Part shown: positions 1 to 64,000 of the stretch, one piece after another
Layout: each line of letters begins with the position of its first letter
Numbering within the stretch: position 1 is the stretch's first letter
Origin: Stereum hirsutum FP-91666 SS1
Taxonomy: Eukaryota > Basidiomycota > Agaricomycetes > Russulales > Stereaceae
NCBI RefSeq assembly: GCF_000264905.1
Contig: NW_006763142.1
Coordinates: 1,042,597-1,106,596 of the forward strand
Direction: 5' to 3'
Length of the DNA: 64,000 nucleotides
Made by a program: the position numbers and the translations under genes
Notes under the pieces: model-generated
Database searches by the model: none
Told to the model about the DNA's origin: nothing
Seen by the model: the letters and a program-made list of their open reading frames with translations, nothing else

Positions 1-1188
1 TAGGGAAGTTTGCTTGGAGGCAAAGTTCTAGAGTCACACGATGAGATCGAACCTGTATCGTTCTCCTTGACCGGGCATCTGACCATGCATCGACATGGAT
101 CTCAGAGACTACTATCCTTCCGACTCCCGTCCAGAGCGCCGGGTATGTGGTCTCTTGGTCAACACCGAAGATCATATGCGATGTGGAAACGTGTACACAG
201 TCCATTGTTCTAGTAGAGAGCGACATAGGTTGTACGACGTGGCCAAACATGAGCCATGGAATGAAATTAGATATTTTATGATTGGACACCTTTATTTTTG
301 CGCATGCCGAGGTCATATGAACTGAATGACGATGTGTTGCACGTAGCATTGTACCCCGACAAGCGGGCCGAGGTAGTGGGCGCTTCTCAAACTGAAGTAC
401 TCTCGCCTCGAACAAATGTGGGTAGTATGCATTGATCATTGACAGCATTGGAAAGAACCTAGAAGCGAGTCTGTGGGGATATCATATGATGTGTCCAGCC
501 AGGGCATGTCTACACAAGCAGTTGCCTGTGAGTCTTGGGGGTGAAACTGAGTTCCGAAGGTTACCGAACCGATATGGTCCGTGAGCACTTTCTCAGCACG
601 AGTGTTTAGATGTGAAGAGCCGAGGATAGTCACTCCGAGGTATTAAGAGCAACCAATGCTTCGATGTTCAGGTCGAAGAAGAGCGAAGAAGAGCTGCGAG
701 ACATTCACTCGGCGAGGAATGACCGGTGAGCAAGAAAAGCAACTGGCATTTCGGCCGGTAATCAGGCGCAAGACGAGACGAAATATTGCGAGCAGAAATC
801 ATAAAAGACAACAAGCTGTTGGCGGAGAGCCGATGATGATGGAAGGAAGAAAGAAAGTGTTCGGAAGAAACCGTGAGGAAGGAAGAGTATGACCGCCGCA
901 CGTGGGAAGTGGCTGCACAGGAATGTGGGGAAAGGGGCGTTGCGGGGAAGCGGCGGACGGTCAGACGACTTGACGCTCAGAGGTCACAAAGCCTGCAGTG
1001 GTCGATGATGTACATACCCATGGAGGGACATGCGCCCTACATAAAGACGCATTTGGCTCACTTTCCCAGACACCTTGTTCTTTACGCCCATCTTCCCCGA
1101 CTTCGACCGCCATTCGACGAAAATCGTCCATAGTGTTCGTTGAACTCGACTCCAAGATCGCGGCGACTTACTACAGAAGGAACAAAGA
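1..1188. other. Unassigned 5' stretch
   Basis: No gene is supported here. Several short open frames occur on both strands (the longest under 100 codons), but none shows a recognisable motif, and none can be extended by plausible splice sites. Part of it is presumably the promoter of the carrier gene starting at 1189; the left part could hold the 3' flank of a gene outside the window. Confidence 0.4.
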
Positions 1189-2965
1189 ATGTCGAGAGCT
1201 GTTCAAGATGCTGCCCCACCATTGCCTGCAGGAGAGAAGGTCACATCTTTACCGGCGAAGAAGAAACAACCCTATCCGTTTTGGCTAGGAGGTGTGTCCA
1301 TTTTATCTTTCTTTGGAGACCAGACGCTGAGATGAAGCTTGGAATGGAAAGGTGTTGCGGCGACCATTGCTGCGTCCATAACACAGTGCGTTTGGAACAT
1401 GAGCAATCTTTCATTATCGTGTGATACTCAACGATTCGATTCCACGTTATCGTCATAGCCCATTGGACCTCACCAAGGTCCGCTTGCAGGCTTCAGGGGA
1501 CAAGCGCATGATCGCGTCCATACAGAAGACCGTCCGAACAGCAGGTACGCACACCTTAACCATGGTCCAAATACGGCGTGTACGATGTTGGTACAGTATG
1601 CAACGTTGGCTGATCGATATCTTGTATAGGATTTCTTGGTCTCTTTGATGGCATCACTGGAACATGGATGAGACAGATGAGTTACTCGGTCTGCCGCTTT
1701 TGGGCGTATGACGAGAGCAAGAAATTGATCGGCGCTGGCAAGTCCTCATTAATCATTTCTCCATACAGCACCCCTAATAACGCGGAAGACTAACGTCTAC
1801 TTTCGCAGACAACAAATCACCAGCATGGAAGCTTGCGTTAGCTGGTAGTATGGGTACGCCGTTTCCGCCATGGTCTTCCCGGATATCATCCAGATATCTC
1901 ACAATGCTTGTCTCCAGCTGGTGGAATTGCTGGCTTGGTTGGAAACCCCGGGGGTAAGCCTCCTTAGACTATCAGAAACTTCCCACCAACTGGCTGAGAG
2001 TATACTCGTTTCTTCTAGAGATCGTCATGGTCCGATTACAAGGTGACTTTGCGAAACCACCAGAGAAGCGCTTCAACTACAAGCACTGCTTTGATGCTCT
2101 CTTCCGGGTACGCCTGCTTCTCTTTGTGCCACACAAACTCTAGGCCAATATCATTACATGCTGCAATAGATGGTGAAAGAAGAGGGTGTCTCTTCTCTGG
2201 GGCGTGGTGTTGGACCTAACGTATTTCGTGCCATCCTGATGAACGCCTCCCAGCTAGCCTCGTCGGTTTTTGTTTCATGATTCTACTTACTTGACATTCC
2301 CTGATCCTCTTCTGCATCTAGCTATGACTTTTTCAAGGCCGAACTGCTGAAGACTCCGTACTTCGACGACAACATCTATTGCCATTTCACCGCCTCTTTC
2401 GCCGCGGTACGCCACCAACCTGTTCACATCCTAACAAGCTATCTGCGACTATGACTGATGGTCGAAACATATTCTATATGACATAGGGCACTGTTGCGAC
2501 AACTGTATGCTCTCCCGCTGATGTACTGAAGGTCAGTTGTTGTTTCTTTCAAGTAGCCCCTATTAGTAGGCTGACACGCCACCGCCACATCTCAGAGCCG
2601 CATCATGAACGCCTCCGGACCTGGCTCAAACGTGCGTTCCTCCTCCCTCTGCTTTCTTCTTACCCCATGTTTTTATCCTGTTCCTCTATTTTTCGTTCTC
2701 TCCCGCCCACCCGTTCAACCCCTTTATTCGTGGATCCAAATTCTGACGCCACTAAATCTCTTTCGGCTCCTGGCCACGTAAACAGTCAACGATGGCAGTA
2801 ATCCGTCAATCTTTTGCCAACGAGGGACCGATGTTCATGTTCAAGGGCTGGGTACCCGCTTGGTCCCGTCTGCAGCCGACTACGATCCTCATCTTCCTCA
2901 CCTTCGAGCAGTTGAAAAATCTGGTGGATTGGAAGAGAGGTACGCAGAAGACTCCGGAGCTGTGA
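1189..2965 (+). CDS. DIC1: Mitochondrial dicarboxylate carrier (Dic1-type)
   Basis: This encodes a mitochondrial carrier family protein, expected to exchange dicarboxylates (malate, succinate) for phosphate across the inner membrane. Twelve exons can be chained. All three carrier repeats show their signature P-x-[D/E]-x-x-[K/R] motif: HPLDLTKVRLQ in repeat 1, NPGEIVMVRLQ in repeat 2 and SPADVLKSRIM in repeat 3. The N-terminal PYPFWLGGVAATIAA, the NASQLASYDFFK stretch and the final QPTTILIFLTFEQLK match the dicarboxylate branch rather than other carriers. The start at 1189 gives a short Lys-rich leader before helix 1. First exons: 1189-1291, 1352-1385, 1459-1544 and 1630-1737; the intron after the fourth begins with GC instead of GT. 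Another intron uses the weak donor GTCGGT. The gene converges on the NmrA-like gene. The substrate is inferred from family resemblance only. Confidence 0.94.
1738..1808 (+). other. GC-AG intron in the dicarboxylate carrier gene
   Basis: The intron starts GCAAGT and ends CGCAG, with a CTAAC-like branch site about 17 nt before the acceptor. Using the GC donor joins ...KKLIGA to DNKSPAWKLALAG in frame. The nearby GT (two bases further on) would throw the next exon out of frame. Confidence 0.8.
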
Positions 2966-3857
2966 GACGCGTCGGCCTACGACTAGACTGGCGACGGGCG
3001 GACGGGTGCTGAACGGCCAAGGGGCGAGTTTGTGCAAGTGGAACGATGAGAGACGTAAGGCAGTGGAGGCTGTTAGGGTGGCGCAGCCTGTGGTCATGCA
3101 GGGGCGGTGACGAGAGGAGACAGTGAGTGACCGGTCAGGAAAATTGGCTGGCCTTCTGGTGGTGGTGGTGGTGGTGGTGGTGGCGGCGGCGGCGGTGGGG
3201 CTCAGTCAGAGCTGTGGTAGGTACCGCTGGTGTCAGTGTTCGAGATGCTTATGATTTGGAACTGTATGTATGATTGATTGTACGTTAGAGTGGACGCGCC
3301 TCGCGGGATCGGAGGAACACCCTACTTCCCATCCGCACGTCCTTGTTGTGTACTTTGTCCGTGTTTGTTGATTGTTGTTGTTGTCTATGACCATCATATC
3401 TGTTCTATTCTGTTCTGTACTTACCTGATGTGTACTCATGCCGTGTACACAGCCGTCGAGCTATATATCTCTGTACATTTGACTGATGGACTGATGTGTG
3501 GCCCGCTTTATTACCTAAATAAAACTTATACACATACTTCATCCCAAAGCCGGAGCCTCGAAGATCCTCGTTCACCTTGCGGTGTACGGTGCCACATCGA
3601 CCATGTGGCACAGACGCCGTCCGGTAAAGACGGATTGTGTCACGGCTATTTATATATAACCCCATACCCCCGACAAGTCCATCAACTCACGAACCACAAC
3701 ACTACTCTCAGAAGTCTTCGTACAGACGATATTGTTGTGAGTTGACATCGAATGACGCACTTACGATTCAGATTAAACGGCAACTATTATAATTCCCTAG
3801 TTTTTCGTGATTCATGGGTATAGTAATCCGCAAAAGTAATCCGCAAACACAAAACAT
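2966..3857. other. Intergenic region between convergent genes
   Basis: This is the shared 3' flank of the carrier (+) and the NmrA-like gene (-). It holds a GGT/GGC microsatellite (3158-3196) and an A/T-rich CTATTTATATATAACC stretch near 3646-3662 that looks like a TATA element but has no gene behind it. Open frames here lack motifs. Confidence 0.5.
3158..3196. repeat. (GGT)n(GGC)n microsatellite
   Basis: About nine GGT units run into GGC units just after the carrier stop codon, probably in its 3' untranslated region. It is length-variable by nature and would be a usable strain marker. Confidence 0.9.
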
Positions 3858-5011
3858 TCAAGCCTTCGACTGCTTAGACTCCGCCTTCAACTTCTGCACC
3901 AAGTCACGAACCAAAGGACTATCCTTGACCCACTCCCGATAACTCTTTGCCTGAGGGTATATGGTCAACGTTTGCTTCTTGTCCTGCAACAACAGAAGAT
4001 GGGTCTCTTGAGTATATGGATAAAGTGAGTCATAAAACAATTCTGCTTACCCGGACACCACTTTCAGGTCCCGCCCTCTTGACGTACTCCCAAGAAAGAT
4101 ACATCAATTCCGCGGCTGGGTGATCGACAAAGCGTGTGGCTTCGAACTGCTCGGGAGTAAGCTCAAGTGCAAGACTCGCTTTCTCTCCCGTCACCTCGGC
4201 GAACTGGGTGGCAAGGTCTCGCAGCGAAAGGTACTCGACGACAGTCTTGATTTTCACGCCTGGAGGAAGAACGGGTGGTCAGTACAGCTCCTAACTCACT
4301 ATAGCCTCCGAATAATCGAAATAGGAAGGACTTACCAGAATACTTCTCGGGCTCACGGAACGCAGCGACGACGAGCCCACCCAGGTCGGCGACGCTGAAC
4401 GCGAAGATCGGGACGTCGGGGAGGAAGGCAACAGACCAATGGAAACCCTTCTCCTCGTTGTAGCTCGGCGCGAAGAAGCTCGTCCAGAAGTTCTCGTAAT
4501 ACATCGGGATATAGACGAACGTGTAGGGGACTCCTGACTCGAGAACGCGGTCCTCAATGAGGGCCTTGGACTTCCAGCTGATGGCTTGACATTCCCCCTC
4601 ACGTCCCTCGACCGTCGACCACACCAAGTGCTTCACCCCTGCTTTCTTCGTTGCCTCGACGATGTTCTTCCCGTGAAGCTGCTCGGCATCATACCCATGC
4701 TCGTAGAACTGTGTCACTCCGAATACGCCCCATGCGCCCTCGAAAGCCTTCGTCGTTTGCTCCAAACTCGACAGATCAGCCTGGACGACCTCGATACCCT
4801 TGGCCGCGAGGGCCTTGGAAGCTGGCGAAGACGGGTTCCGAGTGATGGCGCGGATGGTGAAGTGTCCTGCAGGTTCTTTGAGGAGGAAGTCCACAACAGA
4901 AGATCCCTGTCTGAGTGCACGGGCGGGATATGGTTAAGCTAGATCGTAAGTTTGTCTCATCAGGAGTACATACTGGCCAGTGGCGCCTGTGACAGCGATC
5001 AATTTGGGCAT
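3858..5011 (-). CDS. NmrA-like NAD(P)-binding protein
   Basis: This is an atypical short-chain dehydrogenase of the NmrA/HSCARG type, which binds NAD(P) and often acts as a redox sensor or transcription co-regulator rather than as an enzyme. Four exons join. Exon 1 (start at 5011) gives MPKLIAVTGATGQ, and splicing into exon 2 completes the dinucleotide motif GATGQQGSSVVDFLL. After the Rossmann N-terminus come RAITRNPSS, the VQADLSS strand, VFGVTQFYEHG, and the conserved VKHLVWSTVEG region, then the substrate-side YIPMYYENF and a C-terminal EYLSLRDLATQFAEVTG segment. About 300 residues is normal for the family. The active-site Tyr-x-x-x-Lys of true SDRs is not seen, as expected for NmrA proteins. 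It lies tail to tail with the carrier gene. No specific pathway is shown by the sequence. Confidence 0.9.
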
Positions 5012-6258
5012 GATGGAAAGCGGCGAGGTAAGAATGCGGTATTTTCGTCGATGCTGCGAGTCAGAGCGTGATGTAGTTGGCGCAAGAACAAACACTAGCT
5101 TTGTGAACGGAGAGAGATAAGTTCAATAATTCTCTGTCTGTTCCCTCTGGTGTTTATAGCGAACCTGACTGCTGCCGCATTTTCGCCATGCATTGTGATC
5201 AAGATTCGATTATCGCTCCTCGGGCTAATCGGAAACAGATACCCGGCTAGGCCCCTTTCCCCTCGAGCCAACCTAGCTCCTTTGCTCTCTCGTCTTCAGC
5301 GCATGAGCGTTTCATCCGAGTCGATTCTACAAAATCGAGCTTCGTTCTTCGTGAACGGCTACAACGTGCCTTCTTGTAGGTCGATGTAAAGCGTTGGCCA
5401 CCTGGTCATGCATCACTTTGTTGGAGCTATTGTCTTCGTCTACTTTTTCACCTGCTTTCACCAGCCCTTCCATGTCGTTAATCTTGTGCTGAATGTTCAA
5501 GAGAACGGCCCAGGTTTTTCCTACCCTTGGCAGGCAGTAGGATCGGAACTATGCCGCGGCCATGGAGTCGGTCTCATTCTGCCTCCGTTCGATCGAGAGC
5601 GTTTCAACTTACTTGCGAGGCTCACAACGCAGCTGACTTGCAATAAAACAGCTGCCCTGTGAACCTGTTGGCCTCTTGCAGTCCATGGATAGAAAATCGC
5701 CCCACTAAACTCCTTATCCTGTTATCATATCCCAGTCATTTGGAAAGGAAAGGAAATCTATTCAGGGTACAAAACGGGCCCTCAAGGACCAATACCCCTC
5801 GTGAGTGATGCAGCTGTGGAGATGTTGTGGTGCTACGAACTTGCCAGGAACGCATTTGAAACTTGACCCTGAGCGTAGTCCACCCTCCACTGGTTCTTTC
5901 TTGCACGTATCACACAAATTATTAGCCTGGATACGTTTGAGGCCCCCCGCACGATATTTCTAGACCATCTCGATGCCCCAATGAAAAAGACCCGGGTCTA
6001 AGTCGGTCCGTATTTCACGTTTTCTCCTTGTTAACCATGCTGACCTCGGTCGCTATGCAATTATCGAGCAGCTCAAAAGCTTGGAAGGGCTTGTCGATCG
6101 TGCAAGCTCCCATTTAACTAACCCCGCGCAACTATTCTTACTTTTCGCGACGACGTTCGTTTTCTCTGCTCATCGATTCGTCCCAAGGTTCTCGATAGTC
6201 CCTTGAACACCGTCAACCACGCCTTGGTCGCCACCTTCATCTCGTCGCTTTTTCCAAG
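5012..6258. other. Divergent intergenic region
   Basis: This 1.25-kb stretch separates the starts of the NmrA-like gene (-) and the DUF6533-type gene (+), so it should contain both promoters. Two open frames on the plus strand (5150-5389 and 5408-5662) have no recognisable domain. I see no RNA gene. Confidence 0.4.
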
Positions 6259-7830
6259 ATGTCTGGCATGGTAGCGGTGAATCAGATTGCCGCGGAGTCG
6301 GTGAGCGGCGGTGACGAGGCTACAGCATCGTTAATTACCACGGCTTTGGGGCTGATTCACGTCCTCCAAGTCTACACTTCGGTATGTACCCGTGGCCAGT
6401 CTGTACGCCGGCGACTTTTAACTTACGATGCTCCGCCGCCAGGTCATGGTCCGTCATTTACTCCGACTGCTGATTTTCGTCTTACGAATAGGAAAATAGG
6501 TCGCTGTGGCCGTTTGGGACTGGCTAACGTGTCTCAAAAGTACGCCTTTATCGCCCTATCACTTTCTGGCATCTTTCGTTGATAGATTGGCCTGTCACCA
6601 GTGGAGTGGGAGCGCATATGGAAGCGAAACTGGACACTTGTTAAATTCTTATACCTGTGGACCCGATACTATGGTCTCCTTTGTTTCTCCGTCAACTTGT
6701 GGCTCTTCAACGCAAACTTTACAACGGAACAATGCAAAGCCTTGTAAGTTACTATCCTCTCACGTTACTCGGCCGCTAGGCTCAATCTCGATTCTGCAGG
6801 CATTATATTATAGCCGCATCATGTATGTGGGCCACATTGGGTTCAGGTTGGTTCTCATTCGACATGGCTCGCTGGGATGATGTTGATATGTTATGTATTA
6901 CGTAGAGGCCATCCTCGCCGTTCGTACCTGGGCTTTCATGGCTAAAGCAAGATGGGTCGGTATCATGCTCGTCTCGATGCTCCTCGGCGAAATGGTGTTC
7001 CTACTCTATGTGTCCATCGCTGGAGTACACCAAACTGTACTTGTCTTTGATGGGCCGTGCACTGCAAGCGATGCCCCCGGAAAGGTATGCATTATTGCCG
7101 TCCAAATTGACAGAGACGATTCGGTCTGACCTGATGTTCTTGCATAGCATGTCGTTATGGGCTTCTGGCTGGCACCGGTGCTGTTCGATTTGATCTGCAC
7201 AGGATTGACTCTGTTCAAGGTAACACAGCTGTTCCCTCCATCTTCAATATCTGAATCCTCTATGATGATCACTAATGTGTGATTATAGGCCATTAAGACC
7301 AATTCCCTCGTTCGTTCGCCACTCCTGGTAGTCTTCATCCGTGAAGGCCTCTTCTACTTTTTGGTACGTCTAATTATTTTATGCTAGACTCGTCAAGGCG
7401 CTCACCATTCCCCTTCAGGCGGTCAGCGCGGTCAATGTTTTAAACGCTGCGTTCATGTTCCAAAGGTGTGTCCACTCCTCTTTTTTCGTCCTCGGCAAAA
7501 CTTATCCTGAGAACGTCTTCCGATAGCAACGCAAACATTCAAAACATCAATTCATTCCTGGCTCTCATCCTCGGACAAGTTCTTTGCTGCCGACTCGTCC
7601 TCAATCTTCGTGCACCATCGGACGCCTTGGAAAGCAACACGTTCAGCGGGCCTCGTCCGCCTACTATGAACCGTTCACGGAATCCGACGCAAGGTGTTTC
7701 GTCTTCTATTCCTCTCGGTAATCTTACCAGCGGAGGGACTCAAGACGAAGACCTCTACGGCGGAGTCAAGGTGCACGTGGACGTCGAGACGGACTCTCGG
7801 GGTGATAGGGTGAAGGGTGATCGCCTCTGA
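6259..7830 (+). CDS. DUF6533-type seven-helix membrane protein
   Basis: This is a multi-exon integral membrane protein of a family found almost only in agaricomycetes and of unknown function. After a short soluble N-terminus (MSGMVAVNQIAAES) comes the family core: an AVAVWDWLTCL helix, then SPVEWERIWKRNW, corresponding to the usual 'YDYLLTL..E...IWKR.W' signature, followed by WTRYYGLL. Later helices include EAILAVRTWAFMAKARW, VGIMLVSMLLGEMVFLLY, HVVMGFWLAPVLFDLICTG and REGLFYFLAVSAVNVLNAA. The C-terminus ends the membrane part with CCRLVLNLRAPSD, typical of the family, and continues into a polar tail of about 80 residues. At least six short introns are needed to keep the frame. A second member of the same family is at 55.2-57.2 kb. 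A sensory or receptor-like role has been guessed for such proteins but nothing here proves it. Confidence 0.8.
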
Positions 7831-8847
7831 TTTTCTGATACTTTCTCGGTGGATTCTCCCTTCGACCTATACCAGGCCTGTATCTTTCAATGGCGTCCAT
7901 ACTTCGCACTGCCATTTCATTCTCTTTTGGTTTATCTATCTCGTCGTCGTCGTCATCATACACCACGCACCCACTCATTATTGGTTTTTTTTCGCTCTGT
8001 CGTCGCCGGTCCATCACCCACTTCCACTTATTTTTAACGTACTCGAGGTTTCGAACGAAAAAGAATTTTATATCATTGGTCTGTTGGCTATGTTTCTAAT
8101 GAGTCGAGTCCAGAGACTCAGCAGATCATCAAACTAGTCCTTCGTTTGCTGGCGTTGCCACGATTCCAACCTGACTACTTCGCCATTGGGAGTTCTAATA
8201 ATCACACTTCAGCTCGTCTAACGATTATGGAGAGCGGCGCTGACCGATGTTCATGATACTTCTTCGTTTATTATGACGGGCTCGACCTCCACGCTTATAC
8301 TCCGGCCGACCCTATGGCAAGTGATTGTATCGTTTGAACGGAATCCATTGCATTAAACCGAGGTAGAGTGTGAAGACGTGTGGGGGGCTCGATGTGTTCT
8401 ATGGCTACAAATGTAGGGAGAACTATGCTGAGATAGCAGAGAATGAAGATGAATGACGGCCTGCAGATGGACGAGGTGGGTAGTGAGGGAGGAACGCGTG
8501 GAGATGGAGGCAGCTGAAAGGTGGAGCACTGCGAAGGATGAGAGGAATAGGGAGAAGGCGGCGATCATGTAGGTATCGTAAGCAGACACTGGATTGGAGT
8601 GAGTGAGAAAAAAGGAGGATGTGCTGGACGGTCGTGACGAGAAAGAAGTAGAGAGAAATCTGTGAAGTTCAAACATAAGTCTAAATTTGCATCGTCGGCA
8701 TGAAAAAACCCGTGATCTATCAAAGTCCCTATTAGGTCGTAAAATGGAGGAAAGCAGGATGAAAGCATGGATGAGAGGAAGGCGAAAGGCGAAGACGGGT
8801 AGGACACGAGGAAGCGGGTCCTGTACGATCTTGCATCTACGGGATTA
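7831..8847. other. Intergenic region between convergent genes
   Basis: The stretch separates the stop codons of the DUF6533-type gene and the MFS gene. It holds a CGT-rich microsatellite near 7942-7957 and a purine-rich segment (about 8370-8810). Open frames here look like by-products of that base bias, being Ser/His-rich with no motif. Confidence 0.45.
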
Positions 8848-11154
8848 TCAGACTATCTGCTGGTGATTGGCTTTCTCGGCGTCCGCTTGACGTTCGGCTG
8901 CCATCTCTTTTGCAATTTTGAGGTCCTATATTCCAGGAGTGATAAGTACAGACCCGAGCATGAGGGAGCATAACCATAAACATACGAGGCAAGGAGCAAA
9001 CTTGCTGGCGCCGCGAATCCGTGGGCCGTACTTGTAAAACAGGAATGGCATGGGCGCCATGACCAGTGCGATGAATCCGATGAGCGTCGATGCCCAGTTA
9101 ATTCCGAGCTGTATAATATAGAAAAATAGAGGAACGATCATTGTAAGTAATTCGGCGGGAAAAGAATGTAGTAGGAGTGAGTGAGAAAAAGGCATACGTT
9201 TGTGTACAGTTGGACTGTGAACAGAGGAAATGCGGCTCCTACTACCGAGCGACAAACGGTGTTGGCGGCGAAGGCAGATGCGGAATACATCAGGTACGTA
9301 TCGATGAGATAGCTCTGTTCAAGTAGATGGGAGGGTCAGTATGATACGATCGTAACGAGAACTCGCTAACGAACGTACTAGGAACGAGATGAACACCAGA
9401 CTTATACCAGTCCCCAAAGGGATCGTCGCTAACGCCGGTACATACCACGGCACACTAGCATACTGACCCGTCCATCCTAGCCAAAAGGCGCCAATAACCA
9501 GGCTCGGCGCACCAACCATTGCTCCCTGCAGCCTCTTCTCTGGTGGTGTGAAGCCCCTCCACTTATGTAGCAGCTCGGGATAATCTCTCAAAAAGTATTG
9601 GTTGACTGCTCCTCCGACACACGAACCAAGTCCCACACCAATGAAGATAAGACCGCCTTGAGAAGTGGTGAGTCCGTGGCGTTCGACGAAGACGATGGGA
9701 AGAGCCTCGAAGAGGGCGTAGATGACACCATAGACGACGGACAGGTAGATTGTGACGAGGACTAGAATGGGCTCCTGGAGGAGCATACTGAAGGGGCGGA
9801 GGACCGTGCGATGGCAAAGTTCGGCGGCGGTCCATTTTTCGCGCTCTGCTTCGGCGAACAGGTCCTTGTTGGCTACAGGGTCCGCTTTGCGGAGGCGCTT
9901 GGCCTGTGTTTAGAAGAGATTAGTCGGTATTGGCACTATATGTTACGGTCGTAAGGGCAAGAATGATGTAACTGTAGACGTACCTTCTGGAGAAGAATGA
10001 CGGGAGCGTAGGTCTCGGGCATGAGCACGATGCTCGCCAATGCGCAAGAGCCTGCGAAGATCATCTCGACCCAGAACACCCATCGCCACCCGACACCGCT
10101 CTGTACAATACTGTAACGGTGAAATAAAGCAATCCCGTTAGCTAGACGCCAGATTTACTAGATATCGCTCAGGCGTATACAATAGGAGACGAGTGCTTAC
10201 AATCCACCCACCAAAGGGCCAAAACACGGACCCAAGAACACCATTGTCGAAAACATGGAAGTCGAAGGCCCGCGACCAACGGGATCCCATATATCCGCTA
10301 TCAAGCCTCCACCATTAGTGAGTGGCGCGCAGGCGAAGAAGCCGGAGATGAAGCGTGTAACAAGCAAGGTCTCCATGTTTGGGGCGAGGGCTTGACCGAG
10401 GTGGAAAATCGTGTACAGGCAGAGAGTTATGGTCATGATGGGTCTACGGCCGAAGAGCTCGGAACCTGGGCCCCACAAAAGTGGTCCAAAAACGTAGCCA
10501 CTGTAGGGATACATTTGGGTCAGATGATTCAGAAGGGGTGTGGAAATGAGAGAAATGAAGCCTTGGGGAGTTCGGGCCTGGGGAGACTTACAGAACAAAT
10601 ATGGACGTGACCAAATATGAGACCTCGGTCGGTATGTCGAACTCTGCCTGAATGAGCGCTGTCGCCGTCGACGGCATCGACGACGCGAATGTCCTGTAAA
10701 GTTGTAGGGGCCCAAAAATCCATATCATCAGCTAATATGTCACTCAACAAATCCATGACGAGGAACATAAGGATAACACGTACACATTCAGTGTCAAAAT
10801 CGAACAAAAGACAGTAACAAACCACTTATATCTTCTCGACCAGTTCTGCGGGTTCTTGGGGTCATTTGGTCCATCCCAATCCACAAGATTTGGATCAACT
10901 TCCTTTCCTTTACCAAAAGCTGGCGACGATGAAGGAACTTCGTGCGTTGCAGAGTTAGATGACTGAGATGTTCGCAGAGGAGGGTCCTCCGGATCATCGC
11001 CACCGTACTTCTCGAAGTGAGCCTCATCCCGCTCAAGTTCGTCGTCGAGTGGAGAGCGAGCACGGGTCTCGATCACTGTTCTCGAGGATGCAGGCGAGGA
11101 CAGATTGTATGGCGTATTCGACCCTGAGGCAACCGCAGGCATTTCGATGATCAA
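8848..11154 (-). CDS. MFS multidrug/polyamine-type transporter (DHA1)
   Basis: This is a twelve-helix major facilitator of the fungal drug:H+ antiporter-1 type, related to Tpo1/Flu1-like exporters, expected in the plasma membrane. The N-terminal cytoplasmic region of about 110 residues ends with the family hallmark LVDWDGPNDPKNPQNWS before helix 1. Further marks are GYVFGPLLWGPGSELFGRR between helices 2 and 3 (the MFS G-x-x-x-[D/E]-R-x-G-R-R loop), FISGFFACAPLTNGGG, and the motif MVFLGPCFGPLVGG in helix 5. The second half has YALFEALPIVFVERHGL and WYVPALATIPLGTG, ending in a short charged tail (AERQADAEKANHQQIV). Six or more introns interrupt it. It is divergent from the aldo/keto reductase pair and near other redox enzymes, so export of a small organic compound is plausible. 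The actual substrate cannot be read from sequence. Confidence 0.92.
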
Positions 11155-12783
11155 AGCGATGGCTCGCAGTCAAATACCGACAGGTGGACGTAGCGAGTGG
11201 CAAGAACCAGTCAGCGCGAAAGGACAGAAAGGGCGGGACGAGAGGCAGAAAGACGTGAACGGGTCAAGATCGCTGTCATCTTCGACCGGGCCTGTATATA
11301 AGCCTTTGGCACCAACGCGGACACTGGTGAACGGATAATCTGAACAAGCTCAAAACTGTGTGTAAGCTTGTCTGAGGACGGGCGACATGTAGAACGTTTT
11401 GGAGGACAAGCAAGGCCGAAGCATGCGGGAGGTCGGATAAGTTGTTCACCGAGGTCATGATTAAGATATGAAGCGGGTGTAAGTGAATCCGTAGCTCACT
11501 ACAAATGACTGTTGACTGTACATTGTTGAAACCGTACAAAGGTACGGATGAAAGGCTTCAAAGGCTCAACAAATGAGGCCCCAGGCACTACGAATATCCA
11601 GAGCCTTGCATAATCGACTGCGATCTGTAAGAAAGTAAGTCACTGTCTGAAAGCAGCGTTCCGAGTCCATGAGCGTGAATGACCTTGATGGTGCAAGAAT
11701 ATGGAGAGATGATATGAGACGATAGCCTCCCTATTTCAAACTGCCTTCCGAGACCCGGTCGAATCAGATGAAAAAGAGGTTGCCAGATTAGGCCGCCGGT
11801 TCGCGGTCAGTGGCGGTGCATCTGCGGAGTTACCCATTCGTCCCCAGGTCCGGGTCCTAGCCACCGTTCTAGATCTTCCCATCTTTCTTTCTTCGGGGCT
11901 CCCTTCATTCGCCTCCGGCTCAGGCAAACGCAAAGACGTCGAGCCTCCATAAATCCAGGGGGTATTTGCCTCCACGACGCGGGAGAGGTTACAGTAGGAC
12001 ACTCGTTGGCTCCCCGTCAGTCCAGCGTCGGTCCAAAACTGGCAGGTACTAATGGTACCGGTATGGCCACTGTAAAATTCGTGCGACCCAGTCGTGGCGG
12101 ACGGACCGCAGATCAAACGCTCTGCGGAACGCCTCATGGTCCAAGTCTTTATAGTCGTAAGCTGTCGTAAGTCAGTTCAGAGTCCTCGACGATCTGAATC
12201 GCGGTGTCCTCTTCATTGATTCGCCCGTGACAAAAATTGACGGTAACTAATGAAAGCAGAAAAGTAAGAGCACAACCGTACATCAGGGATTTTCGATATC
12301 CACGATTCCATGCCCGACGTCAGTCGTACACTCACCGATGCTGGAACCCGGTAAGTAAGAGGAGGTCATTAATTAGCGCGCTATCGGTCTCACGCCAGTA
12401 AACGTGGAGATCGCGTGGCTGTCCTGCTAGTAGCACGGCGTCGACCTAGTTCAACTACCCTGGTCAAACCCTGGTGTCTCCGACTTCCACAGCATTCAAC
12501 TAGTTCAAGTATCGTTTTTGTTTCATGGCATCTCGTACATCTGGACGAAGTCTCGCACGATCACACGGCCCAGGAAGCAGAACACTAATCAGTGTCTTTA
12601 GCAACACCATATGATGCGACTCGGTTACTTCTTCTGGGTAGTCTCTAAATGCTGACCTCATACAAGACAGTCGTTGTATGAGTAGGCTGGGAATAATTGT
12701 CTCGTCTTAGCCCGGCATCAATATATCCTTTCTTCGTGACTCTCGAACGACATACAACTTGTTCCTAGATACTCGAGGCAACC
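11155..12783. other. Divergent promoter region, MFS transporter / aldo-keto reductase
   Basis: This 1.6-kb region lies between two divergently transcribed genes. It holds a TATA-like element serving the minus-strand transporter (listed separately). One open frame of 133 codons on the minus strand (11736-12137) has no recognisable domain and no obvious splice partners; I do not call it a gene. Confidence 0.45.
11293..11303 (-). promoter_or_regulatory. TATA-like element upstream of the MFS gene
   Basis: On the minus strand the sequence reads GCTTATATACAGG, about 140 bp upstream of the transporter start codon. Position and sequence fit a TATA box; transcription start was not determined. Confidence 0.35.
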
Positions 12784-14347
12784 ATGACAAGTGCAGTTAT
12801 ATCCAAGATTTCGTTTCTGACTTTGAACGATGGAACGAAGATGCCAGTTATTGGGTTAGGATGTTGGATGGGAGAGGTGGGTGGCGGGGAGAGGGTGAAA
12901 GAAATGGTCACCAAGGCCCTAGATGTGCGTATCGTTGTGATTTTGTGCCGCCGCTGGTGCTCATCTTTTGGACTGCTTAATCTGCGTTTGCTTTGTGTGG
13001 TGTAGTTGGGCTATAGGCATTTCGACACTGTGAGTATCTTCTACTTTGGGCTACATTATGTGGCGCAGAATTGAGTAATACATGGGACAGGCTGCAGGAT
13101 ACGGTTCGTTTGATCATACATGCCAAGAAGCGCGTCGAGACTCACACTCTGATTCGTGCCAGGGAATGAGAATATGCTCGGCGAGGCCATCAAAATTTCC
13201 GGTGTTCCGAGAGAGCAACTTTATATCACCACCAAGCTTGGGTAGGTGTCCTCACATCGTCAGATCTTCATTCTCTTGCCCGGCTTCACTTATCCTGTTG
13301 CAAGAAGTGTGTGTGGCCCAAACTAAGTGGTGTGGCGTAAACAGGAACTCATCCCACCACCGTGTCCTCGAAGCCTTCGAGGAGTCACTTGCGAAGCTGG
13401 ACTGTGGATATATTGATATGTATCTCATGCACTGGCCTCAAGCTGTCGTGGACGGTACGGCCCGTATTTGTCTCCTATATCATACCTAACAATATTCCCT
13501 CCTAGACAGACTCCGCCTCCGCACCATCCTTCAACCCCTCCGGCCGCGTGCTCCCGCCTTATTCATCGCCGACCATCATCGACACATGGTTGTCTATGCA
13601 ATCGCTCTTGCTCACGCACAGATCTCGAATTCGATCCATCGGAGTGTCGAATTTCAGCATCAAGACGCTCAACGAGTTGCTCAGTGATGCAAGGGTAACT
13701 GTACTTCCGGCGGTCAATCAGGTGGAATGCCATCCGTATCTTCCGAACGATGAGTTGAAGAAATGGTGTAGCGAAAAGGGAATAGCAGTGACAGCTTATT
13801 CGCCGCTTGGTCTATCCACTCATTTATGCATGCATTTTGATTGAATGACTCACATCTCTTACTCATAGGTCAACCGCCCTCTTCTTCGAGCGTGGGGGCA
13901 CCACCCAATCTACTGACAGACTCAGCTGTCCTGTCCCTAGCGGCGCAGTATCATACTACGCCGGCCCAGATTCTCCTGGGCTGGGGCCTCCAGCACGGAA
14001 CGGCTGTGATTCCGAAGAGCGAGAACGAAGGGCGGTTGAAGGCAAATATCACCGTACGTTGTACCCTCTCACCATTCAATCAATTTCTCCAAACATCACG
14101 GTCACTTGCTCGTCCGGCCTTGACTGCCCTTCGAACTCTGCACATATATTTATATATGCACTTTTAGATCATTTATCTCTCCGAATCCGATATCGCGCAG
14201 CTAGACGTTCTACACCGACAACCGGGCAAGCACAGGAGCTTGTTGGGATACATACATAGGACGGGAGAGTGGGGGCCTGGCGTGTTTGGGTGGAGTTACG
14301 AGATGTTAGGATGGGAAGGGATGCAGGAAGGTGGTGTGATTTCTTGA
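12784..14347 (+). CDS. Aldo/keto reductase, copy 1
   Basis: This is a NAD(P)H-dependent aldo/keto reductase of the xylose reductase/glycerol dehydrogenase type, about 320 residues. It would reduce aldehydes or ketoses, or run in reverse. The catalytic tetrad is complete: Asp in YRHFDT, Tyr in AAGYG, Lys in LYITTKLG, and His in YLMHWP. The coenzyme side is seen in [28 protein letters not shown], and [16 protein letters not shown], which contacts the NADP phosphate. Exons run [21 protein letters not shown]... through [14 protein letters not shown] to the stop at 14345-14347, with about eight introns. The start at 12784 gives the standard short lead to the first barrel strand. It is the upstream member of a tandem pair with 14877-16441 and has a third paralogue at 27158-29116. 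Its natural substrate is unknown. Confidence 0.95.
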
Positions 14348-14876
14348 GTCAAACGATTCGTCAGTTCTTGAGATCGCAGAGTTTGGTGAGGGCGGCGAGG
14401 GCCTGGTACGACGAGTGTGTTCGTATTAGCAGCAGATCACCCTTGTAGAGTGCTGTATAAATACCAATGATAAGAGTCCTACACCAAACTTGTCTTCGAG
14501 CCTAAGGGCCGCAGAAGCAGCTGGCGCTAGTACTGAGGCTACTGAACTTTGACGCCACACTTGCTTGTGGCCCCCGACCGCGGCTAAGTTGAACACGTTC
14601 AATTTGACTACAGCTTGCCAGAAACCTTTCCCTTTACCATTGCTTTGGACTTCGCTACACCATAAAGACTTGAATATCTGCTCAGGGACTATGATGTGCT
14701 ATATCTGGCGTGGATCCGGTCCCGTGCGGACAGAAAAGATTACATGACGCGTCTACCAATTCCTTGTTTTTACTCAGCTCTTTCTCTCCTCTTGAATTCT
14801 CAGGCTCCGAGTTAGGGCCTTTCGCCCACTGGTATCATCTATCACCTTCACAAGGATCTAGACAACCCAAACGACA
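14348..14876. other. Spacer between tandem reductase genes
   Basis: This is the 3' flank of copy 1 and promoter of copy 2. A TATA-like GTATAAATACC is at 14454-14466, rather far (over 400 bp) from the copy 2 start, so its role is uncertain. No gene is seen. Confidence 0.45.
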
Positions 14877-16441
14877 ATGACGAGCGCAAGCATTGGTGTT
14901 GTACCGTATCTGCCCTTGAATGACGGAACGAAGATGCCAGCTGTAGGAATGGGTTGTTGGATGGGAGAGGTTGGTGGTGGAGAGAGGGTGGGGAGGATGG
15001 TCGAGAAAGCTTTGAAGGTTCGTCGTACTTGCTTTTCTGGTTGGCGTACCTCGGAGTCGCTGATGCTATTGGGTGATGAATCTTGAACCCCTGATGTGGT
15101 ATCGATGCTATGTGCTCTAGTTGGGTTACAGGCATATCGATACTGTGAGTTTGCAGCCTCTTATGTGTGTTTTTGTAATTTGAAGTATTCACGGGCCCTT
15201 GTTGAACTGTATAGGCCGCAGGCTATGGTACATGGCTCATTCGTGCCTCTACTCTGTGCGTCATGAGTTTGACATCTGCACCCAGGGAACGAAGAGATGG
15301 TCGGGAAGGCTATCAAAGAATCTGGGATACCCAGGGAGCAGCTCTATATCACGACCAAACTCTCGTATGTTGCGACCTCTCGACACCGTCGACGCCCTCA
15401 ATGGTACTGATTATGTTCTATCCGGGCGGCAACGGCATAGGAATGCAGCTCACGATAAAGTTGTTGAAGGATTTCAGGCATCACTAGCCAAGCTCGACTG
15501 CGGTTATATCGACATGTATCTTATGCACTGGCCTGTTGCCATCGTTGACGGTATACACTTCATTTCTATTACACCAGGGTTTCCCCACTGACATCCTTTA
15601 TCCGACCTCGTGCACGATCCATTAGGCAAAGTGCTCCCACCCACCTCCAGCCCAACTATAATCGATACCTGGCTCTCCATGCAATCCCTCCTACAGACGC
15701 ACAAGTCTCAGCTTCGCTCTATCGGTGTCTCCAACTTCAGCATCAAGACTTTTACTCAGTTAGTTGCGGATGAGAGGGTGACGGTCATCCCCGCAACGAA
15801 CCAGGTGGAATTACACCCTTATTTGCCACAGACGGCGTTGAAGGAGTACTGCGAGCAGAAGGGGATTATATTGACGGCATATTCGCCATTGGGTGCGTAT
15901 TTTCTTTGATACCTTCCATATAAACTTCCTCATGACGACTTCTTCCTCTGTATCCTGCTCTGTTATATTCTGGATGTGCATTCAGGCCAACCACCGGCCA
16001 CCGCAGGTAGCTCGCCCGAAGCACCACCACTGCTTTTGGGAGACTCGATCGTCGTGTCGCTCGCTGAGAAGTATGGGGCCACACCCGCCCAGATCCTTCT
16101 CAACTGGGGTATTCAACGTGGGACCGTCGTGATACCAAAGAGCGAGAACGAAGGCCGTATGAAGGCTAATATCACTGTACGTGCCGTGCTCCTCTCTACC
16201 TTCAAAACCTCGCACTGACCGTGTTTTACCGCTCACACCCTTGATATATGCATCGGTCTGACAGATCGTCCACCTAGAAGAGAGCGACATGGCTGCTCTG
16301 AATGCTCTTCATGACCAACCAGGAAAGCATAGAAGTTTGTTACCTTACCATAAGAAAGGAGACAACGGATCTGGTGTGTTCGGATGGAGTTACGAGTGGC
16401 TGGGATGGGAGGGGATGGGTGATGGTGGTGTTATCGGGTGA
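14877..16441 (+). CDS. Aldo/keto reductase, copy 2
   Basis: This is a close paralogue of the preceding gene with the same exon plan. It opens with [20 protein letters not shown] and keeps the whole catalytic set: Asp in YRHIDT, Tyr in AAGYG, Lys in LYITTKL, His in YLMHWP. The cofactor motifs [30 protein letters not shown] and [16 protein letters not shown] are intact, and it ends [16 protein letters not shown] followed by a stop at 16439-16441. Compared with copy 1 the linker after the catalytic His is shorter ([10 protein letters not shown]). No frameshift or stop interrupts the inferred reading frame, so it should be active. Direct tandem orientation and shared sequence show local duplication; both copies probably use related substrates. 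Confidence 0.95.
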
Positions 16442-17411
16442 GAATATGTGCTATCATTTCAACATTGGGTGTGGCGGGAATGATGGACAAGATAGGCTGT
16501 ATCAATTTGACGATGTAGGAGAGATTCGGAGGGTTGAATGAAGGTGTACCAACGTGTATTTGGATTATGTGTGTAAGAGAGATTTGATTACCCAAGAAGT
16601 GTACGTCCTATAAGCATAGTCGTCCTGGCTGTTCGACTCCGAGTCCTTTCGTGGTTTCTGTCGAATCCAGCATTGTCACTGTCGCGGACCTTGGTCGCGA
16701 TGACGATGGCCTCTGCCCTGGTCCTTGGGACACCCTGGGCCAATCACTGAGTACCGGCGTTCCCACCGAGCGCCATGTCCATTGCAAATTGGCGGACTTT
16801 GAAAGCTGCCGGGCAAGCCGTATGCCATTTCGACGCGGGCCACAGTAAGACTCACCGATTTGGCTGGGTGGCACCTATGTACGAGACCAGTGAGCGTCTA
16901 GGGCAAGGTACACCCACCTTTAAATCTCATAAATTCTGGGATATTATTTTACGTGCATTCACTTCATTTGGTCGCGACAGATTTTTTTCACTCTCCTCGA
17001 GTGATTTGATATGATTGTGTGCTCCGTCGTGTAGCTCGTTCAGGCTGAAATTAGAAAATTCTGTCGCGACCAAACTAAAGAAAAGTATTTTAGATGATTT
17101 TATGTGTAGCTATATTGAGTGTCACTATGCACATTGGTGCCTTTGTTGTGTTGCATGTTCAGTAAGTGACAGCCTGCAGCCACTCGGCTACGGCAGTAAG
17201 CGAGACGCGGCACAGCGGAGTTTGAACCAGCCCGCAATAGGTGAGTGCCGGTACTCACAATCACGAGACGCGGAGGTTGCCGGTCGCCATCAACAGCAAG
17301 TCGAAATAGCTCGGAACCCTCTTGCGAAAAGTCAGGATATTTGACGCGGCACCCTCTCTGGCGGTCGAGCCCCTTCTGCACTAAACCAAACAGAGACTCA
17401 GTGCATACGCA
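16442..17411. other. Intergenic region
   Basis: No gene is supported. I looked for a tRNA near 17160-17250, where tRNA-like A-box (TAGCCGAGTGG) and TTCAAAC words occur on the minus strand, but their order is wrong and no cloverleaf forms. Confidence 0.45.
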
Positions 17412-20120
17412 ATGTTCTCCATGCCTGTAAATGGAGGAATTCCCACCACTTCCGAAGAAAACACATATGATGATCCTGGCGAACTTGAAGTACCCTCAGA
17501 ATTGACGTCGTAAGCACCTCCAGAATTCTCCATACGGACTACTCCTTGAGAAGGTGCCTGACATACCTGTCAGGATCACCACTCTTTCTACATTGCTTGA
17601 AACCCAGACACAGGTGTTGCGTCAAATGCTAGAAAAACAAGACGCCGTCGTAGGTCAGTTATTACATTCCCCGAAGTTTGTGGCAGCTAAAGACCGCTGA
17701 ATGGCCACTGAACCTCACATCTCTTAGCCTCCATAATGAGCCTGCACAAAGTGATGTCGCACATAGATCACAGGCAGTCTGCTTCGGGTGGGTGGAAATC
17801 TTCCTCACAGGTTTACTTGAATTGACACGTCGACCACACAACATCCGCAGATGTTTCGCGGCAACCCATACCAGAGGTCACTGCCAGCAGTTCGAATGCA
17901 TGGAACCCACTGCTAACGTCTACCATGGAAAATACCATCGTCCCTGCCGTTGATCGCTGGCGAAGCAGCTTGGATACGCTTCTCATTTTTGTAAGTCAGT
18001 GGCATTCAACCGATGTTCAACCGTTGACCCTGTATGGTCCTACAGATCGCACTCTTTTCTGCTATAGTAACTTCATTCTACATCCAGGCAACAAATGGTC
18101 TGACTCCTGATGCAGGCCTACGCACAAATGAGCTGCTGGTGAACCTCACAGACGTCATCGTTCTACTCGGCCGCAGCAATGCGTCTCCGCTTTCTCTTCC
18201 GCCTCCTAAACCTTTTGAACCGGATGCTGTGAACGTCAGGACAAACCTATACTGGTCTGTATCCCTCGTCCTTAGCGTAAGTTGATATTCAAGGACAAAA
18301 TTGCGCTATTCTCACATATATTGTAGGTTTCTATCGCCTCTCTGGCGGTCGCATGTCGCAGTTATCTCACAATGCTCACTCGATCATATCAAATCTCAGC
18401 CCACAAAAAGCTCACCGACTTGTACTCCCGGTGGGAAACAGCAGAGCAGCGGCTTGGACCCATGATCGAGACGCTCCCACAACTTTTGATCGTATCAGTC
18501 ATCTTATTTCTCGTTGGCTTGCTCGACACACTAATCTCCGGTTGGCTCGCTCTTTCACCACGATCGACACCCGTTTTGGCCGCAGGTCTCATCTCCACGG
18601 CTCTCGTCGCGCTTACTGGTCTTATCATCCTTTGGACGTTCGTTGATGGGTGCTTACATCCGATGATTTCTCCATTCCAGTCTACTCTATCTCGTGCGTT
18701 TGATAGCAAAGTGGTGAAATCTCCCAGAAAGACCTCCACAGGATTAGTACTGCGGGATTGTGATGTCTTTCATGTCACGCTGCAGGCGACACACGACGAT
18801 GTCTCTGTTGACCGAGCGACCTCGGCTTTATGGAGCGTAGCTCAAATAGAACCAGAGGCACCTGATATACGAAGTAGAACGAAAGACACGCTGCTGTATC
18901 TGCTCTCCCCTGAATCCAGCTACAGGAGCAACATCACGGCCGCTATAGTGTTGTACAAGATAATATGTGGTATGTACACTCTCTCCTGTGCATTATGTGG
19001 TGCCACAGTCTCATACTGGCTTTTACACCTAGTCTTGGGAGGAACTGGTGATCCCACCTTCTTCGATGGCGAGGCGACTATTGCTCTCCTTGTGTCTCTC
19101 AAGGACGCAGCACATCGATATCCCGCTGTATCTTCCGAGGCTTCTGACTCCTATACACTTTGGAACTCGCCGTTCACAGAGGCGATGGCGGCTCTGTTAC
19201 ACCGCGACTCCATTCGAAATGAGCTTCTTCGAGCGAATAGCACTCTGCTTCTGTTGCTCGCCGATTTCTCGCATTTTCAGCGAGATGGACTCGATTATCT
19301 TCCTTTACAACTTCAAATCACACAGTATGCCATGGGTATACTGTCCTCGCAGCTGGCACAACATTCCTTATCCGCTGGGTCTTCTGTACAGGGCAGCACG
19401 TCCGATGTCGTTCTTGATGAATCATGTGATAGTGTGATGCGCTCCCTTGCTAGGTTGTTCTCACATTACCCAAGTACCTGCCCATCTTGGTATAGGCAGT
19501 TTATCGCATCCATACTTCTCGATCGCGAGCATCCCCATGTTGTGAAAGCCTTTGTGCGCTGGTTCGCAAAACACAGAGGGGACACATTTATTCTCACAGC
19601 CATTGACGTTACGACTCAACACCTCGGCCGTAAATTGGACCTAGGTTTTCCGATTTCCCCTCGCAATATAATGCTCCACGTCGACGCCTTTTCTATGCCA
19701 GATGATCATTATTCGTGCATGTCGAGCTGTATCACCTTGACGAGAGCCCTCGCCGATCTCGTGAGGACATCTCGTAAGGTGACAGACTTTACGCCCATTG
19801 GGGCAACCTACATTGGCCGTTGGATTCATGAAGAACAATGCGACTTACTTTGCTGGCTTTCCACTACGATCATTCGCTTACTCGCGATCATCCGAGAGTC
19901 GCTTGAAAGATTGGACGCATCGTTCAGTGGAGTGGACCGGGAGGAATTGCGCCTCCGTCTGGACCTCACGCATGAGGATCCCGAAGCGCCACAGCCCGCC
20001 TTTTATGTGAGCACTGTCAAGCATCGGAACGAGGTCAAGGATAAACTATTGGAGGCTTTTTGGGCGGTAGATGTAGAACCTTTGGCAAAGGTGTCAAGAG
20101 ACGGAAACATTCCTGTATAA
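17412..20120 (+). CDS. DUF6535-type membrane protein
   Basis: This is a long agaricomycete-specific membrane protein of unknown function. Exon 1 (MFSMPVNGGIPTTSEENTY) and two more short exons encode a hydrophilic N-terminus with a possible coiled-coil stretch (LLETQTQVLRQMLEKQ). The recognisable domain follows: WNPLLTSTMENTIVPAVDRW, then IALFSAIVTSFYIQATNG and NLTDVIVLLG, then LYWSVSLVLSVSIASLAVACR. This is the usual order of a DUF6535 domain, with helices separated by a loop of about 60 residues. Two further hydrophobic helices (LLIVSVILFLVGLLDTLI and ALVALTGLIILWTFVDG) lie in the last, 1.75-kb exon. The remaining 450 or so residues are soluble and leucine-rich with no known motif. Introns before that exon are short; the donor of the third intron is the least certain. 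It lies between the tandem reductases and the monooxygenase. Confidence 0.82.
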
Positions 20121-20536
20121 ACCTCGAGCGTCCATTGGATGCTAAGCAATGTTAGGCAACTCTTTCTCATCATGTTTGTGCTTGGAAAATATTACTCGCA
20201 TATCACTGCGATCATGAGGGTATCGCCAAGTTATCGCGCTGGTGCCTGAGGAAAACGATAAAGGGGCCAACGTCTCAAACTTCAGTGAGTCTGGTTCTGT
20301 GGAAGACAAGATGCATCGAAAACCTTCGAGTTACGGTAACTTACGCCCTAGATGGGCCAGGTCACGTTGCGTATGATCAGGACCTCAGACTGGAATCATT
20401 GTCCCACAGAAAAATCTGAAAGACCTATTTCCTTCTTATAAGCCGGGTATGTAGAAATTTAACGAGACTGGGGGTTATAATCGTGATGCGACGTAAAGAG
20501 CGTAAGATTTAACCATAAAAGCCATAGTAACAAGTC
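20121..20536. other. Intergenic region between convergent genes
   Basis: This is the 3' flank of the DUF6535-type gene (+) and of the monooxygenase (-). I see no gene or repeat. Confidence 0.5.
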
Positions 20537-22525
20537 TCATGAACTGCCCACAACCTCCATCCGCACCGTTCCATCCAATACGCCACCGCCACCCATACCC
20601 AACGCCCGTTCTCGCAACATCCCCCACTGTACCCACCAATCCTCCGCAGCATCAATCGCATCATATCCCCACACTCCGCAAAGCTCAGCAAATTGTTGTT
20701 CCAGCTCTCCTTCTTCAATTTCTGCATCTCCTCTTGCCTCCGCCGCCTTCTTCCACCTATTCCACGCGTCGTTTCGGAAATCACGCTCTGGTCCGGGCGG
20801 AAGCATGATGATGTAGTGGTTGGCGTCTTCGAGGTCCGCTAACGTGTTTCGACGTGGTTTACGGAGGTCTTCATAACCGTAGAGGAGAGGTGAGATCTGG
20901 TCGTGGCTCCGGAGTCGGGAGAAGAGAACACCCAGTACAGCAGCATCTTCAAGAACGGCGCTCAAAACCGGCATACCGCAGGGCTATTTGACGAGATGGG
21001 AATACGTTAATATATCTCAAAATGAAGATATAGGTCTTGCGGCCGCAAAGAGGCCAAGAAATATTTGTATGGCGTACTCACCCCTAGAGGATGAGCCGCT
21101 TCACCGACAAGAACGATCCGTTCAGACTCATCCACGAACGATTCCGCTTGCCCCCTTTCATCGCGGGAAACCCGAGTAAGTGTTGGGATGTGACCGAGGA
21201 GGGCTGTGATCCTTGAAGACCGGAAATTTAGCATAAGCACGGAAACCATTACCGGAAGCAATCTATTTACCGAGGTTCAATGGCCGGATACTTGACATCT
21301 CGGGAGGATACGGGTGTATCCCATCCTTGTGGTGCTCCTCTCGGTATGGGCTCTGGGACCCAGAAAGTCGCGTTATACTCCTCTCCGGATCTCTAGATGA
21401 TGAGAAGATGTTTAGAGAATTGATAACGAATGATATATGAGATATAGACAAACCACGGGGTATGCTGCGTAAACAAAACACGTTTTCGTCAACATCGCAG
21501 CGCTGGCAGAAGAAGAATCTTCAGATTCCAAACTAGAAGACAATACGTACAAAGAACCAAAGAGGATGTTCCCAGCCAGTGTGGACTCTGAAGGTCGCGG
21601 ATAATAGAGGCCAGGTTCGGGTCCGCTTGCATCGTGGCAACGGGTATCGATCCGTGGTAAATCGACGTACGCGATGGTTCCCCTACTTTGAGGACCTCGT
21701 CGACGAGGGGCCTTACGATGCTGTCGGCCCCATCCGCGCCTATGATAATGTCTGCATGTATGACTTCGCCGTTGGCGAGCGTAATTGACGGCCTTCCCTC
21801 AGATGAGGTACTCCCGAGAGTTGTATCATCCAGATCGTCTGAGTCCCCTGGGTTGACGCAAGCGACGGGAGTGTCGAAATGCACTTCAGCACCGGATGAA
21901 AGAGCGAGCTCGCAGAGAATACTGTGCATGTCGGAGTGCTGAAGAGAGAAAGGGAAGTGTATGAGCAGCGTAGATTCAATGTAAAACACGCACTGCAATC
22001 ATGTAGAACGGTGCTCCCAGCTCCTTCATGACTTCTTCTCTCCATTCTAAGGCTCCGAGACGTGCCCCGCTCCCCACTGTAGACGTCAATCCGAATGCGC
22101 ATCAGTAAACAACCCGGGGCTGGCGAATTCGCGAACGAATCAATTGGATTGGTGGGCGAAGAGACTGTAAGACACTCACTATCCACGAAATCAGTCGCTG
22201 TGCACTTCACACTTTTTGCCTTGACCTTCTCCCCAACGCCCCATTTCAGCAACACCAACATCCCATTGGGAGGAAGTCGAATTCCAGCAGCCCAGCGGCT
22301 CGTTCCTCGAGACTTCTCAAATACCCGTACACGATGACCGGTAGAGCAGAGTGCATGAGCAACGGCGAGCCCTGCGAGCCCTGCAATGGTTCGATTTTTG
22401 CGGTCATAAGTCAGAAGTCATGTGCGGAGTATAGAGGAGTTGAATATATATAATGAGGACTTACCTCCACCCACAATGATAAAATCGAGCGGAAGAGGGA
22501 CTGTTCGCCGACTTGGTTCTGTCAT
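20537..22525 (-). CDS. FAD-dependent monooxygenase (PHBH type)
   Basis: This is a class A flavoprotein hydroxylase resembling salicylate hydroxylase and fungal secondary-metabolite monooxygenases; it would use FAD, NAD(P)H and O2 to hydroxylate an aromatic or similar substrate. Start 22525 gives MTEPSRRTVPLPLDFIIVGG, and splicing completes the FAD dinucleotide motif GGGLAGLAVAHALCSTGH ending at the acidic residue of VFEKS. The DG motif is IIGADGADSIVRPLVDE. The sheet region YPVRSGEEYNATFWVPEP joins across an intron, and the GD motif appears as IVLVGEAAHPL, with Glu where Asp is usual. The C-terminal exon (MPVLSAVLEDAAVLGVLFSR... to the stop at 20537) forms the helical end. About seven introns are inferred. 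The GEAAHP form occurs in active members, so I do not call it inactive. The substrate is unknown. Confidence 0.9.
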
Positions 22526-24213
22526 GGTTTGCGAAATGTGGTACGAGGGTATCGTCAAACTTATACAGCGAAGACCACAAGTCAAGAAATATTGAAGAAG
22601 TCAATGGCAACGGGGGAAAAACTTTCAACGAAGAAGAGGTGGCAGGTTACGGTATGTCAGGGCATAGCTAGCGAGTAGGTAAGTGCACCGATATGCGTAC
22701 CGGCGGGCGATCTTCCGTCTATTCCAAAGAATATAATTAAATAGCCCCTATAATGTCCGAACGGGCCGATCACTCACCACTGCGCGTTTGAGGAGGCGCG
22801 TGGCAGGAGACCCCTGGTGAAACACCGGCGAGAGCTTCGTGGCGTCCCCCGTCGTAGCCTCGGGCACTGTTCAGATCTGCCCCTTTCAATAGCAAAAATC
22901 TGGGGAAGGCGAGGGAAGGCGTTATAGAAATGATGGCCCAACGGCTTCCAACAGTTGTCCACTCGGAGTTGCGGAGAAAATACACCACAACGCCCGTCAA
23001 GCTCCAAGGCCCATTCGAAGCACATGTTGCTCCCACACTGTGAATCATAGGATGGCTCTACTTTAGCATTCCGGCGGAGGACGACTCAGGCTCTGCCAAT
23101 CAACCCGTCCACGTCACGGTCCCACTTATTGCATCTACAATAACTATGCAAGGAGAGCATTCAGCGCAACAGAAGCCATCGATTTCCTTGGCAGCTTGAA
23201 CGAGGACTTCAAGAAGAGGCGGACCCTGACAAGAGAACATCGACTCTTGGACAGTCCCGAAATCGTTCGAGATACCCCTGTCATTAGAAACACCCGAATA
23301 AGCCACACGTTTTAGACATATCTCGGTCGCAATTCATTGAGCAAGTTATACGGCATGGCATTTTAAGGCAGACCAGGAAGCGATTACATCCCAGGACCAC
23401 TCTAGAGACGCCGCCTTTACACAAATAAGAGGCGATAGTCTGACCGAGATGTACGGGTGGTGCTCAGAGGAGCATAGACGAATCCGTCGACTCGGCAATG
23501 GAACACCCGGTCCAATACCCTGAGCAAGTGTATGGCAGGAATAGAAGGACCCACGAGGATTAGAGAGTTTATATTAGAGCCAATTTTGGGAGAAGTGACC
23601 GTTCGCGATCAAGGAGAGTTGGATGAAGAATATCATACCGGACACCGCGATTTCGAGACATGCAGGCCACGGTTGAACTAGTGATGCTGCACTTGTAGTA
23701 AGGAGGAGCTCGGGTGAAGAGAGACACACATCCATGGTAGCCTGTTTAGACCGTCACGTCGACAGGTTTGAAGCTTCCAGGTGGTTTGAAGAAACGTACA
23801 AAACGGAAGCAAGAAAGTGCCTCGCCCTGCGCCCAGAGAGGAAGATTAGATAAGATCATTCCATAAGTGGGTCGAATTTCAAATTTCAAGCCTGAACTTC
23901 GCCACGTCCCACCGAGTCCCAGGCTTCAAGTACTTACCTGGGCAATCTTTCCCTGTTTATCATCCTCAACCTTCAAGGACACTATCCCGAGCCTAGCTCA
24001 TAGTCAAGCTCATAGTCAATCGTTTTTTGGTGTCCAGATAAAATTATCCTTGCAAATACATTGCGGTCCAGGTTCATAAACTTGAAGCTAATGATGTTAA
24101 ACGGTTTTAGTACCCGGTCCCCATCACTCAACGTTCAGACTGCTGTACTCCGTTGACTTCTCTACTCCTCGCCGGAATGGGATTTCCTAGTCTCAGATCA
24201 AATGAGCAGCATT
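22526..24213. other. Long intergenic region
   Basis: This 1.7-kb stretch precedes the monooxygenase (promoter side) and follows the 3' end of the peptidase gene. Short open frames (for example minus strand 22770-23048 and 23100-23306) have no known motif and no convincing splice context. It may contain decayed sequence, but I cannot identify it. Confidence 0.4.
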
Positions 24214-26425
24214 CTAAGGTACAGTAGGGGACACGCCACTAAAAGCAAAGCTACTCGTGAACCGTTCAATCGTTCTCTCTCTTCGATAGTACGAATAACT
24301 TTTTGACGACTTCTTTCGAGTCAACGCGGAGAGCATCGTGGAACATTTGGTTCGTGATGAACTGTTCCACATTGCCGATCTTTGCTGCTGTATCCTGTGC
24401 CAACCCAAAGTCGACGTACATGTCCTCCATGTACCTGATATGCAAAGTCAGTCCTTCAATCAGTCGGTCAATGATGAAAAGGCGTACGTAGCGGCAGTGA
24501 CTTTCACTTCATTTTTTGCCAGTTGGTCCATATCGTAAAGCGGACCCCAAGACTCGTCCTTCGCGATAATCATCGCGGCTTCTTTCAATGGCCGAAGGTT
24601 ACTGTAATTATCAAACATGTCCGGGAAGATCTACGGAACCATTAGGCCTCGCCCTATGCTTGAATCAGCAAGGTACAGAGCTACTCACCATCTCGCCGTA
24701 AAAGTAGACGGGCACTATGTCAGCCAAGCATCTGACATGTTGCCATAAGAATTGAGGATGTTCGTTAACGACACGCTGCGCAGACCAATTCGATGCTTTC
24801 CTAGAGGTATCTGTGAGCCAACGAGTTTGAAAGGACGAACAAATCATTTCATTTACCTCTGACAGTAGATAGACTCATGCATAATCGCGTACAGCGGGTT
24901 GCCGTCGTAATCCTGCTTGCCCTGAATGATCTGCAGCGTTTTGTATGCAATAGATTTGAAGACGACAAGGTCATTGGATGCGCGAAACACGAGCTCTAGA
25001 CGTTGAAGAGCTATTGAGCGTGAAGGCGATCGTGAAAGACGTATACGCACGGTGTACGCGATCAATACCACCTACATGAGAGTCAGCTTGGTGAAACTTG
25101 TACAATGGAAGAATCAGGACCTACCCCGCATTCCGAAGTCGATTCCTAGCTGCTGCCAGCGGCTCGGTGTCAAGCGGCCATTGTTAGGAAGACGAACATC
25201 ATTTCGTTCGAGGTAAGACATAATATCCCGAACCTACTCAAAAGATAATTCAAGACGGCTTCCAGAAGGAACAAGGTGAAGGCACACACCCGCTTCACAT
25301 CCTGCGGATACTTGTGATAATACACTTGGTTCCTCTTTACGACTTTCTCTTTCAAAATGGACAACATCCCCGTGAGCATGTGGTGGCCGTTGCCGCAGAG
25401 ATTACGGTGGTAAGCTCACTGATCAATGCTTCATACACTAAGTCGGGGCTGTCAACCAGAGGGGCAAGACCGCCCGTAAGGAAGACCTCCTTCAGACCAT
25501 CGCTGTAGAAAGAAAGATAGTTGATTGCGCAGAATCCGCCAAAGCTTTGGCCCATAATGGTCCATTTCCGATCCTCGGGCTTTTCCTTATGACCCAACAA
25601 AGTCTGGCGGATAAGCTCGCAATCCTTCACTATAACCAGAAGGTCAGGTCACAAAACTTGCAGTCTCACCGATAGACGACTCAAGTTACTGACCAATGCT
25701 GTCCGCGCGAAAGTGTTTGAGATAGGCAGCTTTCTCGTCATCCGACTTCGACGCCAGCATGTCAGCCGAGATAGCCGTGCTCAAACCAGTCCCGCGTTGG
25801 TCAAGCCAGAGTGTCTGATTTAGATTCAGATTCACAGAGTACATGAAAATGCTGTACGATTGTGGCGTACCTGATAACCTTCAGAATGTATCTGCAGGTC
25901 GACGCATGAGATCTTGCTCGGAATCAGGTTGGTATGAGAATAACTTCACCTCGCCCGCGAAGCCGGAACTGCCTTGCAACCCGAGCTCAAATCCTGGCCC
26001 ACCTATAGAAAATTTTAGCATGGCGAATTCCCTCCCGAGGGGGTCTGTAACAAACCTTGAAGGAAGAGCACTGAGGTGAAAGGCCATGCCGATCACAACA
26101 TCTTTTTAGTATTTTGGGTGATCCCAGATGAGACAAGTAACAGGGCGCTCACAGTACGGCAGTTTCTCTTCGTCATCTTTCGTTTTCGCCTTGTTCCTAG
26201 GAATGAGGTTTCGCGCAAAGACTTGGATCTTCTCACCCTCTGGGTGCGAATGGTCGAGAGGAACCTCGAAAAATCGTTCTATGACCTTGATGTCGTCTAA
26301 CCCTCAGACACGTCTCCGTCAGTTCATTCAGGGCTCCGTGACAGTCTAAGAGACCAACCTTTGATGAAGTATGTCTCAAGGCTCCGAGTCTCCGTATTGT
26401 GCTCAAAAGTGGGCAGCTCAGTCAT
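24214..26425 (-). CDS. Proline iminopeptidase-like alpha/beta hydrolase
   Basis: This is a peptidase family S33-like alpha/beta hydrolase, expected to remove N-terminal proline from peptides. The start at 26425 gives MTELPTFEHNTETRSLETYF, followed by FEVPLDHSHPEGEKIQVFAR. The oxyanion motif region is GGPGFELGLQGSSGF, and the family hallmark LWLDQRGTGLS follows. The nucleophile elbow is WTIMGQSFGGFCAINY with Ser in G-Q-S-F-G-G. The remaining cap and core segments, including DPLDYGGNPLYAI-like YDGNPLYAIMHES and FPDMFDNYSNLRPL, match fungal homologues, and the catalytic His is probably within the last exon block. Many short introns are needed, one of only about 37 nt at 25913-25949. An upstream open segment (to 26914, MSGTSARHANGK...) might be a first coding exon or leader; I left it out because no splice join is convincing. 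Confidence 0.82.
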
Positions 26426-27157
26426 GATGCGCTGAGAGTTTAGAATCACAAGTGCACGGTCGTCGTTGAGAGGAAGAACGCTGAGGAAAGGCTTCGAATT
26501 CGTGTCTGTACGTTTATCTTTGCAATTCTGATACCTGTGAGCAGGACCCTGAAAGAAAAACTAAGAAACAACAGGGCAGTGGCGGCGCTGTCTCTTCGCG
26601 GGGTAGTTGTAGTCCTGGTCAAAGGTGAACCCAGAATCCCATCGATACGGGCCTTTTTGAAGCCCTAGATTGTCCACGATGGTTAACAAAGTATGTGGGA
26701 AAATCCGGTCGGGAGAGAGGCAAGAGAGAGGGCTTTTATCAAATGTTCGATACCTGAAATACACACCTGGGTAGCAGCGTGCAACATTCTCCTTGGAGAG
26801 CTTATGAACAGCACTATTGGTACTGGTGGTTGCTGGTGAAAGAAGACCTCGCTCAGTGAATCGTCGGAGAGTAAGTATCTTACCATTAGCGTGGCGAGCC
26901 GAGGTACCGGACATAGCCGGACATGGTACTTAGGTGGCCTTGATCTTGGGTGGACAATTATTTCATTCTTCGTTGTCCCCTGAAGCAGCCGGTAATATAC
27001 AGCGCAAAAAACAGTAGGTATACAACAAATACAGGGTAAAATTTCATTCCCACAATTTCCTCCTCACCTCTTTGTTAACTTCTCATTGCGCATAACATTC
27101 CTACAGAGGGCGCCCGAGTGACTCAGGCCATCCAATGAGGATGAAATCGAGTAACGC
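26426..27157. other. Intergenic region, possible extra 5' exon of the peptidase gene
   Basis: The minus strand up to 26914 has an open frame beginning MSGTSARHANG, followed at once by a good donor (GTAAGATAC). It could be an upstream exon of the hydrolase or its 5' untranslated leader. The remainder is the 3' flank of aldo/keto reductase copy 3. Confidence 0.35.
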
Positions 27158-29116
27158 TCAAGCAACTATTCCACCCTCTTTCATATTCCAGCCAAGCTGC
27201 GCATACGACCAGCCGAAGACTTTGCCCGGATCGACGGAGTGATATGCCAGAAGTGATCGATGCATCCCGTCATTCATGTGCAAAACCTCCAGCGCCTTAA
27301 CATCCGTCTGGTTGAGGCCGATGAGCTATATCAGGAAATACGTTCGGGATTTTTTCAGTGCACCGAACAGGGTGTGACAGAGGAAGGGAAAGAATATGAG
27401 GCGAACCGTAAGGTTAGCCTTCATACGGCCTTCATCCTCAGACTTCGGTATGACGACCGTCCCACGTTGGACGCCCCAGGAAAGGAGAACTTGGGCTGGT
27501 GTAGAGTTGTGCTTCTGTGCGATGGAAGTCACAGCGTCCGTGTTAAGAAGGAGAGGCATCTTCTGTTCTGCCTGTGTGGATGGCGCAGATGGACGACCTA
27601 AGATGTGGCGCCGGTGGCCAAGCAACCCTTAGTATTGAGGAGCATCGTGATGTCGGGGAGATTGCATACCGAGTGGCGAATAAGCAGTCAACAGAATGCC
27701 CTTCGATTCGCAAAATTGCTTGAGGTTAGTCTGAGGAAGACATGGGTGCATTTCTACTTGATTCGTAGCAGGGACAACTTTTGTACGCGGATCGTCCAGA
27801 AGCTGGGACAAAATCTTGATGGAAAAGTTGGAGACTCCGATAGACTTGACTTTTCCTGTCATGCAAGTGTTCCTTTATATATCCTTTAGAAGATTGTGCA
27901 GATGGATGAGATTACTATCAGTGGCCCCTCGTTCGGACAAACCGTCGTTCGGACAGTGCGAAAAACACACCCAATTCCCTATCGTTTCTCCCCGTTCAAG
28001 CTCTCATAAATCATGTTAAATCACCACTAGACCATCTGCGAAGTGATTTGAGTACAATAATGGCAGTGGGAGGTCGAATGGGGAGGGGGGTGTTTCGGAC
28101 ACTTTGGCGGGATCGGCTGTCCGATCGACGGTCCCACCCTCCGATCGACGACCTTTCTCTCGAGCAATTCACAACAAAATTGCATGGACATGTAGCTACA
28201 GTAGGGGGCATTGTGTGTGCAAAGTTTCATGGCAAGAGAACTTATACTGCGTGAGCTAGATTTTTTGCAGTCCGGATTGTCCGAACGAAGGGCCAGTGAT
28301 AGTACCTGTCTCGAGAAGTTTCTCCATCTCGATCCACGTGTCAACGATAGTAGGACTTTCGTCTGGAGCCAGCGTCCTTCCTGTGGCCTCGGCCTGAGCT
28401 GATCGACTTGACACGGCATATGAGAACTTGTAGCGTACCATTGATAACTGCATGTGGCCAATGCATGAGGTACATATCGACGTAGCCGCAGTTGAGCTTT
28501 ATAAGTGACTCTTCAAACGCTTCTCGCACCCGGTGATGATCACCATTGCTGAATTATTATCGGTGATCAATTCACGAAAACAAAACAGAGTAAACCCACC
28601 CGGGCTTAGTGGTGACGTAGAGCTGCGCGCGAGGTATTTCGGATTCTGCGATAGCTTCTCCTACCTTCTCTTCGTTTGCTATAGGGTCGACATGAATATC
28701 GCGATCGCAGAGCAGGGACACGGCGGAAGAACGTACCGTAGCCGCTGGCCTAGATCAATGGCCACCGAAAGTTTAGAACTTCATTGCTCAACTAAGATCC
28801 AGAGAGCACCATAATTTACCGTATCAAAGTGCCGATATCCAACCTAGATGTTCACAAGGGCGCTGGTCAGGCCTGTCACAAGACGGCCGAAGACAAACGA
28901 TCATACCGCCAGAGCCTTTCTGCACATATCCTTCACGCGTTCTCCACCACCAGGAGTACCCATCCAGCATCTGAGATGGATAATCATAAAGATGTCTCAA
29001 TCCCGAAACCTGAGCAGGAGACGGTCAGAGATCCAGACTAACCCCATGCCTATCGCTGGGATCGAGGTTCCGTCATTCAAGCGGAAAGATGGGACTTGTG
29101 GTGTCGCGCTAGTCAT
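27158..29116 (-). CDS. Aldo/keto reductase, copy 3
   Basis: This is a third member of the xylose-reductase-like family, on the opposite strand and about 11 kb from the tandem pair. The start at 29116 gives [20 protein letters not shown], and splicing restores [19 protein letters not shown]. The tetrad is present: Asp in VGYRHFDT, Tyr in ASGYA, Lys in LYVTTKP, His in YLMHWP. Later exons give [30 protein letters not shown] and [16 protein letters not shown], and the protein ends [20 protein letters not shown]. No stop or frameshift is seen. One intron (27856-28305, between LLETG and KVKSIGV) is absent from the tandem copies and contains a MITE-like insertion, raising it from about 60 to 450 nt. 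The gene start is only 161 bp from the divergent RNase P subunit gene. Confidence 0.93.
27915..28302. mobile_element. MITE-like element with terminal inverted repeats and TA duplication
   Basis: The ends at 27915-27940 and 28277-28302 are inverted repeats of about 26 bp with two mismatches (core words GGCCC and CGTTCGGACAA). They are bounded by TA on both sides (27913-27914 and 28303-28304). The element is 388 bp and has no transposase-like frame, so it would be non-autonomous, of the kind mobilised by Tc1/mariner-type or another TA-targeting transposase. Inside the left end the word CGTTCGGACA is repeated directly. It sits two bases into an intron of aldo/keto reductase copy 3. Confidence 0.85.
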
Positions 29117-29277
29117 CGTTGTGATATACGTCTGTCAGTATAGCCAACAAAGGTGTAGTGAGGGAATATTGTGTAGATGGAGATTGTGGTTCAACTTCAA
29201 GAGGATGTGAGTGGCACCGATTTAAATCGTCCGCACGCCACAACTTTCGCACCCAAACTTGCACCGCTACGGCCATC
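29117..29277. promoter_or_regulatory. Short bidirectional promoter, reductase copy 3 / RNase P subunit
   Basis: Only 161 bp separate the two divergent start codons, so the genes must share a promoter region. No clear TATA box is seen. The regulatory elements themselves are not identified. Confidence 0.5.
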
Positions 29278-30794
29278 ATGTACTTCGACCTCAATGTCCC
29301 CGTACCAATACCAGCGTCGTCCTCATCTGCGATAAATACCTCTAAAAAGGGCAAAGGAAAAGCTCAACAACAACAACAACAATCGAATCAAGCCTCTTCC
29401 GTGGTTTACTCTCCAGCACAGATTACCGCTCTCGAAGCGCGTATCGACCTCTTGGTTCATTGTCCGTTCTCTCCTTGCTCTTCAGTAGGAGATGCATATA
29501 CTGATGGAGTGGCTAGGATAGTAGGATATACTGTTCTTGCTCTTACGCAGACCGTGCACAAGAAAGTTGAACCGAAGACCTTCGTCAATGCCCTCGATGC
29601 GTTACTTGGTTCGGGCAACGAACGAAATAAGGGCAGAGGACAGTTGAAGGCGCGCGAAGGAATAGTCTTCCTCAAAAGATTGACCATAGTTCTTGATGAA
29701 GATAGTGAGAAGGGATTCGGGCTCGTACGTCTCCTTCAAAGCAATGCTGCTATATTACTGACAGCAACTTCCAGACGAACGCTAACGCGTCTTTCTTCGC
29801 GGCCTACGACCTCATCTCTCTTTTGCCAACAACGGAAGCTTCCCTCTCTCTGGCCTGTTTGACCCACACACTTCCCTCGCCTCTGACTGCACACATCATC
29901 TCCCTCCCTCTCACTCTTCCACGTCTTCCATTCCGTCTCAAGCATACAGTTGTCCGCACCGCCCTTCGAAACGGAGCCGTCTTCGAGATCAGTTATGGTG
30001 GAGCACTTGGTCATGAAGCAGACGCGTCATTTGGTCAGAGTGGAGGAGGTAGCGGGGAACCTGCGAAGAGGAATTGGTGGGCTGCTGCGAGAGAGGTCGT
30101 GAGAGTCACGAAGGGCAAGTCGGGAAGCCTAATCATTTCGAGTGGGGTGGCGAACGGGGTTGATCTGAGGGCACCAAGGGATGTAGGAAATTTGTGAGTT
30201 ATATGGGTCCCTCTTTGATCTTGGATTCTACGCTGACGGTCGCGGGTTGTATCCGTTTGCAGGGTCACATTTATTGGTCTAGCACAGAACGACGCTCACG
30301 ATGCCGCGACGAAGGCACCGAAATCAGTAGTGCTGCGAGCACGTAAGTTTTCCGTCTTGTTCCTCTGATAAGTTCTTGTCTCACTGTTGTTTTCTTTGGA
30401 TACTGCTTTTATAGAGACCCGTCGAACGTATCGTGCCGTCTTCTCGGAACCGGAAGTCGTCATTCCCGTCCAAATACAAGCAGAAACTGCGACCACCTCA
30501 ACCGACCCAGCGGCTGCAGATTCTGTCGTAGAAACAACTACCGCACCCACTGCTCAACCCGCTGGCTCAGTCACACCATCACAAGCGCCGCTTGCCGGCA
30601 ACGGAAAGAAAAGGTTACGCGAGGAACTGGAGGAAGCGGAGGTTGGTGCGGCAGAGGCATCGAATAGTGGGAAGAAGTCTGTCGTTATCTCAGGCGGTAA
30701 CGAGGGCAAACGGGATTCCTCGCAGGGCCCGAGTGCGAAAAAGAAAAAGAGAAAAACCAAAGGATCAGGACAGGAGGCTGGGCAGGCGAAGTGA
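29278..30794 (+). CDS. RPP1: RNase P/MRP protein subunit Rpp1/p30
   Basis: This is a protein component of nuclear RNase P and RNase MRP, needed for tRNA 5'-end and pre-rRNA processing. The start at 29278 gives the family N-terminus MYFDLNVPVP, and the body keeps the p30 pattern of a TIM-barrel-like fold: GYTVLALTQTVHKK, IVFLKRLTIVLD, NASFFAAYDLISLLP, FEISYGGAL, then SLIISSGVANGVDLRAPRDV and GNLVTFIGLAQNDAHDA followed by RTYRAVFSEP. Splicing at about 29726 (donor GTACGT) to TNANASFFAAYD restores the conserved block. Early on there is a short Gln run. The C-terminal extension is long, ending in a lysine-rich KKKKRKTK stretch that probably serves as a nuclear/nucleolar signal. It is divergent from aldo/keto reductase copy 3. 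Confidence 0.93.
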
Positions 30795-31224
30795 GCCTAT
30801 GCGTCAACGAAGGGCTCAAGATGAGCAGAGTGGACTTGTTTATTGTGCAATAGTCCTGGCATGTCATTTTCGGGGCCTTCTGAAGGATTATGTAGAGCTG
30901 CTATACAAGACACATATTTCTAGTTTGTCTGGAGGGAGCAGGCCACCCTTCGACTTCGAGTACGCCAGACTATAAGTTCCAGCAAGAATTCAAATGAGAT
31001 TTTGAATCTCCGCTGGCACAAATCAAAATTGCGCGTATTGTCAGAACCCTAACCTCACTCTTCCCGCTTTTCAAAGTCCAACCACAACGACGAGAGTGGC
31101 GTCCCGGTGTGGCCCACCTCCCCGTCCACTCATTCTTGATACAGATTCATCTAGTCAGTAGTCGTCCTACTTGGGGTATCGCTAACGTACTAATTTCATT
31201 AGCATCAACTACTAGAGTGCTATA
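30795..31224. other. Intergenic region
   Basis: This is the 3' flank of the RNase P subunit gene and promoter of the RRM-protein gene. No feature is recognised. Confidence 0.5.
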
Positions 31225-33171
31225 ATGCTGCACTCTACCGCTCGGTTGTCTAGGTCTACGTTCTCGTCGTCCGCTTTGACGTGGACGCGAACATCCAGGT
31301 TGGTTCTGTCAATGTTCTCAGACGGCTATTTCGATCGCCGTGTCTATGGTACTTTTGAGGACTTATCTGAACGATTACTCTTGAATAATTCCACTTATGT
31401 CTATGGGTACACATGGAATGGCGAGCTCGCATGCCATCCCTGGTGAGCTTTATTTCGACATGGCTCGCCTTTGGGTCACGCGCCATCTGGTCGAAGTATA
31501 TCGGGACAATCTATTTCTCTTAGTCTTGGCGTCTACCTCGAGTGGACGAGCTCTGGAGGATAACTCACCTCACGTCCTAACGGTCACGGTATGGTGGAGC
31601 GCGCAGGCAGAGTTTATGACGCTAGACACTCGTACCATCATATATTCGCCTAGACAGACCATTGGAGATGGTGGTGCGTTGTTTCAAAGGAGTATTGTCG
31701 AACTCGACGATACTGAGCGTACGTCCGAACGCAGTGCCGCTGTATGGCTCCTCCTTTGCTCTCCTGCTTTGGGTTGATATCGTTTATAACATGAATCTGA
31801 TATCTCTTTCTCAGCGGGCCATTATCGTCGACAGGACGTCGTTTCCTTCAAACACAGCGAAATCGTGCTCATACTACCTCCAACGTGCTTCATCAAGATT
31901 ATGAAGGCCTGCTAGACGCGCATCCATCTTTTTCTGGTACGGTAGCCCGCATACGCCTCTACTCTCATTATATCTGATTATTATCCAAACACAACTCAGC
32001 CGCAGGCCCATCTACCCTCCCAGCGCCAGTTCCCATCTCGACCTCGAACCCCACCACCGAACCCTCTACTCTCCAAGAACTCCAATCTGACCCCTGCACG
32101 ATCCATATAAACCACGTCGACTTTTCGCTCTCCGTCGAAGACCTCTCCGAAGCCTTCTCCATCTTCGGGCCCATCCGTCAGACCCTCATCCCCACCAACC
32201 CTCTCACCGATGCGCCCCTGGGCTATGCCTTCATAACCTTCCGTACCCCAGAAGCTGCATGGAGCGCAGCGCACCAGATGGACGGCAAACACTTGGGGAT
32301 AGGCAAGAATCCGAAGAGAAAATTGGAGGTTATGATGGCGAAGGAGGCGAAGGAGGCTAGGGAAGAGGTGAGGAATCCGAAGGGGAAGGTGTTGTGGCTA
32401 GGTAATCTGTGGGGAATAAGGAGAGAAGATGTGTGGGACATGGTCAAGCCCTTTGGAGCGGAGCAGGTCATGATGGGGATCGGGTGGAGTGGGAGGGATA
32501 AGGGGTTTGCGCATGTCAGGTTCCGAAACGTCGAGGATGCCACGGAGGCACTAAAGGCGTTGAACGGGCGGAAGTATATGGGGCAGCTGGTTAAGGCTGA
32601 CTATGCGATGGAGAATAGGGATGGGGCGGAGGCATTGGCACTGATGAGGGTCCACCCGAGTGACGAAATATGGGTAGGGAATTGTTGGGGCGCTAGTGTG
32701 CCGGAGGTTTTTGAGGCGTTTAAGAGGTTTAGGCCTGTGCATGTGAGGGTGGGGTCATGGAGGGATGAGAGGGCGAGGTGGCACACGAGTTTGAAGTTTG
32801 AGAGTATGGAGGATGCGAGGAGAGCGATGGAGGAAATGGAAGGAAAGGTACTTCTTAAGGAGCCTGTGGTGATTGGATATGCGGCAAGGTTGAAGAGGTG
32901 GCAGGAAGAGAAGGCGTGGTACGGGGGTAGGGCGGGTCTGAGGCTGGGCATTGAAGGTCAGAGAGGGAGGTGGAAGGGAGATGTCTTGGAGGCGAGGACG
33001 ATTGGTTCGCGCCGTGTTCGGCAAAAGAGTGGAGGGTATGGTCTCAAGCGGTCCTCAAGCTCGAGAAATACTAGGTCCATTAGCAGTAGATGGCGAAGTA
33101 GAGGGCTGGCCATGAGAGGAATAGGAAGCCGCGGAAAAAGAAATCAAAGCGTTTGTTTTTCTGATTCATAA
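31225..33171 (+). CDS. RNA-binding protein with three RRM domains
   Basis: The long last exon (about 32001-33171) encodes three RNA recognition motifs in a row. RRM1 has CTIHINHVDFSLSVEDLSEAF and LGYAFITFRTPEAA. RRM2 has VLWLGNLWGIRREDVWDMV (RNP2) and KGFAHVRFRNVEDA (RNP1). RRM3 has IWVGNCWGASVPEVFEAF and WHTSLKFESMEDARRAME. A basic Arg/Ser tail ends the protein. An exon just upstream (about 31815-31935) supplies GPLSSTGRRFLQTQRNRAHT and joins in frame. The proposed start at 31225 (MLHSTARLSRSTFSSSALTW) has the Arg/Ser/Thr composition of a mitochondrial targeting peptide, so an organellar RNA-binding role is possible. How the first exon connects to 31815 is unresolved; 31290-31810 has no clear coding path. 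Confidence is high for the RRM part and low for the 5' part. Confidence 0.8.
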
Positions 33172-33741
33172 CGCATATGCTATAATTTACTGATTCCTCT
33201 CCCCCAATATTCAGCGATCTCGACCGAAAAATACACGTACAAGCATCTTGACAAGGCCAAGGCCAACATACCACGATCCACTCCGAGGCTTCGTTCGAGA
33301 AGCTCACCCTTCGTCTCCTCCGTCTCAAAAGCTTGAATCAACTCCTCCAGCCTCGGAGGATCTTCACCAGGCCGTGCAAGGCGGAATATCCTCTTCCGTC
33401 GTCGATTCTGCGTCATCCCCACAGCACACTTCCCCTGCATTAGTCTTGCTCGAAAGGGTCTCATAATATGTATCTTTCGTGAAATTTGGGATCGGCGCTC
33501 TACATAATTGAAATACACATTAAACATATTGGTACTGTCCGCCAGCGAGCTCTGAAATCACGCAAGGGCTGAACGTTACAATTAATCGCAAACATGTGCC
33601 ACACATGTGAGGTGCCACTCAATGAACGCGCCGACGCGCCATTTTCAAATTTGCGCCACCAACGCGTCTTCTGCCACAAGACAACTTCAACGTCGACCAC
33701 CTCCACGATCACGTCCTCGTCCTCGTCCACAATCCTCAAAA
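33172..33741. other. Intergenic region
   Basis: This is the 3' flank of the RRM gene and promoter of NDC1. Open frames upstream of 33742 continue the NDC1 frame but have no motif. No RNA gene is seen. Confidence 0.45.
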
Positions 33742-36695
33742 ATGTCGGCAACAAATCCAACGACTCCAATACGCGCAATACCGTCGTCACTCGCACCACG
33801 AACCGCGCCCACACTTCCGCCATCCTCGGAAACATACGAACCGCATGTGCGATCCGTCCTTCAGCAACGTCTCCTCCATCGCATATTTCTGCCTTCAGCT
33901 GGTCTTACTTGGTTCGTGTCTTGGCTGTCTATCATCCAACTACTGGATGGAGGGAATGGTGTGGGTGTATGGGGTGCTTTCAAGGTGCTATTTAGGCCGA
34001 GCACAATAGTTATCACAGCTGTGACTTGGTTAATGGGTGTAGTCCCTGTGGTAGTGTTGAGGAAACGAGTGATGAGCGGTGAGTGGCCTGTTCTTGCGTC
34101 TCGCCCTTGGTGATACGAAGACCTGTATGAGGATGTGTTATGCGTCTACGCTACACTGGCGGACCTTCCAACAAACCGCGCCACAGTCTGATACGAATAC
34201 TTTTCATTCTCCTGGAACTATAGCACAACCAACGGTCTCTTCATCGCCTTACCAGACACTTAAGGCTGCTCTTTCAAAACCAACGACAAGTCGTGCGCTT
34301 TTAACCTATCTAGCCTCGGCCGCCCTCCAAACAGTACTGCACATAATCCTCTGTTATGCTATCCCGCTCTCCACATATGGCGCCGACGACCCGTATCTAC
34401 GCCTTTTTGTCAAATCGAGGTATGTTTTGGTCTATCTTGACTGCTGCGTTCCATGGTAGAACTGAGAAGGTGCTCGTAATACAGGAAGCACTCATACTAC
34501 CTCAACGGTCGCTTCATCTTCCTTTTTTTCAGCCAGCTCTATTTCGCTGCCGCGTATCTCCTCCGAAATATCATGTTGGACCGTTTTGTCGCTCACTGGA
34601 CCCCTCGAAATTCTCCCGTGCGTATTTCCACTTTCCTGTCCATGACGCGACCTAACGAAGCCGCCTACGCGTTCTTGATCGCCTTAAAACCTCGTAGGCG
34701 AAAGGCGCACCGACTCTCTCGACCCGGCTCTTCGTGACTCTTCTTCCTACCCTTCTTTTCACCACACTGTCCTACGCCGTCTACCTAACAGGCTTTGTTG
34801 CTTTGCGTTCCATCGTCTTCCCGATCGTCTACCGTGTCCCATTGGTGAACAGCATTCTGAAGCCATTTACTGCGCATTGGGCGAGAGGCGAATGGATTGG
34901 GACGTTGGCGTTGAGAGAGCTCGGAAGTCTATTCGGAGGAGGATATGGGATTGTCCGAATGGCCTGGTTGTGGGCAGTGGGGATGATTGGGTGTTGGGAG
35001 TTTGTGGATAATCTGATGGATGAGTGTGTCCAAGAGGTCAGCTGTCACCTTCATGTCTTCTTCACCCGTTTTCTAAGGCCAGTGGAACCGATTAATGATG
35101 ATACTGTTTAAGATAATAATTGCCCCGGTCGCCCCCGCCACTCTGATATCAACTCTCCCGGCCACAACCACAATCCCGACCACACCACCGCTCGCAGCTT
35201 ACTACAGCCTTCACGCAATGACACAGCTCTCCGCCCTTGCGTCGGAAGACTCGCCCAGCGCGAGTGCTGTTCGCGCGAAGGACATATTCAAATTCACGGG
35301 TGTAGGGGCGGGCTTGGGAAGGAGAGGTGGTGAAGAGGTGGATGTGTGGGGTGTGCTTTGCAGGGAGAGCTTGAGGGTGCTTGGTGAAGATTATCAAAGG
35401 TTGAAGAGGAGGGGAGGTGAGTACTTCCTCAATCCTGAATTTCACTGGGTGGTGTCTAGTGTGGCACGCCCCGATCCTTCGATTCACACTACAGCGCCAC
35501 TGGCCCCATTATTTCTCAATTTTCGTGGACATATCCCTCTAACATATCTCCCTCCAGCTCCACCTCCGGCCCCAGCACCTCCCGCCGAACCAGCAAAACC
35601 AACCTCAACCGCCCCACCCCCGCCTTCCACGCCCCTCATCCGTCGTCCCATCTTCAAATCATCAGTGTCCCCCTCCCCGAACCCCGTCGCCTCTTCCTCC
35701 CAGTCGCCACTCAAATCCGTAGTCGACAGCTTCGCAGCGGATGGCACGATCACCCAGGCCTTCGAATCGGGCGTTCAGACCATACACTTACCAGAGCTGT
35801 TCAGGGCTTCTGTGAACACGCTTACGGCGCCTGTGAAGGATGCGGTGATGAAGATCGATCCTATACCTGCTCCTCCGCCAATAGAGTCGGATGGTTCGCT
35901 AGGCCAGGAGCTCGCAAAATGGGGACACGGATTGGCAGCGGGACTTCGGGATGGGATGGGGGCGGGAGCGGGGAATATGCCGGTGACGATGCCGAGGGGA
36001 GTGAAGGAGGCGAGGGACAGGGTCGCGGATTGGTGGTCTGGGGATAGGGTGGATAAGGTTGCGGAGGTGGTATTGTCGAACGAGAGGAGAGAGCTGGATG
36101 CGTTGATTGCGGATGGTACGTTTTCGTCTCATCAGCATTTACCTCCCCACCTGCCTGCCCATCTACCTCGGCTTTGGTTCCTTCTGCTCTTCTCCGCCTT
36201 TGCTCTCACCCCCGTTTATCACGGACGCGAACTGACAAATTGCTCCTGTAGTCCTCTCCCACCTCGTCTGTAAATCCCTCACCGAAGATTCATACGGAGT
36301 AGTCCAACGCGATATCCCACGCATACTCGAGGCGTTCCTCACTTTCCTTTCCGCAGTCGAAGATTATCAGGTCGAGTTGCGTGGATTGATGCCTCCACCT
36401 TCGTCCGAGGACACGAATGTGTTGGAGAGGGAGCGGTCGGAGAGAAAAAGAGAGCAGGTGGAGAGAGCGAGCATTGCGATGGGGGTCGTCGGGGATGGTG
36501 AGTATTTACTTGCGTTTGAAAATTCGCTCTCGGTTCGCTGACTCGAAGTCGTTGTTTGCGGTATGTGCTGGGGATGTAGCGTTGAAAGAGGGCGTTATTC
36601 GTATTGTTCGAACCTTTGGTGGCAAGCTTAGCGCTTTCAAGTTCCCGATGGGCACGGCGAGGAAGTTGCAGGGTTTCGTCGATTATTGTGCATAG
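33742..36695 (+). CDS. NDC1: Nucleoporin Ndc1 (transmembrane pore protein)
   Basis: This is the conserved transmembrane nucleoporin Ndc1, which anchors nuclear pore complexes and, in fungi, spindle pole bodies in the nuclear envelope. The start at 33742 gives MSATNPTTPIRAIPSS. The first hydrophobic helices are FLPSAGLTWFVSWLSIIQL and VITAVTWLMGVVPVVVL, followed by helices in TYLASAALQTVLHIILCY, RFIFLFFSQLYFAAAYLL and LFTTLSYAVYLTGFVALR, and the WLWAVGMIGCWEFVDNLMDE segment: six spans, as expected. The cytosolic half has SYYSLHAMTQLSAL-like AAYYSLHAMTQLSALASED, a Pro-rich linker, and a conserved C-terminal helical part (VCKSLTEDSYGVVQRDIPRI). It ends FKFPMGTARKLQGFVDYCA. Six to eight introns are inferred. 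The length is normal for fungal Ndc1. Confidence 0.9.
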
Positions 36696-37248
36696 CTCAT
36701 TCTCTGAATGTTGGCGCGGGGCGAGTTGTACGCGGCCTCACTGGTGACCCTCGATTCGTCGTGAATGGCTCTCGTGAGATTAACCGGGGCCATGTGTGTA
36801 ACTTATGTATCCAACGAATATCTGGGCGATAGTCTGTTTGCTGCATGGACTGTGTGGCTAGTACCTCGTCGGATCACTCCCACCAACCGACTCGGACGTC
36901 AGGGTATCCGCGGCGTCTAAACTGACCGTCGGTCACATCCCGCCCAGAGCAGCAGGGTGATAAGTAGCAAAGAGAGCGAAAGAAAAGTTCCGTTGCGGGT
37001 TTATATCGGGTGGGCTGGGCTGGTAGCGACCATGGTATGATGCGCAGATCGTTGGTCGCAGCAGGGGTCAGAGCATCCACGTCAATGCCAAGTCGAACGG
37101 ATGAAAGACGCAGCGTCTGTTGATATCAACCTACAACAAGAGGACAAACAAACAAACAACAAAGCACATCGCATACAAATCATGATTTTTGCAACCATCC
37201 ACCCGCCCTCCCATCCACCCATCCTCCCACCTCAAATCCTCACAAGCC
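36696..37248. other. Intergenic region between convergent genes
   Basis: This is the shared 3' flank of NDC1 (+) and the eIF3 subunit L gene (-). No gene is recognised. Confidence 0.5.
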
Positions 37249-40023
37249 CTATTTCGCCCCACCCCACGCAACCTTCTTCGCCGCCACCGGCACCACCGGC
37301 GCCTCCACCCCCTCCGCCGGTCCAGGCGCGCGTCTCGGTCTTATAGGCAACGGACTGTTCTTGAGACCGTCGAGGACGCGTTGGGCGTGCTCTGTGTTGC
37401 GGATGAACCAGCCTGCGAAGCGGCGGCCGACGGTGGATTCGTAGATGTGGACCATGTTCTGTGTGGGTGGGTTGGTAAGTAAGTGTGGAATAAGAATGTG
37501 GAAGAAGGGAGAGGGGGCGGAGAGGAGAAGGTGAAACGTACATCATCAATAACGAAATCCAAATCACTCGTCGAAATCATCTCCCCATCCAAAAGACTCC
37601 TTCCCTCCCCTGCTCCTCCCCCACCCGTCCCCATCTCCCCACCCCCCGCAATCCTACTAACACACCTACTAGCCCCCTTCACCGCCATCATCTGCATCAC
37701 CATCTCCTCCTCATCCGCATCCAAAAAGCCCGCAAGCTTACTCGCGTCCAAGCTCGCATACAATTTCAAGAAGCTCCTGAGCGTGGGAACGGAGGCCTGG
37801 GCGCGCACGTCGGAGAGGAAGAGAGAGAGGTGGCGGTGGACGGGTTCGGTGGGGGAGGAGTCGAGGTAGGAGGAGAGGAGGGAGGAGTCTTCGTAAGGGG
37901 GTGGGTTGGCGGAGATGAATTTGGGGCAGGCGTAGGTGAAGAGTTCTTCGAAGGCGGGGATGCCTTCTTCGCTGTGGTGGGCGGGCGAGCGGGCGAGCGG
38001 GCGGCGTGAACGGACGGCGGGCGGGCGGGTGGGGTGGAATGGGCGGGCGGGCAGATTGTCAGTAGTTGACTTGGATAGATGGTCAGGATGAAAAGAGGAA
38101 GAGAAAAGAACTCACCCCCTCGCCATCTTCGCAAACTGCTCACCATACCTATCCTTCACGATATTCGCGATATTATCGTCCAGCCTGCTCGGCGACAGGG
38201 CGTTACAGATCGCGAAGAGGGCGTACATCCTGTCTGCCGTTTTGTTGATCTAGTACATTCACAACAAGAGGACAGCATCAGCTCGGTGTTCTGTTTAGTC
38301 TTGAGTCGTGTGGGCGCGGTGGCGCAACGACGCGTAACCACGCATAAACTAAGAACGAAACCCCAGAAAGGAAAGAAGGAACGAACGAACGAACGAACGA
38401 ACGAACGAACGAAGGAAAGAAGGAAGAGCGGAAAAGAAAACAAAAAACGCACCTGATCATACTGATAACTCCGCGTATGATACTGCCTCATCCTCAATAT
38501 AAAATTCAATATCGAAACGAAAACGCGGATGGCGTCGGGGTACCGCCGGAGCATGATGTAGCAGAAACCGACGTAGTAGTAGGTGGTTACGTGGCAGGCT
38601 GTGACGCGGGTGAAAGGTGACTGTTGGGAGGAGAGGAGGGTGAGGGTGAGGAGAAGTCAGATGAGGTTTATGAAAAGGATGGGAGGAGGAGGGAGAGGAA
38701 GGAAGAGGAGGTAGGAAGAGGAGAGAGGGAGAGGGGAGGCAATGAATAGAACGAAGGAAGCCAAATACACACCTTTTGGTTCAACTCCACATTCTCCATC
38801 ACTTTCAACGCAAGCGTAAAGTCGCCCAGAAGGACATGAACGCGCAACAAGCCTATAATACTAAAAAAGCCAAGCATGCGATAAAGCGGGCGTACGCCGA
38901 ATTCGCCTACGATCTCGCTATACACGGTTCACCCACCACCATCAGCACCACCACTCAAATTCTCCCTCAAAAAAAAAGGTGAAAAGGACGCACGCCATCT
39001 CCTCCTCCGCCCTCCCCTCCCTCTGTGCATTAATCCACTCATTAATCCTACTCTTCTGAATCAACGAATAAAGCACATTCAGCACTGAATAAGCGCTCCA
39101 CACCTGGCCCGCTTCGGCGAGCATGGCGAGTTCTTCGTCGGACTTGGATTTGATTTTGGCGCGCCAGACGCAGAAGGATTGGAATTGGTAGATGAACTCG
39201 TCGGTGATGTCCCAGAGCCATTGTTCGGGGAGTTCGAGGGTGACGGGGCCGTCGGAGTCTGTTTGTGATATTGAGATGGAGTAGTTAGGGGGGAGGGAGG
39301 GGAGGGAGGGGAGAGAAAGAGGGAAGGGGGGGCAAGGGAGAGGGGGAGAGGAGGGAGGGAAAGACGTACTGAGGAGGTAGTTGAACAGTTCGCAGCTGTT
39401 CTCATACGAGTGGAAGCGGTCGTCGATATTCGGTTGAAGGCGAGAATACACATGTCGATAATAAAGCTCTCGATAAAGAATCAAGAACAACTGGTCTACC
39501 CACCCAAAAAAATCACATCAATCTCCTAGACAAAAATCCATTTTTTTTTTGAAAAGAGACGCGCAAACGCACCGTCATTCACCAACGGCGCAATCACCTC
39601 CGCCTCCGGCCACTCCGTCTTCGCATAATATTTTTCAGTCAATCGATTCCAGCCGCTCTCGTACGCGACGGTGATCTCGGCGAGGTTGTTGTCGAGCACG
39701 GCTTGGTGGAAGTGGACGATGAAGCGTTTGACGACGTCGGGGATCTGGGCGAAGGCGGCTTGTTGGGCCATTTGTTGTTGGACGGCGACGAGGGTGGCTT
39801 CGTTGATGCGCGATTGGGCTAGATGTACATCGAAAAAATTAAGGCGTTAGTTGAGGGTAGGGGATGGATGGGTGGGTGAGGATGGGTGGGAAGAGGGGAA
39901 GGACAGACCATCGTCGTAGAGCCCGCTCTGGGCGTAGTTTCCGATGGCGAGATTGACGTCGACATCGTGCATCTCTTCGTCGATCTCCTCTGCGGCCCAA
40001 AGAGCCATCCGTTGCTGTGCCAT
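37249..40023 (-). CDS. eIF3l: Translation initiation factor eIF3 subunit L
   Basis: This is subunit L of eIF3, a PCI-type subunit present in most eukaryotes but missing from budding yeast. It helps recruit the 40S ribosome. The start at 40023 gives [20 protein letters not shown]. Conserved blocks follow: [32 protein letters not shown] [105 protein letters not shown], and [15 protein letters not shown]. The PCI end contains [20 protein letters not shown]. It ends in an Ala/Pro-rich tail at 37249. About nine introns, several with strongly pyrimidine-rich sense strands. The start codon lies 193 bp from the divergent nucleotidyltransferase gene. Confidence 0.94.
38380..38413. repeat. (AACG)n tetranucleotide repeat
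   Basis: Eight or so AACG units lie inside an intron of the eIF3 subunit L gene. It is a simple repeat, likely length-variable. Confidence 0.9.
39287..39362. repeat. G-rich tract with quadruplex potential, in an intron
   Basis: The plus strand has at least six runs of three or more G within about 75 bp, inside an eIF3 subunit L intron. The transcribed RNA (minus sense) is correspondingly C/T-rich. Confidence 0.7.
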
Positions 40024-40216
40024 GTTGATGTTGAGCGGGTTGGGGGTGTCGATGGCGGTCGACGGTGAACGGTCAGGAAAAGTTTCGGCTTGTGGCGTAA
40101 GGAATGCAATTCGTAGTCGGGTGGCGTAGTGTGCATGTTTTGGGCCACAAAGTCTAACTTACGAGTTGTCCTGAACCTGCAGCGTTATTTCTGCGTTCCT
40201 CATCCCACTCTTGTCG
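40024..40216. promoter_or_regulatory. Bidirectional promoter, eIF3 subunit L / TUT-like gene
   Basis: Only 193 bp lie between the two divergent start codons, so both genes must be driven from here. No TATA box is obvious, as is common for housekeeping genes. Confidence 0.5.
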
Positions 40217-43200
40217 ATGCGCCTCGTCCGAGCGCTGTCCACGACAATCAGACGCGTGTATGTTCATTCACCGTTGACCGTGACGGGCAGCAGACTGCAG
40301 AGGGTGTTCAACAAGTACTACACCATGGACCACCAGCCCTCTAAGTTCCATCCCAGCCTGAACAGGGACGCCGCCTTCATCCTCAAGGTGAATTGAAACC
40401 AAAACCGCTCGTCATATATCCCCTGATCTCTTCTCAGTCTTTTGCAGTCGATGAGACCACGAAGCAATCCCGTGAAGCACTCTTGACCCGCCTGAACAAG
40501 ACCATCGGTGCTGAATACGACGGTCGATTCAGCGTGGATGACTACAGCTTCCACAAATACGGACAGGACATCTACGGGCCTCCTCTCGAGCTGTATATCG
40601 TCGTGCGTCCGACCCTCTCCACATAATGATATAATATAACCAGAGCTGACGTCTCGGACAGGACACGAAGTACGAGCATGGCCTGACGCCAGACGTAGAC
40701 CTGGACGACCTCCCGCTCATGTACGACCCGAGGTCAGTCCGTCTCGTCTCGTCCCGTCCATCCACCCACCCGCCCGCCCATTCTTAATGCCGTTATTGTT
40801 ACTGTTATGATTTAGCTGGGTAGCCTCCCTCCTCCTACGCGCAGGCTTCAACGGCACCTTCCCAATGCCTAACTTCCCACATCGCGCCTCGCAGCTCTCC
40901 GCCACAGAAACAATCACACAACCCCTCGTCCTCCCCGATCCCGGCATTCCCTGGCCCTCATACCCTCCCATCCCATTCAAACCTCCGCACCCACCCTCCC
41001 AAAAGTCTAAATCCAAGTCCAAATCCTCCTCTCCCTCTTCCCCCTCGTCGAACGCAAACACGCTACAATACAAATACCCACTAACTCTGCATGCCTCCCA
41101 CCCCTCCCCCTTCCACCTCACCCTCCCCGGCGCACCCCTCGCCTCCCTCCTCAATCTCCTCCAGGGATATTACTCGCGCGACGTGAAGAGGGGCCGAGAG
41201 TTTTTGGGTTTGCTGCAGATTTGGGTGAGGTCGTGGGGTGTAAGGGATGTCGAGCCGAGTGTGCTTGCGGTGTTGGTTTGCAAGTTCGTTCAGGTTTGTC
41301 GTTTTTTGTCTGGGTCTGCTCTGCGCTATGTGTATGTTCGCGTGCTTAGAAGGTTGATTAGGACCGGCTCGTCCCAGCGGCCGAACAAGTAGCCTCGAAA
41401 CGCAAACCCATACGCTCCGGCCCTCTTCCTCTCGCTCCCCCTCCCCCTCCCCCTTTCCCTACACCGTCCACCTCCCCGTCAAGCACATCCACATTCTGGC
41501 TACCCGCCTACATACAAACTCCCCCAGAAAACAAATGGACACTAACCTCCCAACCCCTCGATATCTCCCTACCCGCGCCATCACCTCCGGCCGACTTTCG
41601 ATTCCCGGGTCATGCGAGGAGTTTGGGTGCGTTTTTTGGGTGAGTTTTCGCACCCTGCAAAAATCCCTCTGCTCTGCTTTTTCTGTCGCTGTTGGTTTTC
41701 TTCGTTGGGGGAAGCACCGTTCGACCGTTTTGTGCTCATCTTTGTCTTTATGCTTTTGCATGTATATAGATGGTTCTGCGACCTCAAGCTGCACGTGAAT
41801 TCGAAAGGACCGTCTGTCGTCCTTAACGTTGAGGTTCGACCGTCGAGGGTTTTCGGGTCGGGCGCCACCACCGAGACGACTGCGACTGGGAAGGCTGCCG
41901 GGACCGCAACTACGACCACTGGAACTGAGACGACTGCCACGACCGAGACGGCTGCCACTACCAACATCGAGCCCTCGACTGCCACAGAGAGAATTGCCAC
42001 GACTTCCACGACTTCCACGACCGCCACCCCGAAGAAGACAACCACGCCGGGTACTGCCAATGCCAACATCACCGATGCCAACGCGATGTTCGTCCTGCCC
42101 GACCCTTTCGTGCCGTCCCATGTACGTTTTCTTTTTTCTCGTCCTCGTCCTCGTCTTGTCTCCTCGTACTCGAATGCTCCTCCCTTTTCTTGATCTTGAT
42201 GTGTAGATGATTAATCACGCTAACTCACATTCCTTTCCCTCTCAAAAACTCCCCCAATCAATAAACACAGAACCTCGCCTCACACATCTCCCGCGCCTCC
42301 CTCACCCGCCTCTTCGCAGTCTCTACCATCGCGCTGGCTAAGCTGCAGGCTGGGGCGCCGCTCGGGGCGGTGTTTGGGCCGTTTGAGGGACTTGGTGGTG
42401 TTTCTGGGCTGGGCTTGAGTGCAAGGGAGGGGGGAAGGAAGGGTCAGGGGGAGAGGGAGGGAAAGCGTGCGGAGGGGGAGTTTGGGGTGAGGATAAGGGG
42501 GAGCGAGAGGGAGCGGTTTCGTGCGAGGGAGAGGGAGAGGGAACGTGCGGCGAATGGGGCCCTTGAGGGTGCTTCAAACGCGATGGATGCTGTGGATGTG
42601 GAGGCGGAGAAGGAGAAGGATGGAGTTATAGCTTCATCTGCAGGCGTGTATACGGATGCGGATGCGGATGCGGATGCGGATGGGGCGAGACGGGTTGGTG
42701 AGACGGGGACGGTGGCGGATGTTGGGAGGGCGGGTGGTATGAGTAGGGCTCAGAGTAGGAGTCGGAGTAGAAGTGGGAGTCGGGTTGCGTCGCCTATACC
42801 TGTGGGGTCTGCTTCACCTTTGCCTGCGAGGTCCGCATCGCGTATGCCTGTGGAATCGATGGTGGTGGCGGCGGCGGGTGGAGGCTCTATGCTCAGGGGT
42901 TTCCACACGTCTGCGAGGTTGGGAGCGAGGCTTGAGGAGGGGATGGATGTTTTTGTTGTAAGCTTTTCAGTCAATTCATTCCGTCACGTTCCATTTCGAT
43001 CCGTTTCTTTTTGGCTGATACACTCCATTTCGTTTCCTTCAAACTCGCACTCGCACCCGCACCTGTACCCCCCACCCGCACTCGCATCCGCACTCGCCCC
43101 CAAAATAGATAACCCCCGTCGCGCCCTCCATCCTCGAACAGCGCGCAAAAACGATCGGCAAAGTGACCTACGTCGTCAAGTCCACCTACGGCGCACAGTA

Positions 43201-46200
43201 TCGCGTGCAATGTTTCGGGAGCACGCAGTATGGGACGGATTCGGCGGGGAGTGATTTGGATTTGGTCGTCATCGTGCGTTTTTTTGACGCTTTTTCCTGT
43301 TGACTGTTCAGCAGGTTAGGTGATGCTGACTGCTGACGGTGTTGTGGGGGCTTTTTGGATGTGCATTAGGACCCGGAGAGGCCGGCTGGGTTTTCGCCGG
43401 ATGTGAACCTCAATTCTTTACCACGTAACTACTCTCTCTCTTCATTCTCGGCACCATCAGATCTGAGCTGACCAAAAATAATTCTCTCTTTCAAAAAAGC
43501 GGTCTATAATATCAGGTCTGTCGTTGGAGATTCGTTGTATGGAGGCCTACGTTTGACGATGCGTTGCTCGACAGAAAATTGGGACGTGCGCTTCAGCGGG
43601 CTGGGTTTGTGAGTGTTGAGTGTATACCTGGCGCTACCGTACCCATAGGCATGTCTGTTGTGTCCTCCACTCCATCCATCGTTCTCGCACCTCCATGTCC
43701 CCCTCCCCCCTCCCGGCACTTTCTCTCACGCTCATGCTCACGCCTCTCCCGCGCCCCACAGTTAAATTCAAAGACCCACGCACGAACATCCACTGCGACA
43801 TCAACATCAACGACCGTCTCGGCGTGAAAAACACCGAGCTCATCGCGCGCTACATCGAGCTCCTGCCCGTGCTCCGGCCGCTCCTGAGCGCTATCAAGAA
43901 ATGGGCGGGGGTGCATGGGTTGAATAATCCGAGCGGGAGGCAGGGGGCGGTGTCGTTTAGTAGTTATGCGTTGACGGTGATGAGTATTGCGTTCTTTCAG
44001 GTGGGGTTTTTTTTTTGCTTCTTGCCATGTCATTGCATGATGTGTGTTTTCGAGGTCAAGCGACTTATTGCTAGCCAACAGATGAAGGGCTTGCTTCCGA
44101 ATCTGCAGGACGAGGAAGGGATGAGCAGGCGGGAACGTGTGTTCTGGTTGAGGACGAAAAAGCACGGGATGAGGGTCAAGTGCGATGTGCGGTGGAGGAA
44201 GGACGTGCTCACTTGGGAACCACCGCGGGAGGTGGAGTTGGCGGAGGCGCTGGCGGAGTGGTTTTAGTGAGTCCTTTGCCTTTGTCTTTGTTTCTGAGCC
44301 ATTATCCGTTGCTGAATACCGTTTGTATGCGATTTTCTTTTCTTCCTTTTTCAATATGTACAGTTATTGGGGCCACGAACACCGATATGGGGATGATCTG
44401 GTGAGTATTCGGCATGGAGGGTTGATCGCAAGGCAGCATCCGTATAAGGGCAAAGCCATTACGGGTGCGCCTGTGCCGTTTAGTGGAGAGGTGAAGGCTG
44501 AAGGTGAGACTATGTTGTTGACGCGACTGGACCGGCTGTTGACAGTCTATTGTTAGGGCACGAACCCAAGCAATCGGTCACGTCGCTCTCTACGGCAGAT
44601 GGGAAGGTGGAAAATACCACGGTGGAGGCGGATGGGGAAGGAGGACAAGTAGAGGTGCCACTTGTCGAGATTCTGCCAGATCTTGAGGTCAAACTTGTGG
44701 ACGATCTTCAGGAGGCGGAATCGCCACAGATAGCCCACGAAGATGCCGCCGATATGGCCAGCAATGCCATACCTACCGAAACGACACCTGCCCACGACTC
44801 CGATACACCCACGCAGGACAACGTTCACCCCATAGCAGCGACTCTTTTGTCCGAGCTGAAAAAATCGCAGGAGGTCGAGAAGGATTCTACCACGGAGGAG
44901 GTCAAGAAGGATTCCACCACGGAGGAAGTCCAGCTCCTGGCCGGCGCTTCCAACGTCGTGGAACAGGACGTCGCTCTCACCGTCACCGCCGACGATGATA
45001 TCGCCCAGTCGGAAGCGGGGGAATCGATCTTATCTAGAGACGACGAACAACAGCCGAATTGGTCCGCCGCGCCTTTATGTGTGCGGGATCCGTTCATCGC
45101 GCAGAAGGTTCGTTTCTTATTCCCCTCGCTCTCCTCCTTACCTCTCCTCTCCCCTTCTCCCTCGTTCCGTTCCGAAACTTACAATACCTCGCGGATGTTC
45201 CATCTACAGAATGTCACCAGCGCGATCAGGATCTCCACGATTGAGCGCTTCAGAGCGGATTGTCAAAGGGTGTATATGCTGTTGAGTTTGGGGGGTACGT
45301 GGAGCGACGTCATGCCGACGGAAAGCTCGGTGGTCGAATCGGACGAAGAGGACGCGAGTCTGTGGGACGAGATTTTGGGGGCGAGAGGGAAGAAGGGTGC
45401 TGGGCGGGGGATGGGGATGAGAGGAGGGGGACGTGGGAAGAAGGGAAGAGGCGGGGGAGTGAGGGATAATGGTGATCGACCGGCGAGGAAAGAGACGGGT
45501 CAGGGTCAGAGTCATCTTCCGGTGAAGGAGGGAGAGGCTGGGCCGAGCACGTCGACGGTACAAGTCGCAAAGAAACCGGTCGAGCGACCTGCCGTGGGGC
45601 CGTCTAACGATCCGACTGCTCCTTCTCCGCCGAAATCGTCTCAGGGTCAGAGCGGCCTTCCAACAAAGGAAGGAGAACCTGTGCCGAGCACGTCGACAGT
45701 ACCATTCGCAAAGCAACCGGTCGAGCAACCTACTGCGGGACCGTCTACCGATCCCTCCACTCGTTCTCCGCCAAAATCGTCGGAACTGTCGACCGCCACG
45801 GATATCAAGGGGCAGACGAAGAAGGGAAAGGAACGCGAAGTAGTACGTTCCGAAGCGACTGCACTTTTGGAGAAGTCGTTGGCTGGTATACGTGCTCAGA
45901 GGGACGGGCAGCCGTCTTCGTCCGCAGGCCCATCTCGCAAGCCCCAATTTCCGAAACGCGCTGATAAGGCCAAGGCCAAGACAGTCGACGTTCAGCAGGC
46001 TACAAAGCAGGACACCGCCACGCCACGACCGTCCGGTCAGGATCTCCCTTCAGTGCAAGATGTGCATCTTCCAGACTCAACAGCTCGGGACGCCCCTTCT
46101 ACCAATCAACTGCTCCAGCCATCTTCGTCAGCAGGCCCATCTCGCATGCCCAAATTTCCGACACACGCTGATAAGGCGAAAGCGAAGGCTGTCGACGTTC

Positions 46201-46700
46201 AGCAGGATACACCTGCACCACGGCCGTCCGGTCAGGATCTCCCTTCAACAGTGCAAGATGTACCTCTTCCAGACCCATCATCTCGGGACGCCTCCTCTAC
46301 CAATCCCAATCAACTGCCCCCAAAAGCGCCACGATGGACGCGTGCAGAGCGGAAGGCAAGACGGGAAGCAGAGAAGGCCACAGTCATAGTTGCTTCCGAA
46401 GTGGCGTCGACGAGTCAGGAACATTCCACCGCGCAGGAGACACTACATCCCGACCCTTCTACTGACCAGCCGTCGAAGAAAAAACAACTGCCGGGTGGGG
46501 AGAAGAAGGCCAAGCGGGAGGAGAAAAAGACTGACGTCGTCCTCGCTTCCGAAGTGGGTGGGACAGATGAGCAAGGGTCTCGTTCGAGCTCTGTGCCCCC
46601 TCGGAAGAAAAATAAAAAGAAGAAGAAAGCTGCGACGGATGGAGTGTTAGTTGGTGAAAGGCCGGAAATTTCGCAGGCGCCGAATGCTCAGGCGTCGTAG
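40217..46700 (+). CDS. Cid1/TUT-like nucleotidyltransferase with duplicated module
   Basis: This is a very large non-canonical poly(A)/poly(U) polymerase family protein. The active-looking module is C-terminal: FGSTQYGTDSAGSDLDLVVI (GS...DLD, two catalytic Asp), IHCDININDRLGVKNTEL (third Asp), VLRPLLSAIKKWA, and the PAP-associated part FYYWGHEHRYGDDLVSIRHG, then a closing DPFIAQKNVTSAIR. An N-terminal module repeats the same order in degenerate form: KYGQDIYGPPLELYIV, LLRAGF, FHLTLPG, REFLGLLQIWVRSWG, LGAFFGWFCDLKLHV and LPDPFVPSHNLASHISR. Its catalytic carboxylates are replaced. Between them are Thr-rich and Arg/Ser-rich linkers. A low-complexity, Lys-rich tail of about 500 residues contains two tandem duplications. 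The start at 40217 gives an Arg-rich presequence-like MRLVRALSTTIRRVYVH; a later Met is possible. About 11 introns. That it is one gene is inferred from continuous frames and the repeated domain order. Confidence 0.82.
42653..42682 (+). repeat. (GCGGAT)n coding microsatellite
   Basis: GATGCG units encode an Asp-Ala run (DADADADAD) in the linker between the two modules of the TUT-like protein. Confidence 0.85.
45501..45782 (+). repeat. Tandem duplication, 141-bp unit, in the TUT-like tail
   Basis: Two in-frame copies, 45501-45641 and 45642-45782, each encode 47 residues with shared anchors GQS-LP-KEGE, PSTSTV, AK-PVE-P and SPPKSS. Copies have diverged by many substitutions but kept length and frame. 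Confidence 0.85.
45909..46319 (+). repeat. Tandem duplication, about 205-bp unit, in the TUT-like tail
   Basis: Two in-frame copies, 45909-46115 and 46116-46319, encode 68-69 residues each, sharing QPSSSAGPSR, ADKAKAK-VDVQQ, PRPSGQDLPS and SSRDA/TARDA-STN. A small in-frame length difference separates them. Confidence 0.85.
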
Positions 46701-47015
46701 CCTCGGCTTTGTAGCATGTTCGAGTTTAGCGAAGGTTTCTCGCTTTGAACGTCCTTGCATTCAATCCACAGGACTTCAGGTTGTTCATTGTTCAGGACCA
46801 TCTTGTTGCTTTCGATCGCTTTGTTCAGTGCATTCGATTCGTGGTATCACAACTATCTATAGATTCTCTTTCAGCTCTCGAGCATAATCGCATGCATACA
46901 TCCCATTTGTACATACAACAGCACTTTACATCCATCACAATTGACCGCACCGGTGGCAATGAAACATCATCGTAAAGAAACTATGCACAATCGACTGTGC
47001 TCCATCCTTCGAACA
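46701..47015. other. Intergenic region between convergent genes
   Basis: This is the shared 3' flank of the TUT-like gene (+) and an F-box gene (-). Nothing else is seen. Confidence 0.5.
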
Positions 47016-48235
47016 TCAATCATGAATCATGAACCCGGTCGGTTGCGGCGGTCTCATAGCAGACAAAGAATGTACTAGCAATGGGAAAGAAGAAATCGGA
47101 AACGCTTCGATGACATCCGAGCCCCTGAATGCCTCCCTCCCATCCCAACGAACTAATTTCTGCCAGTCCTCTAGAGACGGGCACCTCATATTAGGCAACC
47201 ACACGATTCCTTCCTCAACCGCGATAGGCTCCAGATCTAGATCTAAGGAGGTCGAGTCAAACGGAGTCCCTGAGCTGGAGAAGTACTGTTGGCAGACGAT
47301 GCGGCGAAGGTTTGATGGAAGTTGGAGTGATGGAGAGGAGGGAATGGAGACCTTGGGGGTGGTGAGCTCGCTCTTGCGCAAGTGTCCAATGGCGTCCCTG
47401 CCATGCTTCAGACCAGCGCTGTATCGGAACGAGTAGAAGTCGAAGAGGCCAGAGATCATGAGGGTCTTCAGAGAGGGAAGGGCGCGGGCGATGGAGGCAA
47501 TGGCGTGTACTTCCGAATCCTCTTCTATATCACTGTCCTTATCAACGTCGTCGTCGTCGTCGTCGTCACTATCCGGGGCAAAATATGCGGCGTACTCGCC
47601 CTTTCTGGACGGCGGGGTGCGAAATTTCGCGGACAGGTGCATTGTGCGCAACGAAGGCATCTGTATCTCCGTCACGGTTTTTGCGGGGATTTCAACGAGA
47701 TGATGGACACGAAGTGTGAGCGATTGGAGAAACGGAAGTGGTGTGAGGAATATGCTGGAGAGTAGAGCGGGTCTGCGCATTTCGAGAGGGGTGGCCACGG
47801 ACGGATACGTGTGGAAGAGGGTACAGCTCAGTGTGTGGAGTGTTGGCGAGACGAGACGAAGGAGCTCGAGGAATACGAATGCGTCTGGTTCGTCAGGCGG
47901 GGCGTTCGGTGGCCTAAGTGTCGTGGCCGGGTAGTCAGGAAAAGTGTCCTTCCGGTAAGGTGAGAAATTGCCAACCTCTTGTAATCAAAAAAATGCAGCT
48001 CCCGAACGTAACCTCGTCTCTCAGGATGGTCCGTAATTCTCAGCATGAGTCGATTGAGCTGAACCGAAGATGATACGGTGAAGGATCGAAATCGGATAGG
48101 TTCCATGACCTGGAAGAATTGCGTGTTGACGAGCGACAACGAGCGTAAAGCCTCCTTGGTTACTTCACCGGCATCTTCGACCACGAATTCGAAGATGCGC
48201 GTGAGCAACTCGGGAGCTAGGTGGTTGAGGGTCAT
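47016..48235 (-). CDS. F-box protein with acidic insert
   Basis: The N-terminus (MTLNHLAPELLTRIFEFVV ... LRSLSLVNTQFFQVMEPIRF) is an F-box-like domain that would bind Skp1, making this a likely substrate-recruiting subunit of an SCF ubiquitin ligase. The C-terminal 300 residues contain leucine-rich, F-box/LRR-like stretches (LPFLQSLTLRVHHLVEIP, MPSLRTMHLSAKF, ALPSLKTLMISGLFDF). They are interrupted by a strongly acidic run of Asp residues (DSDDDDDDDVDKDSDIEED). One intron near 47910-47980 joins the two parts. The target protein is unknown. It is divergent from another F-box gene at 49002, a common arrangement in agaricomycetes, where F-box genes are numerous. Confidence 0.8.
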
Positions 48236-49001
48236 CTGCAGTACAGTAAGTACATCGATAATGAGGTCGAGAGTACTTTAGAGACAACCATGCCCGCACA
48301 ATGAGACTCACCTTAAACACAAAGGGGGTTGTGCAAGAGTACAGATATACGCGACTCCTTGTGAAGAGCCTGCTTCAATCGAACAGAGACACACGTGCCC
48401 GCTCTTGCAGAGAACTGGTACGGCGAGACAGGGACGGACAACGACTCGACTCGAGTCACAAGGTTACAGGCGCACGAGTCCAGCATCCATCAAAGTATGT
48501 ACGGTGAGCCTAGGCCACGAAGAGAAAACCAACCACAAATGGCAGGACAAAGGACCTGTGTCCTATTCTGTTGAGGACGATGTAATATTCTTTTCGAGTT
48601 GAACCTTGGGCGAGATATTTATGTGTGGTTTCGAACTCAGCTTCGGTGTCTGCCGGTAAACAGTGAACCACTCCACGTCTTCTCTCATCTTTCGATGCAT
48701 GCATGAGGACGCGCCTTACCCTCTACACGTCTTGCTCAAATTGTGCGTCTTCTTTCTCTCTACATCTGGTTATGATTTGTTTCACAGTGGCTGACTCTAC
48801 AACGCTATCAGACTCAGACGGCGCGACGGTGACTCCTGGGTTAATTCAGGGTCCTTACACTGGTGCGTGCTTCAACGGGCAATACTTTGATACCAGAAGT
48901 CACTGACAAAAATGAGCTCCATTTAGATACCGGTCATTGACATATACTGCAAGTCTCTCTAGGGTTAACAGAGCTTCTGCCACACCAAGTCGGGCATATC
49001 A
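48236..49001. other. Divergent intergenic region between F-box genes
   Basis: It should hold both promoters. Small open frames have no motif. I see no RNA gene. Confidence 0.45.
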
Positions 49002-50744
49002 ATGTCCCTCTCACCAATATCTCGTCTGCCAGACGACGCGCTCATCGAGATTTTTCAGTACCATATCCCCAGCAATCTGATTGGCGTCGACTCGTGGAAT
49101 AGTACCTGGATGAGCATCATTCACGTCTGCCGCCGTTGGCGCCAAATCTTATTGGACTTCGGTCCTATTTGGACCAACATCATCTCGACATTTCCTGATC
49201 TCGCAGAGTTCATGATCAAAAACTCGAAGGAGCTTCCCCTCTCCCTAAACCTCGACATGACTGCTCTCACTCACTCAAGCGCTTGGGCGCGTAGATTTGT
49301 CAAACCTATCAGCTCGCGCATTCATTCCTTGAGGATGTCATACACTTCTTCGACAGCGATGGGCCGAATGCTCGACACTTTTCGCGATCATCACGCACCA
49401 ATCTTGACGTCCTTGACAATCTGCTGCCATGCGATCATGGACTACGAGCGCTTGTTGATACCCACGGATTTCCTCAACCTGGATTTCCCATCCCTCACGA
49501 CATTATTTTTGTATGACTGCTCATTCGTATCGTCACCGACGATGCCTTTCGCTAAAAACCTTACGAATCTGTCAATTCGCTGCGACAAAGTTAAAACGAT
49601 CATACCGCTGCTTCAGCATACCCCATCTCTCGGAAAGCTTGCTATCACGATAGAAGAAAAACCGAGCAGTGGAGCGGCACACATTCCCTTCGTAGCCAAT
49701 CCTAGTTCCGCTCAAATATCTCTGCCTTCCCTGGGCATGCTGCGCTTCCAAGGTCCACCTGCACAATACGTACGTTTACTCGGTCATATTTCCCTCCCCG
49801 CCAGAACAATCATGGATCTCGATCTTTCTCCGCCTCTTGAAGTTCTCGATGGTTTAACGAACGAGTACAATGGTGTACTCTCCTTCGACGGCCAGGCATG
49901 GAAAGCGGTCTTTTCAAGCCTCGAGTCCCAATACACACGCCACCAAGATGAATGTGGACTTCCCTTCCGACATGTATCCTTAGATATAACCGACGATGAC
50001 CACTATCAGGTCATGCGGTTCTGCGCCTTCACAACCGACCCTAACGATACATTACCCCCCGATAGCCTGTCCGCTACTTCTTTTTTGGGACGAAGCACCA
50101 TTCAGCCCGACTTCACGCTTTCGTGGAACACTGGAGACGAAAGCCGTGGGGATTTGAGCGGCTTTTCATGCCAACTCGCTCATCTCATATGGGAAAAACT
50201 TCCGTTGGATTTCGTCACCGGCATCAGTTCTACTATCGTCACGGACGCACCGTGTTATGTACGCCTATGGTTTAATATTCTGCTGAACACCCCTTTGCTC
50301 GAATCCCTCTTCGTCGACCCCGAATCTGCCGCCTCCATCTGCATTTTCCTCGAAACCGCTTCGGACTTCAAGAAAGTGGCGTCTGCGATTCCCCAGGACT
50401 ATCAAAAGCTGCCTCCGTTCGTGAGGATCATGATGACTCGGTCTATCACCGCAGCTGCTGTCCGCAAGGCCCACACTCACCTCAACAGCCTTCACACCCT
50501 TGTGATTGACGGGACTGACTTATACATGGAAACGATCGACGGCGCGCTGGGCTTTGCGCTTCAACAGAGAGACGATGCGGGCCTGCCCAGACTATCTCTC
50601 CTCTCATTCAAGGGGTGTAAGGTCGGAGTAGCGGATTTGACGGAGCTGCAGGGTCTGGTAGATCGGGTGGTGTGGGGTCCAGAATGTTTGGCTGAAACAG
50701 ATGGGGAGGTTCCGGGGGAAGATAGCGAAGATGATGAGGTTTAG
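49002..50744 (+). CDS. F-box protein (agaricomycete type), single exon
   Basis: This is a 580-residue protein in a single exon. The F-box is at the N-terminus: ISRLPDDALIEIFQYHIPS, then WMSIIHVCRRWRQILLDFGPIW, the standard agaricomycete arrangement (LPDE-L-EIF ... VCRRWR-I ... P-LW). The rest contains irregular leucine-rich strands (LNLDFPSLTTLFLYDCSF, AKNLTNLSIRC, HTPSLGKLAITIEE, LHTLVIDGTDL, LPRLSLLSFKGCKVG) that would fold as a solenoid for target binding. It ends in an acidic tail (GEDSEDDEV). Expected role: substrate receptor of an SCF ubiquitin ligase. The start at 49002 is the only Met before the F-box. Confidence 0.9.
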   Translation: MSLSPISRLPDDALIEIFQYHIPSNLIGVDSWNSTWMSIIHVCRRWRQILLDFGPIWTNIISTFPDLAEFMIKNSKELPLSLNLDMTALTHSSAWARRFVKPISSRIHSLRMSYTSSTAMGRMLDTFRDHHAPILTSLTICCHAIMDYERLLIPTDFLNLDFPSLTTLFLYDCSFVSSPTMPFAKNLTNLSIRCDKVKTIIPLLQHTPSLGKLAITIEEKPSSGAAHIPFVANPSSAQISLPSLGMLRFQGPPAQYVRLLGHISLPARTIMDLDLSPPLEVLDGLTNEYNGVLSFDGQAWKAVFSSLESQYTRHQDECGLPFRHVSLDITDDDHYQVMRFCAFTTDPNDTLPPDSLSATSFLGRSTIQPDFTLSWNTGDESRGDLSGFSCQLAHLIWEKLPLDFVTGISSTIVTDAPCYVRLWFNILLNTPLLESLFVDPESAASICIFLETASDFKKVASAIPQDYQKLPPFVRIMMTRSITAAAVRKAHTHLNSLHTLVIDGTDLYMETIDGALGFALQQRDDAGLPRLSLLSFKGCKVGVADLTELQGLVDRVVWGPECLAETDGEVPGEDSEDDEV

Positions 50745-51360
50745 TTTTGTGGGTTGCAAAAATTTCCCTTGGATTGCTGATTTCGTCTACTCGGACGGAA
50801 CAATCCCATCTCTGTATCTCTCACCGTGGTTCTAGACTTTTCGAAGGATGATTCGAGGCATGGCCTGACCCCGGGATGTCATTATTCTTTTCTTGTCCTC
50901 CAACGTACCGTTTCCCTGTTTCCTGATGCTCTCCCTTGTTCGCTATTTACGTTCGTGGCAAGTGAGATACGTATATTACGATACACCCGAATAATTTTGA
51001 CGGTTGGACTCTGCTTCCACTGTAATACGGACAGGGAGACCAGGCTCACGCACGGACTCGGATAGGGGAAAGGAAAGGAGTTGTGTGGCACAAGTGCGCC
51101 ACTCGTCCTGCGTCATCGGCGCTTATCTAGACTCTGTTCCGCTCGAGCGCTTATTCTACCCTTTGGTCTGCGCATCCACCGTGTCTGTGGCTCTTCGTCT
51201 CTACCTCACGCGACCTTCAATACCCACCGTAAAGACTACGCACGACTGCGCCATATACATTCACTGACTCGAACGTCGAACACCGAGCCGAAGAATATCT
51301 CGTTCTTATACAAAGACCAACCTCGCTTCCGCCTTTGGGCGTAGAGCACCACAGTCCCCA
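50745..51360. other. Intergenic region
   Basis: This is the 3' flank of the F-box gene and promoter of the TMEM184-family gene. No gene is recognised. Confidence 0.5.
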
Positions 51361-54300
51361 ATGGCCTCCGAGCCCTTTCAGCTTACAACGCCCTTATCCT
51401 TCTCCAGTGTTTTTTCACCGGTGGTAAATAGCCTATCTAATTATGCTCAACCACTGATATCACCTGCCGACAACGACCCAACGGAGTCTGGCGGTACTGG
51501 TTCTGCCCTACCGAAATCAATCCTCATTGCGGCCGGACTGGCGACGGTGTTTGCGACGGTGGTGTCGACAATGTCTGTGTTTCTTCACCTGAAGAACTAT
51601 AGGAAGCCTATATTGCAACGGTACGTTCTACGAGCGATTCATCCGTCTTTCTTTGCACCGTGTAGGGAGAGCAGCTCGCACTGAGGAATGTGCGAACACT
51701 GTTACTCTGTCAATTCAAGGCAAGGGAGACCTGAGACCTTCCTCTGGTTGACGGGTATGCATGATATGTATGACAGACGTCATTGAGAACCGTTGGCCTT
51801 CCCTGATTCGTGGTCAGCGGCGCATTTCGCATTTTTTGCCTACAGAGGCGAGGGGGTTTACTAGTGCTGCTTAACTTCATGACGCAAGTCATGAGAGTTT
51901 CTTGCGCTCGAGCGAACAATCTGATGAAGTCAGTGACTCTGTTATGCTCACCGTTGCTTCGCCACAGTAGCTCCCTGCTGAAATTCACCATATATTCCAC
52001 TCGGCTGCATGAATTGGCACCCCGCGCCACAATTTGGTCAAGGGTAATGAGCGATGACGCGTTTGAACTCGTTGTGGACAGGTTCCCGTGTCTTCTTTAG
52101 GAAGGGAGGCTGACAAAAGGAGCCAGAACTCTTGATGCCGCAGAAGCATTTGAACGACGCACACTTAGGTAGAGTTCCGTCCCAGCGAACGCCTGCATCA
52201 TTTGATGTTGCATGCCCGGCCCCGTTTTTGTGAGTGCATAGGCGTTTGGTTCAAGCAGAGAGCATCTTCGGAAGGGTCTGTCGCTAGTCTAATGAGATTT
52301 GCTTCACCCATGCATCATCGAACCCAGAGACACCATAGGTGCTCCAGGAAAGGCATTTAGCTCTGCAGGCCAGTCGTACAGATGTTTCTCTTCTCTTCCA
52401 GTCTAAAATCCTGCTTGTTCTGTTACCTGTCTCTTCCCTCATGGTGCTGACCGCTGCTCCGCCTCCCCAGGAATATATGTGTACTGACCATTAAATTCCA
52501 CTTACAGAATGGTCATTCGAATAATGATCATGGTACCGCTCTATGGCATCTCCTCGCTTATCTCACTCTTCTCACTTGAGGCTGCATTCTTCATCGATGT
52601 GATCCGTGATATCTACGAGGTATGTAGCCTACTCCCACTCATAATACGACAAACTGACGATGTGGCGTTGTTTGGTAGGCATTCGTCATATACTGTTTCT
52701 TCAATCTCCTGTTATCTTACCTGGGCGGTGAAAGATCTCTCCTCATCCTTGTACATGGCCGGGCGCCAAAGTCGCCCCCTATCCCCTTCAATATTTTCAA
52801 GCGCGAGTTCGACGTCAGTGATCCTTACACATTCCTCTTCCTTAAGCGGGGCATTCTTCGTGAGTCTTCTCCCCCTTCTGCGTGTGGCTCCAGATCTAAT
52901 TATTTGACACAGAATACGTGCAGGTGAAACCACTACTAGCCGTCGCCACTCTGATTCTCAAGGTTGTTGGGAAATACAATGAGGGTGACTTCCGCGTCGA
53001 CTCGGGTTACCTCTATATCAGTATCATTTACAACACGAGTATCTGTCTCAGCTTGTACTGTCTTGCCATGTTCTGGCTCTGCATCTCCGAGGACCTCAAA
53101 CCATTCCGGTGCGTCTTTTCCTGTATCACCAGCAGAGTGACCAAAAATTCTGACCACCTCCATCACAGTCCGATGCCCAAATTCCTCTGCGTCAAAGGCA
53201 TCCTGTTCTTCTCCTTCTGGCAGTCCATCGTCGTCTCCCTCCTCGTCTCTGCCGGTGCCATCCGCCGTCTCGGTCCCTATACCGACAACGAACACATCTC
53301 TCTTGGTCTCACCGACACGCTCATCTGCCTCGAGATGCCCCTCTTCGCTTTGGCGCACATGTACGCCTTCTCGCACACGGATTATATCGATTCGAAGAAG
53401 AGGGTGAGTTATGTTGGGAGGATGCCGGTGTGGTATGCGCTCAGGGATGCGTTTGGGATCAAGGATGTAGTGGAGGATTCGAAGGCCACGTTAAGAGGTG
53501 AGGGGATGGATTACAGGGAGTTTGAGCCGAGTGAGGGGTTCATGCATCAGGGTGAGGGGAGGGAGAGGAGGATCAAGGCGGGGTTGAGGTATAGCAAAGG
53601 TGGGAGAGGGAAATATTGGTTACCGTTGCCTAATGGCGGGACTGGGCTTGGAGAAGGGACGAGGGCGGCACCGACGAGGTGGCAGAGAGGGATCAATAAT
53701 GTGGTGAAGAGGGTTGCCGGGGATGATCAGGCTGAAGAGGTGCACGCACCGTTGCTTGATCCGGATATTGAGGATGTTTTGCATGTGGCGGAGGATTTGA
53801 GGCCGGCGAGACGAGGTGCGGATCCAGCGGAGGGGTTGGAGTTGGAGTTTGAAGATGTGGGAGAGGGTGAAGAGGGTGAAGACGAGGAGAGGCTATACGA
53901 AGAGGCGAAACAGTATCTCTTCGGGGACTATTGTTATCCGTGTATCGACGCGAGTTCAGAGGAGGCGAGGAGAAGGATGTGGGATGAGGAAGAGAGGATA
54001 TTGAGGGATGAGAGGAGTGCGTGGTTCCATGGACGACCGGGGTCTATTCCTCCACCACGTGGACAGGCGAGCAGGAGTAGGGGGACTTATGGCGCTGTGG
54101 GTACGTCCTCGAGGTCGGAGCTGCCGACGAGGGAGAGGGGGGATTATAGGGTGGTGGATATGGGAGCGGAGAGCCTCCCGTCACCGCAGACGGATGTCAA
54201 GCTCAAGTGGACGAGATCGCCCCCGCTACAATCGCAGTCGAGATCATACGCCTCCTCCACTCCCGCCTCGCCCCAACGGGCCCTTCGACCTCCACCGACG

Positions 54301-54885
54301 ACCCGCACGCAATCTTTCTCGCAATTGAACCGTTCATCACCAGCCCCTTCACCACGCCACTCACCTCGTCCCATCTCGAAGTCGAATTCAACATCAAGCT
54401 CTACGTCTGGAAGCCTCGACTCACGTGGATTAGCCAAAGCAAGAGTGACACCTCCAGGTCAATCACCTCGACCAGACGCAGTCGATCTAGTCGTAGAAGA
54501 CGATGAAGCTGCTGAAGAAGACATGATGAACGAACGTCGACGTGGAGAACCCGCCGTCCGCGGTAGTGGACTCCGGAAAGTCTACCGACGTCGATACCTC
54601 GCCGCCTCGGGGGACGAAGTTGAAGAGGACGTGGAGGGTGAGGATTACGAAGATCATGACAATAGCCCAGGTGTGCAGAGGGAGTGGGGAAGGGAGAGTA
54701 AGCAGGAATTGGAGGAGGAGGATGAAAGGAGAGGGCCGAAGGACGAGGGTGAGGTGGAGAGGCTGGAGGAGGATGCGACGGTGGCGAGGGCGTCGTTACC
54801 GCCGCCGCATGCGAGGTTGGATGTGGGTGGACATGGAGCGGGTGGGGCGTTGGATAGGTGGGACGAAGAGAATCCCTGGGCTTGA
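51361..54885 (+). CDS. TMEM184/Ost-alpha family membrane protein (DUF300)
   Basis: This is a seven-helix protein of the organic-solute-transporter-alpha/TMEM184/LAZ1 family; members sit in vacuolar or endosomal membranes. The first exon has a soluble head, then helix 1 (SILIAAGLATVFATVVSTM) and HLKNYRKPILQR. The second begins MVIRIMIMVPLYGISSLISL, exactly the family's 'QR-IVRI--MVP-YAI-S' junction. Next are IYEAFVIYCFFNLLLSYLGG, ERSLLILVHGRAPKSPP, and FLKRGILQYVQVKPLLAV, then helices in IYNTSICLSLYCLAMFWLC, ILFFSFWQSIVVSLLVSAG and MPLFALAHMYAFSHTDYI. About 450 polar residues follow, starting with the fungal DAFGIKDVVEDS and ending in an acidic, Ser/Pro-rich tail. The intron between exons 1 and 2 (about 51621-52507) is near 890 nt, far longer than others here. 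Confidence 0.9.
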
Positions 54886-55222
54886 TCCCGGCCCTCACTT
54901 TTCTACTGGTTCAACGTGCTATGCGTGGGTGGTGCCAGTCAAGAAGTATCGACGATTTTCGCTCTGAGTGGGTTGTCTAGGGATAGAAAGCGCGTATGTT
55001 ATTGTCTCAATGCTTTGGTTACACACGGTGGATTGATTTGCAAGTCTCGCTATCTTGATGTACAGTATCGTATCAATTCATGTATTCGCTGGACTGGGTT
55101 TCGCAATTTATTTACGACCGTTGACGACCCAATTTACATTATCTCTTCTCATGAGCCAAAGGCGTAGAGAAACGCGTAGAAGGGTGTAACGGAGGCCAGC
55201 CTCTTTCCGCTTCCACGTAGAA
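54886..55222. other. Intergenic region between convergent genes
   Basis: This is the shared 3' flank of the TMEM184-family gene (+) and the second DUF6533-type gene (-). Nothing else is seen. Confidence 0.5.
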
Positions 55223-57156
55223 TCATCTCGTTCCCGAAGCGTTATCTTCTTCGTCGCTAGGACCCCAAAGGCTTGGAAGATCCTCCAGGAAACTCTCCTC
55301 CCCATCGAAGGCGAGGGCGATAGGGAGGCTGTAGCCCATCGAGGCAAGCGTTGTCCTAGTGTTGGCTGTTTTCATCGCGGTTCTCGTCTCTGGACGAGAA
55401 ATACAGAGCTCGGAGTTTGAATTGCCAGCGATCTTTTTGACTGCAGCGTTATATATCGGTTTCGAAGGTCCGATTCTGATGTGAGGCGGTCCCTGCTCGT
55501 CCAGAGCCGGAGCGGACACTGGAGGCCCCCAAGTCCTCGATGTGGAGGGTCGATGCCCGGACGGCTCGAATTGGCGCAGGTTGAGAACCAGACGGTTGAC
55601 AAGCATGCTCGGCAAGCTATCGACAGTTCAAGTGTGCAGCATGGTCAATCAGAAGGCGATGATGGTCATTAGAGAAGGGACAACGAACACCGTGAAGAAG
55701 GTGGGTACGCTGCTCCCCAAGGAAACTTTTGCAAACTGCGTTGCGACCATAAATGTCGGTGCACTCAGAAATTAGACTGAACTTACGTCGCGACTGAACA
55801 TTGTATCCTTTGGGTTCGATTCAGCCGGTGTTAGCGATGTAGTGCAATGAGCAGTGAAAGGAGGCGGCTTACAAGGTCCAGGAAACATTGTATAAGATTT
55901 ATCAGAAGTACCGCTCTGAACATATATAGTGTAAGTACAGTAAGGCCGTCAGTTTTATCCAAATCGTTGGTACCTGAGGGTGACAATACTGACGCATAAT
56001 AGAGGAGCCCTGGAGTGGCCCAGGTGATTAGATGGAGTTTGAACAACTGTGAGAAGTTGGAAGACAAGCATACGTACCGTCACGTAGTATCAGCTGGGTG
56101 ATGCTATGTTGCTGCATGCGGCGCATGTCTACTGTGTGACGGAGAGTCCTCTTGATCGTTAAAAGAATCACCATAGTGTCAAAGACGATGGGGAGAAGAG
56201 ACCCAGACACGAGTCGAAGCAAAACTGTGTACAGGTGCGACTTCTCAAATCCGTCTGGTATTTTTGTGTCAGACAATACGTTCTTATCCCTGGGGTTCAC
56301 TGGCTATCAGAATCACTGAGATCAAAGAAGAAACATAGTGCATATTTACTGGAATAGTGTACGGCTGGTGGAGATAATGCTGCACCGTGACAGAGGGGTA
56401 AATATTGTTCCGCTCGTGGAGACTATCAAGACGAAGCTCATATACTGCATGGTATGCATTAACATTCAACAAATCATTTGGGATCATTGAGACAGCTACT
56501 CACGTAGATTTGGAGGCAGACTGATGCAAACACCAAGCTTCCGAGTATAGTGAGTACGACTGTGCTTCTGAAGTAGATGGCGAAGATCCTGTGGGCGAGG
56601 AGCACTACCGTGACGACGAACACGAATCAGTCGAATGGTCCGAGGTGAAACAGGGTGCATGACTTACAGCCCGTTGTTGTTATTGTGAAGATCATCAATG
56701 TCTGGGAGACGTAAAACAGACCATAACACCTGCGTGGTTGTGTTCAGGTATGCCAGGAGTATTGAAATATTTTCGATAGGCTTACTGTTGCTCGGAGGCA
56801 TGCGTTCCAGGAAAGCCAAAAACTATTGCGAGTACTTGGTAGAGAAATGACCCATAGCGGTTTGCGACGAACAACGCAGAACTTCCCGACGGTGGCATCA
56901 TCCAAATACGGCGAACTTCTCCAGGCAGCGTATGAAAGAATGAACAAAGCCACACAACTGCGATATAGAGGTTATAATGGTGGACAGATCTGTATTCATG
57001 GGAGCTACAGACGTACCCAGCATGCATACGTTGCCATAGTTCGTCAAGATCCTGCATGCCAAGCAGATTAGCATAAAAGTGTAGTGATTGGTTGTCAATT
57101 TTGATTACTTGCCATAGCTGTTCTTCCGAAGCAAGAGTGTACAGTGCAATCTTCAT
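55223..57156 (-). CDS. DUF6533-type seven-helix membrane protein, second copy
   Basis: This is a second member of the agaricomycete membrane family seen at 6.3-7.8 kb. The start at 57156 gives MKIALYTLASEEQLWQVIKI, a longer soluble head than the first copy. The core signature is AVVWLCSFFHTLPGEVRRIW, followed by ALFVANRYGSFLYQVLAIVF. Further helices are LMIFTITTTGLLMLLAHR, VVLTILGSLVFASVCLQI, YVSSLISVILIASE, and LLRLVSGSLLPIVFDTMVIL followed by RTLRHTVDM. The membrane part ends with NRLVLNLRQFE, as in the family, and a polar tail runs to the stop. Exon limits near 55615-55900 are uncertain. The two copies are about 48 kb apart and diverged, so they are not a recent tandem duplication. Confidence 0.75.
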
Positions 57157-58625
57157 GGCGGGGGAGAGGAGGTAGGAACTCGTAGAAGGACATCAAGAGC
57201 ACAAGGGATACAGGTAAAGCTCTAAGTAATGTCGCGTAATTCGCAAATATAGCTGTCGCTGGCGACGGCTTGATATCAGATGTTCAGACGGGGTGTGATG
57301 GTCACGGAGTTTCAGCCTGACTGTCATACAATGCGATAGCTCAAAAAGTCAGGTTAGCACTCGCACGGCTTGACGAATAGAATCATTGCATATTACCGAG
57401 CCAGGTGCATAGATGAGATCCCCTCAAAGTCTTACGGCCAATAGGCTGCACCAATAGACGGTGAAGTCTTGATCGTTGAGAATCGGAGGATCAATCAAGC
57501 CAAGATCAGTTTGTCGAAGGAAGATCTCTCTGAAACTGATGATTCACACATACTAGCATATAAGGTAGAAAAACTGCACCTATAAGCCGCCCCAAGACAA
57601 GTCAAGATAGCAAGAAAAATGCTTATCCTTGTGTAAAGCAATCAAGACCAATAGCTCAACGTCTCGGGATGGAGATGCCCTGGAACCAACAGGGATAGAT
57701 GGCTATCCACGTACAGCTGGCTCAAAAATAACCCATTCCCTTTGTTTACTTACTGATAATTTTCAGACGAACAGTTATTGCGAGAAGACGGAGACGTACA
57801 GAAGGTATTTGGCTATGAAGCCCCAATGATGCAATCGACAGCACTGACGACTGTATGAACCTATCACAATCATGAGGAAGCTTTCGAGCAGAGAAAAGCA
57901 TGTCATGTAAGAGAGGCGATTGGAAGTCGATATTCAAGTATTCCTGTGTCATCGTACCCCGGGAGAAGGAGAGGGAGAGTCAGAAAAGGTCGCTTGTCGT
58001 GGCAAAAGTTGGGCACAAGAAACGCACGGATAACTCCGACACCCTACGGCGACTCGGAACGCCTCGCGATTGTGTCTGTTTGTTTGTGTCCAATTCCGAC
58101 CAGTCTCTACCAAGTCTCACATTCCTAGTATTTGCTACACATTCCCTTTGGAGCTTTCGATGAAGCTGCTCTATGCCCATTCACTAGAGTCTCTAGAATC
58201 TAAACTGGCTCAGGTCAATCGTTCAATCCAACTTCGACTTGTAAGTATACAAGCGGTATAAGTAATCTATAGCGGCGGTCGTCGAACAAGGGAGGAAGGA
58301 AGAAAGATTTGGGATGGAACGGAGAGTTGCAGTATGGTAAGTAAATACTTATGTTCTTGTGTCGATTTGGTGTCGATCGATCATCTTGGTCCTACTGTCC
58401 GTTCAGAAGTGACGCCGCCGGGCTCTGGAGTGTGACCTACTGAAAGGGTTCGTTCCGAATGCCGGTCTAGCTTTCGTTGAACTCGACCTTGGTTTCAACA
58501 TCCCACTACAGACCATCTATACTACCGCCAACATCCTACTCACATTATTCTCAGACTACTACGCTTAACCCACTCTATCTACGGGCTAGACATCGTCTCT
58601 TGGTTGTCCTCGTTTTCAGTCCATC
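57157..58625. other. Divergent intergenic region
   Basis: This is 1.5 kb between the starts of the second DUF6533-type gene (-) and the orphan gene (+). Short open frames have no motif or splice support. No RNA gene is recognised. Confidence 0.4.
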
Positions 58626-60680
58626 ATGAAGGTCGCTATTAGTACCTCAATGCCCGTCTCCAAACTCCTCTCGCACATTCAAAAGCGCCGCCGACGTTCC
58701 AGGGCACTCGCAGCCTACGCCAACTATGCAGCCACGAACTTTGGTCCCTCCAGTGCCCGCGGCGGGCCCGTCAATGCGTATTGTGTTGCCCTCATGCATT
58801 CTATACCTACCTCCATCTCTGCCTCTCCCTCTACGGCGTGCCTGCAGGCATCCGCCAGCTTCGAGCTCGACTCAAGCCAAGAGAACAAGACATACGCGAA
58901 CAAGGGTAAAGTGTTCGACGAAGGCGAAGATAAAGACGACGCGATCCTAATAACAGCCCTTCCCTCCCTGCCTTTTTGCTGTCACGCCGATCTCATCCTT
59001 ATGGCCCGCCCTGCCCTGAAATCTGTTGCGGATCATATCAACGCGTACCTCCCTGGCGTGACACAGATTCCCGTAGGCGATGATGTTAAGAGCGAAGATA
59101 TCAGGAGAATTATTGAGGAAATGGTTGGTTTGAGGGAGAAAGGCGGTGCAGCACAGAGAGGTGGCGCTAAGTCTGGACGTGGAATCGGAAGGACCATTGC
59201 GCTGGAATCCTCCAACTCTTTCTTCGGGCCCCAGGGTACCCACCGTCCCCCTGGAAAGAGCGTCACGTTCGCTCGCCCTCTCTTCGCATCTCCGGATAAC
59301 GCTAGTAACACCTCAATAACCAGTCCCATCATCGACTCGCCCAGTCTCCACCAGTCTCCCACTCCTGCCCCATCCAACCCACATTCGCATGCCCCCTCTA
59401 CATCTGACATGAGTATCGCAACTTCCTATGGAGCCCCTATTGTATCCTCCCTCTTGCCCGGATCATTTTCACAGCTTTCCCAGTATACATCCCACACACA
59501 GTCACAGTCCCAATCGCAAGACATTTCGGGTTCTGGTTCTGTGCTCTTCCAATGTCAGAGCGTCTCCCAAGTCGGTTCCCCAACGCCTACTCCACCGCGC
59601 TCCCACGTGTCCCACCCTCAGCCATCTCTTCCGGTATCCCCGCCCCGTTCCCATTCTCGTCGAGGACTCCCCTCTCCTGGGCGCTCGAACGGCGGTAGCA
59701 CCCCGCTTAATCCCTCTGTGAGCACCCCCATAATCTCATCGTACTCGCATCGACTCGCCACGTCATACACGTCGCCCGCACTCTCCCAATCACTTTGGTC
59801 GATCCCCGAAGCTTTTCTTCCGCACGCTCCGGAATTCGATCTTGAGACTGCACTGAGCCTGAGGAGGAACGAAGATGTTGATCTAGGCGCGGATTTCGGC
59901 CATATTGATGGCGTAGACGTGATTGGTTCGGGCCATCAGGTTGGGGTCGAGGATCAGGTGGAGAGTGCGATCGGAGAAGGAAGGGTCGATGCTCGACCGC
60001 GCTCGTGGGGGAGAACTTCGGTGCTATGTCCGGATAGTCGTGAGAGTGACCGTGATGAGAGCGCGGACGATGAGGAAGGTGGGGTGGGTGGGATTGACGT
60101 GAGGTTGAACGAGAGTAAGAGTGTTCGCGGAGGAAGAGCCGAGGAAAATCGCGAGGGTAAGACCTACGAGGCAGGAGAGGGCGGGAACACGAGTGATACC
60201 GATACCCAGGACAGTGCGAGTGCGAGTGGCACCAGTGAGATTGGAGAAGAGGAAGGGACAGCGACAGAGACAGAGGATGAATGCGAGACGAGAACCGATA
60301 GCGAGAATGATATTGAGCCCGAGGAGCAGGAAGATGATGGTGGAGTTGGCAGTGAAGACGAGCGCGAAGGTATGGTGATGTTTGGAGAGGCTCGAGCTGA
60401 GAACCAATGCGCGAGAAAGGCAATGGATGAGGATGAGGATGACAAGAAATTGGACGGCAGGTTGCTCCAGTCGGAGGTACAGCAGCAAGCGTCGGATTCT
60501 CAGTTCGGGGAGAACAAGGAGTTGTCTGCCTCAGGATCGGCTGCTTCAGAGTTTGGACTGGGTCTGGACGAATCGTCTTCGTTGGTCGACGTCGTCACTA
60601 CTCGCGTGCATCCCTCTTCGACGGGCTACAGCGCCAGTTCTCAGGATGAGGTCATCAACGAGAACCATGTCGAGGCTTGA
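58626..60680 (+). CDS. Orphan protein, Ser/Pro-rich with acidic tail
   Basis: This is a single-exon protein of 684 residues that I do not recognise. A short basic N-terminal patch (HIQKRRRRSRALAAY) is followed by a moderately hydrophobic region (ALPSLPFCCHADLILMARPAL). The next conserved-looking piece is VADHINAYLPGVTQIPVGDD and KSEDIRRIIEEMVGLREKGG. The middle (about residues 200-430) is Ser/Pro/Gln-rich and probably disordered. The last third is very acidic with Glu/Asp/Ser runs. The uninterrupted frame, ATG context (ATCATGAAG) and codon regularity support a real gene. Composition suggests a nuclear or regulatory disordered protein, but this is only a guess. Confidence 0.65.
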   Translation: MKVAISTSMPVSKLLSHIQKRRRRSRALAAYANYAATNFGPSSARGGPVNAYCVALMHSIPTSISASPSTACLQASASFELDSSQENKTYANKGKVFDEGEDKDDAILITALPSLPFCCHADLILMARPALKSVADHINAYLPGVTQIPVGDDVKSEDIRRIIEEMVGLREKGGAAQRGGAKSGRGIGRTIALESSNSFFGPQGTHRPPGKSVTFARPLFASPDNASNTSITSPIIDSPSLHQSPTPAPSNPHSHAPSTSDMSIATSYGAPIVSSLLPGSFSQLSQYTSHTQSQSQSQDISGSGSVLFQCQSVSQVGSPTPTPPRSHVSHPQPSLPVSPPRSHSRRGLPSPGRSNGGSTPLNPSVSTPIISSYSHRLATSYTSPALSQSLWSIPEAFLPHAPEFDLETALSLRRNEDVDLGADFGHIDGVDVIGSGHQVGVEDQVESAIGEGRVDARPRSWGRTSVLCPDSRESDRDESADDEEGGVGGIDVRLNESKSVRGGRAEENREGKTYEAGEGGNTSDTDTQDSASASGTSEIGEEEGTATETEDECETRTDSENDIEPEEQEDDGGVGSEDEREGMVMFGEARAENQCARKAMDEDEDDKKLDGRLLQSEVQQQASDSQFGENKELSASGSAASEFGLGLDESSSLVDVVTTRVHPSSTGYSASSQDEVINENHVEA

Positions 60681-61077
60681 TCTCCTCGAGGGATCAAGAG
60701 CTTGTCACTGTTTATTTACTCTTCGGTATTTATACATGTACATACGGATCCACACATTGTCTGCCTTGTATGCCCGCATCGTTGTTTCTACTACCACAGC
60801 CCACTCCTTCTCGTCGAATGCCCTGCAGCGTTATACGCCATCTTTGTTGAGTATCTGACATGAGCAAACAATCTGGGTGGGGGCTATAGTCGGCTGCGCA
60901 ACGAACCTTCTGTTCGTACACGAACGACCATCTCATCACGCAGAAATAAACGATGAAGATGATAAAGCCGTAAATAAATCGTCATTATAGCTGTAATGAA
61001 CTGACGATGATGCGGTCCAAAATAAGAACATATAATGAGAGGTTATGTCGCATCTCCGATAACGACGCGGAATGGTG
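60681..61077. other. Intergenic region between convergent genes
   Basis: This is the 3' flank of the orphan gene (+) and the MYND-finger gene (-). Nothing else is seen. Confidence 0.5.
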
Positions 61078-63124
61078 CTACAGTGGGTCAACGTCTCCAA
61101 AACGGAAAGGGAACCTCTTCGGTGCCTTGAAATCCTGAATATCCTGGTTCCTAAAGTCTTCGAAATCGTCGAGAGTAAGTTTCGTACTAAACATCAACCC
61201 CCTGAAACCGCAGACCAAGCGATGCTCAGGCCAGTCACTAAAAAGATAGATATTTCGATATTCACATCGGGTGTCAGCTATCCGTCATCATCAAGATTGT
61301 GGACGAAGATGTGACGCACGATCTTTGACATACAAGACTGCAGTAACCCGCTGTCTTACACGCTTTACACTTCCATGTTCTCCTGTGCCCACATTCTCGT
61401 CGCACACATATCTTTCCAGCCGTGTTTGAGGGCCGCTCCACTGATTCGAGGGCCAACCACGCTTTGCGTAAAGGGCCAACTGCGTCGGGATTTGCCTTTA
61501 CCCAGTCACGAAGTTGTGGGCCGGGGGAGTATGCAAGTTTAAGGCATGCATGCATAAGCCGTGGACGGGGAAACTGGTTGCGGTAGAGGGAAATTGATCG
61601 AGGAATGAGCCTACAGAGGAGCTGAAAGTATATGATTATATGTCCTGCATCTTTGAAGAGTTGAAGGTAGGTAAGTATCCCCGTCAATTGTCATACCACA
61701 CGTGATTAGGATGAGGCTTACGAGGGAGAACTTCCATAAAGTCGGCGAGCATCAGACTTTCAAGCATGTCGATTAAGCCAGCTCTGGTACACGTCCGTAC
61801 GAAGACCTCCGCCTCCTGCGGCTCGCGGAGGGAAACATGTGCTCCGCAACGTTGAACAAGACATATTATCGAAAGAATGGGGTCTCGAAAAGGGTTGACC
61901 TCGTCGGGGCTGAAATGCTGGTCGAGCCCGGACATGACTAGTCTGAACAGCCGGGAGAATACTGACGTTGAACGATGTAATCCGTACACAAATCGGTGTG
62001 CGGATGTGAGATCCGTTGATTGTCGGGATAGATCACGAGCGAATGGGTAGAGACGAGAAAGCAAATAAGCCGGTGTGAATGATGTCGCTAAGGTTCCTGG
62101 TATACCGAGGGCCTGCGCGAATTTCTGGAAAAAGAGGGGGAAGTCACCGTGGGGGATACCAATACGGAGAAGGTCGAAGAGATCCGCCGGATAAGAGCGA
62201 CGCGGAATACGAATCAACGCCATTATACAAGCGAAAATGTCGTTATCCTCCGTGGCGTGCGACAAAAAGCTGGAAATGATGGGGATAGTAAGGCTGTTCC
62301 GTAAAACAATCAACCTACGGGGAGCAAATTGAGCATTAGTCAAGATCGTACAAGGGATTACGAACTCGTTAAAATCGTCGTCCAATTCCACTACAGCCGC
62401 CAATAAATTAATGATAGTGGTTCTCCCGTTGGCGAAGTCATTTGCAAGAAATATCGAGCGATTCGGCTCATCCCAGAGCTTTTGAACCAAAGGAGGATGA
62501 GTTTAAGGCATGCCTGACCTGGCGATAGTACGGAGAAACAGCACTCACGACATTCATCAATTCATTCCAGTAAGCTCTCATTGTGTTAATGAACCTCTGG
62601 GTAGCTGCACTTGGAAAGCGCTTGACGCTTCTTGCCCCAACTTGTAGGATTTCGATCCATGGCATCACCGCAGATTCCCTCACCTAGAAATGGTCGGTTC
62701 AGCTACTGCTACGTACCAGCAAGCATTCCGTGCTTGAAGAAGGAAACCCTCTCACCACGGTCTGTTGTTGAGATACGACTTTGGAAAGCATGCTTTCGAG
62801 TAAAAAGCGAAAAATCGCCTCAGTGATGCCTTCCTCAATGAGATGCTGCCAAAAAGTGCCTTGAGAGGCGTCTGCATCCTCGACGATCATCAATATAACA
62901 GTTGCAACGTCCGGGAGATCCTGTTCACGATGGTAGAAGACCGTCATTCGAAGAGGCTATGACAATAATGATAGAAACACACATACCTCCCTTTCATGTC
63001 CATACCGGTCTCTCCATCCCAAGTTGGAAACGCCAGGCGAATAAGTTAAGGCCTCCAAGTACGCGATAATTCGCGCCGGATTACCCTGGGCCAGGCGGGT
63101 CCAGTAGACGGGGCCCTTCGTCAT
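61078..63124 (-). CDS. MYND zinc-finger protein
   Basis: This has a C-terminal MYND finger, a zinc-binding protein-interaction module. The finger is split by an intron: the exon near 61330-61390 encodes CVRRECGHRRTWKCKACKT and AGYCSLVCQR, and the last exon begins DWPEHRLVCG, giving the usual C-x2-C...C-x2-C...C-x3-C...H-x3-C spacing. It ends in a short region (LTLDDFEDFRNQDI) and APKRFPFRFGDVDPL. The N-terminal 500 residues are helical and leucine-rich (AYLEALTYSPGVSNLGWR, LIEEGITEAIFRFLLESML, FVIPCTILTNAQFAPRRL), typical of long agaricomycete MYND proteins without another named domain. The start at 63124 is a choice; an upstream exon is possible. A paralogous 3' end lies immediately upstream on the same strand. 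Function unknown. Confidence 0.8.
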
Positions 63125-63766
63125 TGCAGCTACTAGCAAACCTTCAAAAATCAGCTTGGCTTTCGCCTACGGGATAGCGTAAACTCGAGCTACTGACAGC
63201 TGAAGCAAATAATGTAGAGATGAAGGAAGAGAGAAAGAAAGGGTGGAGACAATGTCGCCGCGGCGGTCTGACATTTCAAGGTCGAATGTTTCAGGTGACA
63301 CCCGGGAAACTCCGAAGATAGCATTTGCCACTCAATTCATTCGTGTGGCAATCTAGCGGCAAAGCTACAGCTAGCTGAGTGGTCTAATGTTCTAACTTGG
63401 TACGGCTAACAAATGGAATATACCGCCAGAGCGATATGGTACCTGCTACACTGTCGCCTTCATAAGGGCGAGGCTCCCTTTAGGCGAGCCGAAAAGTCCT
63501 CACCGGGATGGGAGATGGTATTCTTCTACAGAATACAAAGTCAGATCATCGAAACCCAAAAAGCGCGATAATCTTAACAGCATAAACACGTACTTAACAC
63601 ATTCTCGCTTGCCAATCACCTACCAATCTTACCGCCTCCTCACCGTCCTCGACCTCGCAGACTCTGTGAAGAGTTCCCAGCTGACGATGTAGCTTCCAGA
63701 CTCGACAGGAGCCGTGTATAGTACCAATGACCAGTGTGTATTACTGGCTACATGCGCCAATGTGAA
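63125..63766. other. Intergenic region between tandem MYND genes
   Basis: This is the promoter region of the 61.1-63.1 kb gene and the 3' flank of the next paralogue. No separate gene is recognised. Confidence 0.45.
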
Positions 63767-64000
63767 CTAGTTTTCGCACTCCGGAGGATTAAATAAACCT
63801 GGGTCCAGTTCCGGGAAGCGAAGCGGAAATCGTTCCGGTGGGGATATATAATCGACTCTTTTGTCATCTGAGCTGGAATGGAGAGCGCGCCGCAGCCTCC
63901 CGTCTTTGAACCCACAAAGCATGCGATGTTCGGCCCAGTCCCTAAAGCCACAAGGTGGATCATCAGCATGTCAGCGGGTTTTTAGAGGAGACGACGCGCG
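63767..64000 (-). CDS. MYND zinc-finger protein, second copy (3' end only)
   Basis: Only the last exon (63767-63941) and part of an intron are in the window. The exon begins DWAEHRMLCGFKDGRL, equivalent to DWPEHRLVCGFRG of the neighbouring gene, and ends PPERFPLRFPELDPG, equivalent to its APKRFPFRFGDVDPL. The acceptor is the TTTAG next to 63941. Same strand and same end structure show a tandem paralogue. The finger core and N-terminus lie beyond 64000. Confidence 0.7.

What the first reader, a model, noticed from the sequence alone, without database searches (positions are those of the whole stretch)
40217..46700. TUT-like nucleotidyltransferase carrying a complete but catalytically dead N-terminal copy of its own module
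Landmarks occur twice in the same order: NTase core, following LPxxYD/LPxxYN and RAGF helix, central helices, PAP-associated part, closing DPF...N strand. In copy 2 the motif is G-S...G-S-D-L-D-L with a third Asp in HCDIN. In copy 1 the matching positions read G-Q...G-P-P-L-E-L and F-H-L-T-L, so all three carboxylates are changed (Asp to Pro, Glu, Thr). Human TUT4/TUT7 have an inactive N-terminal NTase/PAP module before the active one, where it helps recruit RNA or Lin28. Seeing the same layout in a basidiomycete, with intramolecular similarity suggesting a duplication within this lineage, points to either deep conservation or independent invention of a pseudo-enzyme module.
Basis: partly seen in the sequence, partly recalled or inferred. 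Interest (0 to 1): 0.85.

Follow-up and report, generated by a model that had tools for sequence, protein, structure and literature searches.

The report
Mushroom RNA-tailing enzyme with dead twin
A wood-decay mushroom gene appears to encode an RNA-tailing enzyme fused to a catalytically dead copy of itself; the pair seems to have arisen in fungi independently of the similar animal proteins TUT4/TUT7, may be mitochondrial, and is found in several mushroom orders although the public protein for this species lacks the dead half.

The parts
40217..46700 (+). whole gene, 16 exons: 40217-40387, 40438-40602, 40662-40732, 40816-41293, 41362-41639, 41770-42121, 42271-42957, 43109-43273, 43370-43424, 43500-43515, 43575-43648, 43762-44000, 44082-44266, 44364-44503, 44557-45107, 45210-46700; 1705 aa
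   Evidence: from residue 494 on identical to public protein STEHIDRAFT_170415
40217..40327 (+). presequence-like N terminus, aa 1-37: no acidic residue before aa 38, RALST at aa 5-9
   Evidence: motif compared with the ICP55 site in PMC8847149 passages
40438..42390 (+). module 1 (aa 58-545), degenerate NTase/PAP module
   Evidence: fold of the Mycena relative P0019
40582..40590 (+). P-L-E at the place of catalytic D-L-D (P106, E108)
41111..41125 (+). FHLTL at the place of HCDIN (third catalytic Asp)
42119..42121 (+). His505 of module 1, at the position of Cid1 His336 / CutA Arg557
   Evidence: PMC7498324 passages
42391..43108 (+). linker between the modules (rest of exon 7, then intron 7)
42895..42915 (+). 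internal presequence-like motif RGFHTSA, 69 residues before the module 2 D783
   Evidence: genome pattern search
43109..45317 (+). module 2 (aa 735-1245), intact Cid1-type NTase/PAP module: PF22600 (90 bits) and PF03828 (25 bits)
   Evidence: fold of the relative P0002
43217..43261 (+). G771-S772 ... D783-x-D785
43797..43799 (+). D850, third catalytic Asp
45105..45107 (+). Lys1209 at the Cid1 His336 position
45318..46700 (+). C-terminal tail with internal repeats
43649..43761 (+). intron 11, GC-AG

Best explanation
This is a terminal nucleotidyltransferase made of two copies of one NTase/PAP module, found here in Agaricomycetes. A single-module gene of the Cid1/TENT type was duplicated together with its introns and the copies stayed fused. 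Module 2 does the chemistry, adding untemplated nucleotides to RNA 3' ends. Module 1 lost its metal-binding carboxylates but kept its fold, and most likely acts as a built-in partner that packs against module 2 and shapes RNA binding or processivity, much as a second protomer does in dimeric relatives (recalled) or the Lin28-interacting module does in TUT4/7. The protein is probably imported into mitochondria. Shown by sequence: anatomy, loss of the triad, homology of the modules, taxonomic spread; shown by tree tests: separation from the TUT4 dead module. Inferred: mitochondrial location, packing, RNA role, nucleotide used.
Against: No transcript, localisation or activity data. Module 1 rows are long-branched and the second tree carries a long-branch warning; in it module 2 alone has only 49/91, and Tilletia/Tilletiaria as the sister of module 1 is not rejected (p 0.30 and 0.097), so the exact age is open. 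In distant pairs module 1 is much less conserved than module 2 (32 v 54%, 29 v 46%), and in one of eight pairs the linker is as conserved as module 1 (91 v 90%). The packing rests on one pTM value and a 24-sequence alignment, without PAE. Presequences were judged by composition and motif, not by a trained predictor; 10 of 22 proteins lack the N-terminal motif, four of them because the model starts inside module 1. Database models without a full module 1 (Pleurotus, Lyophyllum, Hypholoma, Paxillus, Panus) suggest that it is dispensable in places or misannotated.
Confidence: 0.62

Rival explanations
1. Mitochondrial polyprotein: the chain is cut by the mitochondrial processing peptidase at the R-x-[FY]-H-[ST]-like motif before module 2, giving a separate pseudoenzyme subunit and an active subunit that re-associate; cleavage of one chain in two is known for yeast Arg5,6.
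For: Motif in 14 of 19 two-module proteins, 7 of 9 named genera, at one place (0.17 expected from shuffles); presequence-like N termini; the same kind of motif at the start of one COA8-like open frame of this genome, chosen by eye. Precedent: PMC12585908 and PMC8847149 passages.
Against: 5 of 19 lack the motif; the pattern was chosen after seeing it; it may be only a relic of the second copy's own presequence; some linkers are very short or acidic.
Confidence: 0.2
2. Module 1 is an ancient module shared with the dead N-terminal module of animal TUT4/TUT7.
Against: m1 profile matches m2 (E 1.7e-32) far better than TUT4 N (4e-6); clade rejected, p 0.024 and 0.004; shared introns with module 2; no zinc finger or PF19088 hit in the Stereum protein.
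Confidence: 0.03
3. Two neighbouring genes wrongly joined: module 1 and module 2 are separate transcripts.
For: The public Stereum model starts inside the end of module 1; three Mycena models stop after module 1; Paxillus and Panus models hold module 2 alone.
Against: The frame stays open through exons 6-8, with the public start codon inside exon 6; 19 database proteins are joined; the probable start of the neighbouring Paf67/eIF3L gene lies 194 bp upstream of the ATG on the other strand, so a promoter region precedes module 1.
Confidence: 0.05
4. Same two-module protein, but it works in the nucleus or cytoplasm (RNA surveillance, small-RNA or mRNA tailing) and the presequence-like stretches are accidental.
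For: A predicted terminal nucleotidyltransferase acts in RNAi in Cryptococcus (Rde4, PMC6643885 passages); several relatives lack a presequence-like start.
Against: R-x-[FL]-[SC]-[STG] start in 12 of 22 and the internal motif in 14 of 19.
Confidence: 0.12

Closest known systems
Vertebrate TUT4/TUT7 (dead NTD1 + active NTD2)
   Same: A dead NTase/PAP module precedes an active one; NTD1 lacks catalytic carboxylates and is thought to come from NTD2 by duplication (PMC6488673 passages).
   Different: Separate duplication; no zinc finger or zinc knuckles listed by Pfam; substitutions differ (TUT4 NTD1 Asp/Asn/Arg; here Pro in 14 of 19, Glu in 17 of 19, never acidic at the third); the His336-equivalent is Arg in the dead and His in the active module of 15 of 15 TUT4 proteins looked at, but His (15/19) in the dead and Lys (19/19) in the active module here; the predicted two-module model does not superpose on TUT7 8opt as a rigid body (572 aa aligned, rmsd 24 A).
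CutA / Cid1 / URT1 tailing enzymes
   Different: Single module (recalled); base-recognition residue Arg in CutA, His in Cid1, Lys here.
Mitochondrial poly(A) polymerase MTPAP
   Same: NTase/PAP enzyme of mitochondria; best Pfam hit of module 2 is the MTPAP-like central domain.
   Different: Reported absent from non-bilaterian animals and other holozoans and derived from TUTase6 in the bilaterian ancestor (PMC5509036 passages; that paper does not treat fungi), so a mitochondrial mushroom enzyme would be a separate recruitment; no fused dead module (recalled).
OAS2/OAS3 (recalled, not tested)
   Same: NTase-fold units duplicated in tandem with an inactive N-terminal unit.
   Different: Different family and product.

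Membership tests
Cid1-type terminal nucleotidyltransferase (TENT), module 2 | GS...DxD...D catalytic signature | tested here: met
   GS in 18/19, all three Asp in 19/19
Cid1-type terminal nucleotidyltransferase (TENT), module 2 | palm plus PAP-associated domain above curated cut-offs | tested here: met
   PF22600 90 v 27 bits; PF03828 25 v 22.6 bits
Terminal uridylyltransferase (UTP-specific) | base-selecting His at the Cid1 His336 position of the active module | tested here: not met
   Lys in 19/19; position anchored on CutA Arg557 by my count along the chain and the statement in PMC7498324 passages
Terminal uridylyltransferase (UTP-specific) | adds U in vitro or in vivo | not testable with these tools
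   needs an assay
TUT4/TUT7 | inactive NTD1 before active NTD2 | tested here: met
TUT4/TUT7 | C2H2 zinc finger and CCHC knuckles | tested here: not met
   no such Pfam hit at E up to 1 in the Stereum protein
TUT4/TUT7 | dead module shares ancestry with TUT4 NTD1 to the exclusion of module 2 | tested here: not met
   AU p 0.024 and 0.004
MTPAP | mitochondrial targeting | tested here: inconclusive
   sequence features only
MTPAP | groups with MTPAP by sequence | tested here: inconclusive
   one long-branched Cimex row only
MPP-processed polyprotein | internal presequence-like motif at a conserved place | tested here: met
   14/19 against 0.17 expected; pattern set after seeing the rows
MPP-processed polyprotein | cleavage into two mature chains | not testable with these tools
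   needs N-terminal proteomics

The most novel reading that the evidence does not exclude
Mushrooms have a mitochondrial RNA-tailing machine not described elsewhere: a polyprotein carrying a dead and an active copy of the same polymerase, each preceded by a presequence, cut inside the organelle by the processing peptidase into a pseudoenzyme subunit and a catalytic subunit that form an obligate pseudo-heterodimer. It would be a mitochondrial tailing enzyme evolved independently of animal MTPAP, with a lysine-type base pocket and unknown nucleotide choice.
Probability: 0.18. Interest if true: 0.82.

Novelty: new variant of a known kind. Interest (0 to 1): 0.62.

Why it matters
It gives an independent case of a terminal nucleotidyltransferase that fused with a dead copy of itself, so one can ask what such a pseudoenzyme module is good for when Lin28 and pre-let-7 are not the answer. 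If mitochondrial, it raises the question whether mushroom mitochondrial RNAs are tailed, which can be tested directly by sequencing RNA 3' ends. It also shows that annotation can hide pseudoenzyme domains: Pfam lists nothing in module 1, and the public Stereum model cuts it off.

Tried and rejected
Orthology of module 1 with the TUT4/7 dead module: tested and rejected. Two separate genes: considered, disfavoured (see rivals). A tally of RxFHTSA in the genome as proof of mitochondrial targeting: too few hits to use (3 in 46 Mb: 2 with CGN and 1 with AGR codons, the last being this gene; reversed control 0 for both); a looser pattern gave 51 hits against 36 in the control. Of the 33 loci then held, 15 passed a protein-level filter and were printed; most were not visibly at the start of a gene, and the only one I gave to Pfam, chosen by eye, was COA8. 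Similarity of the two-module arrangement to TUT7: not supported (rmsd 24 A). Bacterial-type promoter scan of the linker is not informative for a fungus. A nucleotide-sensor role for module 1 because it keeps the His: weak, since the Lys and Tyr that hold the triphosphate in Cid1-type enzymes (recalled) also look replaced. Searches for print on such fungal proteins (on fungal mitochondrial tailing) showed none in the listings seen (one search listed 12 of 210, 10 of 56); the library is open access only. Limits: protein searches scored 7984, 7991 and 2375 candidates, so absence elsewhere is not shown; P0005 was dropped from counts as a third Sanghuangporus row (92% to P0006) with a kinase joined on; the first tree used 13 of 19 module-1 rows, and the second dropped eight rows of the first, seven of them module 1.

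Full report
What is there. The region holds one gene on the + strand. Reading exons by frame and splice site gives 16 exons, 1705 aa, 14 GT-AG introns and one GC-AG intron. The window belongs to Stereum hirsutum FP-91666 SS1: a public protein, STEHIDRAFT_170415, is identical to my model from residue 494 to the end. The public model begins at an ATG inside exon 6, just before the last strand of module 1, and so omits nearly all of that module. The start at 40217 fits the surroundings: a gene with a Pfam Paf67 domain (eIF3 subunit L, by recall) runs the other way, and its probable ATG, read by eye from an upstream open frame, lies 194 bp away.

Dead and alive. Over 19 two-module proteins, module 2 keeps all three catalytic Asp in 19/19 and Gly-Ser in 18/19 (the odd one, P0017, looks damaged there). 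Module 1 keeps the full set in 0/19: the first is Asp only in Hohenbuehelia and Pro in 14, the second is Glu in 17 and Asp in 2, the third is never acidic. Stereum has Pro, Glu and His (alignment uncertain by a residue or two at the third place).

Spread. The two-module layout is in 20 proteins including the Stereum model: Stereum, Gloeopeniophorella, Artomyces, Laetiporus, Somion, Sanghuangporus (three), Mycena (eight), Hohenbuehelia, Sphaerobolus and two metagenomic ones. By recall of fungal taxonomy the named ones cover Russulales, Polyporales, Hymenochaetales, Agaricales and the Phallomycetidae. Some gene models carry module 1 alone (three Mycena) or no full module 1 (Pleurotus, Lyophyllum, Hypholoma, Paxillus, Panus); fragments of module 1 remain in Lyophyllum and Sphagnurus by eye. 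I cannot tell loss from misannotation there. In the three closest of eight pairs compared, module 1 is almost as conserved as the module 2 core (86 v 88%, 90 v 95%, 79 v 82%); in the more distant five it changes faster (58 v 74, 58 v 66, 49 v 67, 32 v 54, 29 v 46). The linker is less conserved than module 1 in seven pairs and equal in one (91 v 90%). I read this as a kept but relaxed domain, not a decaying relic.

Origin. Of the six introns in module 1, five fall on the same codon and phase as a module 2 intron in an alignment of 38 modules (after 112/789, in 136/813, after 295/917, in 388/979, after 505/1209), and the sixth (after 57/734) fits by extending the hhalign match a few residues without a gap. 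Module 2 has three more introns without a partner. In three Stereum paralogues the sites that could be read lack introns: the gene on C3 (Trf4-like by eye) is one open frame across four of the six sites, and those on C13 and C21 are uncut at the FFQ site; the first and last site were not readable in any. In a 47-row tree module 1 forms one group (100/100), module 1 plus module 2 one side of a branch (97/83), and TUT4 N plus TUT4 C one side (99/97). Joining module 1 to TUT4 N is rejected (p 0.024; 0.004 after removing eight rows, seven of them module 1). Against a neat picture: in the second tree module 2 alone has 49/91 and a long-branch warning stands, and joining module 1 to the smut enzymes (Tilletia, Tilletiaria) is not rejected in either tree (p 0.30, 0.097), so the duplication may predate Agaricomycetes. 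The profile scores agree with the trees: module 1 to module 2 1.7e-32, to TUT4 N 4e-6; TUT4 N to TUT4 C 2.7e-32. The resemblance to TUT4/7 is best read as convergence of architecture.

Mitochondria. Stereum begins MRLVRALSTTIRRVYV with no acidic residue before position 38. R-x-[FL]-[SC]-[STG] stands within the first 15 residues in 12 of 22 proteins with module 1. A review gives the ICP55 site as RX(F/Y/I/L), cut, (S/A)(S/T) (PMC8847149, passages). A second motif, [RK]-x-[FY]-[HSA]-[STI]-[STNA], sits 35-110 residues before the catalytic Asp of module 2 in 14 of 19 proteins (7 of 9 named genera), with 0.17 expected from shuffles; I chose the pattern after seeing it. It may be the relic of the second copy's own presequence or a working cleavage site; internal cleavage by the processing peptidase is known for yeast Arg5,6 (PMC12585908, passages). 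MTPAP is reported absent from non-bilaterian animals and other holozoans (PMC5509036, passages; fungi not treated).

Which nucleotide. CutA Arg557, the counterpart of Cid1 His336, lies in EPFxxxR-N by my count along the chain. The same column is Lys in 19/19 active modules and His in 15/19 dead ones, the reverse of TUT4, where the dead module has Arg and the active one His in 15 of 15 proteins. Activity as a uridylyltransferase is therefore not established; U, A or C addition is open.

Packing. The 937-aa model of P0002 has pTM 0.72. My arithmetic gives about 0.43-0.47 if the modules had no fixed orientation and 0.68-0.72 for an error of 3-5 A. I take this as a hint of an intramolecular pseudo-dimer; PAE was not seen. 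The arrangement does not superpose on TUT7 (572 aa, rmsd 24 A).

Verdict. The finding is real, and wider than described in spread, gene structure and likely location. It is a new variant of a known kind (dead plus active TENT modules). Function of module 1, location, cleavage and nucleotide remain untested.

Noticed in passing
window 40021-40217: A gene with a Paf67 domain (eIF3 subunit L by recall) lies head to head with this gene; the probable start codons are 194 bp apart, a likely shared promoter.
   Followed up: partly
window 45500-46305: The part of the gene that encodes the C-terminal tail holds duplicated segments: a 141-nt pair at 80% and further pairs of 96, 57 and 47 nt at 85-88%, about 200 nt apart.
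   Followed up: no
P0001 (STEHIDRAFT_170415): The public protein starts inside the end of module 1 and so misses that module.
   Followed up: yes
L019 (G000:C19, about 362644-363746): Another Stereum open frame (over 500 codons past the motif) carries RGFHTSA well inside it, and a looser match lies about 1.1 kb away; possibly another mitochondrial precursor with internal motifs.
   Followed up: no
P0005 (Sanghuangporus baumii): The public protein joins this gene to a neighbouring Akt-type kinase, probably an annotation fusion.
   Followed up: no
P0027 Lyophyllum, P0031 Sphagnurus, P0030 Favolaschia: Fragments of module 1 remain in front of module 2, as if module 1 were eroding or the models were wrong there.
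   Followed up: partly
window 43649-43761: Intron 11 uses a GC-AG pair of splice sites.
   Followed up: no
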